This document shows positions 1 to 64,000 of a stretch of 64,000 bases of DNA, in pieces. The translations under genes and the position numbers were made by a program. The stretch covers positions 434,001 through 498,000 of the forward strand of contig PMSM01000003.1 in assembly GCA_003168335.1 (NCBI GenBank), written 5' to 3'. This DNA is from Blastocatellia bacterium. Lineage in GTDB: Bacteria; Acidobacteriota; Blastocatellia; Pyrinomonadales; Pyrinomonadaceae. The stretch's first letter is position 1. Each line of letters opens with the position of its first letter. The notes under the pieces were generated by a model. That model had not been told where the DNA came from. It did no database searches and was given only the letters and a program-made list of their open reading frames with translations.

Positions 1-981
1 TTCCTTGACGCCGGTAACACCATCTTTACTTCGCGCGGTAACTAACGCGAGGCGTTTGCCGCTGCGACCGATCGCCGCCACGCGGCCAGGCTGAACCACC
101 TTGTCCAGCCAACGCAGACGCGCTTCACGGCGTGTCTGCGGCGCGGTTTCAAGCAGGCGCGAACGCGCGCTCGCCAGTCGCTCGAGTCCGCGAATAACGG
201 AAACCGATGCCGGGACCGACGCGCGTTCCAGAGTTTCGCGAATGCGGGCGGCGTTTTCATCGCGCGTTGTTTCCAGCTTATGTATTTCCGGTAGCAGGTT
301 ACGAAAGGCAAAACTTTTCTCGGCAATCCGCCGCACCTGGGCAAAACTTCCGAAGGCGTCGAGCAGGTTCAAGAGTGACGTGTAGGTGGCGCGAAACTGG
401 CTCTCGAGATCGTCCGGCTTCGCGCTCAGCAGCTCGGCAATGCGTTGCGGGTCCTGGTGAGGTCCAGGCGCCGCGACGACGAACCCCACGCGATCTTTTC
501 CGCGTCGCCCCGCGCGCCCGGTCATTTGTTGTAACTCAGAAGCGGTCAAGGACTGCCAGCCCGTGGCACTTCGTCTGTCGGCGCAAGTTACGACTACCGT
601 GCGCGCCGGAAAGTCGACGCCGGCGGCGACCGTTGCGGTCGCGAAAATCGCATCAAGTAAGCCGGCGCTCATCATCTTTTCGATCACCAGCTTCCAGTCA
701 GGCATATGACCGGCGTGGTGCGATGCAATACCGCCGCCAACGATCGCGTCCCAGTGACGATGTTTGCGAATCTCGGGATGTTGTTCGACAAAACTGAGCA
801 TGAACTCGCGGCGCGCTGCGCGGCGATCGTCGTCGTCGGTGCGACGACTCAGCGCAGCTTCTGAGGCAGCTTCGTCACAGCGCCGCCGCGTCGGCAGGAA
901 AACGATCGCCGGCAGCAGATTGTAGGAACCCAGCGCCGCGAGCAAAGTCGCGGGCGGCATTTCGGGCATGCGGAGTTTCAT
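1..981 (-). CDS. C-terminal half of Ski2/DEAD-box type helicase (partial at left edge)
   Basis: Manual minus-strand translation from ATG at 981 stays open to base 1: MKLRMPEMPPATLLAALGSYNLLPAIVFLPTRRRCDEAA...HHAGHMPDWKLVIEKMMSAGLLDAIFATATVAAGVDFPARTVV...QMTGRAGRRGKDRVGFVV (helicase motifs V/VI). Absent from ORF track because it runs off the window. Confidence 0.85.
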   Translation of the reverse strand, partial: MKLRMPEMPPATLLAALGSYNLLPAIVFLPTRRRCDEAASEAALSRRTDDDDRRAARREFMLSFVEQHPEIRKHRHWDAIVGGGIASHHAGHMPDWKLVIEKMMSAGLLDAIFATATVAAGVDFPARTVVVTCADRRSATGWQSLTASELQQMTGRAGRRGKDRVGFVVAAPGPHQDPQRIAELLSAKPDDLESQFRATYTSLLNLLDAFGSFAQVRRIAEKSFAFRNLLPEIHKLETTRDENAARIRETLERASVPASVSVIRGLERLASARSRLLETAPQTRREARLRWLDKVVQPGRVAAIGRSGKRLALVTARSKDGVTGVKE

Positions 982-1009
982 GATTGGCTCATTACGCCAC
1001 CGTAAAGTT

Positions 1010-1100
1010 TCCCCTCCCTCGAGGGCGGGGAATAAAAGGGGAGGGCCTTGAGCGTTCAAGCCCTCTCCCCTAACCCCTCTCCCATTGGGAGAGGGGAACA
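1010..1100. repeat. GC-rich palindromic element (CCCTCTCCC...GGGAGAGGG family) between helicase halves
   Basis: tttcccctccctcgagggcgggg...ggggagggcc facing agccctctcccctaacccctctcccattgggagagggg; related copies at about 21.69, 41.35, 49.16 and 49.29 kb. Confidence 0.7.
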
Positions 1101-1110
1101 CCGAATGGAA

Positions 1111-2034
1111 CTACCATCTCCTTCGTCTTCCTCTCACTGGTCCGCGGTGACGGTCCCGCTGATCCTGCTCGCTCAATCTCGCAATTTCGGAATTCAATTT
1201 GCCACTCAGGTTAAGCAACGGCAGCAGACGCTTATCAGGCATCAGAAATGCCGCGCGCAAAGGAACGGGACGGGCGCCCGGGCGCGGCACTACGCTGCAG
1301 GGTACGCCGCGAACTTCGGCAATCCAGGAAGCGAACTCTTCCGCGTTTCCAATCGTGGCCGAAAGCAATAGCATGCGAATTCGCGGCGGCGTCAAAATGA
1401 TCGCTTCTTCCCAGACGTGTCCGCGCTCTTCATCAGCGAGATAGTGCGCTTCATCAAACACAACCAGATCCGCGCTGACTTCTTCACCGCCGCGCAGCGA
1501 ATCGAACAACTGGTTACGAAAGATTTCCGTCGTGCCCACGATCAACGGCGCGTTTGAATTCTCTTTACGATCGCCCGTGAGTATGCCGACGCGCGCCGGC
1601 CCAAAGTCTTCGCTGAACTCGGCATACTTTGAATTTGTCAGCGCCTTAAGCGGAGTCGTGTACCAGGCTCGCTTGCCGATCGCCAACAGCCGGCGAATTT
1701 CTTCTCTGGCAATCCATGTCTTGCCGCTTCCCGTCGGTGCGGTGACCAGCACGTCTTCGAGCTCAATCGTCGTGAGGGCTTCCAGTTGGAACGGATCGGG
1801 TTTAAGGGGCGCGGGCTTGGGCGCGCCGATGCCGGCGAGCAGTTCGCGCAGTTCGCGACCGTAATTTCCAGTGGCCGCGGGCAAAGCGACGGACCCGGAA
1901 CGCTGCGGTGCATAAGGCGAGGATGGCTCGCGCGGTTTTGGTTCGGCGCGCGGGCTCGTCCGATCTCGTGCGTCGCCCTTGTCCTTCCGGTTGCGATGAC
2001 CGCCAGAGCGTCTCATACGGACATTGTATGGCAA
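1111..2034 (-). CDS. N-terminal half of Ski2/DEAD-box type helicase
   Basis: Walker A APTGSGKT, DEAH box VVFDEAHYL, LLLSATIGN motif; stops at TAG 1111-1113, in the same frame as the 981 ORF. Confidence 0.85.
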   Translation of the reverse strand: MPYNVRMRRSGGHRNRKDKGDARDRTSPRAEPKPREPSSPYAPQRSGSVALPAATGNYGRELRELLAGIGAPKPAPLKPDPFQLEALTTIELEDVLVTAPTGSGKTWIAREEIRRLLAIGKRAWYTTPLKALTNSKYAEFSEDFGPARVGILTGDRKENSNAPLIVGTTEIFRNQLFDSLRGGEEVSADLVVFDEAHYLADEERGHVWEEAIILTPPRIRMLLLSATIGNAEEFASWIAEVRGVPCSVVPRPGARPVPLRAAFLMPDKRLLPLLNLSGKLNSEIARLSEQDQRDRHRGPVRGRRRRW

Positions 2035-2082
2035 GCCCGGCGGCCAACATATCCAGCGGCATGCTCGTCAGGATAACGGGCG

Positions 2083-2153
2083 TTTAGAGTACCGGCTTCA
2101 GTCGGGTCTTTTTCGTAGCTGCAAAAAGGCCCAACTGAAGTTGGTACTCTATA
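2083..2153. repeat. about 70-bp hairpin element, TTTAGAGTACC family
   Basis: ttagagtaccggcttcagtcgggtcttttt...aaaaaggcccaactgaagttggtactcta; second copy at 10788-10858. Confidence 0.75.
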
Positions 2154-2353
2154 CACCCGTAGTTCACGAGCAGTAGTTTTGTTAACTGGTGAACACCGGC
2201 GATGTACAGAACATTTCGGTTCGGGGCCGCGGTTGCGGCTAATCAATGCGTGTCTTAGTATCTTCAGCAACGAATGATTAAATTAGCAAAGGTGAGTTTC
2301 GCAACGTAACGCGGGTTCGATGCGTCCAAGGGGATCGCGCTTTTATTACAGAA

Positions 2354-3472
2354 ATGCTTGATTTTACTGAAACCGACGGACTTTTTGATAACTTTGAAGT
2401 TAATCGCGAACCATTCTGGCCGCGAATCTCGTGGTTGATTGCCGGTTCGGGCGCGTGGCACCTGGTTTTACTGGCGTGCATCATCCTGATTCCGCCCGTC
2501 CGCAACGCCCTGAACATTGCGGTGATGTTTTCGGGCGGCGGGTTCGTCGATCGACCTTACGACAAAACGGCAATCGGGGACGACGGCGACATTACCGAGA
2601 TCACTCTGGAGAAGTTTCATTACCCTGAAGGTTACTTCGCGATGGATCAGCAGGGCATGCCGATCCAGCAGTTCCCGGCCACGGCCCCTTTCACGTTACC
2701 GGTTTTTTCGCCGTCGCAGGTCGCAACGCCGTCACCAACTCCGGCGCCTTCGCCCGTCGCTAGTCCATCTTTGGCGATCGCCGCGAACTCCCCCACCCCC
2801 AGCCCGCCGGTAAAGACGGCGGCAGAAAACAAAGACGCCGAACAGAAGGCGGCCGCAAAGGCCCAGAAGGATTTGGACGAGGTTTCGAAAAAAACCGGCA
2901 TCGAATTGCCCGAAGAAGGTGAGATTAACAAGAAGCCATTCAAGGATCTCGCCGCTTATGCCAAAGACTTAAGAAACCAGGGTAAGCTCGACTTGGGAAA
3001 GCCTTTCGAAGTTGCGATCGACACTGAGCTTGATAAGGCCGGTAAGCTGATTAAGCCCACAGTAAGCAAGAAGGTTGGCGATGCTACTCTGGTCGATCTC
3101 GGAGCCAGACTGGTTGCCGCCATGAACGACAGCGGTGTCTTGTTCTACTTGAAAAAGATAAACGAAGACAAGCCGGGTACAAAAGTAGTTTTCACGATCA
3201 GGCAAGATGGGAATGAAGTAGTGGCCACGGTTACTTCAGAAGTCACCTCGCCTGACAGTGCGCGCCAACTGGCATCGGGTTTTCGGTTGCTATTGGCGGC
3301 CGGCGCGGAAACGCGAAAAGGAAAGGATGAGGAGATTCTTCTCAAGAGTACGAATGTCTCGGCCGATGGAAAGAACGTTGTCTTCAAGCTCACCATGGCC
3401 CACAAGGACGTAGCTGATATCGTCAATAAGGGAATGGTGCCCGAGCCCTCGCCGACAGCCTCTCCATCCTGA
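2354..3472 (+). CDS. hypothetical protein, single TM segment, Pro/Ser-rich linker (TonB-like layout)
   Basis: Long ORF; N-terminal TM then PSPTPAPSPVASPS and Ala/Lys-rich region. Confidence 0.65.
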   Translation: MLDFTETDGLFDNFEVNREPFWPRISWLIAGSGAWHLVLLACIILIPPVRNALNIAVMFSGGGFVDRPYDKTAIGDDGDITEITLEKFHYPEGYFAMDQQGMPIQQFPATAPFTLPVFSPSQVATPSPTPAPSPVASPSLAIAANSPTPSPPVKTAAENKDAEQKAAAKAQKDLDEVSKKTGIELPEEGEINKKPFKDLAAYAKDLRNQGKLDLGKPFEVAIDTELDKAGKLIKPTVSKKVGDATLVDLGARLVAAMNDSGVLFYLKKINEDKPGTKVVFTIRQDGNEVVATVTSEVTSPDSARQLASGFRLLLAAGAETRKGKDEEILLKSTNVSADGKNVVFKLTMAHKDVADIVNKGMVPEPSPTASPS

Positions 3473-3479
3473 CGCGCGT

Positions 3480-3585
3480 AGTGTGGAGCGCCGGCATCTT
3501 GCCGGGCTTTTTGTTTCGGATTTAGTTGCAGAGGCGAGCAGGATGCTCGCGAACCACCGACAAGATGGCGGCGCTCCTTAAGTCG
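3480..3585. repeat. palindromic repeat, GGAGCGCCGGCATCTTGCCGG family
   Basis: ggagcgccggcatcttgccgggc ... gcgagcaggatgctcgcgaacc ... caagatggcggcgctcc; about 80% by eye over about 50 bp to a segment inside actB (39595-39655). Confidence 0.65.
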
Positions 3586-3605
3586 GCGCTCCAAAGGTAG
3601 CTAAA

Positions 3606-4208
3606 ATGAATCATCGCGAGTGCAAACAGATGAGAAGACGCTCTCTGATGGTGGTTGTGCTACTTAGTTTGGCGGTAATGGGTTGCGCGACTCGCCCACA
3701 AACTACCGCGCAATCGCCGATCGCCAACACACCGAAAGAAGACAAATTGGAAATCAAACTGACCAGCATGGCTTTCAAAGAAGGCGGGCCGATTCCGCGT
3801 GCGTACACCTGCGATGGCGTTAACGTCTCGCCACCGCTGGAATGGAGCGGCGTACCCAAAACGGCAAAGACGCTGGCGATTGTTTGCGACGATCCGGATG
3901 CGCCCGGAGGAATGTGGGTGCACTGGGTGCTTTACAATCTGCCGGCCGAGAACATTGGACTGGTCGAGAACCTGCCGGCCACCGAGAAACTGGCGGCCGG
4001 TGGTTTTCAGGGCACTAGTGACTTTCAGAAGATTGGATACGGGGGACCTTGTCCACCACCGTCAGGAACACATCATTACTATTTCAAGATTTATGCGCTC
4101 GACAGCGACCTTCCCTTGAAAGCCGGCGCGACCAAAACGGAAACAATGAAAGCAATGGAAGGTCACATCCTTCTTCAGGGACAGTTGATGGGGACGTATC
4201 GTCGCTGA
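3606..4208 (+). CDS. YbhB/YbcL family Raf kinase inhibitor-like lipoprotein
   Basis: PEBP motifs: FKEGGPIPRAYTCDGVNVSPPLEWSGVP, DPDAPGGMWVHWVLYNLP; lipobox VMGC. Confidence 0.9.
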   Translation: MNHRECKQMRRRSLMVVVLLSLAVMGCATRPQTTAQSPIANTPKEDKLEIKLTSMAFKEGGPIPRAYTCDGVNVSPPLEWSGVPKTAKTLAIVCDDPDAPGGMWVHWVLYNLPAENIGLVENLPATEKLAAGGFQGTSDFQKIGYGGPCPPPSGTHHYYFKIYALDSDLPLKAGATKTETMKAMEGHILLQGQLMGTYRR

Positions 4209-4240
4209 CAGGCAGAACCGCTCGCGGTAACGAGCGGATA

Positions 4241-4482
4241 ATTTTCCATTCATCATTTCTCAGTCATTGAGCGAACGTCTTTGGTGGGAGCGCGGACGTC
4301 CCGTCCGCACTGAGCGCGAAGCGCGAACAGTGTTGCTGAATTTGGCTTCAAGTGGAATGGGAGCGTGCTGCGCACGCTGTGCGGACGGGACGTCCGCGCT
4401 CCCAGCGGATTGAAGCCTCCCCCTTTCAAGGTTGGCCACTAGCGACGCTCAACTGGCAAATGGCAAATGGAAAATCAATTCG
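4241..4482. repeat. nested inverted element: heptamer arrays flanking a 24-bp perfect inverted repeat
   Basis: attttcc/attcatc/atttctc/agtcatt at 4241-4268; GGGAGCGCGGACGTCCCGTCCGCA at 4286-4309; its exact reverse complement at 4380-4403; ctcaact/ggcaaat/ggcaaat/ggaaaat/caattcg at 4448-4482. Confidence 0.75.
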
Positions 4483-4529
4483 GTTGCGCACATCGCACCA
4501 ACCACGCCGACGAGTGGTCTCGAACAAGC

Positions 4530-5267
4530 CTAAGGCAGCACACCTTCCGGCACGCGCCACGGATGCAATTCAACCACCAGCCTGCCAATCTTGATCATCG
4601 GATCAGTTGCACAAAGCTCCTGCGCCTCCTGCAACGAAGCAACTCGGAAAACAAAAATCCCACGCAGGTTGCCGTCGTCGCCAAACGGCCCTGCCGCAAC
4701 AAGTTTCTTCAGCTTAGCCAGGCGATTGATATTCGCGATATGCGCTGTTTGCAGCTCTTGAATTTCCGGAGTTTCGTCGTCTCCCTCTTTCCGGTTCGGT
4801 CCCTTTTTCAGAAAGCCAAGATAGACCGTCTCGATAGCCGGCGGAGAATTAGGCGGCTTGAAAATGTCTTCCGACCACCATGGATGCATCTCCGCTATAT
4901 ACAAACCAGCGTTGACCGCCGGGTCTGCGTCGACCCACGCCTTCGCTTCGGCCGCGGATGGCGCGCGCAAAATGAAAATTACGACGCGGTCCGGGTCGTG
5001 GCCGATCGAGCTGATTATGATCGCCTTGCCTGATTTAAGCATCGCCAAGGCAGTCACCTGATGTTGCTTAAGAATTGATTCTCGCTCCTGGCGTGTGGTC
5101 GATTCCCACTTCGGGCCTAAACTAAGAAAGGCCATGTGGAACTGAACGAGCTTGGGGGTTTCTGCAGATGTAGGGCTAAACCAACCGACTGCTGAGGTCA
5201 AAGCAACAGCTACCAGAATTATTTTCTTTGTGATTCTCTTCATCATTGGAAAACTCGGTGTCCGCAA
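4530..5267 (-). CDS. YciI-like domain protein, secreted
   Basis: Signal peptide plus duplicated YCII-like domains ending in VELHPW / AEMHPWW. Confidence 0.65.
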   Translation of the reverse strand: MRTPSFPMMKRITKKIILVAVALTSAVGWFSPTSAETPKLVQFHMAFLSLGPKWESTTRQERESILKQHQVTALAMLKSGKAIIISSIGHDPDRVVIFILRAPSAAEAKAWVDADPAVNAGLYIAEMHPWWSEDIFKPPNSPPAIETVYLGFLKKGPNRKEGDDETPEIQELQTAHIANINRLAKLKKLVAAGPFGDDGNLRGIFVFRVASLQEAQELCATDPMIKIGRLVVELHPWRVPEGVLP

Positions 5268-5369
5268 GCCCGACCGTTAGGGAGGGCCAGAAACACAAAC
5301 ACTCGTGCCGGCGATGCTGCGGTAGTTGCCCTTGCTTACGCGCGGGCTTCCCGACACGCTAAGCGCACC

Positions 5370-6497
5370 TTAGTCGATCGTCGCCGTCTTCACGCAAGTG
5401 ATCGCCGGCAAGCCCTCCGTGATCGTCGTCCACGAATCGCCGCCATTCTTCGAGGCGAATAACTTTCCGCTGCGCGTTCCGAAGTATAGGCCGGTTGGAT
5501 CATTAGCATCAGCCTTCATGCTGTCGCGCAGAATGGTTTCGAATGCGTCTTTCTGAGGCAGGCCCTCTGTCAAAGCCTCCCATGATTCGCCGGCATTCCT
5601 GGTGCGATAGACCCGCAGCTTTGCTTCCGGAGTACAACGAAACTCATCTGATTCAATGGGAATGATGTAGGCGGTGTTCGCGTCGTGCGGATCGACCTCC
5701 AGCGCGAAACCAAAATCCGAAGGCACGCCGTTGGCGATATCGTTCCACGAATCTCCGCCATCGTCACTGCGATAAAGGCCCCAATGATTCTGTAAGAACA
5801 TTCGCTGCGCATTCGACGGGTGACTGACGATCTTGTGCACGCATTGGCCCCACTCCGGATACTGCTGATCGGGTGGCAGAAACTGCGCGCGCACGCCGTT
5901 ATTGCGCGGCTGCCAGTTCTGGCCGCCATCGTCGGTGCGATAGACACCGCCGGTCGAGATGGCAATGAACAGTCGCTGGTCATTCGATGGGTCCGGAAGA
6001 ATCGTGTGCAAACACAAGCCCCCGCCACCTGGCTGCCATAGCGGCCGGTGCGGATGATCGAATAGTCCCCGCACCAGCGACCACGTTTCGCCCGCGTCAG
6101 TTGATTTGAACAAGGCCGCCGGTTCGACGCCACAATAGAGCGTGTCGGGCTCACTCTGGTGACCCGGCGCAATCTGCCAGATCTGTTTGAGCGAGACCTC
6201 ACTACCCTCAGGAAACTTTATGTTGTAACTCTCCGGATCGCTCCAGGTCTTGCCAAAGTCATTTGATGAACTCAAAAACGATCCCCAGAACGAACTGTTG
6301 ACCGCCGCCCACAGCCGCGTGCGTCCATTGCGGCCATCGTAGGTCAGCGCATAGACACTGCGTCCGGGAAAGTAGGGCCCGGCTTCGTCCCATTTTTCGC
6401 GTTGGGCGTCTGAACGAAACAGAAACGCGCCTTTCATCGTGCCGACCAGCACGAGGTTGTCACCTGGGTTGATGTTGATTTGATTTGGTTTTGGCAT
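5370..6497 (-). CDS. BNR/sialidase-like beta-propeller (exo-alpha-sialidase/VPS10-like)
   Basis: Repeated ST(D)AGETW / DDGGDSW motifs. Confidence 0.8.
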   Translation of the reverse strand: MPKPNQININPGDNLVLVGTMKGAFLFRSDAQREKWDEAGPYFPGRSVYALTYDGRNGRTRLWAAVNSSFWGSFLSSSNDFGKTWSDPESYNIKFPEGSEVSLKQIWQIAPGHQSEPDTLYCGVEPAALFKSTDAGETWSLVRGLFDHPHRPLWQPGGGGLCLHTILPDPSNDQRLFIAISTGGVYRTDDGGQNWQPRNNGVRAQFLPPDQQYPEWGQCVHKIVSHPSNAQRMFLQNHWGLYRSDDGGDSWNDIANGVPSDFGFALEVDPHDANTAYIIPIESDEFRCTPEAKLRVYRTRNAGESWEALTEGLPQKDAFETILRDSMKADANDPTGLYFGTRSGKLFASKNGGDSWTTITEGLPAITCVKTATID

Positions 6498-6515
6498 ACG
6501 GGAACTCCCTTCTCA

Positions 6516-6842
6516 TTAAGCTGCGCGCTTCCTGGGAATGCTTCTGATGGCCTGATACTTTTTCTTGTTGCGGTGCAGCGCGTCCCAGACATCAACGGCC
6601 TGCTGCATGTTGAGCCAGACATCGGTCGACGTCTTGAGCGCGCGAGCCAGTCGATGGGCCATATCAACGCTGACCGGGCGGCGCTCTTGCAGCAACTCAT
6701 TCACGGTACGTCGCGAAACACCAAGCCACGTAGCAAACTCGCCCTGACTCATTCCGATTTCCGGCAATACGATTTCACGAAGCATTTCTCCTGGATGCGT
6801 GGGTCTTCGCTTTCTTCCATGCAAAATGTTTGGGTTTAGCAT
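6516..6842 (-). CDS. higA: HigA family addiction module antitoxin
   Basis: RRPTHPGEMLREIVLPEIGMSQGEFATWLGVSRRTVNELLQERRPVSVDMAHRLARAL; ATG at 6842 overlaps the higB stop (TGATG). Confidence 0.9.
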   Translation of the reverse strand: MLNPNILHGRKRRPTHPGEMLREIVLPEIGMSQGEFATWLGVSRRTVNELLQERRPVSVDMAHRLARALKTSTDVWLNMQQAVDVWDALHRNKKKYQAIRSIPRKRAA

Positions 6843-7119
6843 CAATGGTAGTCCTCCAAGTCTACATCGTAAGCGTCGCCGTCACGAAAGCTGAACGTCA
6901 TGCGCCAATTACCGCTGATCGTTACGCTCCAAATGCCTTTGCGCGCACCCTTCAGCTCGTGAAGCCGGAGTCCTGGCACATACAATTCGGAAATGTTCTT
7001 GGCAGTGTCAAGGTAGTCAAGAATAATCTCGGCTCGCTTCGCTAGTCCCGTCGCGACGGCACGAGACTCCCGGAATCAAATAGCTGTTTCAAGCCTTTGT
7101 GCCGGAACGTCTTTATCAT
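6842..7119 (-). pseudogene. higB: HigB/RelE-like toxin with a 1-nt frameshift
   Basis: Frame 1 MIKTFRHKGLKQLFDSGSLVPSRRD*, then shifted frame ...RAVATGLAKRAEIILDYLDTAKNISELYVPGLRLHELKGARKGIWSVTISGNWRMTFSFRDGDAYDVDLEDYH*; span 278 nt is one short of 93 codons. Confidence 0.8.
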
Positions 7120-7320
7120 CCAGGTTCCCGAGTGTAACATACTACGTTACAGCAACAATAGAGTTTGATAGACTGATCGCACGGGCTTAATCACTAAGAA
7201 TAACGTAGAGAGTAGAATCAAACTAACACACAACCCAACGCGCAAAGTCCTTGGCGCTCGTGGGTGCTTCATGCTAAAAGAAGCACGCAGACCCATCTGG
7301 CTTTATCTGGAGGAAAACTG

Positions 7321-10300
7321 ATGTCGCATCGCACCCTGAGGGCGGACTTCTGCCGCCGGGCCCTAATTATATCCGTCGCAACTTTTGCTGTTGGTTTCCT
7401 GTGCGTCAGGTTCGCGGGTACGCACATTTTGATCGACGCGCACGCTCAAACCTCAAATGGCGGCACGCGCTTGTTGCGTACTCCGACGGTAAGTGCGACG
7501 CAGATCGCTTTTGCGTACGCGCAGAACATTTGGGTCGTGCCGCGCGCGGGTGGCCTGGCCCGGCGCGTCACCAGCTTTCAGGGTCAGACTTCCAATCCGC
7601 ATTTCTCGCCTGATGGAAAATCGATCGCCTTCAGCGGCGAGTACGCCGGCAATCTGGATGTTTACGTGGTGGCGGCCGATGGCGGCGAGCCAAAGCGCCT
7701 GACGTGGCATCCGGGCGCGGATTCTGTTCAGGGTTGGACGCCTGACGGCAAGGCGATCATGTTTTCAACGTCGCGAGCGACGTGGTCGCCAAGTGGCGCG
7801 CCGCGTTTCTGGACCGTTCCCGCGGAGGGCGGGGTGGAAGAGCCGATGCCGCTGCCGCGCGGATATCAGGGCAAAATTTCCGCCGATGGTAGTCATATCG
7901 CTTACCGCATGAATAACTCCTGGGACGAAGAGCGTCGCAATTATCGCGGCGGCCAGAATCGTCCAATCTGGATTGTCGATCTCAAGACTTACGATCTGAT
8001 CTCGCCGCCGTGGACCGATTCGAAAGACATGGATCCGGTTTGGGCCGGCGAGTCGGTTTACTTTATTTCTGATCGAGACGGAGTGGCCAATGTCTGGGCT
8101 TACGACACCAGATCAAAAAAGCTGACGCAGGTCACCCGGTTTACAGACTTTGACGTTAAGACTATGGATTCCGGCGGCGGCGCGGTTGTTTTCGAGCAAG
8201 CCGGCTACGTTCACGAGCTGGATCCGAAAAGCGGCAAAGAGCACGTCGTCAACATCACGGCCACGGGAGATTTTCCGTGGATGATGCCGCGCTGGGAAGA
8301 CGTGACCAGTCGCATGACGAACATGGGGATCTCGCCCACCGGAAAACGCGTAGTCGTCGAAGCGCGTGGCGAGATTTTCACGATCCCTGCTGAGAAGGGC
8401 GACGTGCGCAACCTTACCAACTCAAGCGGCTCAGCCGAGCGCGATCCGGCCTGGTCGCCGGATGGGAAATCCATTTCATACTTCAGTGACAAGTCGGGCG
8501 AGTATCGGCTCTACATCGAGGCGCAGGATGGCCTTACTCCGCCACGCGAAATTACACTCGATCATCCGACGCATTACTACACTTCGTCGTGGTCGCCTGA
8601 TTCGAAGAAGATTCTTTTCAGCGATACAAACCTGCACGTCTGGGTGGTGGATGTCGCGACTGGTAAAGCAAAGATTGTCGGCAACGATCCCTGGATGGTG
8701 CCGACGCGCACGCTTAACCCGGTCTTCAGTCCGGACTCGAAGTGGGTGGCGTATTCAAGTCGCTTGCGCTCGATGTATCACGCGATCTTTGTGAGCAACG
8801 TCGAGACCGGAGAATCAAAGCAGGTTACCGATGGACTTGCTGATGCGGTCTGGCCGGCGTGGGATGCCGGTGGCAAGTACCTTTGGTTTCTGGCATCGAC
8901 GGATTTTGGTTTGCGCTCGCAATGGCTCGACATGACTTCTTATGATCATGACGAGAATTTCGGATTGTACCTGGCGGTGCTGAAGAAAAGTGATTCCAGC
9001 CCCCTGCTTCCGGAAAGCGACGAAGATCGCGGAGTAGGCACAGGGCGTCGCACAGTACCAGGTGCGTGCGTTGCCGACACGCCGGCCGCGGCAACCGATG
9101 CTACGCCTGGCGAGCAACCGCAGACACCGCGTGGGCCACGTCCACCGATCAATGTACAAATTGACTTTGACGGTTTGCGCCAGCGCGTTATCTCGGTTGC
9201 GGGTGTTCCCGAGCGCCAGTATTCCGACTTGCAATCGGGTGTGGACGGAGCGGTTTACTACCTCGAAGCACCGGCGCGCGCACCAGGTGGCGGTGGAGGT
9301 GGCGGCGCGGGCAGTGAATTGATTCGCTATCGCCTTTGCGATCGGAAAGCGGCTCCGTTCGCGAACGGCGTCTTAGCTTACGAAGTCAGCGCAGACGGTC
9401 ACAAGCTCGTCTATCGCGCAGCCGGCGGCGGCGGTGGACGCGGGCCGGGGGCGGCAGGTGGCGCACCGCCAACTCCATCTCTCTTCATCGTTGACGCAGA
9501 TCGAACGCCTCCCCAGCCGGGCCAGGGTCGGATCAACGTCAACCTTCGCATGCACCTTGATCCCAGGGAAGAATTCAAACAGATCTTCAACGAAGGTTGG
9601 CGCAACCAGCGCGATTATCTCTATGTGCCGACCTTGCACGGCACTGACTGGGCGAAGGACAAAGAGATGTATGGGGCGATGCTGCCCTACGTCAATCATC
9701 GCGCTGATCTCAACTATTTGCTGGATATGATGGGCGCTGAAATTGCGATCGGCCATTCGTATGTGCGCGGGGGTGACATGCCTGAGTTGCCGTTATCCCC
9801 GGGGGGATTACTCGGGGCTGACTTTGCGATCGAAGATGGCCGCTATAAAGTCACGCGGATCTACGACAACGAAAGTTGGAATCCTGATCTGCGTTCGCCG
9901 CTGGCGTCGCCCGGCGCGACCGTAAACGTGGGCGACTACATTCTGGCCATCAACGGCATTGAACTAAGAGCGCCCGACAACATCTATCGCCTGCTGGATG
10001 GAACCGCGAATCGACAGACCTCGCTCACCGTTAACGACAAACCGGCGATGGATGGAGCGCGCCATGTAACTGTCGTGCCGGTTGCGAGCGAACAAGCGCT
10101 GCGCACGCGCGCGTGGGTCGAGGCCAATCGTCGCCTGGTGGAAAAGCTCTCCGATGGTCAGCTCGCTTACGTCTATCTGCCCAATACCGGACAGCCGGGC
10201 TATACGAGCTTTAATCGGTATTACTTTTCCCAGCAGGACAAGAAAGGCGCGATCATCGACGAGCGTTTCAACGGCGGCGGCTCAGCGGCCGACTATATTA

Positions 10301-10782
10301 TCGACGTGTTACAGCGAGACTTTGACGGTTACTTCAACAACGTTGCCGGCGATCGCTATCCGTTTACCAGTCCGGCCGCGGGCATCTGGGGGCCGAAGGT
10401 AATGATCGTTAACGAGATGGCCGGCTCGGGCGGCGATCTGATGCCCTACATGTTCAGGTATCGCAAGATTGGATTGCTGGTTGGCAAGCGCACCTGGGGC
10501 GGACTGGTTCACACGGCCGACACCCCGACGTTCGTTGACGGCGGATCGATGATCGCGCCGCGCGGCGGGTTCTTCTCGCGCGATGGTCGTTGGGCTGTAG
10601 AGAATGAAGGAGTTGCGCCCGACGTCGATGTCGAGAACTGGCCCAAAGACGTCATTGCTGGTCGGGATCCACAACTCGAGCGCGCCGTGTCTGAAGGAAT
10701 GCGCATGATGAAGGAACGTCCGGTTGACCGGGCCACAAAAGAACCACCGCCACCCACTTGGGGTGTGCGTCCGAAGCATTGA
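7321..10782 (+). CDS. tricorn-like S41 family peptidase with WD40/PD40 propeller and PDZ domain
   Basis: PD40 repeats (SPDGKSIAFSGEY, SPDGKSISYFSDKSG), PDZ, C-terminal FNGGGSAADYIID and NEMAGSGGDLMPYMFR. Confidence 0.92.
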   Translation: MSHRTLRADFCRRALIISVATFAVGFLCVRFAGTHILIDAHAQTSNGGTRLLRTPTVSATQIAFAYAQNIWVVPRAGGLARRVTSFQGQTSNPHFSPDGKSIAFSGEYAGNLDVYVVAADGGEPKRLTWHPGADSVQGWTPDGKAIMFSTSRATWSPSGAPRFWTVPAEGGVEEPMPLPRGYQGKISADGSHIAYRMNNSWDEERRNYRGGQNRPIWIVDLKTYDLISPPWTDSKDMDPVWAGESVYFISDRDGVANVWAYDTRSKKLTQVTRFTDFDVKTMDSGGGAVVFEQAGYVHELDPKSGKEHVVNITATGDFPWMMPRWEDVTSRMTNMGISPTGKRVVVEARGEIFTIPAEKGDVRNLTNSSGSAERDPAWSPDGKSISYFSDKSGEYRLYIEAQDGLTPPREITLDHPTHYYTSSWSPDSKKILFSDTNLHVWVVDVATGKAKIVGNDPWMVPTRTLNPVFSPDSKWVAYSSRLRSMYHAIFVSNVETGESKQVTDGLADAVWPAWDAGGKYLWFLASTDFGLRSQWLDMTSYDHDENFGLYLAVLKKSDSSPLLPESDEDRGVGTGRRTVPGACVADTPAAATDATPGEQPQTPRGPRPPINVQIDFDGLRQRVISVAGVPERQYSDLQSGVDGAVYYLEAPARAPGGGGGGGAGSELIRYRLCDRKAAPFANGVLAYEVSADGHKLVYRAAGGGGGRGPGAAGGAPPTPSLFIVDADRTPPQPGQGRINVNLRMHLDPREEFKQIFNEGWRNQRDYLYVPTLHGTDWAKDKEMYGAMLPYVNHRADLNYLLDMMGAEIAIGHSYVRGGDMPELPLSPGGLLGADFAIEDGRYKVTRIYDNESWNPDLRSPLASPGATVNVGDYILAINGIELRAPDNIYRLLDGTANRQTSLTVNDKPAMDGARHVTVVPVASEQALRTRAWVEANRRLVEKLSDGQLAYVYLPNTGQPGYTSFNRYYFSQQDKKGAIIDERFNGGGSAADYIIDVLQRDFDGYFNNVAGDRYPFTSPAAGIWGPKVMIVNEMAGSGGDLMPYMFRYRKIGLLVGKRTWGGLVHTADTPTFVDGGSMIAPRGGFFSRDGRWAVENEGVAPDVDVENWPKDVIAGRDPQLERAVSEGMRMMKERPVDRATKEPPPPTWGVRPKH

Positions 10783-10787
10783 GCGAG

Positions 10788-10858
10788 TTTAGAGTACCGA
10801 CTTCAGCCGGGTTGTTTTTGTGCCCATGAAAAAAACCCAACTAGAGTTGGTACTCTAA
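10788..10858. repeat. about 70-bp hairpin element, TTTAGAGTACC family
   Basis: tttagagtaccgacttcagccgggttgttttt...aaaaaacccaactagagttggtactctaa. Confidence 0.8.
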
Positions 10859-10968
10859 GCGCTGTGAGCAATTAAGATGGCCAATTCCGACAATCAGGCA
10901 TAGAATGCGCCTCGCGCAGATCGCGTTTTTCGGCTTGTTCACTAACTTCAAAAGGAGTCTTCCCTCAA

Positions 10969-11424
10969 ATGACTTTCAAATCGCGAAACAAATCGCTCAT
11001 GCTTTTCCCCGTTTTGGTTTTGGCAGTGCTGGCAACGCAGACTGTTGCGTCTGCGCCTCCTCCACCCAACCCGGTGCTTTACATGATGGGGACCGAACCT
11101 TATCAAACTGGTGGCAAGCACCTTATTCGCTATAACTTCGACGTGCTCAACAAGGCCGATTACCCTGCAGCGCTTTTCGCGGCTGCCCCTGATTTACCGC
11201 CATGCGGTGCTAACACCAAGGCGTCTCGTACCTGGGTGGATATCTTCGATCAGCGCGGAAAACGTCTCAATGGATTCTGCGCCTTAGGCAAGCCCAATGA
11301 TCTTACCGGGATCTGGTTTGCGCTCGAAGAAGGCATAGTTCCGCCAAGCTACGTCTACATCGAGATGACTGATCGCCAGACAAATATCAAGTACAAATCT
11401 AATCTGGCTGATACGGTGTCATAG
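10969..11424 (+). CDS. hypothetical secreted protein
   Basis: ORF with signal peptide. Confidence 0.65.
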   Translation: MTFKSRNKSLMLFPVLVLAVLATQTVASAPPPPNPVLYMMGTEPYQTGGKHLIRYNFDVLNKADYPAALFAAAPDLPPCGANTKASRTWVDIFDQRGKRLNGFCALGKPNDLTGIWFALEEGIVPPSYVYIEMTDRQTNIKYKSNLADTVS

Positions 11425-11672
11425 ATCGTCTCGGTCGGCCACTTTCTCTTCGAATCAGTTTGCTCGACAGCGTCGGCCGGAAGCCGGCCAGCGGAAAGCT
11501 CTGACTAACTCTGGCACCGTTCTTTGGGAGGGCCCACTTTTCTCCCAAACCGACCATTTGTTTGCTGCCAGTCTCGCCCCGGACTCTCAGATGGTAAATA
11601 AATCTCCGCAGCCTAGGTGGCGAAAAGGTGAGTGATCGTCAATCTTGGAAAATATGTTACGCTAATCGCACC

Positions 11673-11852
11673 ATGGAAACACCGCAAGTAAAGAGTGACA
11701 TTGTCAGAGTAATCCAAGACCTGCCCGAAGACGCGACCGTGGAAGACGCAATGGAGCGTCTCTACTTCCTCGCGAAAGTCGAGCGCGGCCTTGAGCAGTC
11801 TGAGGGCGAGACGATCTCGCATGAAGAAATCAAAGCCCGGTTCTTAAAGTGA
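11673..11852 (+). CDS. antitoxin-like small protein (RelB/ParD-type position)
   Basis: METPQVKSDIVRVIQDLPEDATVEDAMERLYFLAKVERGLEQSEGETISHEEIKARFLK; overlaps the downstream toxin by 4 nt. Confidence 0.75.
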   Translation: METPQVKSDIVRVIQDLPEDATVEDAMERLYFLAKVERGLEQSEGETISHEEIKARFLK

Positions 11853-12139
11853 CTGAAGTTCGCTGGACACCTCAGGCAGCCGAAGACCTTCAAGCCATTT
11901 ACGACTTCATCGCACGGGACTCTCCACACTATGCACAGCTTACTGTAGAGGACATCCTTGCTGCGATTGATCGACTGAAGCGGTTCCCGCTAATGGGTCG
12001 GCAGGTGCCTGAGCGTGAACGCGATGATCTCCGTGAACTAATCAAGCCTCCCTACCGCATTGTCTATCGCACGGGTGAGGTACTCAAGATACTCACAGTC
12101 TTTCGCGCCTCTCGTTTGTTCCCGGCCAACTTGGAATAA
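11849..12139 (+). CDS. RelE/ParE family toxin
   Basis: VRWTPQAAEDLQAIYDFIARDSPHYAQLTVEDI...PLMGRQVPERERDDLRELIKPPYRIVYR. Confidence 0.88.
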   Translation: MTEVRWTPQAAEDLQAIYDFIARDSPHYAQLTVEDILAAIDRLKRFPLMGRQVPERERDDLRELIKPPYRIVYRTGEVLKILTVFRASRLFPANLE

Positions 12140-12162
12140 CCTAGCAGCCACAAAGACTTTCT

Positions 12163-14460
12163 TTAGAGTTGAGCCCGTCGTAGTCGTAGCGCATTACTAA
12201 TCACCGAAACTGAGCTGAAGCTCATCGCAGCTGCCGCGATCATTGGACTGAGGAGAATCCCAAAGAACGGATAGAGAGATCCGGCCGCGATGGGAACGCC
12301 AATCGAGTTGTAGACAAAGGCGAAGAAAAGGTTCTGTTTGATGTTCCTCATGGTCAGCCGACTTAGGACTCGAGCCCTGACGATGCCGCGCAGGTCTCCT
12401 TTCACCAGCGTCACTCCGGCGCTTTTCATTGCGACATCAGTACCAGTCCCCATCGCGATACCAACGTGAGCCTGGGCCAGCGCCGGCGCGTCGTTGATGC
12501 CATCGCCGGCCATCGCCACGAATCGGCCCTCAGCTTGAAATTTTTTCACCACGTCCACTTTCTGATGAGGAAGAACCTCTGCCACCACTTCGTCAATATT
12601 CAACTTCCTGGCAACTGCCTCTGCCGTGGTGCGGCTGTCGCCAGTGAGCATGACAATGCGAATGCCCTCTTCGTGCAGCTGCCTAATCGCTTCCGGTGTG
12701 GTTTCTTTGATCGGATCGGCGACACCGATCAGACCCGCGGCTTTACCGTCGACCGCCACGAACATCACAGTCTGGCCGTCAGCCCGTAAATTCTCGGACT
12801 TCGCCGCAAGTTCTCCTGGATCGATTTTCAAATCATCAAATAGGGCGCGATTCCCGAGAGAAACTCTACGACCATCAACCTCACCTGTCACTCCCTTACC
12901 CGTTAATGAATCAAATCCGGCGGCATCTGAGAGTTTGATCCCGCGCTCCTGAGCACCGGCAACGATCGCTGCTGCCAAAGGGTGTTCGCTGCCTTTCTCC
13001 AGACTTGCTGCCAATTGCAACAATGTCTGCTCATCAATGGCTTCAGCAGTGACAACGCTTACCAGTTTGGGTCTGCCTTCAGTAAGCGTCCCGGTCTTAT
13101 CAACGACTAGGGTGTCCACTTTGCGGAGTACTTCGATGGCTTCAGCATTCTTGAAGAGCACTCCGCTCTGCGCTGCTTTTCCGGTTGCTACCATGATCGA
13201 CATCGGCGTTGCGAGACCAAGGGCGCACGGACAGGCGATGATCAGTACCGCGACTGCGTTCACTAAGCCATGGGCCATGCGTGGTTCTGGTCCCCAGATG
13301 CTCCACACGACAAACGTGATTACAGCCAGGGCGACAACCGCCGGCACGAAATAGCCGGAGACAACGTCCGCAAGTTTTTGAATGGGTGCGCGACTGCGCT
13401 GAGCGTCGGCAACCATCTGAACAATCTGCGATAACAGCGTCTCAGCTCCGACCCGCTCAGCTCGCATCACAAATGAGCCGGTGCCATTCACGGTCGCGCC
13501 AATGACACGATCGTCGGCGTGCTTCTCGACAGGAATTGGCTCGCCAGTGACCATCGATTCATCGATTGCGCTCGACCCTTCGATGACCACGCCGTCAACG
13601 GGCACTTTCTCGCCGGGGCGCACGCGCAAACGATCGCCCACTTGTACCTGATCCAGAGGAACGTCTGCCTCGCTGCCGTCTTCTTGGAGGCGCCGCGCGG
13701 TTTTTGGCGCGAGACCAAGCAGAGCTTTGATCGCAGCGCCGGTCTGACTGCGCGCGCGAAGTTCGAGAACCTGGCCCAGGAGCACCAGCGTTGTGATAGC
13801 TGCCGCCGCTTCGAAGTAAACCGGCACTCCACCTGCTGTGTCGCGAAACGAAGGTGGAAAGATTTCGGGAAACAGCTTGGCTATGACGCTGAAAACATAC
13901 GCGACTGACACACCCAGACCGATCAGCGTGAACATGTTCAAGCTGCGATTCACGATCGACTGCCAGCCGCGGACGAAGAAAGGCCATCCTCCCCACAGCA
14001 CTACCGGGGTTGCCAAAGCAAACTGAACCCAACCCAGCACAGGCATTGAGACAATTCGTTCAAGGGGATTTCCCGGAACGAAATCGCTCATTGCGATTAA
14101 GAGCAGAGGGACAGTGAGAGCGACGCCCACCCAAAATCGGCGGGCCATATCGACGAGTTCAGGATTCTCTTCTTCTTCAAGCGATACCGTGCGCGGCTCC
14201 AACGCCATGCCGCAGATGGGACAGTTGCCGGGCTTGTCTCGAACGATCTGCGGATGCATCGGGCAGGTGTATTCGATCTTCTCCGCCGCCGTTTGCGGCG
14301 CGAGTCGTTCGAGTGCCATCCCACACTTTCGACACGGACCCGGCTTCTCCTGGCGAACTTCGGGATGCATCGGACAGGTGTAAAGTTCGGCATCCCTGGC
14401 ACGCGCCACGGCGGGTTCAGCATGAATACTGACTGGCCGATTCCTCTTCATAAGTGTCAT
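12163..14460 (-). CDS. copA: copper-translocating P-type ATPase with two heavy-metal-binding N-terminal motifs
   Basis: [62 protein letters not shown]. Confidence 0.93.
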
Positions 14461-16028
14461 CTCCTATCCTGAACCAAACCTGGTTTGGCTGGGCTGGAGG
14501 TAATTACGGGGTGACTACCCGCTGGCGTTAGAAAGACCAGAATCGCCGTTACCAACAGCACCGCAACTCCGAGCGCGGCCTCCATAATGACGGACCGACA
14601 AAAGCTTTGTTCCAGTTTGCTGTGCTCCTTTGCTGCAAACTCATCTTCTTTTGATTCCGATAGCCGGGCAGCCTTTTTGCCGAAGTGGAAATTGTGCAAG
14701 CCACCGAGCACCAGCATGAGTGTCACGAGCATGAGCTTGAGCAGGAGAGTTCTTCCGTAAGCAGTGGACCACAGTGCCCCAAAACTCTCGACATGGACCC
14801 AGGTGTTGTATAAGCCGGCGAGTACAAGGAGCATTACCGTTGGGATAGCTATCCTGGTAAACAGCCTGACAATTCGATGAATCATGCCGGGTCTTTCTCT
14901 CTTGTCGAATCCACGTAGAACAAGTCCAGTGGTGAATGCGAGGTGAAAGAGACCGCCTACCCAGAACGCGCCCGCCACCAGGTGCAACCAGTCACTTACG
15001 ACGGCTAAGCGAAAATCCTTGATGGCGGCGGCCGCGTGTCCCGTCCAACTCGGAGCGACCAGTAACACTACGCCCACTAACAGCGCAGTCCACCACAGGG
15101 TCCGATGCCCTTTGGCATATGGCCTTTTCACACTCCGGCTGAGCAGAAAAAGAATAATCACCAGAGCGAGGGCGGATGCTATTTGCAATAACCACGCTCC
15201 GCCATAACCCGTCTTTGTAAGCACCTGACCGAGAATTGAAGGTGACAGCGATTCTCGTATCGTTCGATCGAAGACTGCTGAGGCTTGCTGCACGAGAGAA
15301 ATAAAAGTGGTGAGTATGAGCAGAACGACACTCCACCACGAGAGAAACAGAATCCGCCGCAGACCCAGCGCCATCGCGTCATGCTTTCCGGCAGCGCTTA
15401 CTGAGTCGCCATCCGCGCGAAGTGCTGGTCCAAGTACGAAAAGGCGGAAAGCAAAGCCTCCAACCAAAGACATCATCGCCAGGTATTGGAGCCAGCGGAC
15501 GACGCTCATCATCCAGGTACTGCCAGACTCTTCAGTCGATTCTGCTACTTGCGGTAAAACTGGTGGCCTTTGCGCGGATTGTTGGGTGGTGTGACTTGAT
15601 GGCGGGGTTGGAGTTGACGTGTTCACCGCATTTTCAGCAACCGAGACGTTGAAGGTGAATTTGCCCTTCATTGTATGCTGGTCTGTGGAGAGCGCCTTCC
15701 ACTCGACTGTGTAAGTTCCCGATCCCAGCTCTTCAAGGTCGATCTGTAACTTCTTGTTTCCTTCCGCAAGCGTGACGTTGTTCTTGTCAACGTGCTTTCC
15801 GTTTTGATCGGTAACAATGATCGTGCTGACCGTTGACTCCAGTTCTTCGCTGAACCAGAGTTCCACTGACTTCGGAGCTTGCTTTGACGTGGAATTAGCT
15901 GCCGGTTGCGATTGAACAAGTCGCGCATGCCCAAACGCGGATGAATGGAACATGAGCACCGCGACGAACATCGACCCGGCGACAAGTTTTCTCTTGGGCC
16001 ACAGTTTGATAAATAGTGAGTGCGTCAT
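14457..16028 (-). CDS. CopC-CopD fusion copper resistance protein
   Basis: CopC domain [31 protein letters not shown] followed by CopD membrane domain. Confidence 0.85.
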
Positions 16029-16047
16029 CTTCAGTCTCCATCGTCGC

Positions 16048-17571
16048 TCACGGAGTCTTTGATCGCCGATGTAGCAGATGGTCGATCGAATATCCTACGC
16101 CCATTCGCAGCATAAATGGATCGCTTACGCCGGAGAGTCCAAATGCCGGCTCGACATGAACGGTCCAGTGCTTCGATACGGCATAGCTGAAGACGGGACC
16201 CACATAGTGCTGCTGGCGGTGCCAGTCGAAGCCGAACTGATGAGCGTTGCCCAGCGCTCCGATCATCTCGACCCCATAGCCCAGCCGTTGAAACGATAAC
16301 ACCGGAGGCTCCTGCTTTTTCGGCATGCCCGCCGTTCCAGCCATGTCTTTGTCGGAATCCATCGCCCTAAATACAGGCTGCCGAAAAACTCCCCAGGCAT
16401 AGCCGAAGGCGAAGAGGTTCCCGGCCCTCTTCACTTCCGTCTCGTTGATGAAGTTGAAGGTAAAGTTAACCGGTCCCCAATCGTGATACATGATTACTCG
16501 CTGCTCGAAAGTGCGGACGGGCGTGCGCCGCGCCTGTGCCAGCGGCTCTTCCAAATCTTCGCCGCCGAATCCGGCGACCTCCATTTTGTACAACGCCGCC
16601 CCATTGAGGCCTTCGTACTCGCCATACAGAGTAAAATTCAGGAGGTGGTCGTGCGGGAAAACCCTAAAGTAACTATTGATCCGAAACCCGCCGTAGGTTG
16701 TAGGCAAACCCGAGATTTTCTGCCCCTCCGCCATGAACCCCACCGTCCAGCGGGAGGTGACGCCGTACTGCACCATAGCCATGCCGGTGAAGAAATTGTT
16801 GCCGGTTCGCGCGGACTGAAAGTCCGACAGGAGCATGACCATCAGCGTGTCCCGTCGAACAGGATAATTAATAGCAGTGAAATAGGGGTCCATATTCATC
16901 GTGGACATGTCTTCACCCATTCCTGTTTTCTTTGAAACGTTATCGCTCGGCTTCATGCCTGTCATTCCACTCGTCGAGCCTGGCGACGGACTCGCTGCGG
17001 GCATCGGCATAGTGGTGTCCATCTTCTGCTGAGGCGAAGCTTGCGGATTTGGCGAAGCCTGTGGCATCTGCATGCCGGGCATATTCGTTTTCATTTGCGG
17101 CGAGGGCGAAGGTGACGCTTGTGACATCTGCATACCCGGCCTGTTCATTTGCATTTGCTGAGGCGAAGGCTGCGGTGCCGGCGATCGTGTTGGCGACGAT
17201 GAAGACTTAGCGGGCATATTCATTCCCGGCATGTTGCCCATTTGGTTTTTATTGGTGGAGTTCTTTTGTGTGGGTGTTTTCTTCTTTCTTGACGCTGCCT
17301 TCCGGCGATGCATCCCAGACATCTTCATTCCCGGCATATCGCCCATTCGATGTTTCGTGGCCGGTCGCCTCGTTCGTGCCACTCTCCGCTTTTTAGGCGC
17401 GGCCTTTCGACTCGTTTTCGATTTGGACTTTGGCATTCTCATCCCCGGCATGTTCTGCATGTCGTTGCCTTGACCCAGGGCATTGGTCGTGGAGGTGACT
17501 ATTAGACCAGTAACAATAAGCGCGCTTAAACCCCACACGTGGATCAGAGTGCCAAAACTTACCCTTTGCAT
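16048..17571 (-). CDS. Met-rich repeat protein with predicted beta-rich C-terminus; probable copper-associated envelope protein
   Basis: Five x-PGM-x-M repeats (NMPGMRM, DMPGMKM, NMPGMNM, RPGMQM, NMPGMQM) then a conserved-looking C-terminal region. Confidence 0.7.
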   Translation of the reverse strand: MQRVSFGTLIHVWGLSALIVTGLIVTSTTNALGQGNDMQNMPGMRMPKSKSKTSRKAAPKKRRVARTRRPATKHRMGDMPGMKMSGMHRRKAASRKKKTPTQKNSTNKNQMGNMPGMNMPAKSSSSPTRSPAPQPSPQQMQMNRPGMQMSQASPSPSPQMKTNMPGMQMPQASPNPQASPQQKMDTTMPMPAASPSPGSTSGMTGMKPSDNVSKKTGMGEDMSTMNMDPYFTAINYPVRRDTLMVMLLSDFQSARTGNNFFTGMAMVQYGVTSRWTVGFMAEGQKISGLPTTYGGFRINSYFRVFPHDHLLNFTLYGEYEGLNGAALYKMEVAGFGGEDLEEPLAQARRTPVRTFEQRVIMYHDWGPVNFTFNFINETEVKRAGNLFAFGYAWGVFRQPVFRAMDSDKDMAGTAGMPKKQEPPVLSFQRLGYGVEMIGALGNAHQFGFDWHRQQHYVGPVFSYAVSKHWTVHVEPAFGLSGVSDPFMLRMGVGYSIDHLLHRRSKTP

Positions 17572-17685
17572 AATTTCCCCTTTGAAACTTCTTCACTACC
17601 ACAAACAGAACCAAAAGCTGGCGCGAACGGGGGCACACAAGGCACACGTCTACGCTGAAAGTTAGCGATGACTAGTTAAGGGGAT

Positions 17686-18219
17686 TTAGATACGAAAGAC
17701 GTTGATTATGACGTGGCGCGGAGTTGATGGGCCGGGCGGACTGTGCTCTGAGCGTACGATCAAACCAGCAAAAGCCGAGGTCAAGCCAATAGCGAAGTTT
17801 GCCGGCGGCGAATTGGTTTCCACCAATTGCTTCGAAGGGTCAATTGCCACGACCGAAACAGTTCCTGATGTTGTCTGCGAATGACTCAGGCAACAGGCAC
17901 ACTGCTCAATCGGCAGGTCTAACGCGACTTCATCACTTGACGATTCGGACGGGAGTTGCGCGTGTGAGTTTTGTGCGCCGGTGTCGGGTGCTGAGTCGGC
18001 TTCGGTCTCCAGCTGCATGTCGTCCATTCCCATACCAGCCATTTCGTGATCGCATGACGACTCATGCTTAGCCTGCTTTGAAGGCCGAGTTCCGTGTTTG
18101 AGGCAGCAATCGTGGTTGAGCGCAAAATGCGGACAAAAAGCGGCTGCAATCACGTTGCCCCAGGCGCTGAAAAGCAGCGCGACTACAACGAAGACTATTG
18201 ATAAGGACCGCTTTCTCAT
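17686..18219 (-). CDS. hypothetical secreted Cys/His/Met-containing protein
   Basis: CPHFALNHDCCLKHG...CDHEMAGMGMDDMQ...CACCLSH; located in copper island. Confidence 0.6.
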   Translation of the reverse strand: MRKRSLSIVFVVVALLFSAWGNVIAAAFCPHFALNHDCCLKHGTRPSKQAKHESSCDHEMAGMGMDDMQLETEADSAPDTGAQNSHAQLPSESSSDEVALDLPIEQCACCLSHSQTTSGTVSVVAIDPSKQLVETNSPPANFAIGLTSAFAGLIVRSEHSPPGPSTPRHVIINVFRI

Positions 18220-18313
18220 TATTCCGTAGCTGAAAACTCCAAATCCTCTACTCGCACCGTGCGACTATAACACGGAACTGTTGACCACGAGCAACAGCGC
18301 CCTCCGACCTTAG

Positions 18314-18756
18314 TCATCGTCCAGAAAGTGTCACCGCGAAGGCCCCTTCTATCCCCTCTTTCACAATGATCAGCACCATAACGAGAGCCTCAACGGGATC
18401 GGCCCACCACCAGCCGACGAGCGCGTTCAGCAAGAGACCAGCAAGCAGGATTGCCGAAAGATAGGTGCAAACTCTGTCTATTTTGAGTCAGCCATCAGGG
18501 CGCCACTCTCTATGCCCCGGGCTACGTTTCTTTTGGAGCGCACGAGTAATGGCATGATGATTAGAGATGCGATAGTCAGGACGATACCGGGCATGCTCTG
18601 CTTCTGGTCTGGCGCTGACGATGTCGCAGTCACCAGCAGAAGTACGCTAAACACAGCTAGACACACTCTTGCGCGCATGGTTCGATCGCTCCAGGCTGAC
18701 AAAACGTGAGTGAAGTACGGGCACAGCCTGGAAAGCGCCGCGCCCGAAATCTTCAC
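18314..18756 (-). pseudogene. cation-transporter (CDF-like TM domain) remnant, frameshifted and N-terminally truncated
   Basis: VLTIASLIIMPLLVRSKRNVARGIESGALMADSK* then shifted frame DRVCTYLSAILLAGLLLNALVGWWWADPVEALVMVLIIVKEGIEGAF...SGR*. Confidence 0.72.
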
Positions 18757-18772
18757 CTACTGACTGAGAAAG

Positions 18773-19066
18773 TCAGTCGCCGTTGGAGTTTCCGCTCTTC
18801 TTGTTAGGCATCGGACACGCATCGCCCTTACAACAGCACGACGCTGCGCCATCCTTACCTGAGCAACAGGCATGAGCGTTCTTACCGTGCTTCTTTTTCT
18901 TGCAACAAGACATGGTCTTCATGTCCGTGCAACAGCCCTGCATGTCGCAGCAAGCTTCGGAGTTTTGGTTGCTATTCTGCGGAGGGTTCAGAGTTAGCCC
19001 GGCGGCCGAAACGGTTAACGCTGCCGCACAGGCCAGGCTCATCAAGAGTACTTTGATTTTTTTCAT
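18773..19066 (-). CDS. Cys-rich small secreted protein, probable metal binding
   Basis: CCDMQGCCTDMKTMSCCKKKKHGKNAHACCSGKDGAASCCCKGDACPMP after signal peptide. Confidence 0.7.
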   Translation of the reverse strand: MKKIKVLLMSLACAAALTVSAAGLTLNPPQNSNQNSEACCDMQGCCTDMKTMSCCKKKKHGKNAHACCSGKDGAASCCCKGDACPMPNKKSGNSNGD

Positions 19067-19178
19067 TGTAGTTGCTCCCTAATCGAAAGAATTGCTGTCG
19101 CAATTCGAGAAGAATGCCGAGGTGACGGGAAACACATTGCCACCCTTAATATTTCCAGGCTGTCTTGCAGGCAGACTT

Positions 19179-19703
19179 CTAGATTAGAAAGACACAACCG
19201 CGCAGGTAGGTTTGGTTCTGGTCGGGTAAGCGCAGCGGGTAAAAGTGAAGGGCCGGCTGCGAACTTGTAAGTATCAGTGAAAGCGAATCGCTTTGATCTC
19301 TAATGGAAGCATTCTCGTCCTTTGATTCCGCGCGCGATGCCGGGACAAAAGAGCCGCTCGTCAACGGACAGCAGTTCGACGCGCCTGAAGGACCAGGTGC
19401 TTCCGGCAATGCAACTTGCAGAAAACCTGTGAACGATTCTAAACGCGAACTCGAGTGACTGGCCGCCGCACCGATCTTTGAAGAAGAGTGATGTGCTTTA
19501 CAGCAGGCGTGGCTCCCCGCCGCAGCTGACACCCCGCCCAGGGTTTGCTCGAGAGACTGAGCGCCGGCACTCGCACCGCCGCTCATCGCCGCGCCGTGCG
19601 CATAGCTCACGATCATGCAGCCCGCGCCCGCGCACCAGAATATCAAGGCAAATGCCAGCGTTGAGCGGAATCTGGAGATGGCTTTGCTGCCGGGTTTCAT
19701 CAA
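19179..19703 (-). CDS. hypothetical secreted protein with CC motifs
   Basis: ORF with hydrophobic N-terminus, HACCKAHH and NCCPLTSG. Confidence 0.55.
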   Translation of the reverse strand: MMKPGSKAISRFRSTLAFALIFWCAGAGCMIVSYAHGAAMSGGASAGAQSLEQTLGGVSAAAGSHACCKAHHSSSKIGAAASHSSSRLESFTGFLQVALPEAPGPSGASNCCPLTSGSFVPASRAESKDENASIRDQSDSLSLILTSSQPALHFYPLRLPDQNQTYLRGCVFLI

Positions 19704-19892
19704 CCGAATTCTACGCCCCCAAAGTCTGACTTGTCGAGGCGAGTCTGAAGGCAGAATCGGTCGCCAGGGTGTCGTCGATCACGCTGAACTGGCCACCCGC
19801 ACAGACGAACGCAATCGTGCTCTGCGACAATCAAAAGGCGTAAAGGGGAACGTATGGGTGAAAGTGCACTCATAAATCGTTTGCCGGCCAAT

Positions 19893-20390
19893 TCACCGCC
19901 GCTCGAGTTCAACGACCGTCTCAATACTCTTTTCCAGAACAGCTAGTTCGTGAGGGTAAGGCGAGCCGTCCCGGTTAAGGCATGAGTGATAAAAATGCGT
20001 CACGGATTTTGATCTACCGTTCATGGTCATGGAAGTCAAGATGATGGTATCAACTTCCGGGGATCCAAGCTCAGGACAGCCATCTTCTTTGTCGCGATAG
20101 CGGTCCTTCAAAGAGAAATAGTTGATTCGTTCAAACTCGCAAATCAGCTTCTTCAGTTCTTCTGCACTGAGCTTCGTTCGCACGCGATTAATATCAAAAT
20201 CAAACGTTTGTCCTTCAAAGGCGACTGTTCCTTCGGCAGTGATCTTAACCAAACACCCACGTTCTGCCAGAGTGATGACTACGTCTGATGGTATTGACGA
20301 GGACGTCTGGTTGTCCATGTTCGGCTGCGAATGACTGGCGGCGCCGGACGATAGAAGCAGCGAGGAAAGAATTGCGATTCGAGCTATCAT
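19893..20390 (-). CDS. hypothetical protein (DUF6438-like)
   Basis: VVITLAERGCLVKITAEGTVAFEG...CPELGSPEVDTIILTSMTMNGRSKSVTHFY. Confidence 0.6.
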   Translation of the reverse strand: MIARIAILSSLLLSSGAASHSQPNMDNQTSSSIPSDVVITLAERGCLVKITAEGTVAFEGQTFDFDINRVRTKLSAEELKKLICEFERINYFSLKDRYRDKEDGCPELGSPEVDTIILTSMTMNGRSKSVTHFYHSCLNRDGSPYPHELAVLEKSIETVVELERR

Positions 20391-20428
20391 TGATTAAATC
20401 AGAACGCTCGATCAAGCTAAAAGTTTCC

Positions 20429-20560
20429 TTAAGACTTCGCGAAGAGCTCTTCGTTGTCTGGTTGGTCCGAAATACCGCGGATGTCTTTGTAGGCGAGCTT
20501 GCCTTCCTTGCCCACGATAAAAAGTGCGATCCTCTGAACTTTCGATTCACTGCCAGCTTG
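20429..20560 (-). pseudogene. C-terminal fragment of peroxiredoxin-like protein
   Basis: Shifted-frame reading: SQAGSESKVQRIALFIVGKEGKLAYKDIRGISDQPDNEELFAKS*. Confidence 0.5.
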
Positions 20561-20569
20561 ACTATAAAT

Positions 20570-20590
20570 TTAGAATTAGTATAATTCTAA
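20570..20590. promoter_or_regulatory. PerR/Fur-box-like operator
   Basis: Perfect 8-bp inverted repeat TTAGAATT-AGTAT-AATTCTAA immediately upstream of the Fur-family gene. Confidence 0.75.
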
Positions 20591-20593
20591 CCA

Positions 20594-21019
20594 ATGCGCA
20601 AGCTTGATAAATCGGCAGGTAAGAGGGGGTTTGGTGAGCCGGTCCTGACGCGCCAGCGAAAGGTGGTGCTGGACGTGGTTCAGTCCGGCGATACGCACCC
20701 GACGGCCGGCGAAGTTTTTGCGGCAGCGCGCAAGATGATGCCTGCGATCAGCTTTGCCACTGTCTATAACTCTCTGCGTTACCTGAAACAAGCGGGTTTA
20801 GTGCGTGAAGTGGCTTTTGGCAACGGAGCCAGCCGCTATGATCGCGAGACGGACCGCCACGATCATGCAATCTGCTCGGAGTGCGGCACTTTGGTCGATT
20901 TTGATTTGCCCGGCACGGTCGAGTTGATACGGGCCGCAGCCCGGGCTTCGCGGTTTAAGGCCGAGTCGATCCATCTGACCCTGGTGGGACTGTGTCCGCA
21001 ATGCCGCGCGCCGAAATAG
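20594..21019 (+). CDS. perR: Fur family transcriptional regulator, PerR-like
   Basis: LTRQRKVVLDVVQSGDTHPTAGEVFAAARKMMPAISFATVYNSLRYLKQAGLV...HDHAICSECGTLVDF...CPQCR. Confidence 0.88.
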   Translation: MRKLDKSAGKRGFGEPVLTRQRKVVLDVVQSGDTHPTAGEVFAAARKMMPAISFATVYNSLRYLKQAGLVREVAFGNGASRYDRETDRHDHAICSECGTLVDFDLPGTVELIRAAARASRFKAESIHLTLVGLCPQCRAPK

Positions 21020-21097
21020 CCCCGGGAAGTTTGTCTTTAGTTTGCAGTGCCGCGAGCGAAATCGTCGCGGCGGGTAGTTAACTTGTGAGGAGGAAAA

Positions 21098-21667
21098 ATG
21101 TCAGCAGCAATAGCAACCGCATACGAAAGTGCTCAGGTGGGCAAAGCAGCGCCCAATTTTGAGATCCCATCTACAAAGAACATTGAAAAGCTAAATGAGC
21201 CGGTGAAGCTTTCAGACTATCGAGGCAAATGGGTCGTTCTGCTTTTTTATCCGTTGGACTTTACTTTTGTTTGTCCGACCGAGCTAACCACGTTCAGCGA
21301 TCGTTATGAAGATTTCGAAGGCATCGGCGCCGAAGTGATCGGCATCTCGACCGACTCTGCGTATTCGCATCGCGCCTGGCTACAAACACCGCGCGACAAA
21401 GGCGGTGTCGAAGGTTTGCGATTTCCGCTCGGCGCCGACATCACGAAAAAGATGTCACGCGACTACGGCGTGCTGATCGAGGATCGCGGGATCGCGCTGC
21501 GCGGGCTGTTCGTGATCGATCCCGAAGGCGTTCTGCGTTACAAAGTCGTCCACGATCTGAACATTGGACGGTCGGCGGAAGAGACCTTGCGCGTGATCCA
21601 GGCTTTGCAGACCGGCGGTCTGTGTCAGGCCGAATGGCGGCCGGGTCAGGAAACGATCAAAACGTAA
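21098..21667 (+). CDS. peroxiredoxin (AhpC/Prx family)
   Basis: FYPLDFTFVCPTELTTFSDRYEDFEGIGAEVIGISTDS. Confidence 0.95.
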   Translation: MSAAIATAYESAQVGKAAPNFEIPSTKNIEKLNEPVKLSDYRGKWVVLLFYPLDFTFVCPTELTTFSDRYEDFEGIGAEVIGISTDSAYSHRAWLQTPRDKGGVEGLRFPLGADITKKMSRDYGVLIEDRGIALRGLFVIDPEGVLRYKVVHDLNIGRSAEETLRVIQALQTGGLCQAEWRPGQETIKT

Positions 21668-21689
21668 ACAGGCTATTCAAACCGTCATA

Positions 21690-21803
21690 CTCCCTCTCCC
21701 TCTTGGGGGAGGGCCGGGGTGAAGGATGTAGCGCAGAAGAAGGAGTTTTCAATGTTCTGTGGCTCAAGCCCTCTCCCTAGCCCTCTCCCAGGGGGAGAGG
21801 GAA
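21690..21803. repeat. inverted pair of CCCTCTCCC-family arms
   Basis: ctccctctccctcttgggggagggccggggtg facing aagccctctccctagccctctcccagggggagaggga. Confidence 0.7.
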
Positions 21804-21844
21804 CTCAGTCTTACCCGCGATAACATTTCTGGAGATGTAATCAA

Positions 21845-22336
21845 ATGCCCATGAGAATCGGAACGCCGATGCCGGCGCTGGATGGCGCGACTGAGTGGTT
21901 CAACGGCTCGGCTGAGGAAGCTTTGCAGGAGATAGAAGGCCGACCAGTCCTGGTCCATTTTTGGTCGCTAAGCTGCGGCATGTGTAAAGAGAATCTGCCG
22001 CGCGTGGCTGAATGGCGAGAGAAATATCGGGAGGCGGGCCTGCGGATGATTGCTGTTCACATGCCGCGTTACCCGGCTGACACCGACGTGAACGCGGTGC
22101 GTGAGGCGATTGCCACTTACGGGATCATCGAACCGTGCGCCGTCGATAACGAGCACAAGGTGCGTGATGCGTTCCTAAACGATCACGGATACGTGCCCGC
22201 TTATTACCTGTTCGACGAACAGCATAAGTTGAAGAGCTTTGCCGCTGGTGAGTACGGTGTGAAGGTTATTGAACCGGCGCTTGAACGCTTGATGGGAGCA
22301 GCGCAACACCAGCCTGCGGAGCAGGCGTTAGCATAA
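21845..22336 (+). CDS. TlpA-like thioredoxin-fold protein
   Basis: VLVHFWSLSCGMCKENLPRVAEW (CGMC). Confidence 0.88.
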   Translation: MPMRIGTPMPALDGATEWFNGSAEEALQEIEGRPVLVHFWSLSCGMCKENLPRVAEWREKYREAGLRMIAVHMPRYPADTDVNAVREAIATYGIIEPCAVDNEHKVRDAFLNDHGYVPAYYLFDEQHKLKSFAAGEYGVKVIEPALERLMGAAQHQPAEQALA

Positions 22337-22338
22337 AA

Positions 22339-22361
22339 CCCGGGGGCGTGCGCGCCCCGGG
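22339..22361. terminator. hairpin between convergent genes, possible bidirectional terminator
   Basis: cccgggggcgtgcgcgccccggg between stops at 22336 and 22375. Confidence 0.5.
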
Positions 22362-22374
22362 AATTCCTTGAAAG

Positions 22375-24216
22375 TCAGATCCGGCAAATGAGCAGTTCGC
22401 GCTCGTAAATCATCTCCGGCGGCAGGCGGTCATGCAGATCGAGAAAGAGTTCTTCGTGCCCGAGTACTTCCTGGCGCCACGCAGCCCCGTCAAATGCCTG
22501 TAACTCCTCAAACTTCTCCGGCGAAAAGTCGAGCCCCTGCCACTCGATGTCTTCATGGTGCGGCATCCATCCGATTGGAGTTTCTCTGGCAAGCGCGCGG
22601 CCGTGGGCGCGGTCGACGATCCATTTTAACACGCGCATATTCTCGGTGAATCCTGGCCACATGAACTTTCCGGCGGCGTCTTTGCGGAACCAGTTGACGT
22701 GAAAGATGCGCGGCGTCTCGCTGAGTGATCGCTGCATTCGAATCCAGTGCCGAAAGTAATCACCCATGTGGTAGCCGCAGAACGGCAGCATGGCCATTGG
22801 GTCGCGGCGCACTTTGCCGATCGTGCCCGCAGCCGCGGCCGTCATCTCTGATCCCATCGTCGCGCCCGTGTAGACACCGGAACTCCAGTTGAATGACTGA
22901 TAGACGAGCGGCATCGTCGTAGCGCGCCGGCCACCAAAGATGATGGCGCTGATCGGCACACCGTTGGGATTCTCCCAGTCGGGATCAATTGTTGGACACT
23001 GTGCAGCAGGAGCAGTAAAACGCGCGTTGGGATGCGCGGCTTTCGCACCGGTCTCTTTCGCGATCTGCGGTGTCCACTTTTTACCTTGCCAGTCCAGGCA
23101 TTCTGCGGGCGGCTCGTCGGTCATGCCTTCCCACCAGACGCCGCCCTCGGGCGTGAGCGCAACGTTGGTAAAGATCGAGTTTTTTGAGAGCGTGATCATT
23201 GCGTTTGGATTGGTCTTAGCGGACGTACCCGGCGCGACCCCAAAAAAACCTGCTTCGGGATTGATGGCGCGCAAGCGCCCGTTCGCGTCTGGCTTGATCC
23301 AGGCTATGTCGTCGCCGACGGTCCAAACTTTCCAGCCTTCGAACCCTGCCGGCGGAATCAACATGGCGAAATTTGTCTTACCGCACGCGCTCGGAAACGC
23401 AGCGGTAACGTAAGTCTTTTCACCCTGCGGATTCTCTACACCGACGATCAGCATGTGTTCGGCCATCCAGCCTTCGTCGCGGGCGATGTTCGAAGCAATG
23501 CGTAGCGCGAAACACTTCTTGCCCAGCAGAGCATTGCCGCCATAGCCGGAACCGTAAGACCAGATCTCGCGCGTTTCAGGAAAATGGACGATGTACTTTT
23601 CTTTGTTGCAGGGCCAGGGTAGGTCCTCTTGCCCGGGCGCAAGCGGCGCACCGACCGAGTGCATGCAGGGCACCACCCGCTTATAGTCCTTGTCGATTTC
23701 CGCATAAACCGGCAAACCGATACGAGCCATGATGCGCATATTGACCACGACGTATGGAGAATCGGTGAGCTGGACTCCGATCTGCGACATTGGCGAACCG
23801 ATGGGGCCCATGCTGAAGGGCAGCACGTACATCGTGCGGCCTAGCATGCAGCCGTTGAAAAGCTCTTTCAGTCTCCGGCGCATCTGAAACGGTTCCTCCC
23901 AGTTGTTGGTCGGACCCGCGCCGTCTTTGGAGAGTGAGCAGATGAAGGTGCGGTCTTCGACGCGAGCGACGTCGCTCGCGTCCGAGCGGGCATAGTAGCA
24001 GCCCGGCCAAAGCTCTTCGTTGAGTTTGGTGAAGGTGCCGCTCTCGACCATTAGCGCCTTGAGCATTTCGTCTTCTTCCGCTGATCCGTCTACCCAATGA
24101 ATTACATCAGGCTTAGTCAGGTTGGCCATCTTCTCGACCCAGTTGAGCAGATGAGTGTTCTTGCTCAGAGGTGTGGCTGCGTCGCGGTTAATCTTTTCGC
24201 TGACAGGAGAACTCAT
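22375..24216 (-). CDS. pckG: phosphoenolpyruvate carboxykinase (GTP)
   Basis: [35 protein letters not shown]. Confidence 0.96.
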
Positions 24217-24321
24217 CTTTGTGCTCCAATTCGTGATAATGAATAGCGCTTTCGATTTTGGTATTTATTGAAGCTAAGTCTTACATTAGAGAGATTCTAG
24301 AATCAAGTTGCGATCATCGTG

Positions 24322-24349
24322 TCAGAAGCCCGACCGTAAGGGAGGGCCC
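24322..24349. repeat. single arm of TCAGAAGCCCGACCG repeat family
   Basis: tcagaagcccgaccgtaagggagggccct; full inverted copy at 27646-27710, further arm at 5263-5288. Confidence 0.65.
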
Positions 24350-24741
24350 TGGTGTCGTCGAGTTGTGACGAACAGATAAATATCGTGACCGTCCGCACCG
24401 TCGACGCGCCGGTCCGCTATTTCAGGATTCGCTATCATTCGAAGTTTTTGCTCATATTTCCAGTCTTCGCTCTTGGTGAAAGAGAATAGTTCAGCTAAGT
24501 CTTCGTTAGAGAGCGACTTTTCTATTAGCCAGAGTTGAGAGTCGTTTGAATTCTCGCGTTTGGAAAAGGGACGTGATCCCCGGGTTACGCTCGCTGCGCT
24601 CGCTCACCCGGGCTAAATTCTGCCCGCCGCTCCGCGGCTCGTTGACCCGCGTTGCCCAGCGGGCAATAGTCCAAACAGGCAGGTAACAGCTGAGCGTCAG
24701 GTTTTGCCTTTTGCCAATTGCGTCTGGTATTAGCTTAGACA

Positions 24742-25389
24742 ATGGATCGAAAACCGAGAAGAGAAGCTTTCGGGAACACAGAGTGGAATCTCATCCAACA
24801 CTTGCGCACGCCCGCGCAGGTGCAGCGGTGGCTAACGTTGATGCCGTACAACTGGGAGCGCCAGGGCGGCACGATGCGTTCTTTCCGCGAAGTGGTGAAA
24901 CGCAACGAAGCCCATTGTCTCGAAGCGTCGGTCGCGGCGGCGGTGATTCTCGAGCAGCATGGTTACCCGCCGCTCCTGCTTGACGTTGAATCGTGGGACC
25001 TCCTGGATCATGTGATTTTTGTTTTTCAAAGAGATGGTTTGTGGGGATCGATTGCCCGTTCGCGCGACACCGGGCTGCACGGCCGCAAGCCGATGTTTCG
25101 CAATTTGCGACAGTTGATCTGGAGCTATTTTGATCCGTACATCGATCGCACCGGCCGCATCAAGGGCTATGGCCTCACCAACCTCTACGATCTCGGCAAC
25201 TACGATTGGCGTTTCTCGGTTAAGAACATGCACAAGATCGAAGATCATCTGCGCGCGATACCCCACCGCGTGTTGCGCTCATCAGATCGGCGTTATGAGT
25301 ATTGGCACGAGCGTTATCTGAGCTTCAAGAAACGCTATCCCGATCGCTCGCCGGTCTATTACGACAATCGTAATGAATGGATGCTGTGA
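24742..25389 (+). CDS. hypothetical protein (transglutaminase-like)
   Basis: Long ORF with NEAHCLEASVAAAVILEQHGYPPLLLDV and DLLDHVIFVFQRDG. Confidence 0.65.
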   Translation: MDRKPRREAFGNTEWNLIQHLRTPAQVQRWLTLMPYNWERQGGTMRSFREVVKRNEAHCLEASVAAAVILEQHGYPPLLLDVESWDLLDHVIFVFQRDGLWGSIARSRDTGLHGRKPMFRNLRQLIWSYFDPYIDRTGRIKGYGLTNLYDLGNYDWRFSVKNMHKIEDHLRAIPHRVLRSSDRRYEYWHERYLSFKKRYPDRSPVYYDNRNEWML

Positions 25390-25423
25390 AGCTGAAACGA
25401 TCACTACAACACCGCGGATGACC

Positions 25424-26383
25424 TTACTCGTGCGGCGGCATCTCAGGCGGGCCAACTTTCCAACCTTTCGCTTTCGCCGCAACCAGCATGTGGGCAAGTA
25501 CTGAAGCGATAATGATCGAGCCACCCAGAATCGCCCAACTCGAAGGACGCTCGCCGAGGAATAGAAAAACCCAGATTGGATTCAAGACCGGTTCGATGTA
25601 GCCCACGATGCTGGCGTCGAGTGAACGCAGTCCCCGGGCCATCGCTCCTGTGAACAGAATGTAGGCGACGCCGATCTGGATGATGCCGAGATAAGCGATG
25701 CAGGCAAAGTCCGTCGAACTGATCCCGCGGCGCATCGCTCCCCAAAACGCCGGGGCGCAAATCAGGACGGCCAGCAGATTACCGTAGATGGCCGACGAAG
25801 CACGGTTTACATCGCGGGCTTTTGCATGGCGCAGCAGCAGGAAATAGAACGCGAAACATACTCCCGACCCGAGCGCCACCAGATTGCCGGTCACGTCCTG
25901 TGGCCGCAATTTGCCGACAAAAAACAGGGACATTCCCGCCACGCAAACTGCCACCGTAATAAGATCGCGCTGGCGAAACTTTTCTTTGTAGAAGAGCGGC
26001 TCGAGGATCAGGACATATACCGGCGCGGTGTATTGCAGGAAGATCGCGTTGGCCGCGGTCGTGAGCTTGGTGGCCAGCACGAACAGGATCAGCAAAGCGG
26101 CGTAAAGCACGGCGGCGATCGCGCTGACGCGATTAAGGCCGAAGCCCTCGTGTCTGGTGACAATGGCGATGGTGATTGCCGCCAGGAAGGAACGGCCGAA
26201 AGAGAGTTCGAAAGCAGACAGCGAGGTTGCCTTGATGAAGAGACCGCCCGTGCTCCAGAGAATCGCCGCGCCGAGAACCAGCAGCAGCGGGGAAACCGCC
26301 GTGTGTTTGATTAGTGAAGGAGTAGCTTGGGTCACCTGGTTAGATGGCCGAAGAGCCTCGCAGAGGCGAAACGAAATAGCCAC
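25424..26383 (-). CDS. EamA/DMT family transporter
   Basis: About 10 TM segments, two EamA-like halves. Confidence 0.88.
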   Translation of the reverse strand: MAISFRLCEALRPSNQVTQATPSLIKHTAVSPLLLVLGAAILWSTGGLFIKATSLSAFELSFGRSFLAAITIAIVTRHEGFGLNRVSAIAAVLYAALLILFVLATKLTTAANAIFLQYTAPVYVLILEPLFYKEKFRQRDLITVAVCVAGMSLFFVGKLRPQDVTGNLVALGSGVCFAFYFLLLRHAKARDVNRASSAIYGNLLAVLICAPAFWGAMRRGISSTDFACIAYLGIIQIGVAYILFTGAMARGLRSLDASIVGYIEPVLNPIWVFLFLGERPSSWAILGGSIIIASVLAHMLVAAKAKGWKVGPPEMPPHE

Positions 26384-26540
26384 GACCGTGAGGTCGTGGA
26401 CCGAGTTTGATCAACCGAGCCAAGGCCCGCAGGGCCGACACAAGTGTCGCACCCGGTGCTCAGGGTCATTTTCAAATCGTTGGCCCACGCCCTTACGGGC
26501 ATGGCTATTACCTGCCGTCCCTTCGGGACTCAAGCCCCAA
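26365..26540. repeat. multi-hairpin cluster
   Basis: ccacgaccgtgaggtcgtgg, ggcccgcagggcc, gcccttacgggc, gtcccttcgggac in series. Confidence 0.6.
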
Positions 26541-26541
26541 A

Positions 26542-27582
26542 TCACTGAATGATCTCGGGTCTGGCTTCTTCATCTTGATCAGCCGGCGCTGGCATTTGAG
26601 CTTGCGCTTCCTGTCTTAACGCGCGGAGGTGTCTTCCAAACTGTCCATTCCATGGCGGAATCACTACCGAGACGGCACCGTGCGCCTGTGCCTGACAAGC
26701 GAGACGAATCAAGGGTCTTGGTTCAGCGGTGTCGATGTAGCCGAATTCCTTTATCTTTTTTCCTTCGCGGACGGCGACGTCGGCGAGTTTGTCCGCACCG
26801 CCGAGCACGCCCACCCAGCACGTGCCGCACGAGGCGGAACGGCATTCGACGGGAATCGGCCCTTCCATGCGTCGTGGATCGATGGCCACCCAATCACGCG
26901 AACGATCATTGGCCGCGCCCCAGGCCATGTCCTGGCCTTCGTTCAAAATGTATTTCGCTTTGTCGTCACATTCGTCGTGCGTGACGGTGAACTGTTTGTT
27001 GACCGTGCGCAGAAAACCCAGCAGGCCCTGGCTATCCTGCTTGGTCCGATCGCGGAGAATCTGCGCTGGAGATTTCTTCGCGTGTTTGCGGTCGATGTTA
27101 ATCGTGCCGGGCGCGCTCTTGAAGGTCGACAGACCGGCCTGCTGCACCGTCATGAAAGCGACGGCGGTGATGCCGACCAGCAGGGATTCGTCTTGCTTCG
27201 CTTCCGGCGCCGCGCGCCTGGCGACCGCTAGAATCTGATCTGCCAATGAAGCGCGAGATGGTTGATCAAAAGAATCCGCATGCTGCTCGACGGCCTTCTT
27301 TACCTGGGGCCAGAAGCGGTGGCCATACAGAAACTTGTGCGAACTATCGACCTGATCTTTCAATTCGTAATCGCCTTGCAGCAGTAAATGCTGCGCCAGC
27401 TTCTCGCGATCTTCCGCCTGTTCGAGGGCGCGGAACAAAGCCAGCGGATAGAAAGCGAACCAAATTTGCGTGGCGTTGCGATCGACTTCGTGGGTCGGCC
27501 GCAAAAGCAACGCCAGCGTAGCCGACCATGCTTCTTCGTCGTGTTGATTCAGGAACTGCTCAAAAGGGGTTTCAGTATTCAT
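26542..27582 (-). CDS. 2Fe-2S ferredoxin-domain protein
   Basis: C-terminal ECRSASCGTCWVGVL...RLACQAQ cluster motif. Confidence 0.78.
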   Translation of the reverse strand: MNTETPFEQFLNQHDEEAWSATLALLLRPTHEVDRNATQIWFAFYPLALFRALEQAEDREKLAQHLLLQGDYELKDQVDSSHKFLYGHRFWPQVKKAVEQHADSFDQPSRASLADQILAVARRAAPEAKQDESLLVGITAVAFMTVQQAGLSTFKSAPGTINIDRKHAKKSPAQILRDRTKQDSQGLLGFLRTVNKQFTVTHDECDDKAKYILNEGQDMAWGAANDRSRDWVAIDPRRMEGPIPVECRSASCGTCWVGVLGGADKLADVAVREGKKIKEFGYIDTAEPRPLIRLACQAQAHGAVSVVIPPWNGQFGRHLRALRQEAQAQMPAPADQDEEARPEIIQ

Positions 27583-27645
27583 GGCGTGTCAGATCAGAAT
27601 TCCTCGGCTAATGAAAACGCTTAGTTTAGCAGCTTCGCTGCCGTA

Positions 27646-27710
27646 TCAGAAGCCCGACCGTCAGGGAGGGCTCGATTTGATGGGGCCCTCCCTGACGGTC
27701 GGGCTTCTGA
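27646..27710. repeat. perfect 26-bp inverted repeat
   Basis: TCAGAAGCCCGACCGTCAGGGAGGGC (27646-27671) and exact reverse complement (27685-27710). Confidence 0.9.
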
Positions 27711-27771
27711 CACATTGCGTTTGACAAGGGGCGATTGAGTCAAGTAAAAGTCGTCTCAAATTCGAGGAGAG

Positions 27772-28131
27772 TTGACCGTGGCAGAAAATCAGGATGAACA
27801 TGCAGGAGCCCGTCGCACTTTTGACGGCGCTTATGGGTTCTCGTTTAGTATCGCGATTGGCCTGGTGTTGTTCATTGCCGGTCTGATCATCAGCCTGACC
27901 CTCGGTGGGGGAACCAGCATCGGGTTGATCTTCGGAATTCCGCTGCTCGTGGCGGGCCTGATCATCCCCATCTTCATGATGCGCGATCTCTTTAAAACGA
28001 ACGAGATCAAAGAGCCCTGTCCCAAGTGTGGAGAGATGATTAAAACCTCAGATGCGACTTTGCAGCTCAAGTGTCCCGGTTGTCAGAGCGTGATTAATAT
28101 CCGCGATGAGAAGTTGTTTCTGGCCGAGTAG
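27772..28131 (+). CDS. hypothetical membrane protein with zinc ribbon
   Basis: Two TM segments then CPKCGEMIK...CPGCQSV. Confidence 0.7.
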   Translation: MTVAENQDEHAGARRTFDGAYGFSFSIAIGLVLFIAGLIISLTLGGGTSIGLIFGIPLLVAGLIIPIFMMRDLFKTNEIKEPCPKCGEMIKTSDATLQLKCPGCQSVINIRDEKLFLAE

Positions 28132-28227
28132 TAAACGGCCTGCTGCTTATTTCTTCCTGAGACACTCTCGTTCAATCTTTTGCGGCTTTGCCGCTTGAGA
28201 CTGGCCTACGGGTGGGACTGCTAAACG

Positions 28228-28524
28228 TTACAGTGGCGGTAGCCAGGTGCGCGTCCAGTAGTCGCTGATCGTCAACGCAAACAGAATCGCCAACCAGAAA
28301 AGCGCCGATCCGATAATCAACCAGATCAGACGGGAACTGTAGCGCACGTGCATGAAGTAGAGGATCACCAGCGTAGCTTTTACTACCGCGATCGTCAGCG
28401 CCACGATCGCATTCAACGGCCCGGGAAAATCGCGGAAGGCCGCGAGCACGGTGAGGCCGGTCCCCAGCATCAAGGCCAGGAAGATCGTGAGGTAAACTCT
28501 CGGATGAACTATGTGCTCGCTCAT
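28228..28524 (-). CDS. cytochrome c oxidase subunit IV-like (caa3 subunit)
   Basis: Small three-TM protein directly downstream of coxC; VKATLVILYFMHVRYSSRLIWL. Confidence 0.88.
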   Translation of the reverse strand: MSEHIVHPRVYLTIFLALMLGTGLTVLAAFRDFPGPLNAIVALTIAVVKATLVILYFMHVRYSSRLIWLIIGSALFWLAILFALTISDYWTRTWLPPL

Positions 28525-28525
28525 A

Positions 28526-28616
28526 TCTCAGAGATCACAAGTCAGAGATCAGAAGTCAGTCAGCTCAAAAAAACCAAATCTGCAATCCGAATTTCGCAAT
28601 TCGAAATCCAGTCAGC
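28526..28616. repeat. degenerate heptanucleotide tandem array (13 units)
   Basis: tctcaga gatcaca agtcaga gatcaga agtcagt cagctca aaaaaac caaatct gcaatcc gaatttc gcaattc gaaatcc agtcagc. Confidence 0.75.
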
Positions 28617-29412
28617 CCAAATGTCCTTCCAGGTGACGTCCCAGCAGGTAAAGCAAAGGGAACAGAAAAATCCAGATGATGTCCACAAAGTGCCAGTACA
28701 GTCCTGAGATCTCGACCGGCGCGTGATACTCCGGGCCAAACCGCCCCCGCCCGGCCATGATTGTCAGGACAATCAGCAAGCCGATGCCGATGATCATGTG
28801 CAGCGCGTGCAGGCCCGTCATCGCGAAATAAATCCAGTAGAACAACTCAACGTTGCGCACGTTGGCGCCCTCGACTAAATGCAGCTTGTGCGGATCGGTA
28901 TCCCCCGGCTTGGCCACGGCGGGATTAAACGGACGTCCGGGAATTAGCTGGCCGGGAATTAAACTGTCAACGTACTTGTCGTGATACTCAACGGCTTTGA
29001 TTCCCAAAAACGTCATGCCCAGGACTATCGTCAAGAGCAGATAGATGACGGAATTTCGCCGCCTGCCCAATTGAGTGCTGAAGACGGCCATCGCCATCGT
29101 AAAGCTGCTGACGATTAGGACGACGGTGTTAACGCCACCGAGGCGGATATCGAGGTGGTTGCTGGCCGTCGCAAAGGCGGCCGGATACTGGTAGCGGTAG
29201 ATCGTGTAGGCCAGGAACAGCCCGCCAAAGAACATGAGCTCAGTGACGAGAAAAACCCACATGCCCAAGGTGCCTGCCTCACGCTGCTGCTCCATGTTTT
29301 CAAAGTGGTGCTGCAACGCGCGGTGCGTCGTGGGTTCGTGTGTTAGACCTTCCGTCAACGTCGTCCTCTTCCTGTTTAGAGGCGGGCGATAGCCCGCCTC
29401 TAAACAAATCAC
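28612..29412 (-). CDS. coxC: cytochrome c oxidase subunit III (start uncertain)
   Basis: GMWVFLVTELMFFGGLFLAYTIYRYQYP...YWHFVDIIWIFLFPLLYLLGRH. Confidence 0.93.
   Translation of the reverse strand: MICLEAGYRPPLNRKRTTLTEGLTHEPTTHRALQHHFENMEQQREAGTLGMWVFLVTELMFFGGLFLAYTIYRYQYPAAFATASNHLDIRLGGVNTVVLIVSSFTMAMAVFSTQLGRRRNSVIYLLLTIVLGMTFLGIKAVEYHDKYVDSLIPGQLIPGRPFNPAVAKPGDTDPHKLHLVEGANVRNVELFYWIYFAMTGLHALHMIIGIGLLIVLTIMAGRGRFGPEYHAPVEISGLYWHFVDIIWIFLFPLLYLLGRHLEGHLG
29374..29405. repeat. perfect hairpin between coxA and coxC
   Basis: GTTTAGAGGCGGGC-GATA-GCCCGCCTCTAAAC, 14-bp arms. Confidence 0.85.
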
Positions 29413-29416
29413 TTAA

Positions 29417-31084
29417 TCAGGTCCCCGCCGGCTTTTGCCGTTCGAACTTTCCCACCACTTCTTTATGCTCGGGCGCGGCGAACTGGTACGCTTCGGTGGT
29501 CACCACCGGCGTCGTCAAGAAATTCTCGGTTGGTGGTGGTGAAGCTGTCTGCCATTCCAGGCCGGGTAGATTCCACGGGTTGGCTGCGGCGATCGGGCCA
29601 TAGCGCATCGACCAAACCAGATAGCACAGCGGGATCAATAACCCGACGCCCAGAATCGACGCGCCCGCCGTCGATAAAACGTGCAGCACCTGCCACGAGA
29701 CCATATCAGCGGGGTAAGTGTGATAACGCCGCGGCATGCCCATGTAACCCAGCACAAACTGTGGCGAAAACGTCAGATTGAATCCGACAAAAACCACCAG
29801 CGCTGAAAAGCGCCCCCAACCTTCCGGATACATGCGGCCGCTGATCTTCGGCCACCAGTAATGCAATCCGCCGAGATAAGCCAGCAAGGTCCCGCCGACC
29901 ATGATGTAGTGAAAATGCGCCACGATGAAATAGGTGTCGCTCAAATGCACGTCGGTTGCGAGCGAAGCAAGGAACAATCCTGTCATCCCGCCGATGGTGA
30001 ACAAGCCGATAAAACCGAGCGCGTAGAGCATCGGTGTGTCGTACGAGATTGAACCCTTGTAAAGCGTCGCGGTCCAGTTGAAAACTTTGATGGCCGAGGG
30101 AATCGCGACCGCGAAACTCAGAAACGAAAAGATCATCCCCGCATAAACGGACTGGCCGGAGACAAACAGGTGGTGGCCCCAAACCAGAAAGCCGAACACC
30201 GCAATCGCCAGGCTCGAGAAAGCGATGAACTTGTAACCAAAAATATTCTTGCGCGAGAAGTTGGCAATCAGCTCGCTGACAACGCCCATCGCCGGCAGTA
30301 CCATGATGTAGACCGCCGGATGCGAATAGAACCAGAACAGATGCTGGAACAAGATCGGATCACCACCAGCTGCCGGGTCGAATATTCCTATGTGCGCGAG
30401 TCGCTCCAACGCGACCAGCAAAATAGTGACCGCGACGACCGGCGTTCCCAGGATCATGATCAGGCTGGTCGCGTAATGCGCCCAGATGAACAGCGGCAGG
30501 CGAAACCAGGTCATCCCCGGCGCGCGCATCGTGTGAATCGTGACGATGAAGTTCAGGCCCGTCAGAATCGATGAAAAGCCGCTGATGAAAATCCCGACGC
30601 CGGTGGCTATCACGTAAGAGTTCGAAAACGTAGTGCTGTAAGGAACGTAGAAGGTCCAGCCGGTATCGACGCCACCCGCGAGGAGCGCATAGATCGTGAT
30701 CAGTCCGCCGACCATGTAAATGTACCAGCTCAGCAGATTGATGCGCGGAAAGGCGAGGTCTTTCGCGCCAATCATCATCGGCACCAGAAAATTTCCCAAC
30801 GTCGCCGGAATCGCAGGGATGAGGAAGAAAAAGACCATGATGATCCCGTGCTGAGTGAACATCTTGTTGTAAGTGCTCGACTGCACGAGGTCGGCCTGCG
30901 GAGTAAGCAACTCCAGGCGGATGGCCATCGCATAAAGGCTGCCGATGAAGAAGTAGAAGCTGATCGCGCCGAGGTAAAGCAGGGCGATGCGCTTGTGATC
31001 TCTGGTCAACAGCCACGACTTCAAGCCGTATTCGGCGTTGATGTAGTTAGTGTGTGGCGGCTTTGGTGTTTCGAATTCTTCCAT
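29417..31084 (-). CDS. coxA: cytochrome c oxidase subunit I
   Basis: [66 protein letters not shown]. Confidence 0.97.
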
Positions 31085-31149
31085 GCTTTTTAGAAAACAA
31101 TTACCCGTTTAGAGTAGGCGACTACCAAACCAAGCTTGTGATCCTTCTT

Positions 31150-31330
31150 ACGGCTCTGCCGTCCGATGTGCGGAAAGGCTATGCCTTTCCGGTTAACTCG
31201 ATATATATCGCTCTCTCGGCAAGGCTGCGCCTTGCCGAGACTGAGGCGGAGCCTCAGATGAATAAGAACCCACTTCTCGGAAAGCCAAAGGCTTTCCGCA
31301 CATCAGGCGGCAAAGCCGCAAATTGCTTGA
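31150..31330. repeat. multi-hairpin cluster
   Basis: ggaaaggctatgcctttcc, cggcaaggctgcgccttgccg, ctgaggcggagcctcag, ggaaagccaaaggctttcc, gcggcaaagccgc. Confidence 0.65.
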
Positions 31331-31345
31331 GATTAATGTTTGCTT

Positions 31346-32341
31346 TCATTTCGGTGTTGCACTCGGCTTACTTGCCGGCGCAGGCTTCGCCGTCTGCGTC
31401 TCAGTCTTTGGTATCGACAAAGACTTAACGTAAGCCACCAGTTGCAAGAGCTGTTCTTCACTGAGCTGACCCTGGAACGAAGGCATGATTGGTCCAAAGC
31501 CCGTGACGATCTTCGCCTGCGGATTCAGGATCGATTCACGTATATACCCCTCGTCGGCTGTTACCGTTTGACCGTTATTCAGCGCGACCTTGCTGCCGGA
31601 CACTCCCAAGAGCGCCGGCCCGCGTCCACCTTCGGCGTTGGCGCCGTGGCAGGAGGCGCAGCCCAGCGACTCGAACATCTGTTGCCCGGCGGCCGCCGGC
31701 GACATTTGGTTCGCGTTGCCGCTCAGCCAGTTTTCGTACTCGGTCGGCTCCATCACCACCACCCAGCCACCCATGCCCGAATGATTCATGCCACAGTACT
31801 CGGCGCAAAAGAAGTGATAACGTCCGGGCTTGGTCGCTTCGAACCATTCGGTCGTGTAACGGCCTGGCACCACGTCGGCCTTGATGCGAAAAGCCGGGAT
31901 AAAGACGTCATGAATCACATCTTCCGAAGCCATGATCAATTTGATCTTGCGGCCTACGGGGACGTGCAGTTCGTTGATCTCGCGCTGGCCGGTGGCATGC
32001 TGAAACTTCCACATCCACTGTTTGCCGACGACGTATACTTCTTCGGCGTTTTTCGGCGGGCGGTACTGCGTGAAATAAACTTTCGCGCTCCAAAAAAAGA
32101 TGGTCATCGCGATCAGCAGCGGAATCACCGACCAGAGTATTTCCAGTTTGTGCGAGCCTTCGATCGGTCGCGGAATTTCGAATGCATTGCGGCGGCGATA
32201 TTTGATGACAAAGAAAATTATGATAAACGAAATCAACAGCGTGAAAAAGATAGTCACGCCGGAGATATAGAAATACAGCGCGTCCACATCGCCCGAATAG
32301 GTCGACGCGCTCTCTGGAATGAATGGAAACCAGGATTGCAT
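31346..32341 (-). CDS. coxB: cytochrome c oxidase subunit II with C-terminal cytochrome c
   Basis: CuA motif CAEYCGMNHSGM; CASCHG. Confidence 0.95.
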   Translation of the reverse strand: MQSWFPFIPESASTYSGDVDALYFYISGVTIFFTLLISFIIIFFVIKYRRRNAFEIPRPIEGSHKLEILWSVIPLLIAMTIFFWSAKVYFTQYRPPKNAEEVYVVGKQWMWKFQHATGQREINELHVPVGRKIKLIMASEDVIHDVFIPAFRIKADVVPGRYTTEWFEATKPGRYHFFCAEYCGMNHSGMGGWVVVMEPTEYENWLSGNANQMSPAAAGQQMFESLGCASCHGANAEGGRGPALLGVSGSKVALNNGQTVTADEGYIRESILNPQAKIVTGFGPIMPSFQGQLSEEQLLQLVAYVKSLSIPKTETQTAKPAPASKPSATPK

Positions 32342-32354
32342 GGTTTAGATCTTT

Positions 32355-32396
32355 ATATTCAACTTTCAAACCTGAAATTTCCGATCTCAGATTTCT
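32355..32396. repeat. degenerate heptanucleotide array
   Basis: atattca actttca aacctga aatttcc gatctca gatttct. Confidence 0.6.
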
Positions 32397-32443
32397 CGGA
32401 GAGCCAGGACGCCTTCCCTCACGGCCGGGTTACCGGCCCGGAC

Positions 32444-33403
32444 TCACAGCTCCGACTCTTTGGCTTTCAGCACGACCGGCCGCCCCCGCTTTCGCAGAAC
32501 CAGTAACAATCCGACGATCAGGACCACAGTCACCCCGCCTGCCAGCCGCACGATGTTCATTACTACCGCGCCGTATTTTCCCGTCGCCGGATCGTAGTGA
32601 TAACAGTAAAGCAGCAGCGCATCGACGGGCGTGCCGATTTTGTTTTGCGAGGCTTCAACCAGGCCGAGGCGCAAGTCTTTCGGCGGATACTCGATGCCGT
32701 AAAAATAACGGGCGAGTTTTCCCTCCGGGGTCAGGACCATGATGCCGCTCGCGTGGGCGAACTGGTTTGTCTGCTCGTCCCAAACATAGCGAAAACCAAC
32801 GGCTTCGGTTAGCCGCTTGATGTTCGCTTCATCGCCGGTAAGAAAATGCCAGCCCCCTTCACCTCCGGGGCGGTTGTAAGCCTTCACATAAGTACTCTTC
32901 TTGGCGGCGGCCAGGTCCGGCGTTTCGCGCGAATCAAAACTGACCGTGACTACTTCATACTGTTCGCCAATATTGAATGAGATTTGTCTGAATGCGCCCA
33001 GCTCTCCATTCATGACCTGATTGCAGAGCATCGGGCAGGTGTAATAAACCAGAGACAGCACGACCGGCTTGCCGTTGAAGAACTGACTCAGACGCACCTC
33101 GCGGCCCTGCTCATCTTTGAAAACGGCGTCGAGCGGAATTTGCTCGTTTAATCTCTGATCGATGCCGACGTTCTTCAGGGCTTTTGGTAAGCCGGTCGAC
33201 ACCGGTCCGGATTCGGGACGCGTGCCGTAAAGCGGCAGGTTTGGTTGCGGTACGCCGGGCTGCCCGAGAGCAAGTAGGCAGTAGGCAGAAAGCAGGAGGC
33301 AGACTGCAGGAAGCAGACGGCAGGAGCCAGACGGCAGGAAGTAAATGGCGAAACGCACAGCGCCAATCACGCCGGCGAGTTTTCTGCATACTGCCTTTTG
33401 CAT
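32444..33403 (-). CDS. SCO1/SenC family copper chaperone
   Basis: KPVVLSLVYYTCPMLCNQVM; N-terminal hydrophobic segment encoded by heptamer repeats. Confidence 0.9.
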   Translation of the reverse strand: MQKAVCRKLAGVIGAVRFAIYFLPSGSCRLLPAVCLLLSAYCLLALGQPGVPQPNLPLYGTRPESGPVSTGLPKALKNVGIDQRLNEQIPLDAVFKDEQGREVRLSQFFNGKPVVLSLVYYTCPMLCNQVMNGELGAFRQISFNIGEQYEVVTVSFDSRETPDLAAAKKSTYVKAYNRPGGEGGWHFLTGDEANIKRLTEAVGFRYVWDEQTNQFAHASGIMVLTPEGKLARYFYGIEYPPKDLRLGLVEASQNKIGTPVDALLLYCYHYDPATGKYGAVVMNIVRLAGGVTVVLIVGLLLVLRKRGRPVVLKAKESEL

Positions 33404-33450
33404 ACTGCCTTCTCTTTCCTGCCTACTGCTTCCTGCTGTCTGCCGCCTGC
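33274..33450. repeat. inverted pair of heptanucleotide arrays around the SCO start codon
   Basis: 33274-33343: gtaggca gtaggca gaaagca ggaggca gactgca ggaagca gacggca ggagcca gacggca ggaagta; 33381-33450: tttctgc atactgc cttttgc atactgc cttctct ttcctgc ctactgc ttcctgc tgtctgc cgcctgc. Confidence 0.85.
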
Positions 33451-33959
33451 GGTCTCGCTGGTAGTCCCTGCTTCAAAATTTCTTCTTTCGCTTTTTCGAT
33501 CGACAGGCCGTATCGCTGGCCGCTTTGATCGACCGGGCCGTTCTCAAGGATGTCGTCCCAGTGCCGGCGCAGGATCTTGATCTCGTACAGCGCGTTTTTC
33601 GGTTGTGCGGCGCCGGCCGTAATGGCATTGCCGGACTCTTCTTTCTTAATTGCCGCGGCCTTCTCAAGATCTTCCGCGAAGCCCGGCGCGCCCTGCAGGC
33701 GCGGCTCAGGCGGCAGACGATCTTTGTCGGTCAGCGCCATGGGTGACGGCGGCGGTTCCCTGGCTTCGTTTTCGAAAGAGCGAAACAAAGCCCACGTGAG
33801 AAAGAAGGTGGCAATGGTCAGCACCGAGAGTCCGACGAGAAATTTCACGATGCCAGAGACCTGGACGTCGCTGACCTCGTGGGCGACATCGACGTTCTTG
33901 ATGCGCGCCACGTCCGGCGCTTCCGTCACGTGACCTTCTTTGTGATCTCTCTCAGTCAT
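33423..33959 (-). CDS. hypothetical single-TM protein in act-cox operon
   Basis: ORF in conserved operon position; TM then EPRLQGAPGFAEDLEK. Confidence 0.7.
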   Translation of the reverse strand: MTERDHKEGHVTEAPDVARIKNVDVAHEVSDVQVSGIVKFLVGLSVLTIATFFLTWALFRSFENEAREPPPSPMALTDKDRLPPEPRLQGAPGFAEDLEKAAAIKKEESGNAITAGAAQPKNALYEIKILRRHWDDILENGPVDQSGQRYGLSIEKAKEEILKQGLPARPQAADSRKQ

Positions 33960-34048
33960 TTATTTGTCACATTACCCACCCGTTACCGCGGGTGGTACTG
34001 ACCTGTTTTCCCTGCCGGCTGCTTACTGCCTACGTGCGTTTCGGTTCT

Positions 34049-35236
34049 TCAATGTCCCGCATGTGCGGCCAGCGCCTGCTCAAGCTGTGGATCGTTAATC
34101 GGGACCAGCGAACGCTTTTGCAACTGCCACGCAAAGGTCGCAATCCAGAGTCCGCCGATCGCAAACGGCGCCACCAGATCCATCCAACTCAAATGAAAAT
34201 GCTCACGATTGAAGCTCGGCTCGATCAGCCAGATCACATCCACCACGCGGGTTAACAGAATCAATAGTGCCAGCATCCCCAGCCGCTGCGGACTCTTTTT
34301 GGCCGCGCGCGACAATAGCGTCAAGAAGGGAAAGACAAATTGCAGAATGACGATCCCCAGCGCAATTACACCCCAGCCGCCATGTTTGCGCGCGACGAAC
34401 CAGACGGTCTCTTCGGGCAAGTTTGCCGACCAGATAATCAGGTATTGCGAGAACGCAAAATACATCCATAGCATTACCAGGGCCATCATCAGATTGCCCC
34501 AATCATGAAAATGCGACGTGCGCACGACCGCGTTCATAGGCTCGCGCTTTGCCAGCCACGACATTACCAGAATGCCGAACGCCAGCGCGCTTAAACTCCA
34601 TGAAGCTACAAAGATTAATCCATAGATCGTTGACGACCAGGCCGGGTCGAGGGACATCACCCAGTCGATCGAGGCAAACGTAATGGTCAGTATCAGCAGA
34701 CCCAGTCCCGGCCCGCTGATCATCTGCAAACGTTTCGAGAAGCGGCGATCCGCAGTGCGATCGTGTTGCAGTGAAAGCCAGTTGAGCAACAGCGCCATCA
34801 GCGACCAGATGGCAAAATAGAGCGCCGCGCGCATCATGAAGAATGCCGGATTCAAATAATGGGCGGCCTTTTCGCGCAGCACGGGAACCTGATCCATTTC
34901 CGCCCGGTTCGTCCAGGTGTAGATTTGATTCAACCCCACCAGCACCGGAATGAACAGCATCAACATCAGCGGCAGCGTGCGGGTCGCGGCTTCGAGCACG
35001 CGGCGAATTATCAGTCCCCAGGCGCCACCGGTCAGATGCTGCAACATCAAGAGCGCCATGCTGCCAATCGTGATTCCGATCCAAAAGATGAAGCCAACCA
35101 GATAAGCGTGAAAGAACTGCGTCCGATCAACCAATAAGCCGAAAACCAGCAGCGCGAAGAACAGCGCGCCTACGGCCAGCGCCAGAGTGCTCACTCGCTT
35201 CAAATCTCGCGGAGGTGTGTATCCGGCTTGAATCAC
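34049..35236 (-). CDS. actF: alternative complex III subunit ActF
   Basis: Polytopic NrfD-like-related membrane protein; probable GTG start at 35236 overlapping actE stop. Confidence 0.88.
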   Translation of the reverse strand: MIQAGYTPPRDLKRVSTLALAVGALFFALLVFGLLVDRTQFFHAYLVGFIFWIGITIGSMALLMLQHLTGGAWGLIIRRVLEAATRTLPLMLMLFIPVLVGLNQIYTWTNRAEMDQVPVLREKAAHYLNPAFFMMRAALYFAIWSLMALLLNWLSLQHDRTADRRFSKRLQMISGPGLGLLILTITFASIDWVMSLDPAWSSTIYGLIFVASWSLSALAFGILVMSWLAKREPMNAVVRTSHFHDWGNLMMALVMLWMYFAFSQYLIIWSANLPEETVWFVARKHGGWGVIALGIVILQFVFPFLTLLSRAAKKSPQRLGMLALLILLTRVVDVIWLIEPSFNREHFHLSWMDLVAPFAIGGLWIATFAWQLQKRSLVPINDPQLEQALAAHAGH

Positions 35237-36006
35237 TTCTTCCCTCCGGGAGCGCGGACACCCTGTCCGCCGGGCTTGATGCTCGGCGTTTGGGCCGCTT
35301 GCGCCGCGGGCATCTGGCTCAACTGCAAAGCGCGAATGTAGGCGATGATCTTCCAACGATCCTCAACCGGGATCTGTGACGCATAGGAAGGCATCGCGCC
35401 CCAACCGTTGGTCATCGCATCAAAGAAATGCCCGACCGGCGCCTGGCGCAGACGATCCTGGTGATACGAAGCGGGCAAAGGTTTGTTAAAGCCGCGGCGC
35501 GCGATCATGCCGTCGCCATCACCGGTCGCGCCGTGGCAAACTGAACAGAAAATGTCGTAGCGCTGCTGGCCGCGATCGAGCACCTCTTTGGTGATCGGAA
35601 AAGGAAACGTCTCGACGTCATCCGGATACAACGCCGCGGAAGCGCCGGTGGTCGAGACCGGAGTCGCGGCGCCCGGCGGTACCGGCTGGGCCGTGGTGCC
35701 GGCATTCGATTTCTTTCCGAAATAGAATTCGCGATCGGCGCGCAGGTAACCACGCGGCACCGTGCCCGGAACCAGCGGTCGCGATGAGAGACCGTCCCGG
35801 AAGAAAGAGTTCTCGCGAAAAGCTTTTGCCTTGGGCTGGTCCTGCATGTCTCTTCTGCAAGCAGAGGTGAGCAGTAAGCAGTAAGCAGTGAGCAGCAAGC
35901 ACAAGAGACGCCGGGACGCGGGGAAGCGGGGGCGCGGCGAAAAAGATTTCTCCGTGTCTCCGTGTCTCCGGGTTTCCGCGTCGGGTGTTTTTCTACAGCT
36001 CAACAT
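35233..36006 (-). CDS. actE: alternative complex III subunit ActE, mono-heme cytochrome c lipoprotein
   Basis: CSVCHG heme motif; lipobox LLTSAC encoded by heptamers. Confidence 0.9.
   Translation of the reverse strand: MLSCRKTPDAETRRHGDTEKSFSPRPRFPASRRLLCLLLTAYCLLLTSACRRDMQDQPKAKAFRENSFFRDGLSSRPLVPGTVPRGYLRADREFYFGKKSNAGTTAQPVPPGAATPVSTTGASAALYPDDVETFPFPITKEVLDRGQQRYDIFCSVCHGATGDGDGMIARRGFNKPLPASYHQDRLRQAPVGHFFDAMTNGWGAMPSYASQIPVEDRWKIIAYIRALQLSQMPAAQAAQTPSIKPGGQGVRAPGGKK
35867..35984. repeat. heptanucleotide array plus inverted octanucleotide arrays in 5' end of actE
   Basis: gtgagca gtaagca gtaagca gtgagca gcaagca (35867-35901); gggacgcg gggaagcg ggggcgcg; tctccgtg tctccgtg tctccggg tttccgcg (35949-35980). 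Confidence 0.8.
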
Positions 36007-36553
36007 CGACGACCTCTCTCGCTTCCAGACTCTTCAAAAACCGCCTCGCTTCGTCATGATCGAATTTGGGATCCTTTGATTCGATTACCAGAAAGAAACT
36101 ATCGCGCGTCGCCAGGGCAAAATTCGGCGCATTGAAAACCGGATGATAAGGCTGCGGCAGCTTGTTTAGCGCCAGCATGCCGAATACGGCCGCGAACGCG
36201 GCGCACAGAACGATGCATTCAAACGTAATCGGAATAAACGCCGGCCAACTGTTGAAAGGTTTGCCGCCGACATTGAGGGGATAATTGATCACTTCCATCC
36301 AGTACTGCATGAAGAATCCGCCCAGGCCGCCGATAATCCCGCCGGCCAGGACAATCAGCGGCAGGCCGGTGCGGGTGAATCCAATCGCTTCCGAAAGTTC
36401 TTCGATCGGGAACGGCGAGTAGCCATTGATCTTTCGATAGCCCGCCGCGTACGTCTCGCGGGCGGCCGCGACCAGTGTGCTCGGGTTATCGAACTGGGCC
36501 ATTACGCCGTAGAGTCTTGATGCCTTGGTCTTCACCATATGGGGCCTATTCAC
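35993..36553 (-). CDS. actD: alternative complex III subunit ActD (DUF3341)
   Basis: YGVMAQFDNPSTLVAAARETYAAGYRKINGYSPFPIEEL. Confidence 0.92.
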   Translation of the reverse strand: MNRPHMVKTKASRLYGVMAQFDNPSTLVAAARETYAAGYRKINGYSPFPIEELSEAIGFTRTGLPLIVLAGGIIGGLGGFFMQYWMEVINYPLNVGGKPFNSWPAFIPITFECIVLCAAFAAVFGMLALNKLPQPYHPVFNAPNFALATRDSFFLVIESKDPKFDHDEARRFLKSLEAREVVDVEL

Positions 36554-37936
36554 CTATCCTTCGTCAACCTCCGCCTCAGGCAGAATAGTTCTCATCTCGA
36601 AGATCGAAATCATCGGCAGGAAGCGAATAAAGAGAAACAGCAAAGCAAAGAAGAAACCAATCGTACCGATGAACATCGCCCAATCCCACTGGGTGGGCGA
36701 GTAAAAGCCCCAGGACGAGGGCAGAAAGTCTCGATGCAGACTAGTCACGACAATCACAAAGCGTTCGAGCCACATGCCGATGCTGACGACCAGGGAGATC
36801 AACCACAGCACCAGCAGGTTCGAACGAATTTTCTTGAACCAGAGCAGTTGCGGTGTCACGCCGTTGCACAGAATTAGCGCCCAGTAGTACGGCGCATAGG
36901 GGCCGTGCATGCGGTTCCAGATCATAAACCGTTCGTACTGGTTGCCGCTGTACCAGCCGAAGAACGCCTCAATCATGTAGCCGTACACCACAATCAAACC
37001 CGTGGCCAGCATGACCTTCGCCATGTTGTGCATGTGGCGCATCGTGATAAAGCTTTCCAGCCCGTAAAGTTTGCGCAGCGGAATCGTCAACAGCAATACC
37101 ATCGCAAAGCCTGCATAGATCGCGCCGCCCACAAAGTAAGGTGGAAAGATCGTCGCGTGCCAACCGGGAATGATGCCGACCGCAAAATCGAAACTGACGA
37201 TCGTGTGCACCGAAAGCACCAGCGGCGTCGCCAGTCCCGCCAGCAGCAGATAAGCTGTCTCGTAACGATGCCAGTGCCGCGCCGAACCGCGCCAGCCCAT
37301 CGCCAGCATGCCATAAACCAGCCGGAACGATTTGTTGTTCGCGCGATCGCGCAACGTGGCAAAGTCGGGAATCAAGCCGACGAACCAGAACAGCGCCGAC
37401 ACCGTGGCGTAGGTCGAGACCGCAAACACGTCCCACATTAGTGGGCTGCGAAACTGGGGCCAGATGCCCATCGTGTTTGGATAGGGAAACAGCCAATAGC
37501 CGAGCCATGGTCGCCCGAGATGCATCAGCGGGAAGACGCCGGCCTGGGCCACCGCGAACAGCGTCATGGCTTCCGCGAACCGGTTGATCGAAGTGCGCCA
37601 TCTCTGTCGCAGCAAAAGCAGAATCGCCGAAATCAAAGTTCCCGCGTGACCGATGCCGATCCACCAGACAAAGTTCAGAATATCCAGGCCCCAACCGACC
37701 GGGATATTCACGCCCCACAATCCGATCCCCTTGAACAGGAGATTGATGATCGCGAGCATCATCAGTTGGAACAGCGCGAACGAAATCGCAAAGCCGACGA
37801 ACCAGCCAAACGGCGTCTTGCGCTTCAACACGATCGCGCTGATCTTGTCGGTGACCGAGCCAAAAGTCAGCTCTGATCCCACGACCGGAGTCGTCGCGTG
37901 AATCGATTGGTGGCGATCGTCTGGTTTCTCGTCCAT
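36554..37936 (-). CDS. actC: alternative complex III subunit ActC (NrfD family)
   Basis: Polytopic; [35 protein letters not shown]. Confidence 0.94.
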
Positions 37937-37946
37937 CTAATCTAAT

Positions 37947-38043
37947 TTTGGAGTGCGGCGGCAAGCGTAGCGCGACGCCGCTTTGGATTCTGAATAATGA
38001 ACAGATCCAAAGCGCCGCCGTTGTCAGCGCACTCCAAATTTGT
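37947..38043. repeat. TTTGGAGTGCGGCG hairpin element between actB and actC
   Basis: tttggagtgcggcggcaagcgtagcgcgacgccgctttgga ... tccaaagcgccgccgttgtcagcgcactccaaat. Confidence 0.8.
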
Positions 38044-38057
38044 CCCCGTCTCCACAG

Positions 38058-41000
38058 TCAGGATTTAATCTCCGGATTCGGATTCCGCAGCGCCGACAGA
38101 TAGGTCGTGCGCGGCCGCGTGTTCAGTTCGCCCAGCAATGAATAGTCTCGCTCCAGCGCTTTCAGCTTCGCCACCTTGCTGTTTGGATCGTTGATGTTGC
38201 CGAACACAATCGCCTCAGTCGGACAGACTGACTGGCAGGCAGTAACGATCTCGCCGTCATGCACCTGGCGGCCTTCAACCTCTGACTGAATCTTTGCTGA
38301 CTGAATTCGCTGCACGCAGTAGGTGCATTTCTCCATCACGCCGCGGCTGCGCACCGACACGTCCGGGTTGCGCATCAACTGATAAGTGGGTGTGTCCCAG
38401 TCCTGGTACAGGAAAAAGTTGAAGCGGCGCACCTTGTACGGGCAGTTATTCGAACAATACTTGGTCCCGACACAGCGGTTATAGACCATGTCATTCAGGC
38501 CTTCGCTGCTGTGCACCGTCGCATGGACGGGGCAAACCGGTTCGCACGGCGCGTTCTCGCAATGCATGCAGGGAACGGGTTGAAAGAAAGGCCCTACGGG
38601 CGTGTTGGCGTCGCCCTTGAAGTAAGCATCGATGCGAATCCAGTGCATCTCGCGGCTGCGAATCACCTGATCCTTGCCGACGATCGGAATATTGTTTTCC
38701 GCCTGGCAGGCGATCGTGCACGCGTTGCAACCGACACAGCCGTTCAAGTCGATCGACATCCCCCACGCGTAGCCGTTCCCCTGATTTTTGTAATCGACAT
38801 CCGGATAAAGCGAGAGATCGTGCAGCTCTTTCTTTTGCTTCTCGCTTTCTTCGCGCAGCTGTTCTTTGTCTTTCAGATATTCTTCCAGAGTCCCTTCGCG
38901 CAGAAGATCGCGGCCTTCCATTGAGAAGTGAACCTGCGTGGTCCCGAGTTCATACCGGCCCGCCGCTTTCGTTGCCTGTGCGCCGAGAGCGGTCCACGGC
39001 GCATCCGAGGCGCGAATTTCGTAAGCATTGAAACCCTGATCGTTGCCGACGCGCCCGGCGCGCCCGCGTCCATAACCGAGATGAATTGTGATGACATCGT
39101 CAGGCTGGCCGGGCATGATCCAGGCGGGGACTGCTTTGCTTATCGCGCGGCCATTTAGTTTCAGTTCGAGTTGATCGACCATCGCCCCGCGGCCGCGCTT
39201 GTCCTCTTCGTAGTTTTGCGGCGCGACGCCGAGCCTCTTCGCGGTGTTCGCACTGATCAAAGCGACATTGTCCCAGGTGATCTTCGTCAGCGGCTTGGGC
39301 AACTCCTGCAGCCAGCCGTTATTTCCAAAGCGGCCGTCGTAGATGGTTGGGTCGGTGCGGAAAATGAGTTCGTAAGAACCGGACGCTGGCGGTTGCGAGC
39401 CACTTGCTGCTGGGAGCGCGGACGTCCCGTCCGCATTTGTTTGCGTCAACGAGCTGGCCCAATCTGATTTGAGCGCGACAGTTTTTGTGGGCAGTGCAGT
39501 GTTAGGAAGAAAGCCGTCGTGCAGACACTTGCGCCACCACGATTCGAAATCAGCTGGCGAAGCCGCAGGAGTCGCGGTTGCAGCGCCCGTCGTCGGAGCG
39601 CCCGCATCCTGCGGGCGGTTCGCGGGCATCTTGCCTGCGTCTTGCACCCGCTCGCTACCGCGAGCGGTTCCGTACCACGTTCGCCAATACTCCTTCACCA
39701 TGTCGTAAGGCTTGCGATCATAGTTCTCTGAAAAGAGCGCGAGCACTTCGTGCGCCGTCCGGCCCTCGTAGAGCGGAGCAATCAATGGTTGGACGATAGT
39801 CACGGTGCCGTCGTACGTGCGTGCATCGCCCCACGATTCCAGGTAATGCGTGGCCGGAATGTGCCAGTGACAAATGTCGGAAGTTTCGTTGTTGTAGAGG
39901 CTGAGGTGCGCGCGCAACTTAACTTTATTCAGTCGATTCAGATCCAGCCTGAGATCGACCGGCGTGTTGTAAGCCGGATTGCCGCCGATCATGATCAGCG
40001 TATCGACGTGCCCAGCGTCAATGTCATTGACGAGTTCGCGCAGTGATTGAGTTTGATCGACTGAGTTGAGTTCGACTGGATCGGTGTAGAAGACTGTCTT
40101 GCCGACGTTGCCGAGAGTGGCGTTCAGCACATGAGCCCATGCGTGAACTTCAGCAGGTTGATCGTCCCCGACAATGACGATGCTGGCTCCTTCACGGAGG
40201 TCGTGTTGCAATGGTCGCAGTAATTCAGAAGGAACAACATTCTGGCTGGACGGCCCAACGTACGGCAATGCCCTTTCGGTTGCCTTCGCCGTGGGGAGCA
40301 GTCCGGAAACGAGAGTCTGCGCGAACGGTGCGACCCCACTTGGTTTCATTCGCCAAGCGTGGTCCGCCACTGCTCCGGTCGTCGTCGGCGTGCTCTCAAC
40401 GACATACAACCGATTCATCTCCGCCTTCTCGCCAGTAATGCGTCGCTTCGCTGCATAGTCGCGCGCATAACGCAGCGAGCCCGGCTGGCAGGCAAGAAAA
40501 TCTGAACCGAGTGAAAGAATCCGATCGGCTTTGCTGAAGTCATAGATCGTATTCACCGGCTGACCGAACGCCATCACGGCACCAGCGCGTGCATTGTCAC
40601 GATTCGCCGGTTCGTATTGGTGCCACTTCGCTTCGGGAAAGTCCGTGAGGATCGATTTCATCTGCGCGGCGAGCGACGGCGATGTGATCGTTTCAGTCAG
40701 GAAGCGCAGGCCCGCGCCCTTCTTCGCTTTCAAGCCATCGCCTTCTTTTTGGATCAGGCCGCGAATTTCAGCCATGAACTGTGTCCACGGCCGAGTCTCG
40801 CCGCGGTACATCGGCGTCTGCGAACGATCGGGATCGTAAAGCGTCAGGATGGAAGCCTGTGAAAAGATGTCAGTCGCGCTTGACCCCTTATCGTTAGGAT
40901 CGCTGTTGCGATTGTTCGGATGATCGGGATTGCCTTCAAGCTTGGTCGGCCGCCCTTCATTGCTGCGCGCAAGCAAAGGTGTTGCTATTCCACCTAACGA

Positions 41001-41348
41001 GAATGCTGTGGCGAAGTAGAGACCTCGACCGGGAATTTCTTCTTCGGGCTGCTTAACGTAAGGGACGATCTTCTCGGGCGGTTGAATCACGCAGCCGCTC
41101 AAGCCTGCGAGCGCCAGCGACGCGCCCATCAATTTCAAAAACGTGCGGCGCTCGACGGGATCGTTCCACTCTTCGGCCTGCTGTGGGAATTCGCGCTGCA
41201 CGAACTCTTCGAAGATGGGAGAGTCGGCCAGTTCTTCAAGACTGCGCCAGTACTGTTTGCCGGAAGATGCGGACGGGACGTCCGCGCTCCCGGCACCGAG
41301 TACGCGGTCACGCAGCAGCTTGAAATTTATGTGACGATCGTTATCCAT
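38058..41348 (-). CDS. actB: alternative complex III subunit ActB (molybdopterin-oxidoreductase-like plus 4Fe-4S ferredoxin domains, TAT)
   Basis: RRTFLKLMGASLALAGLSGC; CVGCNACTIACQAENNIP, CMHCENAPCEPVCPVHAT, CVGTKYCSNNCPYKVRRFNF. Confidence 0.95.
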   Translation of the reverse strand: MDNDRHINFKLLRDRVLGAGSADVPSASSGKQYWRSLEELADSPIFEEFVQREFPQQAEEWNDPVERRTFLKLMGASLALAGLSGCVIQPPEKIVPYVKQPEEEIPGRGLYFATAFSLGGIATPLLARSNEGRPTKLEGNPDHPNNRNSDPNDKGSSATDIFSQASILTLYDPDRSQTPMYRGETRPWTQFMAEIRGLIQKEGDGLKAKKGAGLRFLTETITSPSLAAQMKSILTDFPEAKWHQYEPANRDNARAGAVMAFGQPVNTIYDFSKADRILSLGSDFLACQPGSLRYARDYAAKRRITGEKAEMNRLYVVESTPTTTGAVADHAWRMKPSGVAPFAQTLVSGLLPTAKATERALPYVGPSSQNVVPSELLRPLQHDLREGASIVIVGDDQPAEVHAWAHVLNATLGNVGKTVFYTDPVELNSVDQTQSLRELVNDIDAGHVDTLIMIGGNPAYNTPVDLRLDLNRLNKVKLRAHLSLYNNETSDICHWHIPATHYLESWGDARTYDGTVTIVQPLIAPLYEGRTAHEVLALFSENYDRKPYDMVKEYWRTWYGTARGSERVQDAGKMPANRPQDAGAPTTGAATATPAASPADFESWWRKCLHDGFLPNTALPTKTVALKSDWASSLTQTNADGTSALPAASGSQPPASGSYELIFRTDPTIYDGRFGNNGWLQELPKPLTKITWDNVALISANTAKRLGVAPQNYEEDKRGRGAMVDQLELKLNGRAISKAVPAWIMPGQPDDVITIHLGYGRGRAGRVGNDQGFNAYEIRASDAPWTALGAQATKAAGRYELGTTQVHFSMEGRDLLREGTLEEYLKDKEQLREESEKQKKELHDLSLYPDVDYKNQGNGYAWGMSIDLNGCVGCNACTIACQAENNIPIVGKDQVIRSREMHWIRIDAYFKGDANTPVGPFFQPVPCMHCENAPCEPVCPVHATVHSSEGLNDMVYNRCVGTKYCSNNCPYKVRRFNFFLYQDWDTPTYQLMRNPDVSVRSRGVMEKCTYCVQRIQSAKIQSEVEGRQVHDGEIVTACQSVCPTEAIVFGNINDPNSKVAKLKALERDYSLLGELNTRPRTTYLSALRNPNPEIKS
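39412..39435. repeat. 24-mer GGGAGCGCGGACGTCCCGTCCGCA inside actB
   Basis: Exact match to 4286-4309; reverse complement at 4380-4403 and 41268-41291. Confidence 0.95.
39590..39672. repeat. in-frame palindromic segment inside actB
   Basis: cggagcgcccgcatcctgcgggcggttcgcgggcatcttgcctgcgtcttgcacccgctcgctaccgcgagcgg; resembles 3480-3585. Confidence 0.75.
41268..41291. repeat. 24-mer (inverse orientation) inside actB
   Basis: TGCGGACGGGACGTCCGCGCTCCC exact. Confidence 0.95.
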
Positions 41349-41470
41349 ATTCCTGTTCCCTCCACCTTTGGGGGAGGGTTAGGGTGGGGGCTTGTGGCGC
41401 CGTAAGCCCTCACCCCCCCCACCCCTCTCACAACGGAGAGGGGAGCAAGATTACAACTCCTCTCCAACGA
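41347..41470. repeat. CCCTCTCCC-family palindromic element upstream of actB
   Basis: ttccctccacctttgggggagggttagggtggggg facing ccctcaccccccccacccctctcacaacggagagggg. Confidence 0.65.
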
Positions 41471-41489
41471 AGAGGGCGCTCACTTCAAT

Positions 41490-42158
41490 CTACCGATGAC
41501 AGGTCGAACAACTCGTCAGAACTGCCGGCTCCTGAATGTGATACTTCTTTTTCAAATCCAATCCTTCGGCGATCTCTTGCTTCGTGCTATTTCGCGGTCG
41601 CCACTCCATGTCGAAAATCTTATCTTTCGGTCGCACAAAATTCTCCGGACTCCGATGACACTCCAGGCACCATTCCATTTGCAGCGACGTAGCTTGCGAC
41701 ACCACCGGCATTTGATCGATCCGGCCGTGACAGGTCGAACAGCCGACGCCTTTGTTGACGTGAATTGCGTGATTGAAGTACGCGAAGTCCGGAAGATCAT
41801 GGACGCGGATCCATTCCAGCGGCTTTCCCGTCTTGAAACTGGCGCGCACCGGTTCGAGGTAAGGACTGTCGGCCCAAATTTGTTTGTGACAATTCATGCA
41901 GACGGCCGTGGAAGGAATGCCGGCCGACGCCGCTGTTTCAACCGACGTGTGGCAATAGCGACAATCGATACCGTCATCGCCAACGTGATGCTTGTGACTG
42001 AATTGGATCGGTTGCTGGCGCTCGATCCATTGGCCGGTGTTCCATCCCGACCGGGTAATCTCTGCCGTGACCCAAAGGGCTGCGAACAGAATAAAGACGG
42101 CGCCATAAATCGTGGCCCGCGCCAGATAGTTCGTGCTATGACGGAAAATCTGTGGCAT
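41490..42158 (-). CDS. actA: alternative complex III subunit ActA (multiheme cytochrome c)
   Basis: Five CxxCH motifs: CRYCH, CMNCH, CSTCH, CLECH, CSTCH. Confidence 0.94.
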   Translation of the reverse strand: MPQIFRHSTNYLARATIYGAVFILFAALWVTAEITRSGWNTGQWIERQQPIQFSHKHHVGDDGIDCRYCHTSVETAASAGIPSTAVCMNCHKQIWADSPYLEPVRASFKTGKPLEWIRVHDLPDFAYFNHAIHVNKGVGCSTCHGRIDQMPVVSQATSLQMEWCLECHRSPENFVRPKDKIFDMEWRPRNSTKQEIAEGLDLKKKYHIQEPAVLTSCSTCHR

Positions 42159-42351
42159 TGCCGCGGCTAAAAAGTTTTGCTGGTGGACGGACTTGTCCGC
42201 TCATTGTCAGGAGATGGGAGTAGTCCCATCTCTAAACGCTACGCTCGAGAAACTGTACTCAGTTATTACTCTGGAGCGATTACTTTAGCGAGATGAGCAG
42301 ACTTTTTCAAACTAATTAATTAGATCAGTGATAGGATGGCGCCGCAAATAA

Positions 42352-43017
42352 ATGTTCATTGGTCACTATGCAGTCGGTTTAGCGTCAAAGAAACTGGCGC
42401 CGCGCGCATCACTCGGTGCGTTGATTGCGGCCCCAATCCTGCTCGATCTGCTCTGGCCAATTTTTCTGCTGCTGGGTTGGGAACACGTTTCGGTCGAGCC
42501 CAACAGCAATCCATTCCTCCGTCTCAGTTTCGATTCATATCCGATTTCACATGGGCTGCTGGCGGTGGCCGGTTGGGCGACGCTCTTCGCTGCGCTCTAC
42601 TATGGCTTCACGCGTTACGTGCCCGGAACGATAGTGATCTGGCTGGGCGTGATCAGTCACTGGGTGATGGATTACATCGTGCACCGCCCGGACCTGCCGC
42701 TTTACGCCGGTGGCAGTCGCATGATGGGACTCGGATTGTGGAACCATCGCTGGGTGGCGATTGCGGTCGAGGCAGCATTGTTCGCCGTGGGGATTTGGAT
42801 TTATCAGCGCCAGACAAAGGCAAAGGACAAGGTCGGAACCTACGCCTTTTGGGGGTTTGTCGTTCTTCTACTGGCGGCGTATGCGGGAGCAACGTTCGGC
42901 CCAGCACCGCCCGCGAGCATCAAGAAACTTGCCATCGCTACCCTTTGCGCCGCGTTGCTGATCCCCTGGGCCTGGTGGCTCGACAGCCACCGGGAAGCGC
43001 GAGAGGTCGCGCCCTAG
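42352..43017 (+). CDS. membrane protein, metal-dependent hydrolase-like family
   Basis: MFIGHYAVGLASKKLAP...SYPISHGLLAVAGW...SHWVMDYIVHRPDLPL. Confidence 0.75.
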   Translation: MFIGHYAVGLASKKLAPRASLGALIAAPILLDLLWPIFLLLGWEHVSVEPNSNPFLRLSFDSYPISHGLLAVAGWATLFAALYYGFTRYVPGTIVIWLGVISHWVMDYIVHRPDLPLYAGGSRMMGLGLWNHRWVAIAVEAALFAVGIWIYQRQTKAKDKVGTYAFWGFVVLLLAAYAGATFGPAPPASIKKLAIATLCAALLIPWAWWLDSHREAREVAP

Positions 43018-43033
43018 TCTTTCGCAATCAAAG

Positions 43034-43327
43034 TCACGCGCGCCGCCGGGTAATCAGATTTATCAGCGCTACAAACAGAGCGGCCCCAATAATCGACCAA
43101 ATCACAGGAAAGTGCATTCCGACCACGGGAATGACCAGGAGTTCCGGAAGGTGAAGTTGCCCTGCGATCCACGAGCCCAGCAGGGCACCGATAAATCCGA
43201 GCGCGATCGAAACCAAACAGCCGCCATGCGTGTATCCGCCAATGGCCTGGCCCAGCGCGCCGCAAACACCGGCGATTAGAAGCAGCACCAGAAGTTGAAG
43301 CATAAAAGTTTCTCTCTTTCGTCCCAA
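43034..43327 (-). CDS. GlsB/YeaQ/YmgE family stress-response membrane protein
   Basis: Gly-rich TM protein, GGCLVSIALGFIGALLGSWIA. Confidence 0.85.
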   Translation of the reverse strand: MGRKRETFMLQLLVLLLIAGVCGALGQAIGGYTHGGCLVSIALGFIGALLGSWIAGQLHLPELLVIPVVGMHFPVIWSIIGAALFVALINLITRRRA

Positions 43328-43513
43328 GTTTGCAGAACATTAGTCTTCCAAACGCCAGGCCAATATCGTATAATCTGTCGTAGTTCGTTGGCCGTGGGGA
43401 TTCTCCCCGGGTCAGTCAAGTCAACCGTACTTGCCCATCGATTGACCAGCCGATTCGTCTTCCTCGACATCGCAATTTGGGTCGGCATCACTTTTCAATT
43501 AGGAGTTTAGACT

Positions 43514-43903
43514 ATGTCGAAAGTTCTCTCAGCGCTGTTAATTATTGTGGCCACGTTTTCGATCGCACTCTCTCAGGAACCATCGCGAAACAATGAAACT
43601 CGGCCCAGCCAGGGGCTCGCACCAAAAGTGCTCAATGGCATCGGGCGCGCGGATGTTCGCGTTTTTGACGAGAAGGGCAATCCTATCAGAAACGCTTACG
43701 TCAAACTAGAATCGACGCGCACGGACGGCTTTTTCTGCGAGAGTTGGGGCGAGACGGACGCCAGCGGCGTCATCGCTCTGCTGCCGATTCATATGGGTAG
43801 TCTGAAGCTGAAGGTTAAGGCCAAGGGTTACCGACCGCAGGAGCTGGATGTGCCGGCCGACGGCCTGGGTGATCCCGTGCACGTTACTTTAAAGAAGAAA
43901 TAA
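43514..43903 (+). CDS. secreted carboxypeptidase-regulatory-like domain protein
   Basis: Signal peptide, ADVRVFDEKGNPIRNAYVKLES...DASGVIALLPIHMGSLKLKVKAKGYRP. Confidence 0.75.
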   Translation: MSKVLSALLIIVATFSIALSQEPSRNNETRPSQGLAPKVLNGIGRADVRVFDEKGNPIRNAYVKLESTRTDGFFCESWGETDASGVIALLPIHMGSLKLKVKAKGYRPQELDVPADGLGDPVHVTLKKK

Positions 43904-43943
43904 CTGCTGTTTGTTTCAGCCTCGCAGTTGTTAGTTAATAGGT

Positions 43944-43986
43944 CTCCGCGAGTATCGAGCGATGATCCATCCCGATACTCGCGGAG
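43944..43986. terminator. hairpin, possible terminator
   Basis: CTCCGCGAGTATCG ... CGATACTCGCGGAG, 14-bp arms 40 nt after stop; no clear U-tract. Confidence 0.45.
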
Positions 43987-43993
43987 TTTGAAG

Positions 43994-44069
43994 TTTTTGG
44001 AGTGCGGCGACTTGTCGCCGCTTTATTATTAGAGAGAAAAAAGCGGTGACAAGTCACCGCACTCCAAAA
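43994..44069. repeat. TTTGGAGTGCGGCG hairpin element
   Basis: tttttggagtgcggcgacttgtcgccgctttattatt ... aaaagcggtgacaagtcaccgcactccaaaa. Confidence 0.85.
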
Positions 44070-44072
44070 CAG

Positions 44073-44810
44073 TTACGAAGCGCCTACAGGTTGCGCGGTG
44101 TTGGCGGGCGCGTAGTAAAGAATCCGATTGCAGTTATCACAGGTGATCACTTCCGCGCCGCGACGTACATCGGCCATTATTTGCGGGCGCAGAGACATAT
44201 GGCAGGCCGTGCACGCGCCGTTGCGGGCCTCGGCCATGGCTACTCCGTCGCGAATGCGCGCGGCGATTCGTTTGTAAAGCGCGCTGGTCGTCTTGGGCAG
44301 TTCATTCGTCAAGCGCTCGCGTTCCTCGCGCGCGCTGGCAATTTGCTGCTGTTGCGTCCGCACCTGCTCGTCGAAAGCTTTGAACCGCGCTTCCATGTCC
44401 GTGCCCAGCTTCTCGACTTCTGGCGCGCGTTCCGCTAAGTCTTTCTCCGCTTGCTCAGCGATTTCCATTTGTTCGAGGACCTGCGTCTCAAACGTCGAAA
44501 TCTGTTTGCGGGCGGCGTCGGCTTCGCGAATAGCGGCCGTGTATTCATCGGGCTTCTTCGCGGCCATCAGATTTCGATCGGCGCGTTCGGCGCGTTGTTT
44601 CTGTTCGAAGATTTCGGCTTCCAGGCGAGAGCGTTCGTGACGGGCATTATCGCGCAGTTCTTCCAGCGCGCGAATTTCAAAGGCGCGCTGATCGAACTCT
44701 TTCTCGATCTCGGCGCGCCTCTCAGGGATGCTTTCTATTTCGGCCTGTAGTCTTCTTATATTGGTATCAGCGTTCTGCAAAGCTATTAACTGCGCTAACA
44801 CTGCTTTCAC
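44073..44810 (-). CDS. coiled-coil zinc-ribbon protein (CT398/C4-type zinc ribbon)
   Basis: Long coiled coil; CTACHMSLRPQIMADVRRGAEVITCDNCNRILYY. Confidence 0.88.
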   Translation of the reverse strand: MKAVLAQLIALQNADTNIRRLQAEIESIPERRAEIEKEFDQRAFEIRALEELRDNARHERSRLEAEIFEQKQRAERADRNLMAAKKPDEYTAAIREADAARKQISTFETQVLEQMEIAEQAEKDLAERAPEVEKLGTDMEARFKAFDEQVRTQQQQIASAREERERLTNELPKTTSALYKRIAARIRDGVAMAEARNGACTACHMSLRPQIMADVRRGAEVITCDNCNRILYYAPANTAQPVGAS

Positions 44811-44987
44811 TCTTTATCGACTCCTTGAAAGAATATGGTGGTTGTGGATGATTGCATTCATGAACCAATAATCACACAGGGAGCGGGTGACTGGCAAGCG
44901 ATGGGTGGCTGTAGAGGCCAGTTCACCTCAGAGACCCAGGATCCCAATGCTGAGAGCGAGTTCCGCTTGGAGGATGATCAGACAACC

Positions 44988-45090
44988 AGTCCGCGTACCG
45001 GACGCCTGACAATAGCCCGGCGATTTATCGCCGGGATCGGACGCCTTTTCAATCCCAGCAGTCCGTGAAAGCGGACGGCTGAGAATTCCC
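44988..45090. repeat. multi-hairpin repeat, copy 1
   Basis: agtccgcgtaccggacgcctgacaatagcccggcgatttatcgccgggatcggacgcc...agtccgtgaaagcggacggctgagaattc; inverse copy at 55221-55320. Confidence 0.7.
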
Positions 45091-45210
45091 GATGGCCTGA
45101 GTCAGCCGTCCGCTTTGTGCTATTTCCGATCGTCCGCTGCGCGGACGCCAGATGGGCCGAGCGCCTGAATAGGTCTTCTTATTTCAAACGGAACCAGCTA
45201 ACCTGTTTTC

Positions 45211-46110
45211 ATGAAACGATGCGTCTGTTCGCTAACTGGCTCCTGCTTAATAATTCTGGCCCCTTTTCTGTTCGTCGCGGCGCAAACCCCAACGCCTTCG
45301 CCCACGCCGCCGGCCAGCGACATTTTCATCATCGATCTGAAGGGAGGGGGCAAACTAAAGCTCGGCCAGCCGCGCAAGATCACGAGTGAGGCCGGCTACA
45401 ATAATCAACCATCGTTTGGGCCTGACGGCCAGAGCATTCTTTACACCTCCATCAGGGACAAACAGGCGGACATCTATCGCTACGACATTCGCGCCGGCTC
45501 TACGACTCAGGTTACCAACACACCCGAAAGCGAGTACTCACCCACCTTGATGCCGGATGGGAAATCTATTTCAGTGGTGCGTGTCGAAGCTGATGGGACA
45601 CAACGCTTGTGGAAGTTTCCGCTCGCGGGTGGAACGCCTTCACTGATTCTGGAGAAGATCAAACCCGTCGGCTATCACTTGTGGGTCGATGATTACACTC
45701 TGGCGCTCTTTGTTTTAGGCAAACCAAATACTTTGCAGTTAGTCGATCTGCGCACCGGAAAGGCGGAAGTGATTGCCGACAACCCGGGCCGGATTCTGCG
45801 TCGCGTGCCTCATGAGGACAAATTCAGTTTTGTGCAAAAGGTTTCGGATCAGGAGTGGCTGATCAGGACCTTCGACTTAAAGACCCGAAACATCGCGACG
45901 TTTATCAAAACATTTCCGGGCGTTGAAGATTATGCCTGGACACCAGCCGGCATGCTCTTGATGGCGAATGGTGCCAAGCTGTTCGCGCGGAAGAAAACAG
46001 ATTGGGCCTGGGTCGAGATCGCGGATTTTTCCCATGCCGGTTTGAAAAGCATCACCCGCATCGCCGTTAGTCCAAAGGGCGATCGGATTGCGGTGGTGGC
46101 GGGGCGCTAG
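45211..46110 (+). CDS. TolB-like PD40 beta-propeller protein
   Basis: NNQPSFGPDGQSILYTSIRDKQADIYRYDIRAG...SEYSPTLMPDGKSISVVR. Confidence 0.78.
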   Translation: MKRCVCSLTGSCLIILAPFLFVAAQTPTPSPTPPASDIFIIDLKGGGKLKLGQPRKITSEAGYNNQPSFGPDGQSILYTSIRDKQADIYRYDIRAGSTTQVTNTPESEYSPTLMPDGKSISVVRVEADGTQRLWKFPLAGGTPSLILEKIKPVGYHLWVDDYTLALFVLGKPNTLQLVDLRTGKAEVIADNPGRILRRVPHEDKFSFVQKVSDQEWLIRTFDLKTRNIATFIKTFPGVEDYAWTPAGMLLMANGAKLFARKKTDWAWVEIADFSHAGLKSITRIAVSPKGDRIAVVAGR

Positions 46111-46159
46111 CGCGTCATAATATCTGGACGTGGCAAAAAGTTTATTGGCAGTGGGACAG

Positions 46160-46415
46160 TCGGAGCCGTCTTCAGACGGCTTTCACGAAGGGTTTAATAG
46201 CCCAGCGCTTTTAGCGCTGGGTCAACGCGGGCCCGCTGATTGTTAGCGCGCTTCAGCGTGCTTGGAAATCAGCGCTGATTAACCACCCGGCTAATGCCCG
46301 CAACCTAAGCCCGTTTAGACGGGCTTTGAGTTTAGTTGCATTCGCATCCGGGCGTAAGACACCCGGTCTAGAAACCCTTCGGGAAAGCCGCCTGAACGCG
46401 GCTTAAGCAACGGGC
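46160..46415. repeat. multi-hairpin cluster
   Basis: agccgtcttcagacggct, gcccagcgcttttagcgctgggt, agcccgtttagacgggct, agccgcctgaacgcggctt. Confidence 0.65.
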
Positions 46416-46421
46416 GACTTT

Positions 46422-47846
46422 TCACTCAGCCCCCACCGCCTTGGCCGCATTAATTCTGCCACCGCTGGAAACCTTGCCTTTCAAAGAAGGCAGCACGTCA
46501 ACTGACTTCAAAAGCTTCGCGCGCAAATCGTCGACGGACATTTTCGGATTCTGCGAGAGAATCAAGGCCGCGACGCCTGATACAAATGGCGTGGCCATCG
46601 AGGTGCCTTTCTTTTCTTCGAAGCCGTGCTCGAGCCAGGTGCTCAAAATCTCTTCGCCCGGTGCGGCGACGTGCACCGACTTCGCTCCGTAATTTGAAAA
46701 CGATGTCAGTTGGTCGTTGCGATTTGTGGCCGCTACGCTGACTACGTTGCCGAGGTTGTAGCTCGAGGGATAATGCGGTGTCTGATCATTGTCTGAGTTG
46801 GCGTTGCCGGCCGCGGCCACGAACAGAATCCCTTCGTCGTAGGCTTTACGGATCACATCTTCGAGGGCGCGCGACCTGGCGGCCGATCCCCAACTTGCCG
46901 AAATGATGCGCACGTTAACGCCGGCACGCTTTCGATCGATGACATAGTTGATTGCCTCGATCGCGTCTTTAGTAGTGCCCGTCCCGTCACCGTCCATAAA
47001 TCGCAGCGGCATGATCTTCACGTTCCAGTTGACACCTGTGACTCCGATTCCGTTGCCGCCTTCGGCGCCAATGATCCCGGCGCAATGCGTGCCGTGTCCG
47101 TTGTCATCCATCGGATCGCCGTTGTCTTCCACTAAGTTAAAGCCATGCAGATCATCGACCGGGCCATCAGGCGTCAGATCGTCGTCCTGGTACGCCTTGA
47201 TGATTTCCGGACGGGTCCAAATGTTGCTGACGAGATCGGGATGCGTATAGTCCACGCCGCTGTCGAGCACCGCGACCACGACCTGGTCGCTGCCCCTGGT
47301 GACCGCCCAGGCGCGCATCGCGCTGATATCAGCGCCGGCTTTGCCATCGTTCTGGCCGCTATTAAAGAGTCCCCACTGCCGCACGAACATCTCGTCGTCG
47401 GCATGGATGTGCCTGCTGCCGCCGTCTTCATGATCCAGGGTGATTCTACCGTTGGCTTCGGCGTATTCGACTTCAGGAAGAGCCCGGTATTGGGTCGCGA
47501 CATCGTCGGCGCTGGCTCCGTCCTCGTCTTCGATCACATCCAGACCGTCGACTGATTCAATGCGATCTTCGACTTTGTCATTGAATTGTGCGGTGATGCG
47601 ATTGATTGTTTCCCGAGTAGTGCCGGGGCGAAAACGCACCAGCACGTCGGCCTGGTCTGCATCAGCCTGTTCGTTTGTGTTGCTTTTCTTATCATTGCCC
47701 TGGTCGGATTCTGGTTGTGGGTGCGGTGCCAACTGACTCGACCGTTGCAATCCCTTTTGCCACCGTCGCACGCCGCCCGCGAACGCAGCGATCAAAACCA
47801 GCGCCAAAGCAATCGCCAGATGTGCCCAGATGTTATTGCGACTCAT
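46422..47846 (-). CDS. S8 family subtilisin-like serine protease
   Basis: VAVLDSGVDYTHPDL, NGHGTHCAGIIGA, GTSMATPFVSG. Confidence 0.93.
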   Translation of the reverse strand: MSRNNIWAHLAIALALVLIAAFAGGVRRWQKGLQRSSQLAPHPQPESDQGNDKKSNTNEQADADQADVLVRFRPGTTRETINRITAQFNDKVEDRIESVDGLDVIEDEDGASADDVATQYRALPEVEYAEANGRITLDHEDGGSRHIHADDEMFVRQWGLFNSGQNDGKAGADISAMRAWAVTRGSDQVVVAVLDSGVDYTHPDLVSNIWTRPEIIKAYQDDDLTPDGPVDDLHGFNLVEDNGDPMDDNGHGTHCAGIIGAEGGNGIGVTGVNWNVKIMPLRFMDGDGTGTTKDAIEAINYVIDRKRAGVNVRIISASWGSAARSRALEDVIRKAYDEGILFVAAAGNANSDNDQTPHYPSSYNLGNVVSVAATNRNDQLTSFSNYGAKSVHVAAPGEEILSTWLEHGFEEKKGTSMATPFVSGVAALILSQNPKMSVDDLRAKLLKSVDVLPSLKGKVSSGGRINAAKAVGAE

Positions 47847-47856
47847 AAAGCCTGTC

Positions 47857-47945
47857 CTTTGTACTTCGTGCTTGGTACTTGGTCGTCGAGTCCAGCGAAC
47901 TTGAGTAAGAATCAAAGTTCAAAGCTCAAAGTACGAAGTTCAAAT
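47857..47945. repeat. inverted pair of heptanucleotide arrays upstream of S8 protease
   Basis: ctttgta cttcgtg cttggta cttggtc (47857-47884); atcaaag ttcaaag ctcaaag tacgaag ttcaaat (47911-47945). Confidence 0.75.
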
Positions 47946-48215
47946 CCGATAATTCTCTCCATTCAAGTTGAACAGCCGCAATTGTCGAGCGTTCGCCCGA
48001 TACTCGTAAGTCTTACCGTTCGCCTGCAGCGTAATGCGCCAACCGGGCGTAATCACTTGCGCGCTCATCTCGTCTTCGATCGGCGCACCCAGGGCAGCGT
48101 CCGGGAAGTCAGTCTGCTCGGCTAATTCCAGATCGATCCCGGTTTCGGTCGTACCGAGTCGCTGGGCCAAATCGTGGCGCGCTCGATCGACGATGTCTTG
48201 TTGACTAGATGACAT
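47940..48215 (-). CDS. hypothetical protein
   Basis: 91-aa ORF with plausible composition. Confidence 0.5.
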   Translation of the reverse strand: MSSSQQDIVDRARHDLAQRLGTTETGIDLELAEQTDFPDAALGAPIEDEMSAQVITPGWRITLQANGKTYEYRANARQLRLFNLNGENYRI

Positions 48216-48329
48216 TGGATTTGAATAAAGTCTCCGGCAGAATAAACGATCAGAGTTAGTTTCTTGTTCCTGCGCATTTCGCGTCGGCCGCGGTTAACGG
48301 GTCGCCGCTCGTTGGCTGAACACCCGTAT

Positions 48330-49133
48330 TCAAACAAGATCGCCGAACCGATGTTGCAACAGCGCCGCAACGACAATTGCGGCAGTCTCGGCGCGCAGTG
48401 TACGCCCGCCCAACGTGACAATTTCCCAACCGCCCTCGCGGGCCAGTTCGATCTCCTGGTCGGTCCAGCCGCCCTCCGGACCCACCACAGCGACGATCTC
48501 AGACGGGCGCTCGACCAGGCTGTTCATCACTTCAACCAACGACTTGCCGCCGCGTTCAGAAAACATCAGCCGAGTAACGTTCGTTGAGTCGGCTTTTTCG
48601 GAGACGGCCGACATCATGAGCAGAAAATTGAAAGTGAGAGGCGCGGCAACTTCAGGCACGCCCGCCCGGCCCGATTGTTTAGCGGCTTCGCGAGCAATCC
48701 TTCGCCAGCGCGTGATGCGATTGTGCGCATCTTCGCTATCCCGGAGCCGCATGTCCGCGCGTTCCGAGTCCAGCGGCACAATGCGGGTGACGCCGAGTTC
48801 GGTAGCTTTCTGGATCACCAGATCAAACTTCTCACCTTTCAGCAGCACGATCGCCAGCGTCAGCTGCAGTGGTGATTCGGGACGAGCCGGCTCGACTTCG
48901 GCAATCACGTTGAGTTCAGCCGCATCTCTCCCGATGGATTGGACGGCGCATTGAAACTCCCGTCCGGCGCCATCAAAGACGTAAATCTCATCGCCGTTTT
49001 GCAGACGCAAGACATCGCGCGCGTGCCGCGTCTCTTCCGCGCCCAGCGTCAGGGATTTTTCATCCGGCGCAAAAGCCACCGGCGGTGCGTAGAATCTTCG
49101 ACGAGTCATTGTTAGTGCTATGCGTCTTTTCAT
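48330..49133 (-). CDS. rsmE: 16S rRNA (uracil1498-N3)-methyltransferase RsmE
   Basis: VVGPEGGWTDQEIELAREGGWEIVTLGGRTLRAETA. Confidence 0.92.
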   Translation of the reverse strand: MKRRIALTMTRRRFYAPPVAFAPDEKSLTLGAEETRHARDVLRLQNGDEIYVFDGAGREFQCAVQSIGRDAAELNVIAEVEPARPESPLQLTLAIVLLKGEKFDLVIQKATELGVTRIVPLDSERADMRLRDSEDAHNRITRWRRIAREAAKQSGRAGVPEVAAPLTFNFLLMMSAVSEKADSTNVTRLMFSERGGKSLVEVMNSLVERPSEIVAVVGPEGGWTDQEIELAREGGWEIVTLGGRTLRAETAAIVVAALLQHRFGDLV

Positions 49134-49161
49134 GAAAACTATTCATCGGAGATGACTTCTT

Positions 49162-49320
49162 TTCTCCCTCTCCCTTTTGGGAGAGGGTTGGGGAGAGGGC
49201 TTAAGCGCAGGTCCTACTATGAACCGCTTGTTGTCGTGGGTGAACACAATTGACGATCACAAAATACTCTGCGCTAAGCTTCGCACCCTCACCCCAGCCC
49301 TCTCCCAAAGGGAGAGGCAT
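49162..49320. repeat. CCCTCTCCC-family inverted pair
   Basis: ctccctctcccttttgggagagggttggggagagggctt ... accctcaccccagccctctcccaaagggagagg. Confidence 0.75.
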
Positions 49321-49336
49321 TTTTCCAATTGACATC

Positions 49337-50188
49337 TCAGACCACCAGCGCAACCCACTCGCCATCTTGATCGAGTTCAAGACCAGTCGCACCCAACTCC
49401 AGCAAACGTGACTGAACCAGTTCGACTTGCGAATCAAGGATTCCGGACAGCACCAAACGGCCGCAACTTGCTCCGAGCAGCGACGGCAGCAGGTCGACGA
49501 TTACCGGCGCGGTCAGATTCGCGCAAACCAGATCGACAGATTGTGTCTGTTCATCAATACTACCGGCGCGGAAATCGATCTGGTCGCCGACGCCATTCAG
49601 CCGCGCATTCTCGCGCGCGATCTCAACAGCTTCGGCGTCCGTGTCGACGGCCTCGACGCGCGCGTTGGGAAACATTTTCGCCGCCGCGATCGCCAGAATG
49701 CCGGTGCCGGTGCCCACATCAAGAAAGCTGCCACCGCGAAAATATCTCTCAATAGCTTTCAGACACAGCCGCGTGGTTTCGTGCGTGCCGGTGCCAAAAG
49801 CCATGCCCGGCTCAATCCGGATGACGATCTTTTCGGGCGCGTCTTTAACCTCACTCCATGGCGGCGCGATGATAAGACGGCCAACTTCGACCGGCTGCCA
49901 ATCTTTTTTCCATTCCGCCAGCCAATCGCGATCGGGAACCTCGCGAATTTTCAGATCGACTAGCGAGGCCGGCCCATGATTGTAGATCCTCAGCGCGTCG
50001 AGCAGGGCAGTACGCACGATTTCAATTTCAGGACGGGCATCGAAATAGCCGCTCACGATCACGTTCGCGCCTTCGTGCGTTTCCGTTCCCAGGGCGCCCG
50101 CTTCCATCAGGCCGTATTCGATCGCTTCGCGCGCTTCACCAGGCACGATCGCATCAACGGAGTGCCACGTTTTCGCATCGGCGTTCAC
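49337..50188 (-). CDS. prmA: ribosomal protein L11 methyltransferase
   Basis: PGMAFGTGTHETTRLCLKAIE, FLDVGTGTGILAIAAAK, CANLTAPVIVDLLPSL. Confidence 0.92.
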   Translation of the reverse strand: MNADAKTWHSVDAIVPGEAREAIEYGLMEAGALGTETHEGANVIVSGYFDARPEIEIVRTALLDALRIYNHGPASLVDLKIREVPDRDWLAEWKKDWQPVEVGRLIIAPPWSEVKDAPEKIVIRIEPGMAFGTGTHETTRLCLKAIERYFRGGSFLDVGTGTGILAIAAAKMFPNARVEAVDTDAEAVEIARENARLNGVGDQIDFRAGSIDEQTQSVDLVCANLTAPVIVDLLPSLLGASCGRLVLSGILDSQVELVQSRLLELGATGLELDQDGEWVALVV

Positions 50189-51105
50189 TGCTTGATTCCC
50201 ATTTCATCCAGCAGGTGCGAGCGCTCGCGCCAATCTTTTTCGACTTTGACGAACAGTTCGAGGTGACAGGGATGGCCGAGCATCCTTTCAATGTCATGGC
50301 GCGCGCTGATGCCGATTTGTTTCAGGCGCTGGGCTCCGTGGCCAATGATGATCTTCTTTTGCGACGCTCTCTCGACAAAAATCGTGCAATAGATACGCGC
50401 GTAGTCTTCCCGGATCTCTTCAAAGCGTTCAGTTACGACCGCGGTGACGTAAGGAATTTCTTCGCCCGTCGTCTCGAGAATTTTCTCACGCACGATCTCT
50501 GCGGCGAGCGCCCGCATCGGCTGGTCGGTGAAGTCATCCGGCCCAAACAGCGGCTCGCCTGCGGGCAAGTACCGGATCATCTCAGCCAGCAAGTGCTCGA
50601 TCTGATCACCCTTCAAAGCCGAGATTGGCACCACGGCCTGCCATTCATGCTCGCTCTGATACCACTCGATCAACGGCAGCAACTGCGACTTGTCTTTCAG
50701 CTTGTCGGTCTTGTTAAGCAGGAGCAGGGCCGGCTTTCCGGATTGCTTGACGAGATCGAGCACGAATCGATCGCCGTTGCCGGTCGCTGCGGAGGCATCG
50801 CGGATTAAGCAAACCAGCTCTACACCGAGCAAAGCATCGTGGACCGCGGTCATCATGCGGCGATTAAGTTCATAGCCGGGTTTATGCACGCCCGGCGTAT
50901 CCACCAAAGCGATCTGGCCTTCGGGCCGCGTCACGATGCCGAGAATTTTGAAGCGAGTTGTTTGCGGCTTGTTCGAGACGGCCGCGATCTTTTCGCCGAC
51001 CAGCCTATTGAGCAGCGTTGACTTGCCCGCATTCGGCCGGCCAATCAGGGCCACATGGCCGGCGCGATGGCCCGCCGCGAGATTATTCGTTTGGTTCTGA
51101 GACAT
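50185..51105 (-). CDS. era: GTPase Era
   Basis: GHVALIGRPNAGKSTLLNRLVGEKIAAVSNKPQTTR, DTPGVHKPGYELNRRM, KH-domain C-terminus. Confidence 0.95.
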   Translation of the reverse strand: MSQNQTNNLAAGHRAGHVALIGRPNAGKSTLLNRLVGEKIAAVSNKPQTTRFKILGIVTRPEGQIALVDTPGVHKPGYELNRRMMTAVHDALLGVELVCLIRDASAATGNGDRFVLDLVKQSGKPALLLLNKTDKLKDKSQLLPLIEWYQSEHEWQAVVPISALKGDQIEHLLAEMIRYLPAGEPLFGPDDFTDQPMRALAAEIVREKILETTGEEIPYVTAVVTERFEEIREDYARIYCTIFVERASQKKIIIGHGAQRLKQIGISARHDIERMLGHPCHLELFVKVEKDWRERSHLLDEMGIKQ

Positions 51106-51295
51106 CCGGTGGAATGACGATTTCTTCGGGCGGGACGATGACGACCTTGCCATCCTTCCAGGTGGCGATGGGATTGCCGAGACGCTTGTGCATGAGCAGT
51201 GCGTGATTGACAGCCCGTTGCAGCACTTTTCCAATCTCAATGGCCTGCTTTGAAACGTAATCGTTCGTCAAAAGAACCTGTTCTCGTTTACTCAT
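51083..51295 (-). CDS. small protein, possible zeta-toxin partner
   Basis: MSKREQVLLTNDYVSKQAIEIGKVLQRAVNHALLMHKRLGNPIATWKDGKVVIVPPEEI; immediately downstream of zeta-like gene. Confidence 0.65.
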   Translation of the reverse strand: MSKREQVLLTNDYVSKQAIEIGKVLQRAVNHALLMHKRLGNPIATWKDGKVVIVPPEEIVIPPDVSEPNE

Positions 51296-51877
51296 GGTTT
51301 TGTCAGTGAGAAGCTTACCCATGACCGTTTATCGTAAATCAGCAGTGGAACCTCTCTGTCTCCCGCAGCGATCAGTGATTCTTCCAATTCGGAATTATCA
51401 TACACCGCCCACGCATCCGCCAATGGCTGATAGAATTCCCAGAAGTTTGTCAGCCCGGCGGCGTGTCTTCTCCGAATTACCTGTTCGGGTACTTCATGCC
51501 CTCCGGCACGGACGCGTGTTCGAACTCGCTGCACCGCAAGGTCGGGACTCCGCAACCAAAGAAACATCAGTTGAAAGGCATAGCCATTGTCGCGCAACTT
51601 CTTAATCCATCCGGCATAGTGTTTCGCGGCCAGCGTAGTCTCGAAAGCGAAGGTCTTTCGCTGCTCCGCGAGTTCATGCTATCGATTCAACATCACGCGT
51701 CCCGCTTGCAAGGCGACACTAGCCGGATCGAAACCCGAGAGGCCCCTGCGCTATAGGATCGGCATTAACGTATTCGAGCAGTCCCAACGTATCCCGCAAG
51801 AGAAACGGTGCCAGCGTGGTTTTCCCCGCTCCATTCGGTCCGGCAATGACGACAACTTGTGGGGCTGTTTCAACCAT
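51292..51877 (-). pseudogene. zeta-toxin-like P-loop kinase, frameshift plus in-frame stop
   Basis: VVVIAGPNGAGKTTLAPFLL...VNADPIAQG | shifted frame GLSGFDPASVALQAGRVMLNR*HELAEQRKTFAFETTLAAKHYAGWIKKLRDNGYAFQLMFLWLRSPDLAVQRV. Confidence 0.82.
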
Positions 51878-51882
51878 CGATC

Positions 51883-51990
51883 CTACAAACCCTTCAGCGG
51901 CTGTAAAGTAAATTCTACGATGTGCCCATAAGGATCGCGCGCCACTGAAAAACAACCAACGCCGCCGCCAACATCTATGGGCGGCTGTTT
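51883..51990 (-). pseudogene. VOC/glyoxalase C-terminal fragment
   Basis: Shifted frame KQPPIDVGGGVGCFSVARDPYGHIVEFTLQPLKGL*; compare VQPPLDAGGVVGYFAMVRDPDGHIVEFTFGQPLKGL in the 53338-53781 gene. Confidence 0.8.
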
Positions 51991-53300
51991 TCCGCGAAGA
52001 TTTGTACCAGATTAAGCAACGTCTCGGTCGTTTTTTCCAGCCCTCGTCGAGAATTGAATTCCAGCTTACCGTGAAAATTCATTCCGCCGGTGAACAGATT
52101 GGGGCAGGGCAGTCCGCGAAAAGTGAGATTCGAGCCATCGGTCCCACCGCGGATTGGCTTGATCGTCGGCTTCAGTCCGGCCCGCCGCGCAGCCTCAATC
52201 GCGTTGTCGGTCAACTGTGGATAGTCCTTTAGCACTTCTTTCATGTTCTTGTAGTTCTCTTTGACCTCAATGCTGATCTTTACCTTGGGAAATCTCCGCT
52301 GAGTCAGCCGGACCATCCGTCGCAGCAATCTCTCTTTGGCGTTTAGCCCGTCGACCTCGAAGTCACGCAACAAAATCTTCAGGGTTGATTCTTCAACATC
52401 GGCTACGCCGGCGTAAGGATGGACGAAGCCAACGCGGCCCGCAGTTGTTTCCGGCAACATGTTTTGCGGAAAGCGCGAAAGGTAATCGGCCAACGCATAC
52501 ATTGCATTGATCATGATTCCTTTGGCGGTGCCGGGATGGGTGCTCTTTCCCTTGAAGGTAACGGTCGCGGTCTTTGCGCTCCAGGTTTCGTTGCTGATCT
52601 CGCCGAGTTCTTCACCGTCAACCGTGTAGGCGAACTTCGCCCCGAAATTTTCCACTTCAAACTTGTCGATGCCGCCGCCGACTTCTTCGTCGGGCGTGAA
52701 GGCGATTGCGATCGTCCCATGCTTGATCCGCGGATTCTGTCGCAGCGTGTCGATCATGGTCATAATCTCGGCGACACCCGACTTGTCATCTGAGCCGAGC
52801 AGCGTCGTGCCGTCGGCGGTGATGATGTCATCACCGATCATTTCTTTCAGCGTTGGGTTCTTCGCAACACTGATCACCTGTGTCTTATCGTTCGGCAAGA
52901 CAATATCGCCGCCCTGATAGTTCTTGTGAATGATCGGGTTCACGTTGGCGCCCGACACGGCGTCCGACGTGTCCATGTGCGCAAGGAAACCAATCACCGG
53001 CGCCTTCGAGTTGTCGGTCAGGTTTCCCGGCACCTTCGCATAGACGATGCAAAACTCGCTGATGCGCACATTCTCGGCGCCCAGTTCCTTGAGTTCCTTT
53101 TCGAGCAGTCTCGCGAGATTGAACTGCTTCTGCGTGCTGGGCACGGTCGGCGCATCTTCCCGGGACTGCGTGTCAATCTTCGCGTAACGCAGAAAGCGCT
53201 CGAGCGCAGTTTCCTTCGGCGGATTTGTTTGGGCCGTTGCGTGCGATGCGGCAGCGCCCAACAAGAACAAACTGATAACCAGAACAAGCGTGAATCTCAT
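51975..53300 (-). CDS. pepT: peptidase T-like M20 peptidase with signal peptide
   Basis: GFLAHMDTSDAVSGANVNPI, TLLGSDDKSGVAEIMTMID, FTPDEEVGGGIDKF. Confidence 0.92.
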   Translation of the reverse strand: MRFTLVLVISLFLLGAAASHATAQTNPPKETALERFLRYAKIDTQSREDAPTVPSTQKQFNLARLLEKELKELGAENVRISEFCIVYAKVPGNLTDNSKAPVIGFLAHMDTSDAVSGANVNPIIHKNYQGGDIVLPNDKTQVISVAKNPTLKEMIGDDIITADGTTLLGSDDKSGVAEIMTMIDTLRQNPRIKHGTIAIAFTPDEEVGGGIDKFEVENFGAKFAYTVDGEELGEISNETWSAKTATVTFKGKSTHPGTAKGIMINAMYALADYLSRFPQNMLPETTAGRVGFVHPYAGVADVEESTLKILLRDFEVDGLNAKERLLRRMVRLTQRRFPKVKISIEVKENYKNMKEVLKDYPQLTDNAIEAARRAGLKPTIKPIRGGTDGSNLTFRGLPCPNLFTGGMNFHGKLEFNSRRGLEKTTETLLNLVQIFAENSRP

Positions 53301-53337
53301 CGTTATTGTTTCCCCAGTTGTTTTAGGACGGAGAGAA

Positions 53338-53781
53338 TTATCGTACACCCACCGCGTTGCCGCCAACGTTCGGGTAAGAAACCAGGGAGAGACCTTTCAG
53401 CGGCTGGCCGAAAGTGAACTCGACGATATGTCCGTCTGGATCGCGCACCATCGCGAAATATCCCACGACACCGCCAGCATCTAACGGAGGCTGCACCAGA
53501 ATGTCTTGGCGGCGGGCCTGTTCAGCAATTTGATCGACTTCTGCGCGCGAGTCGCATTGAAAGCCGAAGTGATCGAGACGCGCCTTTACTTCATCCTGAA
53601 CGATCACCAGCACGAAGATTGGATCTTCACCAGCGGGAGTAGCAGGACCGAGCCAGACATTGTGACGGCCTTCGAGCCGGCGGTCACGCACGATCGAAAG
53701 ACCACAGAATGAAGTGTAGAACGCAACCGAAGCGTCGAGATCGCTGGCGTTGATTGTGATGTGCGTCCAGCGAATTGGCAT
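53338..53781 (-). CDS. VOC family (glyoxalase-like) protein
   Basis: WTHITINASDLDASVAFYTSFCGL...RDPDGHIVEFTFG. Confidence 0.9.
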   Translation of the reverse strand: MPIRWTHITINASDLDASVAFYTSFCGLSIVRDRRLEGRHNVWLGPATPAGEDPIFVLVIVQDEVKARLDHFGFQCDSRAEVDQIAEQARRQDILVQPPLDAGGVVGYFAMVRDPDGHIVEFTFGQPLKGLSLVSYPNVGGNAVGVR

Positions 53782-53867
53782 CGTTATCTTGCAGCCAGCT
53801 GATAAAGAAAACGCGCCGCCAATTTCACGGCAGCGCGCCCGACTTGTTAACGCTTACTGGTACTGAC

Positions 53868-55022
53868 CTACTTCATTGCCAGCTCACCGTTCAGCTTCAT
53901 GATCTCGAGGGTCATGTCGGCCGCGGCGTACATGTCTTTCACGTCCAGCCATTCCTTGACGGTGTGAATCGCGCGCATGCCCGTCCCGAGGTTCGCGCAT
54001 TCGATGCCCTTGCGATTGAAAACGTTTGCGTCACAGCCACCGCCGGACGCCATCGTCTTGACGTCGAGACCCATGCGCTGGGCCGCTTTAATCACCAGTT
54101 GGACGACATGCGAACTGTCGGGCACGTCCATCGATGAGTAGTCGCGTTCGATGTGCGCTTCGACTGAGGCCTTTGTGGTTTTGCCCTCAACGGTGACTTG
54201 ATATTTGGCAGCCGCGGCCTCCAGGCATTTGGTCATGTGCTGCGTTTGAGCTTCCAGTTTCTCTTCGCTGTGTGAGCGAGCTTCGCCTTTCAGCACAGCC
54301 AGATTCGGAATAATGTTCGTAGCCATGCCGCCTTCGATCTGGCCGATGTTGGCAGTCGTCTCAGAATCGATGCGGCCGAGTTTCATTGCCACGATCCCTT
54401 CGGCGGCAATCTTGATCGCCGAAATCCCATCTTCAGGAGCAACGCCCGCATGCGACTCGAGTCCATGAATCCGGTATTCCATGTGATTCGATGATGGGCC
54501 CTTCGTGAAGAGAAAACCCGGGTCGTCCGAGTCGAAGACTATTCCGTACTTGGCATTGATCTTTGAGACGTCGACGTTCTTGGCGCCCAGCAAGCCCACT
54601 TCTTCACAGATGGAAAAGATTGCTTCGATGGGCGTGTGCGGAACGTTCTGCTCTCGCAGGCAGCGAATCACTTCGATGACCACGGCGCAGCCTGACTTGT
54701 CATCGCCGCCGAGGACGGTCGTGCCGTCGGTGCGGATGATGTCGCCTTCGACAATTGGTTTGACGCCTTCGCCGGGCACGACGGTGTCCATGTGCGCGCT
54801 CATCATGATCGAAGCGGCGCCGGGAATCGTGCCCGGAAACCGAGCGATGACGTTGCCGGTGTTGCCGCCAACTTTCTCTCCGGCGTCGTCAATCTCGACC
54901 TGGGCGCCCATTTCTTCACAATACTTCTTGATGCGCTGCGCGACGTCGCGTTCTTTGCGAGAGTGGCTGTCGATCTGGACCAATTCGAGCAGAAGATTTT
55001 TGATGCGTTCCTGGTTGATCAT
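53868..55022 (-). CDS. M20/M42-type peptidase (tripeptidase T-like)
   Basis: MMSAHMDTVVPGEGVKP, VLGGDDKSGCAVVIEV, FSICEEVGLLGAKN. Confidence 0.92.
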   Translation of the reverse strand: MINQERIKNLLLELVQIDSHSRKERDVAQRIKKYCEEMGAQVEIDDAGEKVGGNTGNVIARFPGTIPGAASIMMSAHMDTVVPGEGVKPIVEGDIIRTDGTTVLGGDDKSGCAVVIEVIRCLREQNVPHTPIEAIFSICEEVGLLGAKNVDVSKINAKYGIVFDSDDPGFLFTKGPSSNHMEYRIHGLESHAGVAPEDGISAIKIAAEGIVAMKLGRIDSETTANIGQIEGGMATNIIPNLAVLKGEARSHSEEKLEAQTQHMTKCLEAAAAKYQVTVEGKTTKASVEAHIERDYSSMDVPDSSHVVQLVIKAAQRMGLDVKTMASGGGCDANVFNRKGIECANLGTGMRAIHTVKEWLDVKDMYAAADMTLEIMKLNGELAMK

Positions 55023-55042
55023 GCGGACCTCCGTTCGGGACC

Positions 55043-55105
55043 GGTAAATAGCAAATAGAGATTGGTATGACACCTCTATTTACCACTCACTGTTTACTAT
55101 GCACA
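55043..55105. repeat. inverted heptanucleotide array
   Basis: ggtaaat agcaaat agagatt ggtatga cacctct atttacc actcact gtttact atgcaca. Confidence 0.7.
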
Positions 55106-55220
55106 AGCCGCCGTCATTGGGCCGGTTCTGAAATCTCATTAGCACCCCGCTTCAGCGACCGTGTGAAAACTCAGAGACGTGAAACGGGCGACTGAAGATC
55201 GCTTCGGCTCGAAGCCCTCG

Positions 55221-55320
55221 AAGAATTTCAGCCGTCCGCTTCGCGGACTGATTCCTTCATGGTTGCTCTGCCCCCAGCGATAAATCGCTGGGCTATTGTC
55301 AGGCGTCCGTTTCACGGACT
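55221..55320. repeat. multi-hairpin repeat, copy 2 (inverse orientation)
   Basis: gaatttcagccgtccgcttcgcggact...cccagcgataaatcgctgggctattgtcaggcgtccgtttcacggact. Confidence 0.7.
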
Positions 55321-56090
55321 TTATTACTCGCTGTTTTCGTCCCCCACGCTTCGCCCCGCTGATTGATCCCATCAAGCGCGCGCTGTAGTTCGTCGCGCTT
55401 CGCTTTCAGCGCTTCTTCATTCGCGTCAGCAGCGACGTAGATTGGCGGCGCGATGTCCACCCGCGCGCGGGTGTATGGTTTCGGCACCTGGAACCCGTCC
55501 CAGCTTTTCTTTGCTTCCCAAAATCTCCTGGCAGTAATCGTGAACGGCAGAATAGGATTGCCGGTCTTCTTGGCCAGCAATACCGCGCCCATTTTGGCCA
55601 CGTAGCGTGGCCCTTTCGGACCGTCGATGGTAAACGCCGTCGGACAGCTGGCGCGCATCAGTCGCACCATCTCAACGACCGCGCCGGTAGCCCCGCGAGT
55701 CGATGAACCGCGGGCGGCGCCATACCCGAATCGCTGAATGAAGCGGGCGATGTACTCGCCGTCAAAACTCCGCGAAGTCATGACGACGATGCGACGGTGA
55801 CGCCAGAAATAAGTCGAGAGAAAGACCCGATTGTGCCAGAAGGTATAAATCGGCAACCTGCCGTCGCGCGCTGCCGCTTCCCAGTTTTCCCAACCTTCGA
55901 TCCTGAACTTAACCGTCCGGCCGATCATTTTGATCAGCATAAAGAAAACCAGATCAGCAGCGCGAATCACGACGCGATCCATAAACGAATAGGTCGAGAG
56001 GCGAGCAAAAGAGTAGGCGCGATCGATGTTGGCTGAAGGCGAGTGTTTTTTCGCACCAGCTGCGGGTGGTTGGGTGGAAACCTGCATCAC
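55299..56090 (-). CDS. lysophospholipid acyltransferase-like (DUF374)
   Basis: YTFWHNRVFLSTYFWRHRRIVVMTSRSFDGEYIARFIQRFGYGAARGSSTRGATGAVVEM...TIDGPKGPRYVAKMGAVLLAKKTGNPI. Confidence 0.92.
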   Translation of the reverse strand: MMQVSTQPPAAGAKKHSPSANIDRAYSFARLSTYSFMDRVVIRAADLVFFMLIKMIGRTVKFRIEGWENWEAAARDGRLPIYTFWHNRVFLSTYFWRHRRIVVMTSRSFDGEYIARFIQRFGYGAARGSSTRGATGAVVEMVRLMRASCPTAFTIDGPKGPRYVAKMGAVLLAKKTGNPILPFTITARRFWEAKKSWDGFQVPKPYTRARVDIAPPIYVAADANEEALKAKRDELQRALDGINQRGEAWGTKTASNKVRETDA

Positions 56091-56119
56091 TTTTTTCGGA
56101 TCAAAGCGCCAAGGGCGCG

Positions 56120-56370
56120 CAATGTAATAGCCTGGGCCAACGGCCCAGGTACGGACGCGATTGGAATTCCGAGCACTGAAGGTGCGTAATTGATCGGACT
56201 AAAACAGTTCATTCATGGTACTGCTCGAACCTATGTTTGATGCCGCGCCTTCAGCGCTCTCTAGTTAAGAAGGATGCAACTTACCTGGGGCGCTGCCCCA
56301 GGCTTTTGCATTCCGCGCCTTCGGCGCTTTACCCGGTCGCTACCGCTCCCGGTTCTGTACCTCTTCCCGG
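56120..56370. repeat. multi-hairpin cluster
   Basis: cctgggccaacggcccagg, cctggggcgctgccccagg, gcgccttcggcgc. Confidence 0.6.
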
Positions 56371-57288
56371 TCAATCGTAGATCCCCGGCTCGCCCGGCGG
56401 CCGGGTCTTCCAACGCCGGTGAATCCAGAGCCACTGATCAGGATAACGCCGCACGTACTTCTCAACTACATCGGTAAACAGTTGAGTCAGGCGCCGCACG
56501 TCATCTTCATCATCGCCGGATCGTTCGAATCGGAGCGGCTCGTCAATCTTCAGGAGAAAACGCCGGCGGTGTCGATCCCATGGAGCAAACACCGGCAACA
56601 CGGCAGCCTCGGTGCGCAGCGCAAGTTTGGCCAGCATGAAAGTCGTCGATGCCTGCACGTCAAAAAAGTCGACGAAGATTGCTTCGCGGTCCAGCGTGTT
56701 TAGATCAACCAGAATCCCGAGCAGGCCGCCCATCTGGAGGATCTGAAGCATCTCGCGCGCGGCCGAGCGCTTGTCGATAGTGCGATTGCCGAGACGCGTG
56801 CGCCGCTGATCGACCAGTTTTTCAATCTTCGGATTATCGATCCGGCGCACCAGAAAGCTCAAAGGATGTCCGAACAGCGAAAGCGCAAAACTCGAAAGCT
56901 CCCAGGCCCCCACATGGCCAGTGAAAAGAATGATACCGCGGCCACTTTCACGGGCCGCGTCGATGTGTTCCAGCCCTTCGCACTCAACCATGCTTTGCAA
57001 AGTCCGAGGGTCAGCGGTCGTGAAGTGACTGAAGACTCCGAGCAGCCGGCCCAGACTTTCAAAACAACCGTGCAGCAAAAGCCGGCGCCGGCTTTGATCC
57101 AATTCCGGAAATGCGAGCTCTAAATTTCTGAGGCCGGTGCGCCGCAAGCGGCCGGAAAAATAGTAAGCGCCACGGCCTAACTTTGCGCACAGGAACAAAG
57201 CCACCCGCAGCGGCAGCCGGCCGAAAACGAATAGCAGCGAGCCGGCCATCAGGTATTCGAGATTAATTTGCAGGTTGGATTTGCTCAT
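56371..57288 (-). CDS. LpxL/HtrB-type lipid A acyltransferase
   Basis: GRGIILFTGHVGAWELSSFALSLFGHPLSFLVRRIDNPKIEKLVDQRRTRLGN. Confidence 0.9.
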   Translation of the reverse strand: MSKSNLQINLEYLMAGSLLFVFGRLPLRVALFLCAKLGRGAYYFSGRLRRTGLRNLELAFPELDQSRRRLLLHGCFESLGRLLGVFSHFTTADPRTLQSMVECEGLEHIDAARESGRGIILFTGHVGAWELSSFALSLFGHPLSFLVRRIDNPKIEKLVDQRRTRLGNRTIDKRSAAREMLQILQMGGLLGILVDLNTLDREAIFVDFFDVQASTTFMLAKLALRTEAAVLPVFAPWDRHRRRFLLKIDEPLRFERSGDDEDDVRRLTQLFTDVVEKYVRRYPDQWLWIHRRWKTRPPGEPGIYD

Positions 57289-57340
57289 CAGCGGCCGCGA
57301 TTGAGAGGTGAGTGTAGCGCATGCCCGGTGATGAGCAAAA

Positions 57341-57484
57341 ATTTGGAGTGCGCCGACTTGTCGGCGCTTTGGTTCGGAGTACGGCCTTTAGGCGGATGTT
57401 ACGGAGGATGCAAGGTCCGCCTGAAGGCGGAACTCCGAACAATCCAAAGCGGCGTCGCGCTATGCTTGCCGCCGCACTCCAAAT
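57341..57484. repeat. TTTGGAGTGCG hairpin element containing a second nested inverted repeat
   Basis: Outer tttggagtgcgccgacttgtcggcgctttgg...ccaaagcggcgtcgcgc...gccgccgcactccaaat; inner ttcggagtacggcctttaggcgga...tccgcctgaaggcggaactccgaa. Confidence 0.8.
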
Positions 57485-57602
57485 CGCCTCGTCACCTGTC
57501 CCTTCCTCTGATATATTCTGCAACGCGATCGGCGAACTCATCGTATTCCACAATTGGGAAAGGCCTTCGGCTAAATCTCTCCGCTGCCGAATATTTCAAC
57601 CA

Positions 57603-58359
57603 GATGATCCAGAGCGGTCACGACAAGTGCCGGATCCTCATCGTTGAGTGTGATGACGACATTCGTGCCGGTTTGGCCCGGGACTTGAACCAGCTCGGCC
57701 ATGAAGTGACTTTGGAAAGCGAGCGAGACAAAGCGCTGGCTCGGGCGGACCTGGCGCAGTTTGATCTGCTGGTCAGCGATCTGGTTGATCGCGACTCGGC
57801 AACTGAGCCGGAGAGCGTGAGATCGTTCAAGATGGCCGTGACCAGTCTGCAAACGCGGCGCACAATTGCCGAGCTGCACGACATCATCGAGAAGACCCTC
57901 CTCTTCAAACTTCAACACATCGATGGCGATCAGAAGGCCGTTCGGGAAAAGATCGACCTGGAGTTGCCCAGCGATCTGACGCTGATGAACACCGTGCTCG
58001 AGTATCTGCTGGATCGGGTAGCAAGGTTGGGCTTGATCAAAATAGAGCAATCGAATTTGTTCGTCGCGTTGGACGAAGCGTTTGTGAATGCAGTGAAGCA
58101 CGGCAATCGAAACGATCCGTCAAAGTTGCTGCGCGTTACTGCTGAGCTGTCGGCCCACGAAGCCATCTTCACGGTCGAAGACGAAGGCGATGGTTTTGAC
58201 GTACGCGAGATTCCCGATCCACGTGACCCGGCGAATCTTTTCAAATCCTCCGGCCGTGGTGTCCTGCTGATCTACAACATCATGGACGAAGTCGAGTACA
58301 GCGAACGCGGCACGCGACTGAAAATGGTCAAGCGTCCGGAAGGTCTGTCCCCCAATTAA
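57603..58359 (+). CDS. truncated receiver-like domain fused to RsbW/HATPase_c_2-type ATP-binding domain
   Basis: CRILIVECDDDIRAGLARDLNQLGHEV...FDLLVSDL; FVALDEAFVNAVKHGNRNDPSKLLRV...VEDEGDGFD...SGRGVLLIYNIMDEV. Confidence 0.8.
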
Positions 58360-58384
58360 GGACGTGAGGTAAAGAGAACTAATC

Positions 58385-58550
58385 ATTTTCCATTTGTCGT
58401 TTTCCATCATTCTTCGCGGCCGTTCGTGTGTTTTAGTGGATCGTTCTTCATTTCTCAGCTACGCACACGACCCACGAAGTACACTAAGCAACACTAAATG
58501 AATGCCGCAGATGGCGAATGAAAAATGTCAAATGACAAATGGAAAATGAT
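58385..58550. repeat. inverted heptamer element, copy 1, overlapping start of 58525 gene
   Basis: attttcc atttgtc gttttcc atcattc ... gaatgaa aaatgtc aaatgac aaatgga aaatgat. Confidence 0.8.
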
Positions 58551-60033
58551 CCGGTCGATTCGCAACCTGATTCTGCTTGCGCTGACGGCCGGAGTGCCGC
58601 GAATCGTTGGCGCGCTCTTTGTGCACAAAGAGCCTTTCGGCGACGCGTACTGCTACATTGAGCAGGCGACGATGATGCGAGGTAAGATCGTCGGCGGCTA
58701 TCTTGCCATCGAAAACTTTTACGGATTTTGGCTTCCGCTGTATCAATTCTTTTGCTCAATTGTCTCGGTCCCATTTAACCATCCGGTTTACGTCAGCAGG
58801 TTAGTGGCGGCGTCGGCTGGAACCGGCGTCTGCGTCCTGGTTTATGTATTCAGTTACTTGCTGACCTCAAACCAGCGACTATCGCTCGCGGCTTTTCTGG
58901 CGATTGCTTTCAATCCGTTTCATCTGGAGTATTCATTTTCCGCGATGACCGACATCCCGCATGCACTGTTGGTGATGTTGTGCCTCTATTTTGTGATCAC
59001 CGATCGCTGGAAGCTCGCCGCGTTGATGGGAGCTGCGGCCTGCCTGATTCGACTGGAAAGTTGGATGCTGATTTTGCTGGTACCGGCGATTCAGGTGATG
59101 CGCCGGCGGACGTGGCCCGTTCTGACCGCGCTGATCCTTTCGACGGGCCCGGCGATCTGGCTGTTCATCTGCTGGAAGACCACCGGAGATCCACTGGCGT
59201 CTTTCCACGCCCACAATCAATATATGGCCGCCCGACTGCTGGCGCATCCGGAATTCACTCGGCTGACTCTCGACCGTTTGTGGAGCGATGCGAACCGCCT
59301 CGCTTACTCGGTGAACGTCGCCGTCATGGTCGGATGCCTGGCGGCGTTGTGGTTTGTCTTCCGCGAATGGCGCAACGGCGCGCGCGAACGTAAAGCGTTT
59401 GGGTTTACAAACCCGATGGTTTGCCTCGCGTTCTTTTTCGCTTACCTCAGCTTCATCCTGTTTGCGTACCTGACCAAGAACAATACCGACATCTGGCCTC
59501 GCTATGGCCTGATACTGTTCTCGCTTGGCTTGCCGTTGCTCGCGTACGCGGCTCAGCAAATCTTTAGAGGTCGAGCGGCTTTGGCTCAGGTGGTGCTGAT
59601 AATTGCAATCTTGATTGGGTTCGTTCAACTGAAGACCCAGGTTGAGGATCTGGCGCGATTCGTGACCCAGAAGACTCGGCCTGAGACTATCGCGAACTAT
59701 TTAAAGAAAGAATACGCTTCCGATCCATCGATCAAGATTTTCTGCGATAGCCCCGAAGTAAGGATCATCTCCGGGATTCCCGGAGACCATTTCTATCATT
59801 CTTTTTTTGACGGTGTGCCGAAAGATCGGGAAGGCTTCGTCGGTTTCCTGCGAACCAAAGGCATAAAGTTCCTGATGATTCCGGAAGAAGATGAAACCTC
59901 AACGCCCAGTCAGTTGTTTCCCCCCGGTCGGGTGAAAGACACTGGCGCATTCGAAGACGTGATCCCGCCGCCGGACGACCGGCGCGCCGACAGTCTCTAC
60001 CGAGTTCGCGACGTGAAGTCGCCGGCAGGATAG
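58525..60033 (+). CDS. polytopic membrane protein, GT39/ArnT-like glycosyltransferase
   Basis: About 10 TM segments; HKEPFGDAYCYIEQATMM near N-terminus. Confidence 0.75.
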   Translation: MSNDKWKMIRSIRNLILLALTAGVPRIVGALFVHKEPFGDAYCYIEQATMMRGKIVGGYLAIENFYGFWLPLYQFFCSIVSVPFNHPVYVSRLVAASAGTGVCVLVYVFSYLLTSNQRLSLAAFLAIAFNPFHLEYSFSAMTDIPHALLVMLCLYFVITDRWKLAALMGAAACLIRLESWMLILLVPAIQVMRRRTWPVLTALILSTGPAIWLFICWKTTGDPLASFHAHNQYMAARLLAHPEFTRLTLDRLWSDANRLAYSVNVAVMVGCLAALWFVFREWRNGARERKAFGFTNPMVCLAFFFAYLSFILFAYLTKNNTDIWPRYGLILFSLGLPLLAYAAQQIFRGRAALAQVVLIIAILIGFVQLKTQVEDLARFVTQKTRPETIANYLKKEYASDPSIKIFCDSPEVRIISGIPGDHFYHSFFDGVPKDREGFVGFLRTKGIKFLMIPEEDETSTPSQLFPPGRVKDTGAFEDVIPPPDDRRADSLYRVRDVKSPAG

Positions 60034-60077
60034 AGAGAAACCCGGGATAGTGTTCCGTTAGTCTGGCGGATGCGATC

Positions 60078-60246
60078 ACCATTTTTCATTTATCATTCGC
60101 CATTCTTCTTCGTGTGATTTCGTGGATCGTTCTTCATTTCTCAGCGAAACGAACGATCCACGAAGTGACACGAAGCAACTCTAACTAAATCCCAAGTGGC
60201 AGATGAAAAATGTCAAATGAGAAATGGGAAATAACAAATGGAAAAT
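60078..60246. repeat. inverted heptamer element, copy 2, overlapping start of 60210 gene
   Basis: accattt ttcattt atcattc gccattc ... ggcagat gaaaaat gtcaaat gagaaat gggaaat aacaaat ggaaaat; shares exact 24-nt GTGGATCGTTCTTCATTTCTCAGC with copy 1. Confidence 0.8.
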
Positions 60247-61781
60247 CGCTCCTTTCCGCCTGGCGCTGGTGGTTGCCGCCGGCGGCCCTCTCTCTGATCC
60301 TCATACTGGTTTTTGTCGATCCGTTCATTGGAGACTGGGATGCGCTGGAATATACGGTCAGCGCCCTGCGCGGGCTACCTTCGTCGATGGCTCTGGGACG
60401 AAGCCTGTTCATTTTTTATAATCACGGCCTCTATGTCATCGCGCACGCGGTGTTCAATCTGCCACCCCAGCGGGCTTATCTGTTGTTCAAGTACACAGTC
60501 GTCGCGCAGGGTCCGCTAGCGGTCGTTGCCTGCTGGACACTGACTCGCGATCTCACTCACTCGCGTCATGCGGCCACGATCGCAGCGTTGCTCGTGACCT
60601 TCTCGCCGGTGTTTCTCATTTACAGCGGCCAGGTGATGACCGACGTTCCCGCGCTGCTGCTGCTGACCCTGGCGCTGCTCGTTCATCTGCGGGGCCTGCA
60701 ACAAAGACGAATCTGGCTGGTTTTGTTTGGCGCTGCGCTGCTCGGTGCCGGGGTGAATCTGCGCGAGACAGCAGGTTTTTATGCTCCGTGGTTGGTATTC
60801 GCCCCGTTTGTTTGCGGATGGCGGCCCAGCCGCCGAGGATTATTGCTGGTAGGGCTATCGTGTCTGATCTTTATGATTTTCGCCGGTTCCAGTTTTGCTT
60901 TTTGGTTTCTCGCCGATCCGACTTATCGCGCCGCCTGGTACGGTTGGCGAGAATCAATGCGCCTAGAATCGGCGCTGCATCCAGTTTCAATCCGCACCGT
61001 TTGGCCATGGTTCGCTTTCTTCCTGGTCACCGCGCCGCTGGTGGTGCTCACTTTGCCCATGGCCGGCGTCGCCGAATGGCGCAAGCACAGGCTTTCTCCC
61101 ATCTTGTTACTCGCGGCCGTGGGCTTGTTTGCAAACCTGCTGCTGCTTCTGAATTACAGCACAGCCATCGGTTGGCGCTATCTTTTGACCGGGCTGCCGG
61201 CGCTCGTTCCTCTAAGTTCGTACTATCTCGTTCAGTCACTGACCAGGCGGTTCGAAAAGGAGCTTTGGGCGTTCTTAGCATCAGTTACTACGATCGCCTT
61301 GATTGCTGTTTTGTGCGGAGCGTATTTGTGGCCGATGAGGAGCGGTACTGTGAAAGTGAGGGCCGGGGCGAAAGAATATGACCGGGAGCTGCTGAAGCTT
61401 CCGCGCGACGCGGTGATGATCTCCGGCGCCCAGACGGTCGCGGTCAAGTATTGGCGCGGCATAGGCTCAGGCGAATGGGACACGATTGGCCCCGGGGCGG
61501 GCTGGCCTGGCTCGCAATTGGGTTCAGTGATTACTGGCTACTTGAACCAGGAACGGCACGTGTTTCTTGATGCCAACCCGCTTTGGTGGCAGCCGTGCGG
61601 GTGGCACGTCAGTGAGATTAAAGAGCTGACCAGACTCCGCTTTCATTTTCGCCGGGTCGCGCCGACAGTTTACGAAATCCGGCCGAATGATGATCCATCG
61701 GCGACAGATCAGCCTCGACTGGAAAATCTCCTGCCAGAGAACCGGCCCGCAGAGGTGAAGCGGTGTTTTAATTCGGAGTGA
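60210..61781 (+). CDS. polytopic membrane protein, GT39/ArnT-like glycosyltransferase
   Basis: FVDPFIGDWDALEYTVSALRGLP..., multiple TM segments. Confidence 0.78.
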   Translation: MSNEKWEITNGKSLLSAWRWWLPPAALSLILILVFVDPFIGDWDALEYTVSALRGLPSSMALGRSLFIFYNHGLYVIAHAVFNLPPQRAYLLFKYTVVAQGPLAVVACWTLTRDLTHSRHAATIAALLVTFSPVFLIYSGQVMTDVPALLLLTLALLVHLRGLQQRRIWLVLFGAALLGAGVNLRETAGFYAPWLVFAPFVCGWRPSRRGLLLVGLSCLIFMIFAGSSFAFWFLADPTYRAAWYGWRESMRLESALHPVSIRTVWPWFAFFLVTAPLVVLTLPMAGVAEWRKHRLSPILLLAAVGLFANLLLLLNYSTAIGWRYLLTGLPALVPLSSYYLVQSLTRRFEKELWAFLASVTTIALIAVLCGAYLWPMRSGTVKVRAGAKEYDRELLKLPRDAVMISGAQTVAVKYWRGIGSGEWDTIGPGAGWPGSQLGSVITGYLNQERHVFLDANPLWWQPCGWHVSEIKELTRLRFHFRRVAPTVYEIRPNDDPSATDQPRLENLLPENRPAEVKRCFNSE

Positions 61782-61786
61782 GAAAA

Positions 61787-64000
61787 CTACGCCGTTCGCA
61801 ACTGCACCGGTGAGGGAACTGCCGCGGGCTGAGAGGGGACGAAGAAGTCGCCCGCGCCGGGGAACAGGCTCTCTTGCCAGTGAGGCTTCTTCGAAATCCA
61901 GGATGACACCGATTGGGCATCGACCGGCCGCGAGAACAGGTAACCCTGTCCGTACTGGCACTTCAGTTTGCGCAACTGCGCCAGTTGACTCAGGGTCTCT
62001 ATGCCTTCGGCTACGACTTCCATGCCCATGTTTTCGGCGAGCGAGATGACCGTGCGAACGATCTCGATGTTTTCAGCCGCTTCGCCGATACGTCCCACAA
62101 ACGAGCGATCGATCTTCAGGGTATTGACCGGGAACCGGTGCAGATAACTCAGTGACGAATAGCCGGTGCCAAAATCATCGATGCTCAGTTGCACCCCGAG
62201 CGCCTTCAAGCGCTTCAGCAGTCGCGCCGCCATCTCGGCATTTTCCATCACCGCGCTCTCGGTAATTTCGAGTTTCAAATGCTTCGCGTCGACGTGTGTC
62301 TCGTCCAGAATATCCCGGATATTTTCGACGAGATCCGGCTGTGCTACTTGTTTGCCGGAAAGGTTGACGCTCATGAACAGCGAGCGATTGGCCGGTGATT
62401 GCCACTGCCACTGGCAAAGTTGCTGGCACGCGCGCTTCAGAATCCACAGTCCCAAAGGAACGATCAGGCCGGTATCTTCGGCCAGCGGAATAAAGTCGGA
62501 CGGATTAATGAACCCGCGCTCGGGATGCTGCCAACGAATCAGCGCTTCAAAGCCGGCGAGCTGTCCGTTCTCGAGCGCGACGATCGGCTGGTAGTAAACT
62601 CGCAGCTCTTCGCGTTCGATCGCCCGGCGCAGGTCGTTCTCCATTTGCAGCACATAGACGGCGTGCGTGTGCATACCCTTATCGAATACTTCGTAGCACG
62701 CTTTGCCCTGGGCCTTGGCGCGGTACATGGCCGTGTCCGCATCGCGCAGCATGTTTTCCGGATCGTCATAGCCGGTTGAACTGACGGCGATGCCGATGCT
62801 GGTGGTGGTAAAGACCTCGTGACCGCTAAGGTTGAAAGGCGATTGCAGTTTCTCCTGGATGCGGCGGGCCATGTTGGTCGCTTCGGCCTGATTGGGAATC
62901 CCATCAAGCAGGATTGCGAATTCGTCGCCGCCCAAACGCGCCACCATGTCCACTTCGCGAATACAGCTTTCCAGGCGCCGGGCCATCGTGATCAGCAGTT
63001 GGTCACCGATCGAGTGGCCCAGACTGTCGTTCACGTTCTTAAAGCGATCCAGGTCCAGAAACAGCACCGCAAACTGATAATCCTCGTGCTGCTTGGCGCG
63101 TTCAATTACGAATTTCAAGTTTTCAGCCAGCAGTGCGCGATTAGGCAGGTTGGTAAGCGCGTCGTGAAAAGCAGCACGACGAAAGTGGTCCTTGCTCTCT
63201 TGCAACTGGACGCTGATTCTTTCCTGCTCGGCGATATGCCGGCTCAGCTCTTCCACGTGGCGCTCAGCCTGTTCGGCGCGCGCCCTTTCGGCTTCGGCCC
63301 GATCGCGTTCGGCTTGCTCCGCCTGGGCTGATGTCGACTTAATTTCGTTGAGATATTTTTGATAAGTGAGATAGACGATTAGAATGATCGGTGTGGTGAC
63401 GAAAAGCACTGACATTCCGGCACGTTCTATGCCACTGGCAAGAGCACCCGCGACGGCCGCGCCAACCACGTAGGTCAGGGAGGTCCACATGTAATGAGAA
63501 TGCCAGGCGCGCCAGATCGATTTGTTCTGTTTGATCGCAATCAGGATCGCGCTGAGTCCGGTGTTTGAGAAATACTGCACCATCGCCATGGCGCCGATCG
63601 CCGCGATGAAGAACGACAGGTCATGCGATCTCAGCTCAGTCAGCGGCCCGAAGGCATAACGCATGACTCCGACGGTCAGCATCGTAGAGCACGCCATCAT
63701 CGAGGCGTTGAAGGCCACGATCAGGATCTTCTTGCCGGGACGGAGACCTTTGCTGACTCGCATGCCTGAACAGAGACCTTCGGCCGCCGCCAGGAGAATT
63801 CCCGGAAACCCGCCGTAGAGCAGCAGGACTAAAAAGATAAAAGTGTCCGAGACGGTGACGTTCGTATTAACCCGCGGAATCTGGACTGAGAAATACGAAC
63901 TGACTAACATCATGACCGCCGCCAGCACTAAGAACCGTAGATCCAATCGAGGCATCGGCAGCAGAAACGTCGAAAATGCCAGCGCGATGACGCCGAGGAC
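61787..64000 (-). CDS. membrane GGDEF-EAL protein (5' partial at right edge)
   Basis: RLGGDEFAILLDG; EALIRWQHPERG, DDFGTGYSSLSYL; frame stays open upstream of ATG 63955 (VLGVIALAFSTFLLP). Confidence 0.93.
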   Translation of the reverse strand, partial: VLGVIALAFSTFLLPMPRLDLRFLVLAAVMMLVSSYFSVQIPRVNTNVTVSDTFIFLVLLLYGGFPGILLAAAEGLCSGMRVSKGLRPGKKILIVAFNASMMACSTMLTVGVMRYAFGPLTELRSHDLSFFIAAIGAMAMVQYFSNTGLSAILIAIKQNKSIWRAWHSHYMWTSLTYVVGAAVAGALASGIERAGMSVLFVTTPIILIVYLTYQKYLNEIKSTSAQAEQAERDRAEAERARAEQAERHVEELSRHIAEQERISVQLQESKDHFRRAAFHDALTNLPNRALLAENLKFVIERAKQHEDYQFAVLFLDLDRFKNVNDSLGHSIGDQLLITMARRLESCIREVDMVARLGGDEFAILLDGIPNQAEATNMARRIQEKLQSPFNLSGHEVFTTTSIGIAVSSTGYDDPENMLRDADTAMYRAKAQGKACYEVFDKGMHTHAVYVLQMENDLRRAIEREELRVYYQPIVALENGQLAGFEALIRWQHPERGFINPSDFIPLAEDTGLIVPLGLWILKRACQQLCQWQWQSPANRSLFMSVNLSGKQVAQPDLVENIRDILDETHVDAKHLKLEITESAVMENAEMAARLLKRLKALGVQLSIDDFGTGYSSLSYLHRFPVNTLKIDRSFVGRIGEAAENIEIVRTVISLAENMGMEVVAEGIETLSQLAQLRKLKCQYGQGYLFSRPVDAQSVSSWISKKPHWQESLFPGAGDFFVPSQPAAVPSPVQLRTA

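Follow-up and report, generated by a model that had tools for sequence, protein, structure and literature searches.

At the start of a gene for an SCO-type copper chaperone, two opposed tandem arrays of seven-nucleotide units (heptamers) encode the hydrophobic core of the chaperone's N-terminus, its start codon and the stop codon of the preceding gene. These arrays are members of a lineage-specific, dispersed heptamer family with the consensus CTGCYNH. Arrays of this family very probably fill the edges of intergenic gaps, supply stop codons, halt at start codons that are under constraint and enter signal peptides.

Opposed arrays at the SCO locus

The features concerned lie in the second half of the window, by which we mean the whole 64-kb stretch of DNA analysed:

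32444–33403, minus strand: gene for an SCO1/SenC copper chaperone of 319 residues, with the motif CPMLC and a C-terminal hydrophobic segment
33275–33337, minus strand: CTGC-sense arm of nine heptamers, translated as the SCO hydrophobic core LPSGSCRLLPAVCLLLSAYCL
33384–33453, plus strand: opposing arm of ten heptamers, which reads as GGCAG units on the minus strand
33401–33403, minus strand: SCO start codon ATG, within the unit TATGCAA
33423–33425, minus strand: TAG stop that ends the upstream gene, within the unit TAGGCAG
33423–33959, minus strand: upstream gene, 178 residues, without Pfam match, in a cytochrome oxidase cluster
34012–34032, plus strand: weak array of three units, just downstream of a minus-strand gene (34049–35356)
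35233–36006, minus strand: gene for a cytochrome c lipoprotein (PF13442) with a repeat-built predicted signal
35868–35895, minus strand: second CTGC-sense array, of four units that read LLTAYCLLL, directly before the lipobox LTSAC

The SCO open reading frame matches PF02630 with 28.6 bits (curated cut-off 22.8, E = 1.5e-6) over a domain that starts near residue 92, as well as Sco1 relatives in the PDB, and its translation harbours the CxxxC copper motif (YYTCPMLCNQV). The domain, this motif and the location in an oxidase cluster are those of SCO1/SenC proteins; unlike in the usual members, the predicted N-terminal signal is built from repeats and a hydrophobic segment is present at the C-terminus, at about residues 281–306. 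Given this second segment, the repeat encodes the only hydrophobic segment of the N-terminal region, as stated in an earlier note, but not of the whole protein.

On the minus strand, the units of the CTGC-sense arm are CTGCCGT, CTGGCTC, CTGCCGT, CTGCTTC, CTGCAGT, CTGCCTC, CTGCTTT, CTGCCTA and CTGCCTA, and TRF calls positions 33277–33339 as a 14-nt (2×7) repeat. Both arms fit the CTGCYNH consensus. The heptamers described in the earlier note are present, with edges 1–6 bases away from those it gave, and they do encode the peptide that it reported, YFLPSGSCRLLPAVCLLLSAYCLL. The same note had the opposing array span the SCO start codon and the end of the upstream gene, and this is what we found: read on the minus strand, the arm codes for the C-terminal residues of the upstream protein (RPQAADSRKQ) and contains its TAG stop, followed by the 5' gap and then by the SCO ATG and its basic first residues, MQKAVCRK. 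As RNA, the junction yields a strong predicted fold (−93.2 kcal/mol, z = −5.7). An Rfam search of this hairpin gave no family match; the only hits, two miRNA entries that scored well under the threshold, were taken as chance. Elsewhere in the window, positions 28528–28559 carry an unrelated 14-nt tandem repeat, TCAGAGATCACAAG, in 2.3 copies.

In-frame start codons of the SCO gene occur at codons 1 (ATG), 12 and 16 (both GTG), all of which precede most of the array, and next at codon 68. Since there is none between codons 16 and 68, the array lies inside the SCO protein; we looked for a start after the repeat, which the earlier note had named as a refutation, and found none before codon 68, so that the repeat stays translated. 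The N-terminus has a Sec-type layout, with MQKAVCRK as a basic n-region, an h-region whose best 12-residue hydropathy is 2.48, and small residues at −3/−1 where the repeat core ends (ALG↓Q). It is hydrophobic and basic and is likely to be an export signal, and we infer that this repeat-built N-terminus directs the export of SCO. Gene starts, here and below, are predictions from a home-made codon-usage caller, whose calls match the open reading frames of the window apart from the point at which the cytochrome c gene begins.

Abundance, reading and placement of the CTGCYNH family

The three-unit motif is found 64 times in the 5.16-Mb genome (G000), versus 0 for the reversed pattern, and 17 times in the window, versus 0.34 expected from shuffles; a chance origin of the arrays was ruled out on these grounds. 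Of 99 family genomes, 61 contain the four-unit pattern, versus 15 of 149 genomes sampled across the phylum. The dominant unit varies with the genome (CTGCTCA in G005, CTGCCTT in G034 and CTGCCTA in G037), and this genome specificity suggests homogenisation or renewal of the arrays inside each genome. At four loci (L251, L261, L265 and L245), draft contigs end within or near heptamer arrays, so that arrays of fragmented genomes are probably undercounted.

As 7 and 3 have no common factor, an array gives one cycle of seven residues, identical in all three frames, in keeping with the triplet reading proposed in the earlier note. The CTGC-sense cycles, such as LLPTAYC, LLLTAYC and FCLLPSA, are stop-free and hydrophobic. 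Among all stop-free heptamers, CTGCTTA (read as TAYCLLL), CTGCCTT (PSAFCLL) and CTGCTTT (LLSAFCF) rank in the top 2.5–7% for hydrophobicity, and CTGCCTA and CTGCTCA in the top 15–18%. In the GGCAG sense, CTGCTTA, CTGCTCA and CTGCCTA contain a stop in each frame (TAAGCAG, TGAGCAG and TAGGCAG, respectively); in that sense, CTGCCTT and CTGCTTT give a basic cycle without stops (such as GRRQKAE), with a charge of +2 per cycle. Units of the CTGCTAA and CTGCTGA types contain a stop in the CTGC sense.

We examined the placement of 130 arrays at 83 sampled loci, picked for a strict 3- or 4-unit match (22 from the same genome as the window, the window itself and 60 from 10 relatives). GGCAG-sense arrays at gene 3' ends account for 46 of them, one of which is also at the end of another gene in the CTGC sense. 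Eighteen CTGC-sense arrays abut a start codon, and another 18 lie within the first 80 codons of a gene, including one (L231) that we set aside because the likely start, with a Shine-Dalgarno sequence, comes after the array. Four GGCAG-sense arrays are found within the first 80 codons, plus one that is also at a stop. Eight arrays lie deeper inside genes, all in the GGCAG sense, with no CTGC-sense array at such positions among the 130 sampled, and the remaining 36 are located elsewhere. In 26 cases the array contains the stop codon, and every one of these is in the GGCAG sense. Seventeen CTGC-sense arrays end −2 to +11 nt from a start codon, versus one array of the other sense. A Shine-Dalgarno core precedes 1 of 16 array-abutted starts versus 41 of 151 background starts, a difference that is not clear. 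Arrays located deep in long genes, in the GGCAG sense, occur at three loci of one genome (L246, L247 and L248 of G010), where reversed CTGCTGA units give the stop-free cycle QQSAVSS, possibly forming linkers.

Of 31 pairs of neighbouring opposed arrays, 30 are arranged as GGCAG...CTGCC, as are 37 of 38 pairs, with one reverse, in an enlarged, overlapping set; the spacers between arms range from 6 to 255 nt. Nearly all pairs sit at gene edges, so that selection and array formation are not separable as sources of this polarity, which could stem from the latter. The arms of one pair match slightly better than arms swapped within the genome, with 16 of 500 permutations as good; given this weak excess, we dropped the idea of exact pairing.

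Proteins entered by arrays and the history of the SCO signal

The 17 proteins entered by CTGC-sense arrays look exported. They include SCO, three cytochrome c lipoproteins (that of the window and its orthologs L219 in G005 and L256 in G219, all with repeat-built predicted signals), three BamA-like proteins from a single genus (L250, L259 and L263), a type IV pilin (L154), a PQQ/BamB-like protein (L227), an SBP_bac_5 lipoprotein (L234), a Ycf48-like protein (L226) and a sensor propeller (L222). Others are a VWA protein (L162), an alpha-amylase (L262) and an M14 peptidase (L268), three families that are not always exported, and two proteins lack Pfam matches (L147 and L255). In contrast, the genes that CTGC-sense arrays abut appear to code for mostly cytosolic proteins. 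The set of 16, which leaves out L251 and L269, comprises DprA, AsnB, ClpP, a 5'-3' exonuclease, an amino-acid kinase, a SucC-type protein, TruA, PfkB, LON-N, MazG, EngB, HD, GT2, TssK, a sugar isomerase-like protein and YicC; beyond these, an MgsA-type ATPase (L260) is also abutted. Of the 17 entered proteins, 14 have a lipobox or a motif of the AxA↓Q kind after the array, versus 0 of 16 abutted ones; since the motif was chosen and localization judged after the arrays had been seen, P values for the two groups are descriptive. In the type IV pilin (L154:2958–3443), both heptamer arms encode the entire leader before G↓FTLLEL. L153 was ruled out as a signal peptide, its frame being antisense to a called gene.

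A CTGC-sense array codes for the hydrophobic core of SCO in all five other members of the genus with a complete N-terminus (L032–L036). The SCO ATG lies within a heptamer in four genomes, including that of the window (L031, L032, L034 and L035), and the start units in the relatives are TATGCAG, GATGCAG and AATGCAG. One ortholog (L033 in G003) has kept the repeat core, with no clear start codon nearby; upstream of this SCO gene, a different palindromic element (CCCAGCACTGAAGTGCTGGG) is in the N-terminal frame. Outside the genus, many SCO genes have ordinary signals (L046, L047, L053 and L086), and the corresponding position is occupied by ordinary signal peptides free of repeats in SCO orthologs from other Acidobacteriota and from some Pyrinomonadaceae. 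The repeat has therefore replaced, or overwritten, an existing signal, and the suggestion in the earlier note that it created an export signal de novo is not borne out.

In a phylogeny built from 98 mature SCO domains, one of them (L039) truncated, the repeat label needs at least about 11 changes (bootstrap 10–11), of which strongly supported branches alone force 5, versus a mean of 20.9 for shuffled labels; these counts pool gains and losses and depend on the array threshold, and some sequences scored as lacking the repeat bear other repeats, such as TTGCCTT units (L058) or the GTGTCTCC type (L070). Overwriting of the SCO signal thus apparently happened several times. Repeat-built and ordinary signals have similar best 12-residue hydropathies, with medians of 2.51 (n = 23) and 2.42 (n = 73), respectively (P = 0.84). 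A second repeat, of the GTGTCTCC / GGAGACAC type, is unrelated to the heptamers and likewise has opposed arms. It codes for a portion of the SCO N-terminus in two relatives (L069 and L070) and, in the window, for an N-terminal portion of the cytochrome c lipoprotein (35920–36006, TRRHGDTEK...SPRPRFPASRR).

Possible origins, related repeats and significance

The element can be described as 5'-(GGCAG-type units)n–spacer–(CTGC-type units)m-3', an imperfect inverted repeat that occurs on either strand. We propose that arrays spread through intergenic gaps and halt at constrained codons. At gene 3' ends they simply provide the stop codon, and at the 5' ends of genes for cytosolic proteins, whose N-termini are constrained, they would stop at the start codon. 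Genes that open with a signal peptide could be entered, the array then being read as a basic n-region and a hydrophobic h-region; signal peptides would be the sole N-terminal sequences to tolerate such a reading. In the SCO case, the arrays give the upstream stop and the start codon and would form the n-region and the h-region, and the non-repeat ALG↓Q would be the cleavage site. Tolerance, possibly followed by positive use, would thus explain the placement of the arrays, rather than regulation. We more tentatively suggest that this frame-independent inverted element may be a ready-made source of signal peptides, with the GGCAG arm as n-region and the CTGC arm as h-region on either strand and in any frame, that it could take the place of the export signal at every gene start into which it grows, and that many signal peptides of Acidobacteriota may have been rebuilt in this manner.

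The arrays might instead be primarily regulatory, as RNA hairpins or translation-factor sites next to starts, their reading as signal peptides being a by-product. This would fit the 17 CTGC-sense arrays that end close to starts, resembling the TAACTGA repeats described below, as well as the strong fold of the SCO junction and the slight excess of matching between paired arms. We nevertheless consider it unlikely, as the genes beside arrays share no common function, the unit variants depend on the genome, arrays have been gained and lost at one and the same gene, the SCO hairpin matched no Rfam family and the scarcity of Shine-Dalgarno cores before abutted starts does not differ clearly from background. 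The dispersed copies, inverted arms and strict polarity also call to mind a REP- or MITE-like hairpin mobile element with heptamer arms that inserts between genes; contigs of several draft genomes end inside arrays, and another palindromic element is present in the L033 N-terminus. The variable spacers, the lack of any common core or target duplication visible by eye, the differences in unit order and number between arms and the many single arrays render such an element rather improbable.

Heptamer repeats switch HMW1A of Haemophilus (PMC8262952), a precedent for phase variation, in which changes of single 7-nt units would shift the SCO frame and toggle export. The frame is indeed lost by any change other than multiples of three units, but the units at the SCO locus are degenerate (nine units of seven sequence types), which would slow down slippage, the affected genes are mostly housekeeping (BamA-like, SCO, cytochrome c) and every ortholog seen is in frame, making phase variation very improbable. 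Finally, given that start codons are predictions only, the SCO N-terminus might be mis-called and the array untranslated, the true start being downstream. We find this scarcely credible: the next possible start, at codon 68, comes well after codon 16 and before an SCO domain that begins near residue 92, and starting there would yield a periplasmic-type protein devoid of an export signal.

The nearest published case to the CTGCYNH arrays is that of the TAACTGA direct repeats of Beggiatoaceae, also found in Cyanobacteria and Bacteroidetes (MacGregor 2015, PMC4679880). The largest class of these terminates a single nucleotide upstream of the start codon and has no ribosome-binding site, which is usually missing at these repeats, and they were proposed to be translation-factor binding sites beside start codons; only one inverted repeat was reported, and the text never mentions "signal peptide" (PMC4679880). 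Both kinds form intergenic heptamer arrays that point at a start codon a few nucleotides away and in some cases overlap the upstream stop codon, and TAACTGA rotated to CTGATAA is one base from the CTGCTAA found here. However, TAACTGA has a stop in each forward frame and is thereby barred from gene starts and signal peptides, whereas the common CTGCYNH units are stop-free in the forward sense, and their arms, unlike TAACTGA, form inverted pairs and enter signal peptides. As the units differ, we regard CTGCYNH as a separate family of a sister kind.

The STRR sequences of filamentous cyanobacteria are also degenerate tandem repeats of 7 nt that are scattered over the genome and lie mainly between genes; their units are unlike CTGCYNH, and they are not known to have a fixed inverted polarity or to code for export signals. 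Rickettsia palindromic elements, palindromes of 100–150 bp located within many kinds of protein genes, share with the CTGCYNH arrays the turning of non-coding repeat DNA into protein via open frames, but the proteins' N-terminal, putative export signals are almost the sole sites that the heptamer arrays enter. A partial literature search found no report of heptamer repeats forming signal peptides.

Signal peptides are loosely constrained, and one can seldom see where new ones originate. In the present case, the DNA from which probable export signals arose is directly readable, as a dispersed repeat that is hydrophobic in all three frames. For annotation, it is a warning that "low-complexity" N-termini of the LLLTAYCLLLTAQAQ kind are probably genuine, and the arrays offer a natural set of simple-sequence export signals for testing. 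A single rule would cover the sites at which arrays are permitted, namely stop codons, start codons and signal peptides, and essential envelope proteins appear to have had their export signals overwritten by the repeat several times.

Follow-up and report, generated by a model that had tools for sequence, protein, structure and literature searches.

Tandem heptamer repeats are a long-noted, unexplained feature of many bacterial genomes. In Xanthomonas (GGGAATC) and Nostoc (GGGGAYT), heptameric SSRs form 7-nt tandem arrays that are chiefly intergenic, and a Xanthomonas genome holds some 70 convergent inverted heptamer pairs (PMC4692102). In the passages of that source that concern these repeats, each genome has a single G-rich unit type, and neither signal peptides nor a link to PF05635 is described. 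TAACTGA heptamer direct repeats are found just 5' of start codons in Beggiatoaceae, Cyanobacteria and Bacteroidetes; their authors pointed out that protein ends are tolerant and that the reverse strand can be translated (LSVISYQ), and proposed a regulatory role (PMC4679880). The text of that paper mentions neither signal peptides nor four-helix-bundle proteins. The Rickettsia palindromic elements (RPEs; Ogata et al., reviewed in PMC10969869) are palindromic repeat DNA in frame; they are ~150 bp long, fall into few conserved families and occur in metabolic proteins.

The elements considered here are, like the TAACTGA repeats, heptamers at gene starts, but the TAACTGA repeats are mostly direct, unpaired and of one unit. 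They resemble the RPEs in being palindromic and in frame, and differ from them in having locus-specific units and in clustering in leaders. Intergenic heptamers, convergent Xanthomonas pairs, start-codon TAACTGA repeats and in-frame RPEs are already known. What appears to be new is the recurrent use of inverted heptamer pairs as material for signal peptides, together with the placement of PF05635 genes between heptamer arrays; no report of either was found in the literature covered, which takes in few subscription journals.

The window, a 64,000-nt stretch of a Pyrinomonadaceae genome (class Blastocatellia, Acidobacteriota; contig C7:434001-498000) whose family was assigned from named relatives, carries on its minus strand an alternative complex III operon and a SCO-like gene. 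The ORF at 35233-36006 (translation MLSCRKTPDAETRRHGDTEKSFSPRPRFPASRRLLCLLLTAYCLLLTSAC-RRDMQDQP) is ActE: it encodes a monoheme cytochrome c, belongs to an act cluster with actA-actD upstream, and resembles the solved ActE chains. It starts at ATG 36006, with a 14-nt overlap with the actD stop, and its leader reads MLSCRKTPDAETRRHGDTEKSFSPRPRFPASRR-LLCLLLTAYCLLLTSA-C. The features of this locus are as follows.

35233..36006, minus strand: actE, alternative complex III monoheme cytochrome c (ORF; PF13442, 2.8e-11; ActE chains 8k9e_E and 6f0k_E)
36013..36018, minus strand: Shine-Dalgarno-like GAGAGG, 6 nt 5' of ATG 36006 (sequence reading)
35949..35980, minus strand: octamer array, 5' arm, coding for ETRRHGDTEK (lag-8 identity 0.61)
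35913..35936, minus strand: octamer array, 3' arm, inverted relative to the 5' arm, coding for SPRPRFPASRR (arm alignment 18/26, shuffle p 0.02)
35867..35901, minus strand: heptamer array, pyrimidine strand coding (CTGCTTA/CTGCTCA), giving the h-region CLLLTAYCLLLT (TRF; codon map; synonymous-null p 0.006, L001)
35857..35868, minus strand: lipobox-like T-S-A-C, with the Cys codon at 35857-35859 as the conserved mature N-terminus (codon map; alignment)

The hydrophobic core of the leader is the translation of the heptamer array at 35867-35901, which on the plus strand reads GTGAGCA/GTAAGCA/GTAAGCA/GTGAGCA/GCAAGCA; TRF reports a period-7 array at 35870-35901 with 4.6 copies. An earlier note on this DNA had proposed that these heptamers code for the leader, and TRF and the codon map confirm it. 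It had also counted the lipobox as part of the array, which is not the case: the array starts at 35867 or 35870, and the Cys codon lies outside it and is ancestral, since Cys-R-x-DMQDQP also occurs in orthologues with ordinary signal peptides. C1, R2 and DMQDQP are invariant across 11 aligned orthologues (mature N-terminus CRxDMQDQP). There is one more unit, CTGCTTG (35864-35858), which is out of register and extends into the Cys codon. As for the proposed lipobox LTSA-C, T-S-A does occupy positions -3 to -1 (35868-35860), but with T at -3 and L at -4 the predicted box is loose, not strict. The leader otherwise has the features of a lipoprotein signal, namely a basic n-region, a hydrophobic h-region and a +1 Cys (SRR-LLCLLLTAYCLLLTSA-C). 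A lipobox is also found in ActE of Rhodothermus ACIII, where lipidation has been suggested (PMC5928083).

Most of the n-region is coded by the two octamer arrays, to which the earlier note had traced the codons preceding the heptamers; it called them opposed, and they form an inverted pair. Lag-8 identity over 35906-35985 is 0.61, vs 0.25-0.36 at the remaining lags. On the plus strand the 5' arm reads tctccgtg tctccgtg tctccggg tttccgcg (35949-35980), so that the four copies of tctccgtg earlier counted are two exact and two degenerate; the 3' arm reads gggacgcg gggaagcg ggggcgcg (35913-35936). Only the h-region arm of this leader is heptameric, and it has no clear inverted partner. An 11-bp inverted repeat around the array (35848-35858/35899-35909) was judged likely to be chance. 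Twin-arginine export via SRRLL was set aside given the Sec-then-heme order for c-type cytochromes, which receive heme after Sec export.

Period-7 arrays are dispersed through the window's genome beyond chance. In 1.26 Mb of stretches there are 27 lag-7 arrays with a score of at least 18 (one of them a run of N) and none in a 3rd-order Markov null, so the window array is not a chance occurrence. Periods that are not multiples of 7 mostly give 1-6 arrays per lag, one at each lag being the N run. Genome-wide pattern searches found 28 matches to CTGCTBNCTGCTBNCTGC and none to the reversed control. Inverted array pairs are common in these genomes and chiefly intergenic, and array interiors are nearly missing from genes; the repeat is found in frame inside genes as well as outside them. 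All four GCAG/CTGC-type pairs run purine then pyrimidine, vs pyrimidine then purine in 10 of 14 cases of adjacent lag-7 arrays of all types, so the purine-to-pyrimidine order belongs to the GCAG/CTGC type and not to every heptamer. Array order seems to be fixed per heptamer type.

There is a simple coding reason why such DNA could serve as a leader. Seven and three have no common factor, so all frames of an array translate into one and the same cyclic heptapeptide. By the genetic code, CTGCTTA gives LLTAYCL (GRAVY 1.96) and TTTTGCC gives FCLLPFA (2.27), both stop-free; in CTGCYTN and TTTTGCC units generally, the pyrimidine strand is hydrophobic and without stops, and basic peptides come from the purine strand: KAEGRRQ (+2) and GKRQKAK (+4), or, in CTGCYYA units, a purine strand with one stop. 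A purine-then-pyrimidine pair has the same order seen from either strand, and with this strand asymmetry it reads as basic n-region, loop and hydrophobic h-region, the very layout of a signal peptide.

Some 50 codons at the 5' end of actE are probably a translated copy of a dispersed element, an inverted tandem-array pair that has been domesticated as a Sec/lipoprotein signal. The element would consist of two short inverted tandem arrays with a unit of 7 nt, sometimes 8; inserted in a leader, the pair would supply n-region, loop and h-region, and the repeat leader would take over from the ordinary ActE signal, presumably with Sec/lipoprotein use. Gain, loss and replacement would recur, with leaders accepting nearly any basic plus hydrophobic sequence, and later selection would retain the peptide as the DNA repeat erodes. 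From sequence, we infer both that repeat leaders direct export and that the element is mobile.

Leaders of 109 ActE orthologues from Pyrinomonadaceae, nearly all from MAGs, were compared. At lag 7 their identity peaks at 0.397, where synonymous reshuffles give 0.318 (z 29); lags of 14 and 21 nt peak as well, and 54% of the leaders are individually beyond the synonymous null (p<0.05). Identity reaches 0.467 in the 30 nt preceding the Cys and falls to 0.224 following it; in the same orthologue set, mature ActE and ActD give no 7-nt signal. The n-region matches the reverse complement of the h-region of the same gene better than that of a different gene (20.6 vs 15.1; permutation z 10.9), with a z of only 2.6 in direct orientation. 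The pooled statistics ignore relatedness, for which these same-gene/other-gene permutations are conservative. In one leader (MKAKVKRQKVK...FAFCLFTFAF, L118) 25 of 25 bases are paired between arms; another reads QKAVGRKQKAE...CLLLTAFCLL (L120). The unit varies by orthologue, from CTGCYTA (CLLLTAYCLL) to TTTTGCC/TTTTTAC (FAFCLFTFAF), others or none. Ordinary leaders are found in Pyrinomonas methylaliphatogenes (MVSGGSGRWRVAALALTFAAALFGVGC; L024/L232) and in L027 (MLKNRLLGLLTVMLLFLGAGC). Two leaders of ~80-100 residues (L012, L013) are so long that the true start may be internal.

Repeat leaders also occur in two further families of the class (L199, L204, L207-L209, L212). Among ActE genes of Ignavibacteriae/Bacteroidetes MAGs, L258 (NYELRITK...FLTSYFLLLTLTSC) has a lag-7 score of 34 and L263 one of 23; L269, L285 and L292 have no repeat leader. 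A tree gives 23-29 changes, suggesting recurrent gain and loss, although it is poorly resolved and the events are neither dated nor firmly counted.

The SCO-like gene carries the same kind of leader, with an n-region beginning MQKAVCRK.

32444..33403, minus strand: SCO-like protein, leader with MQKAVCRK... n-region and CRLLPAVCLLLSAYCLLALGQP h-region (PF02630, 1.5e-6; 22 orthologous leaders)
33273..33337, minus strand: heptamer array, h-region arm (TRF; inverted repeats I1-I8)
33384..33455, minus strand: heptamer array, n-region/upstream arm, reverse complement of the h-region arm

Across the 22 orthologues, lag-7 identity of the SCO leaders is 0.38-0.51 vs ~0.25 elsewhere. The peptide L(S/T)AYCLL, which the earlier note had reported as common to ActE and the SCO-like protein, is indeed present in both, and there is support for its suggestion that the same repeat was used convergently as a secretion signal, which can be widened to many ActE orthologues, to SCO and to single exported proteins. 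In the window's genome, heptamer leaders of this last kind belong to an Omp85/POTRA protein, a Reg_prop sensor, a VWA protein and an unassigned protein (C7:315699-316487); in a relative (G044), signal peptides were found at three of eight inspected array loci. As a family, Omp85 leaders have a modest repeat signal, mainly in the window's genus. The earlier note contained nothing on the inverted-pair architecture of n-region and h-region, on the untranslated element before cytosolic genes, or on PF05635.

The untranslated form is seen at asnB. At 30 loci, lag-7 identity is 0.41-0.45 over the 90 nt upstream of MCGI and 0.17 just after, and at 26 of them the upstream frames have in-frame stops. 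AsnB is cytosolic, its MCGI start being set by the catalytic Cys. The arrays stop where the mature protein begins in ActE and SCO, and at the start codon in asnB, from which it follows that they fill the stretch ahead of the mature protein and are translated where that stretch is a leader. In many species (L329-L358) the arrays stop exactly at the asnB start codon, possibly as a 5' UTR element.

A different account would make LLTAYCL an ancestral, protein-conserved part of ActE, with the DNA repeats a by-product of low-complexity hydrophobic codons. Similar LLTAYCLL peptides do occur in several genera, and 9 of 30 LLTAYCL-type h-regions are no more repetitive than synonymous reshuffles, a weak form of the case, raised earlier, of orthologues that keep the peptide without repeat DNA. 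These nine look like eroded repeats whose peptide was retained, and retention during erosion would point to later selection on the peptide and is not evidence against a repeat origin. With an overall synonymous-null z of 29, heptamers that differ between orthologues (CTGC, TTTTGCC, other) or are absent, h-region DNA whose reverse complement forms the n-region, and the same sequence untranslated upstream of asnB, this account is very improbable.

Whether the repeats are translated to any purpose is a separate matter. If the arrays were neutral intergenic DNA and ActE really started downstream, for example at the in-frame TTG 35904, little of the array would serve as a signal, and tolerance rather than domestication would suffice; arrays are mainly intergenic, and those at asnB need no translation. 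This is unlikely given the good Shine-Dalgarno at ATG 36006, the actD overlap and the comparable M[LWS] context at the start of many orthologues. The reading frame is moreover open through all 109 leaders, and a TTG start would still leave the heptamer h-region as the sole possible signal. It is also doubtful that the arrays act as RNA or DNA (a translation-regulating hairpin, a terminator or an RNase III site) with the peptide incidental, even though inverted pairs could form long stems, the asnB and recR-pyrE copies are untranslated, and 24% of leaders fold with z < -2 vs synonymous shuffles, with some values close to -7. Excess folding is absent from the window leader (z +0.3), leaving a hairpin function for this actE unsupported, and peptides stay signal-like where the DNA repeats have eroded. 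Domestication as a signal peptide is the reading kept here.

A candidate for the maker of the arrays comes from PF05635/TIGR02436 genes, which encode four-helix-bundle proteins. Three of these in the window's genome are framed exactly by inverted heptamer arrays (C10:78516-78833, L436; C14:263408-263725; C14:264416-264724). When left flanks were compared with the reverse complement of right flanks, Blastocatellia loci (L419-L448) scored 41.3 within a locus vs 17.3 across loci (z 17.7), and 26 of 29 exceeded the random 99th percentile used as threshold, vs 4 of 193 similar-sized control genes of the window's genome. In Bacteroidota/Ignavibacteriota MAGs (L449-L468), 18 of 19 loci pass (z 13.7). 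Every locus has its own distinct heptamer. The bracketed protein matches TIGR02436 (2.3e-31) and, below threshold, Avd (2.1e-10); solved relatives are 2gsc (XCC0516) and 2rld. Classical intervening sequences (IVS) sit within 23S rRNA. They too have a PF05635 gene between inverted arms, but the loci found here are intergenic and their arms are heptamer arrays.

At the recR-pyrE junction (L469-L498), a PF05635 gene lies between arms in the window's genome (G000) and in G113, and at 15 of 30 scanned loci an inverted repeat with no gene inside exceeds the 99th percentile of shuffles. Most of these are heptamer arrays whose unit differs per genome, a pattern no more than suggestive of element movement. 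Median ActE leader repetitiveness is 4 in genomes without a detected PF05635 gene and 13 in those with one (Mann-Whitney p 0.006). The association is correlative and, with relatedness ignored, significant solely as presence/absence (Fisher p 0.044; Spearman on counts p 0.095); each of its three exceptions is a MAG, 71-88% complete. A tentative possibility is that array pairs and PF05635 genes form one element family, present in at least Acidobacteriota and Bacteroidota/Ignavibacteriota, with gene-bearing copies that have the PF05635 gene between their arms and gene-less copies lying between genes or serving, independently of frame, as signal peptides in or beside leaders, and that the PF05635 protein makes or spreads the arrays. 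Such a family has the inverted terminal repeats and dispersed copies of MITE/REP-like elements; it has no single conserved element sequence, as the heptamer differs per locus.

If these readings hold, an essential respiratory protein of a soil Acidobacteriota family would owe its export signal to translated repeat DNA of intergenic type, and selfish-looking repeats would apparently have been converted repeatedly into working protein address labels, a concrete and recurrent path from noncoding repeat DNA to a functional protein part. PF05635, a family of unknown function related to Avd of diversity-generating retroelements and bracketed by heptamers at nearly all loci tested, may offer a first way into the question of how heptameric repeats are made. 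For annotation, the peptides LTAYCLL, QKAVSSK, FAFLLFTF and KVKRQKAK are a warning of translated repeats.

Several further arrays were encountered. The window has others of the AATGAAA/AAATGGA type, unlike the CTGC type, at 4450-4475, 58517-58548 and 60203-60246. AT-rich pairs in G000 (C9:28546-28678, C9:297651-297772 and C14:232881-233049) place the pyrimidine array before the purine one, the reverse of the CTGC order. An in-frame purine arm, GRRQKAEGRR, is found around residue 499 in an Mfd-like ORF of 1007 aa (L402, G044 C6:59674-59698), in a linker-like place, and the prepilin leader of a pilin-like ORF (L049, G000 C10:119299), NSKQKAVSSKQ...VLPTAACLLPSNSRG-FTLLELM, holds an inverted heptamer pair.
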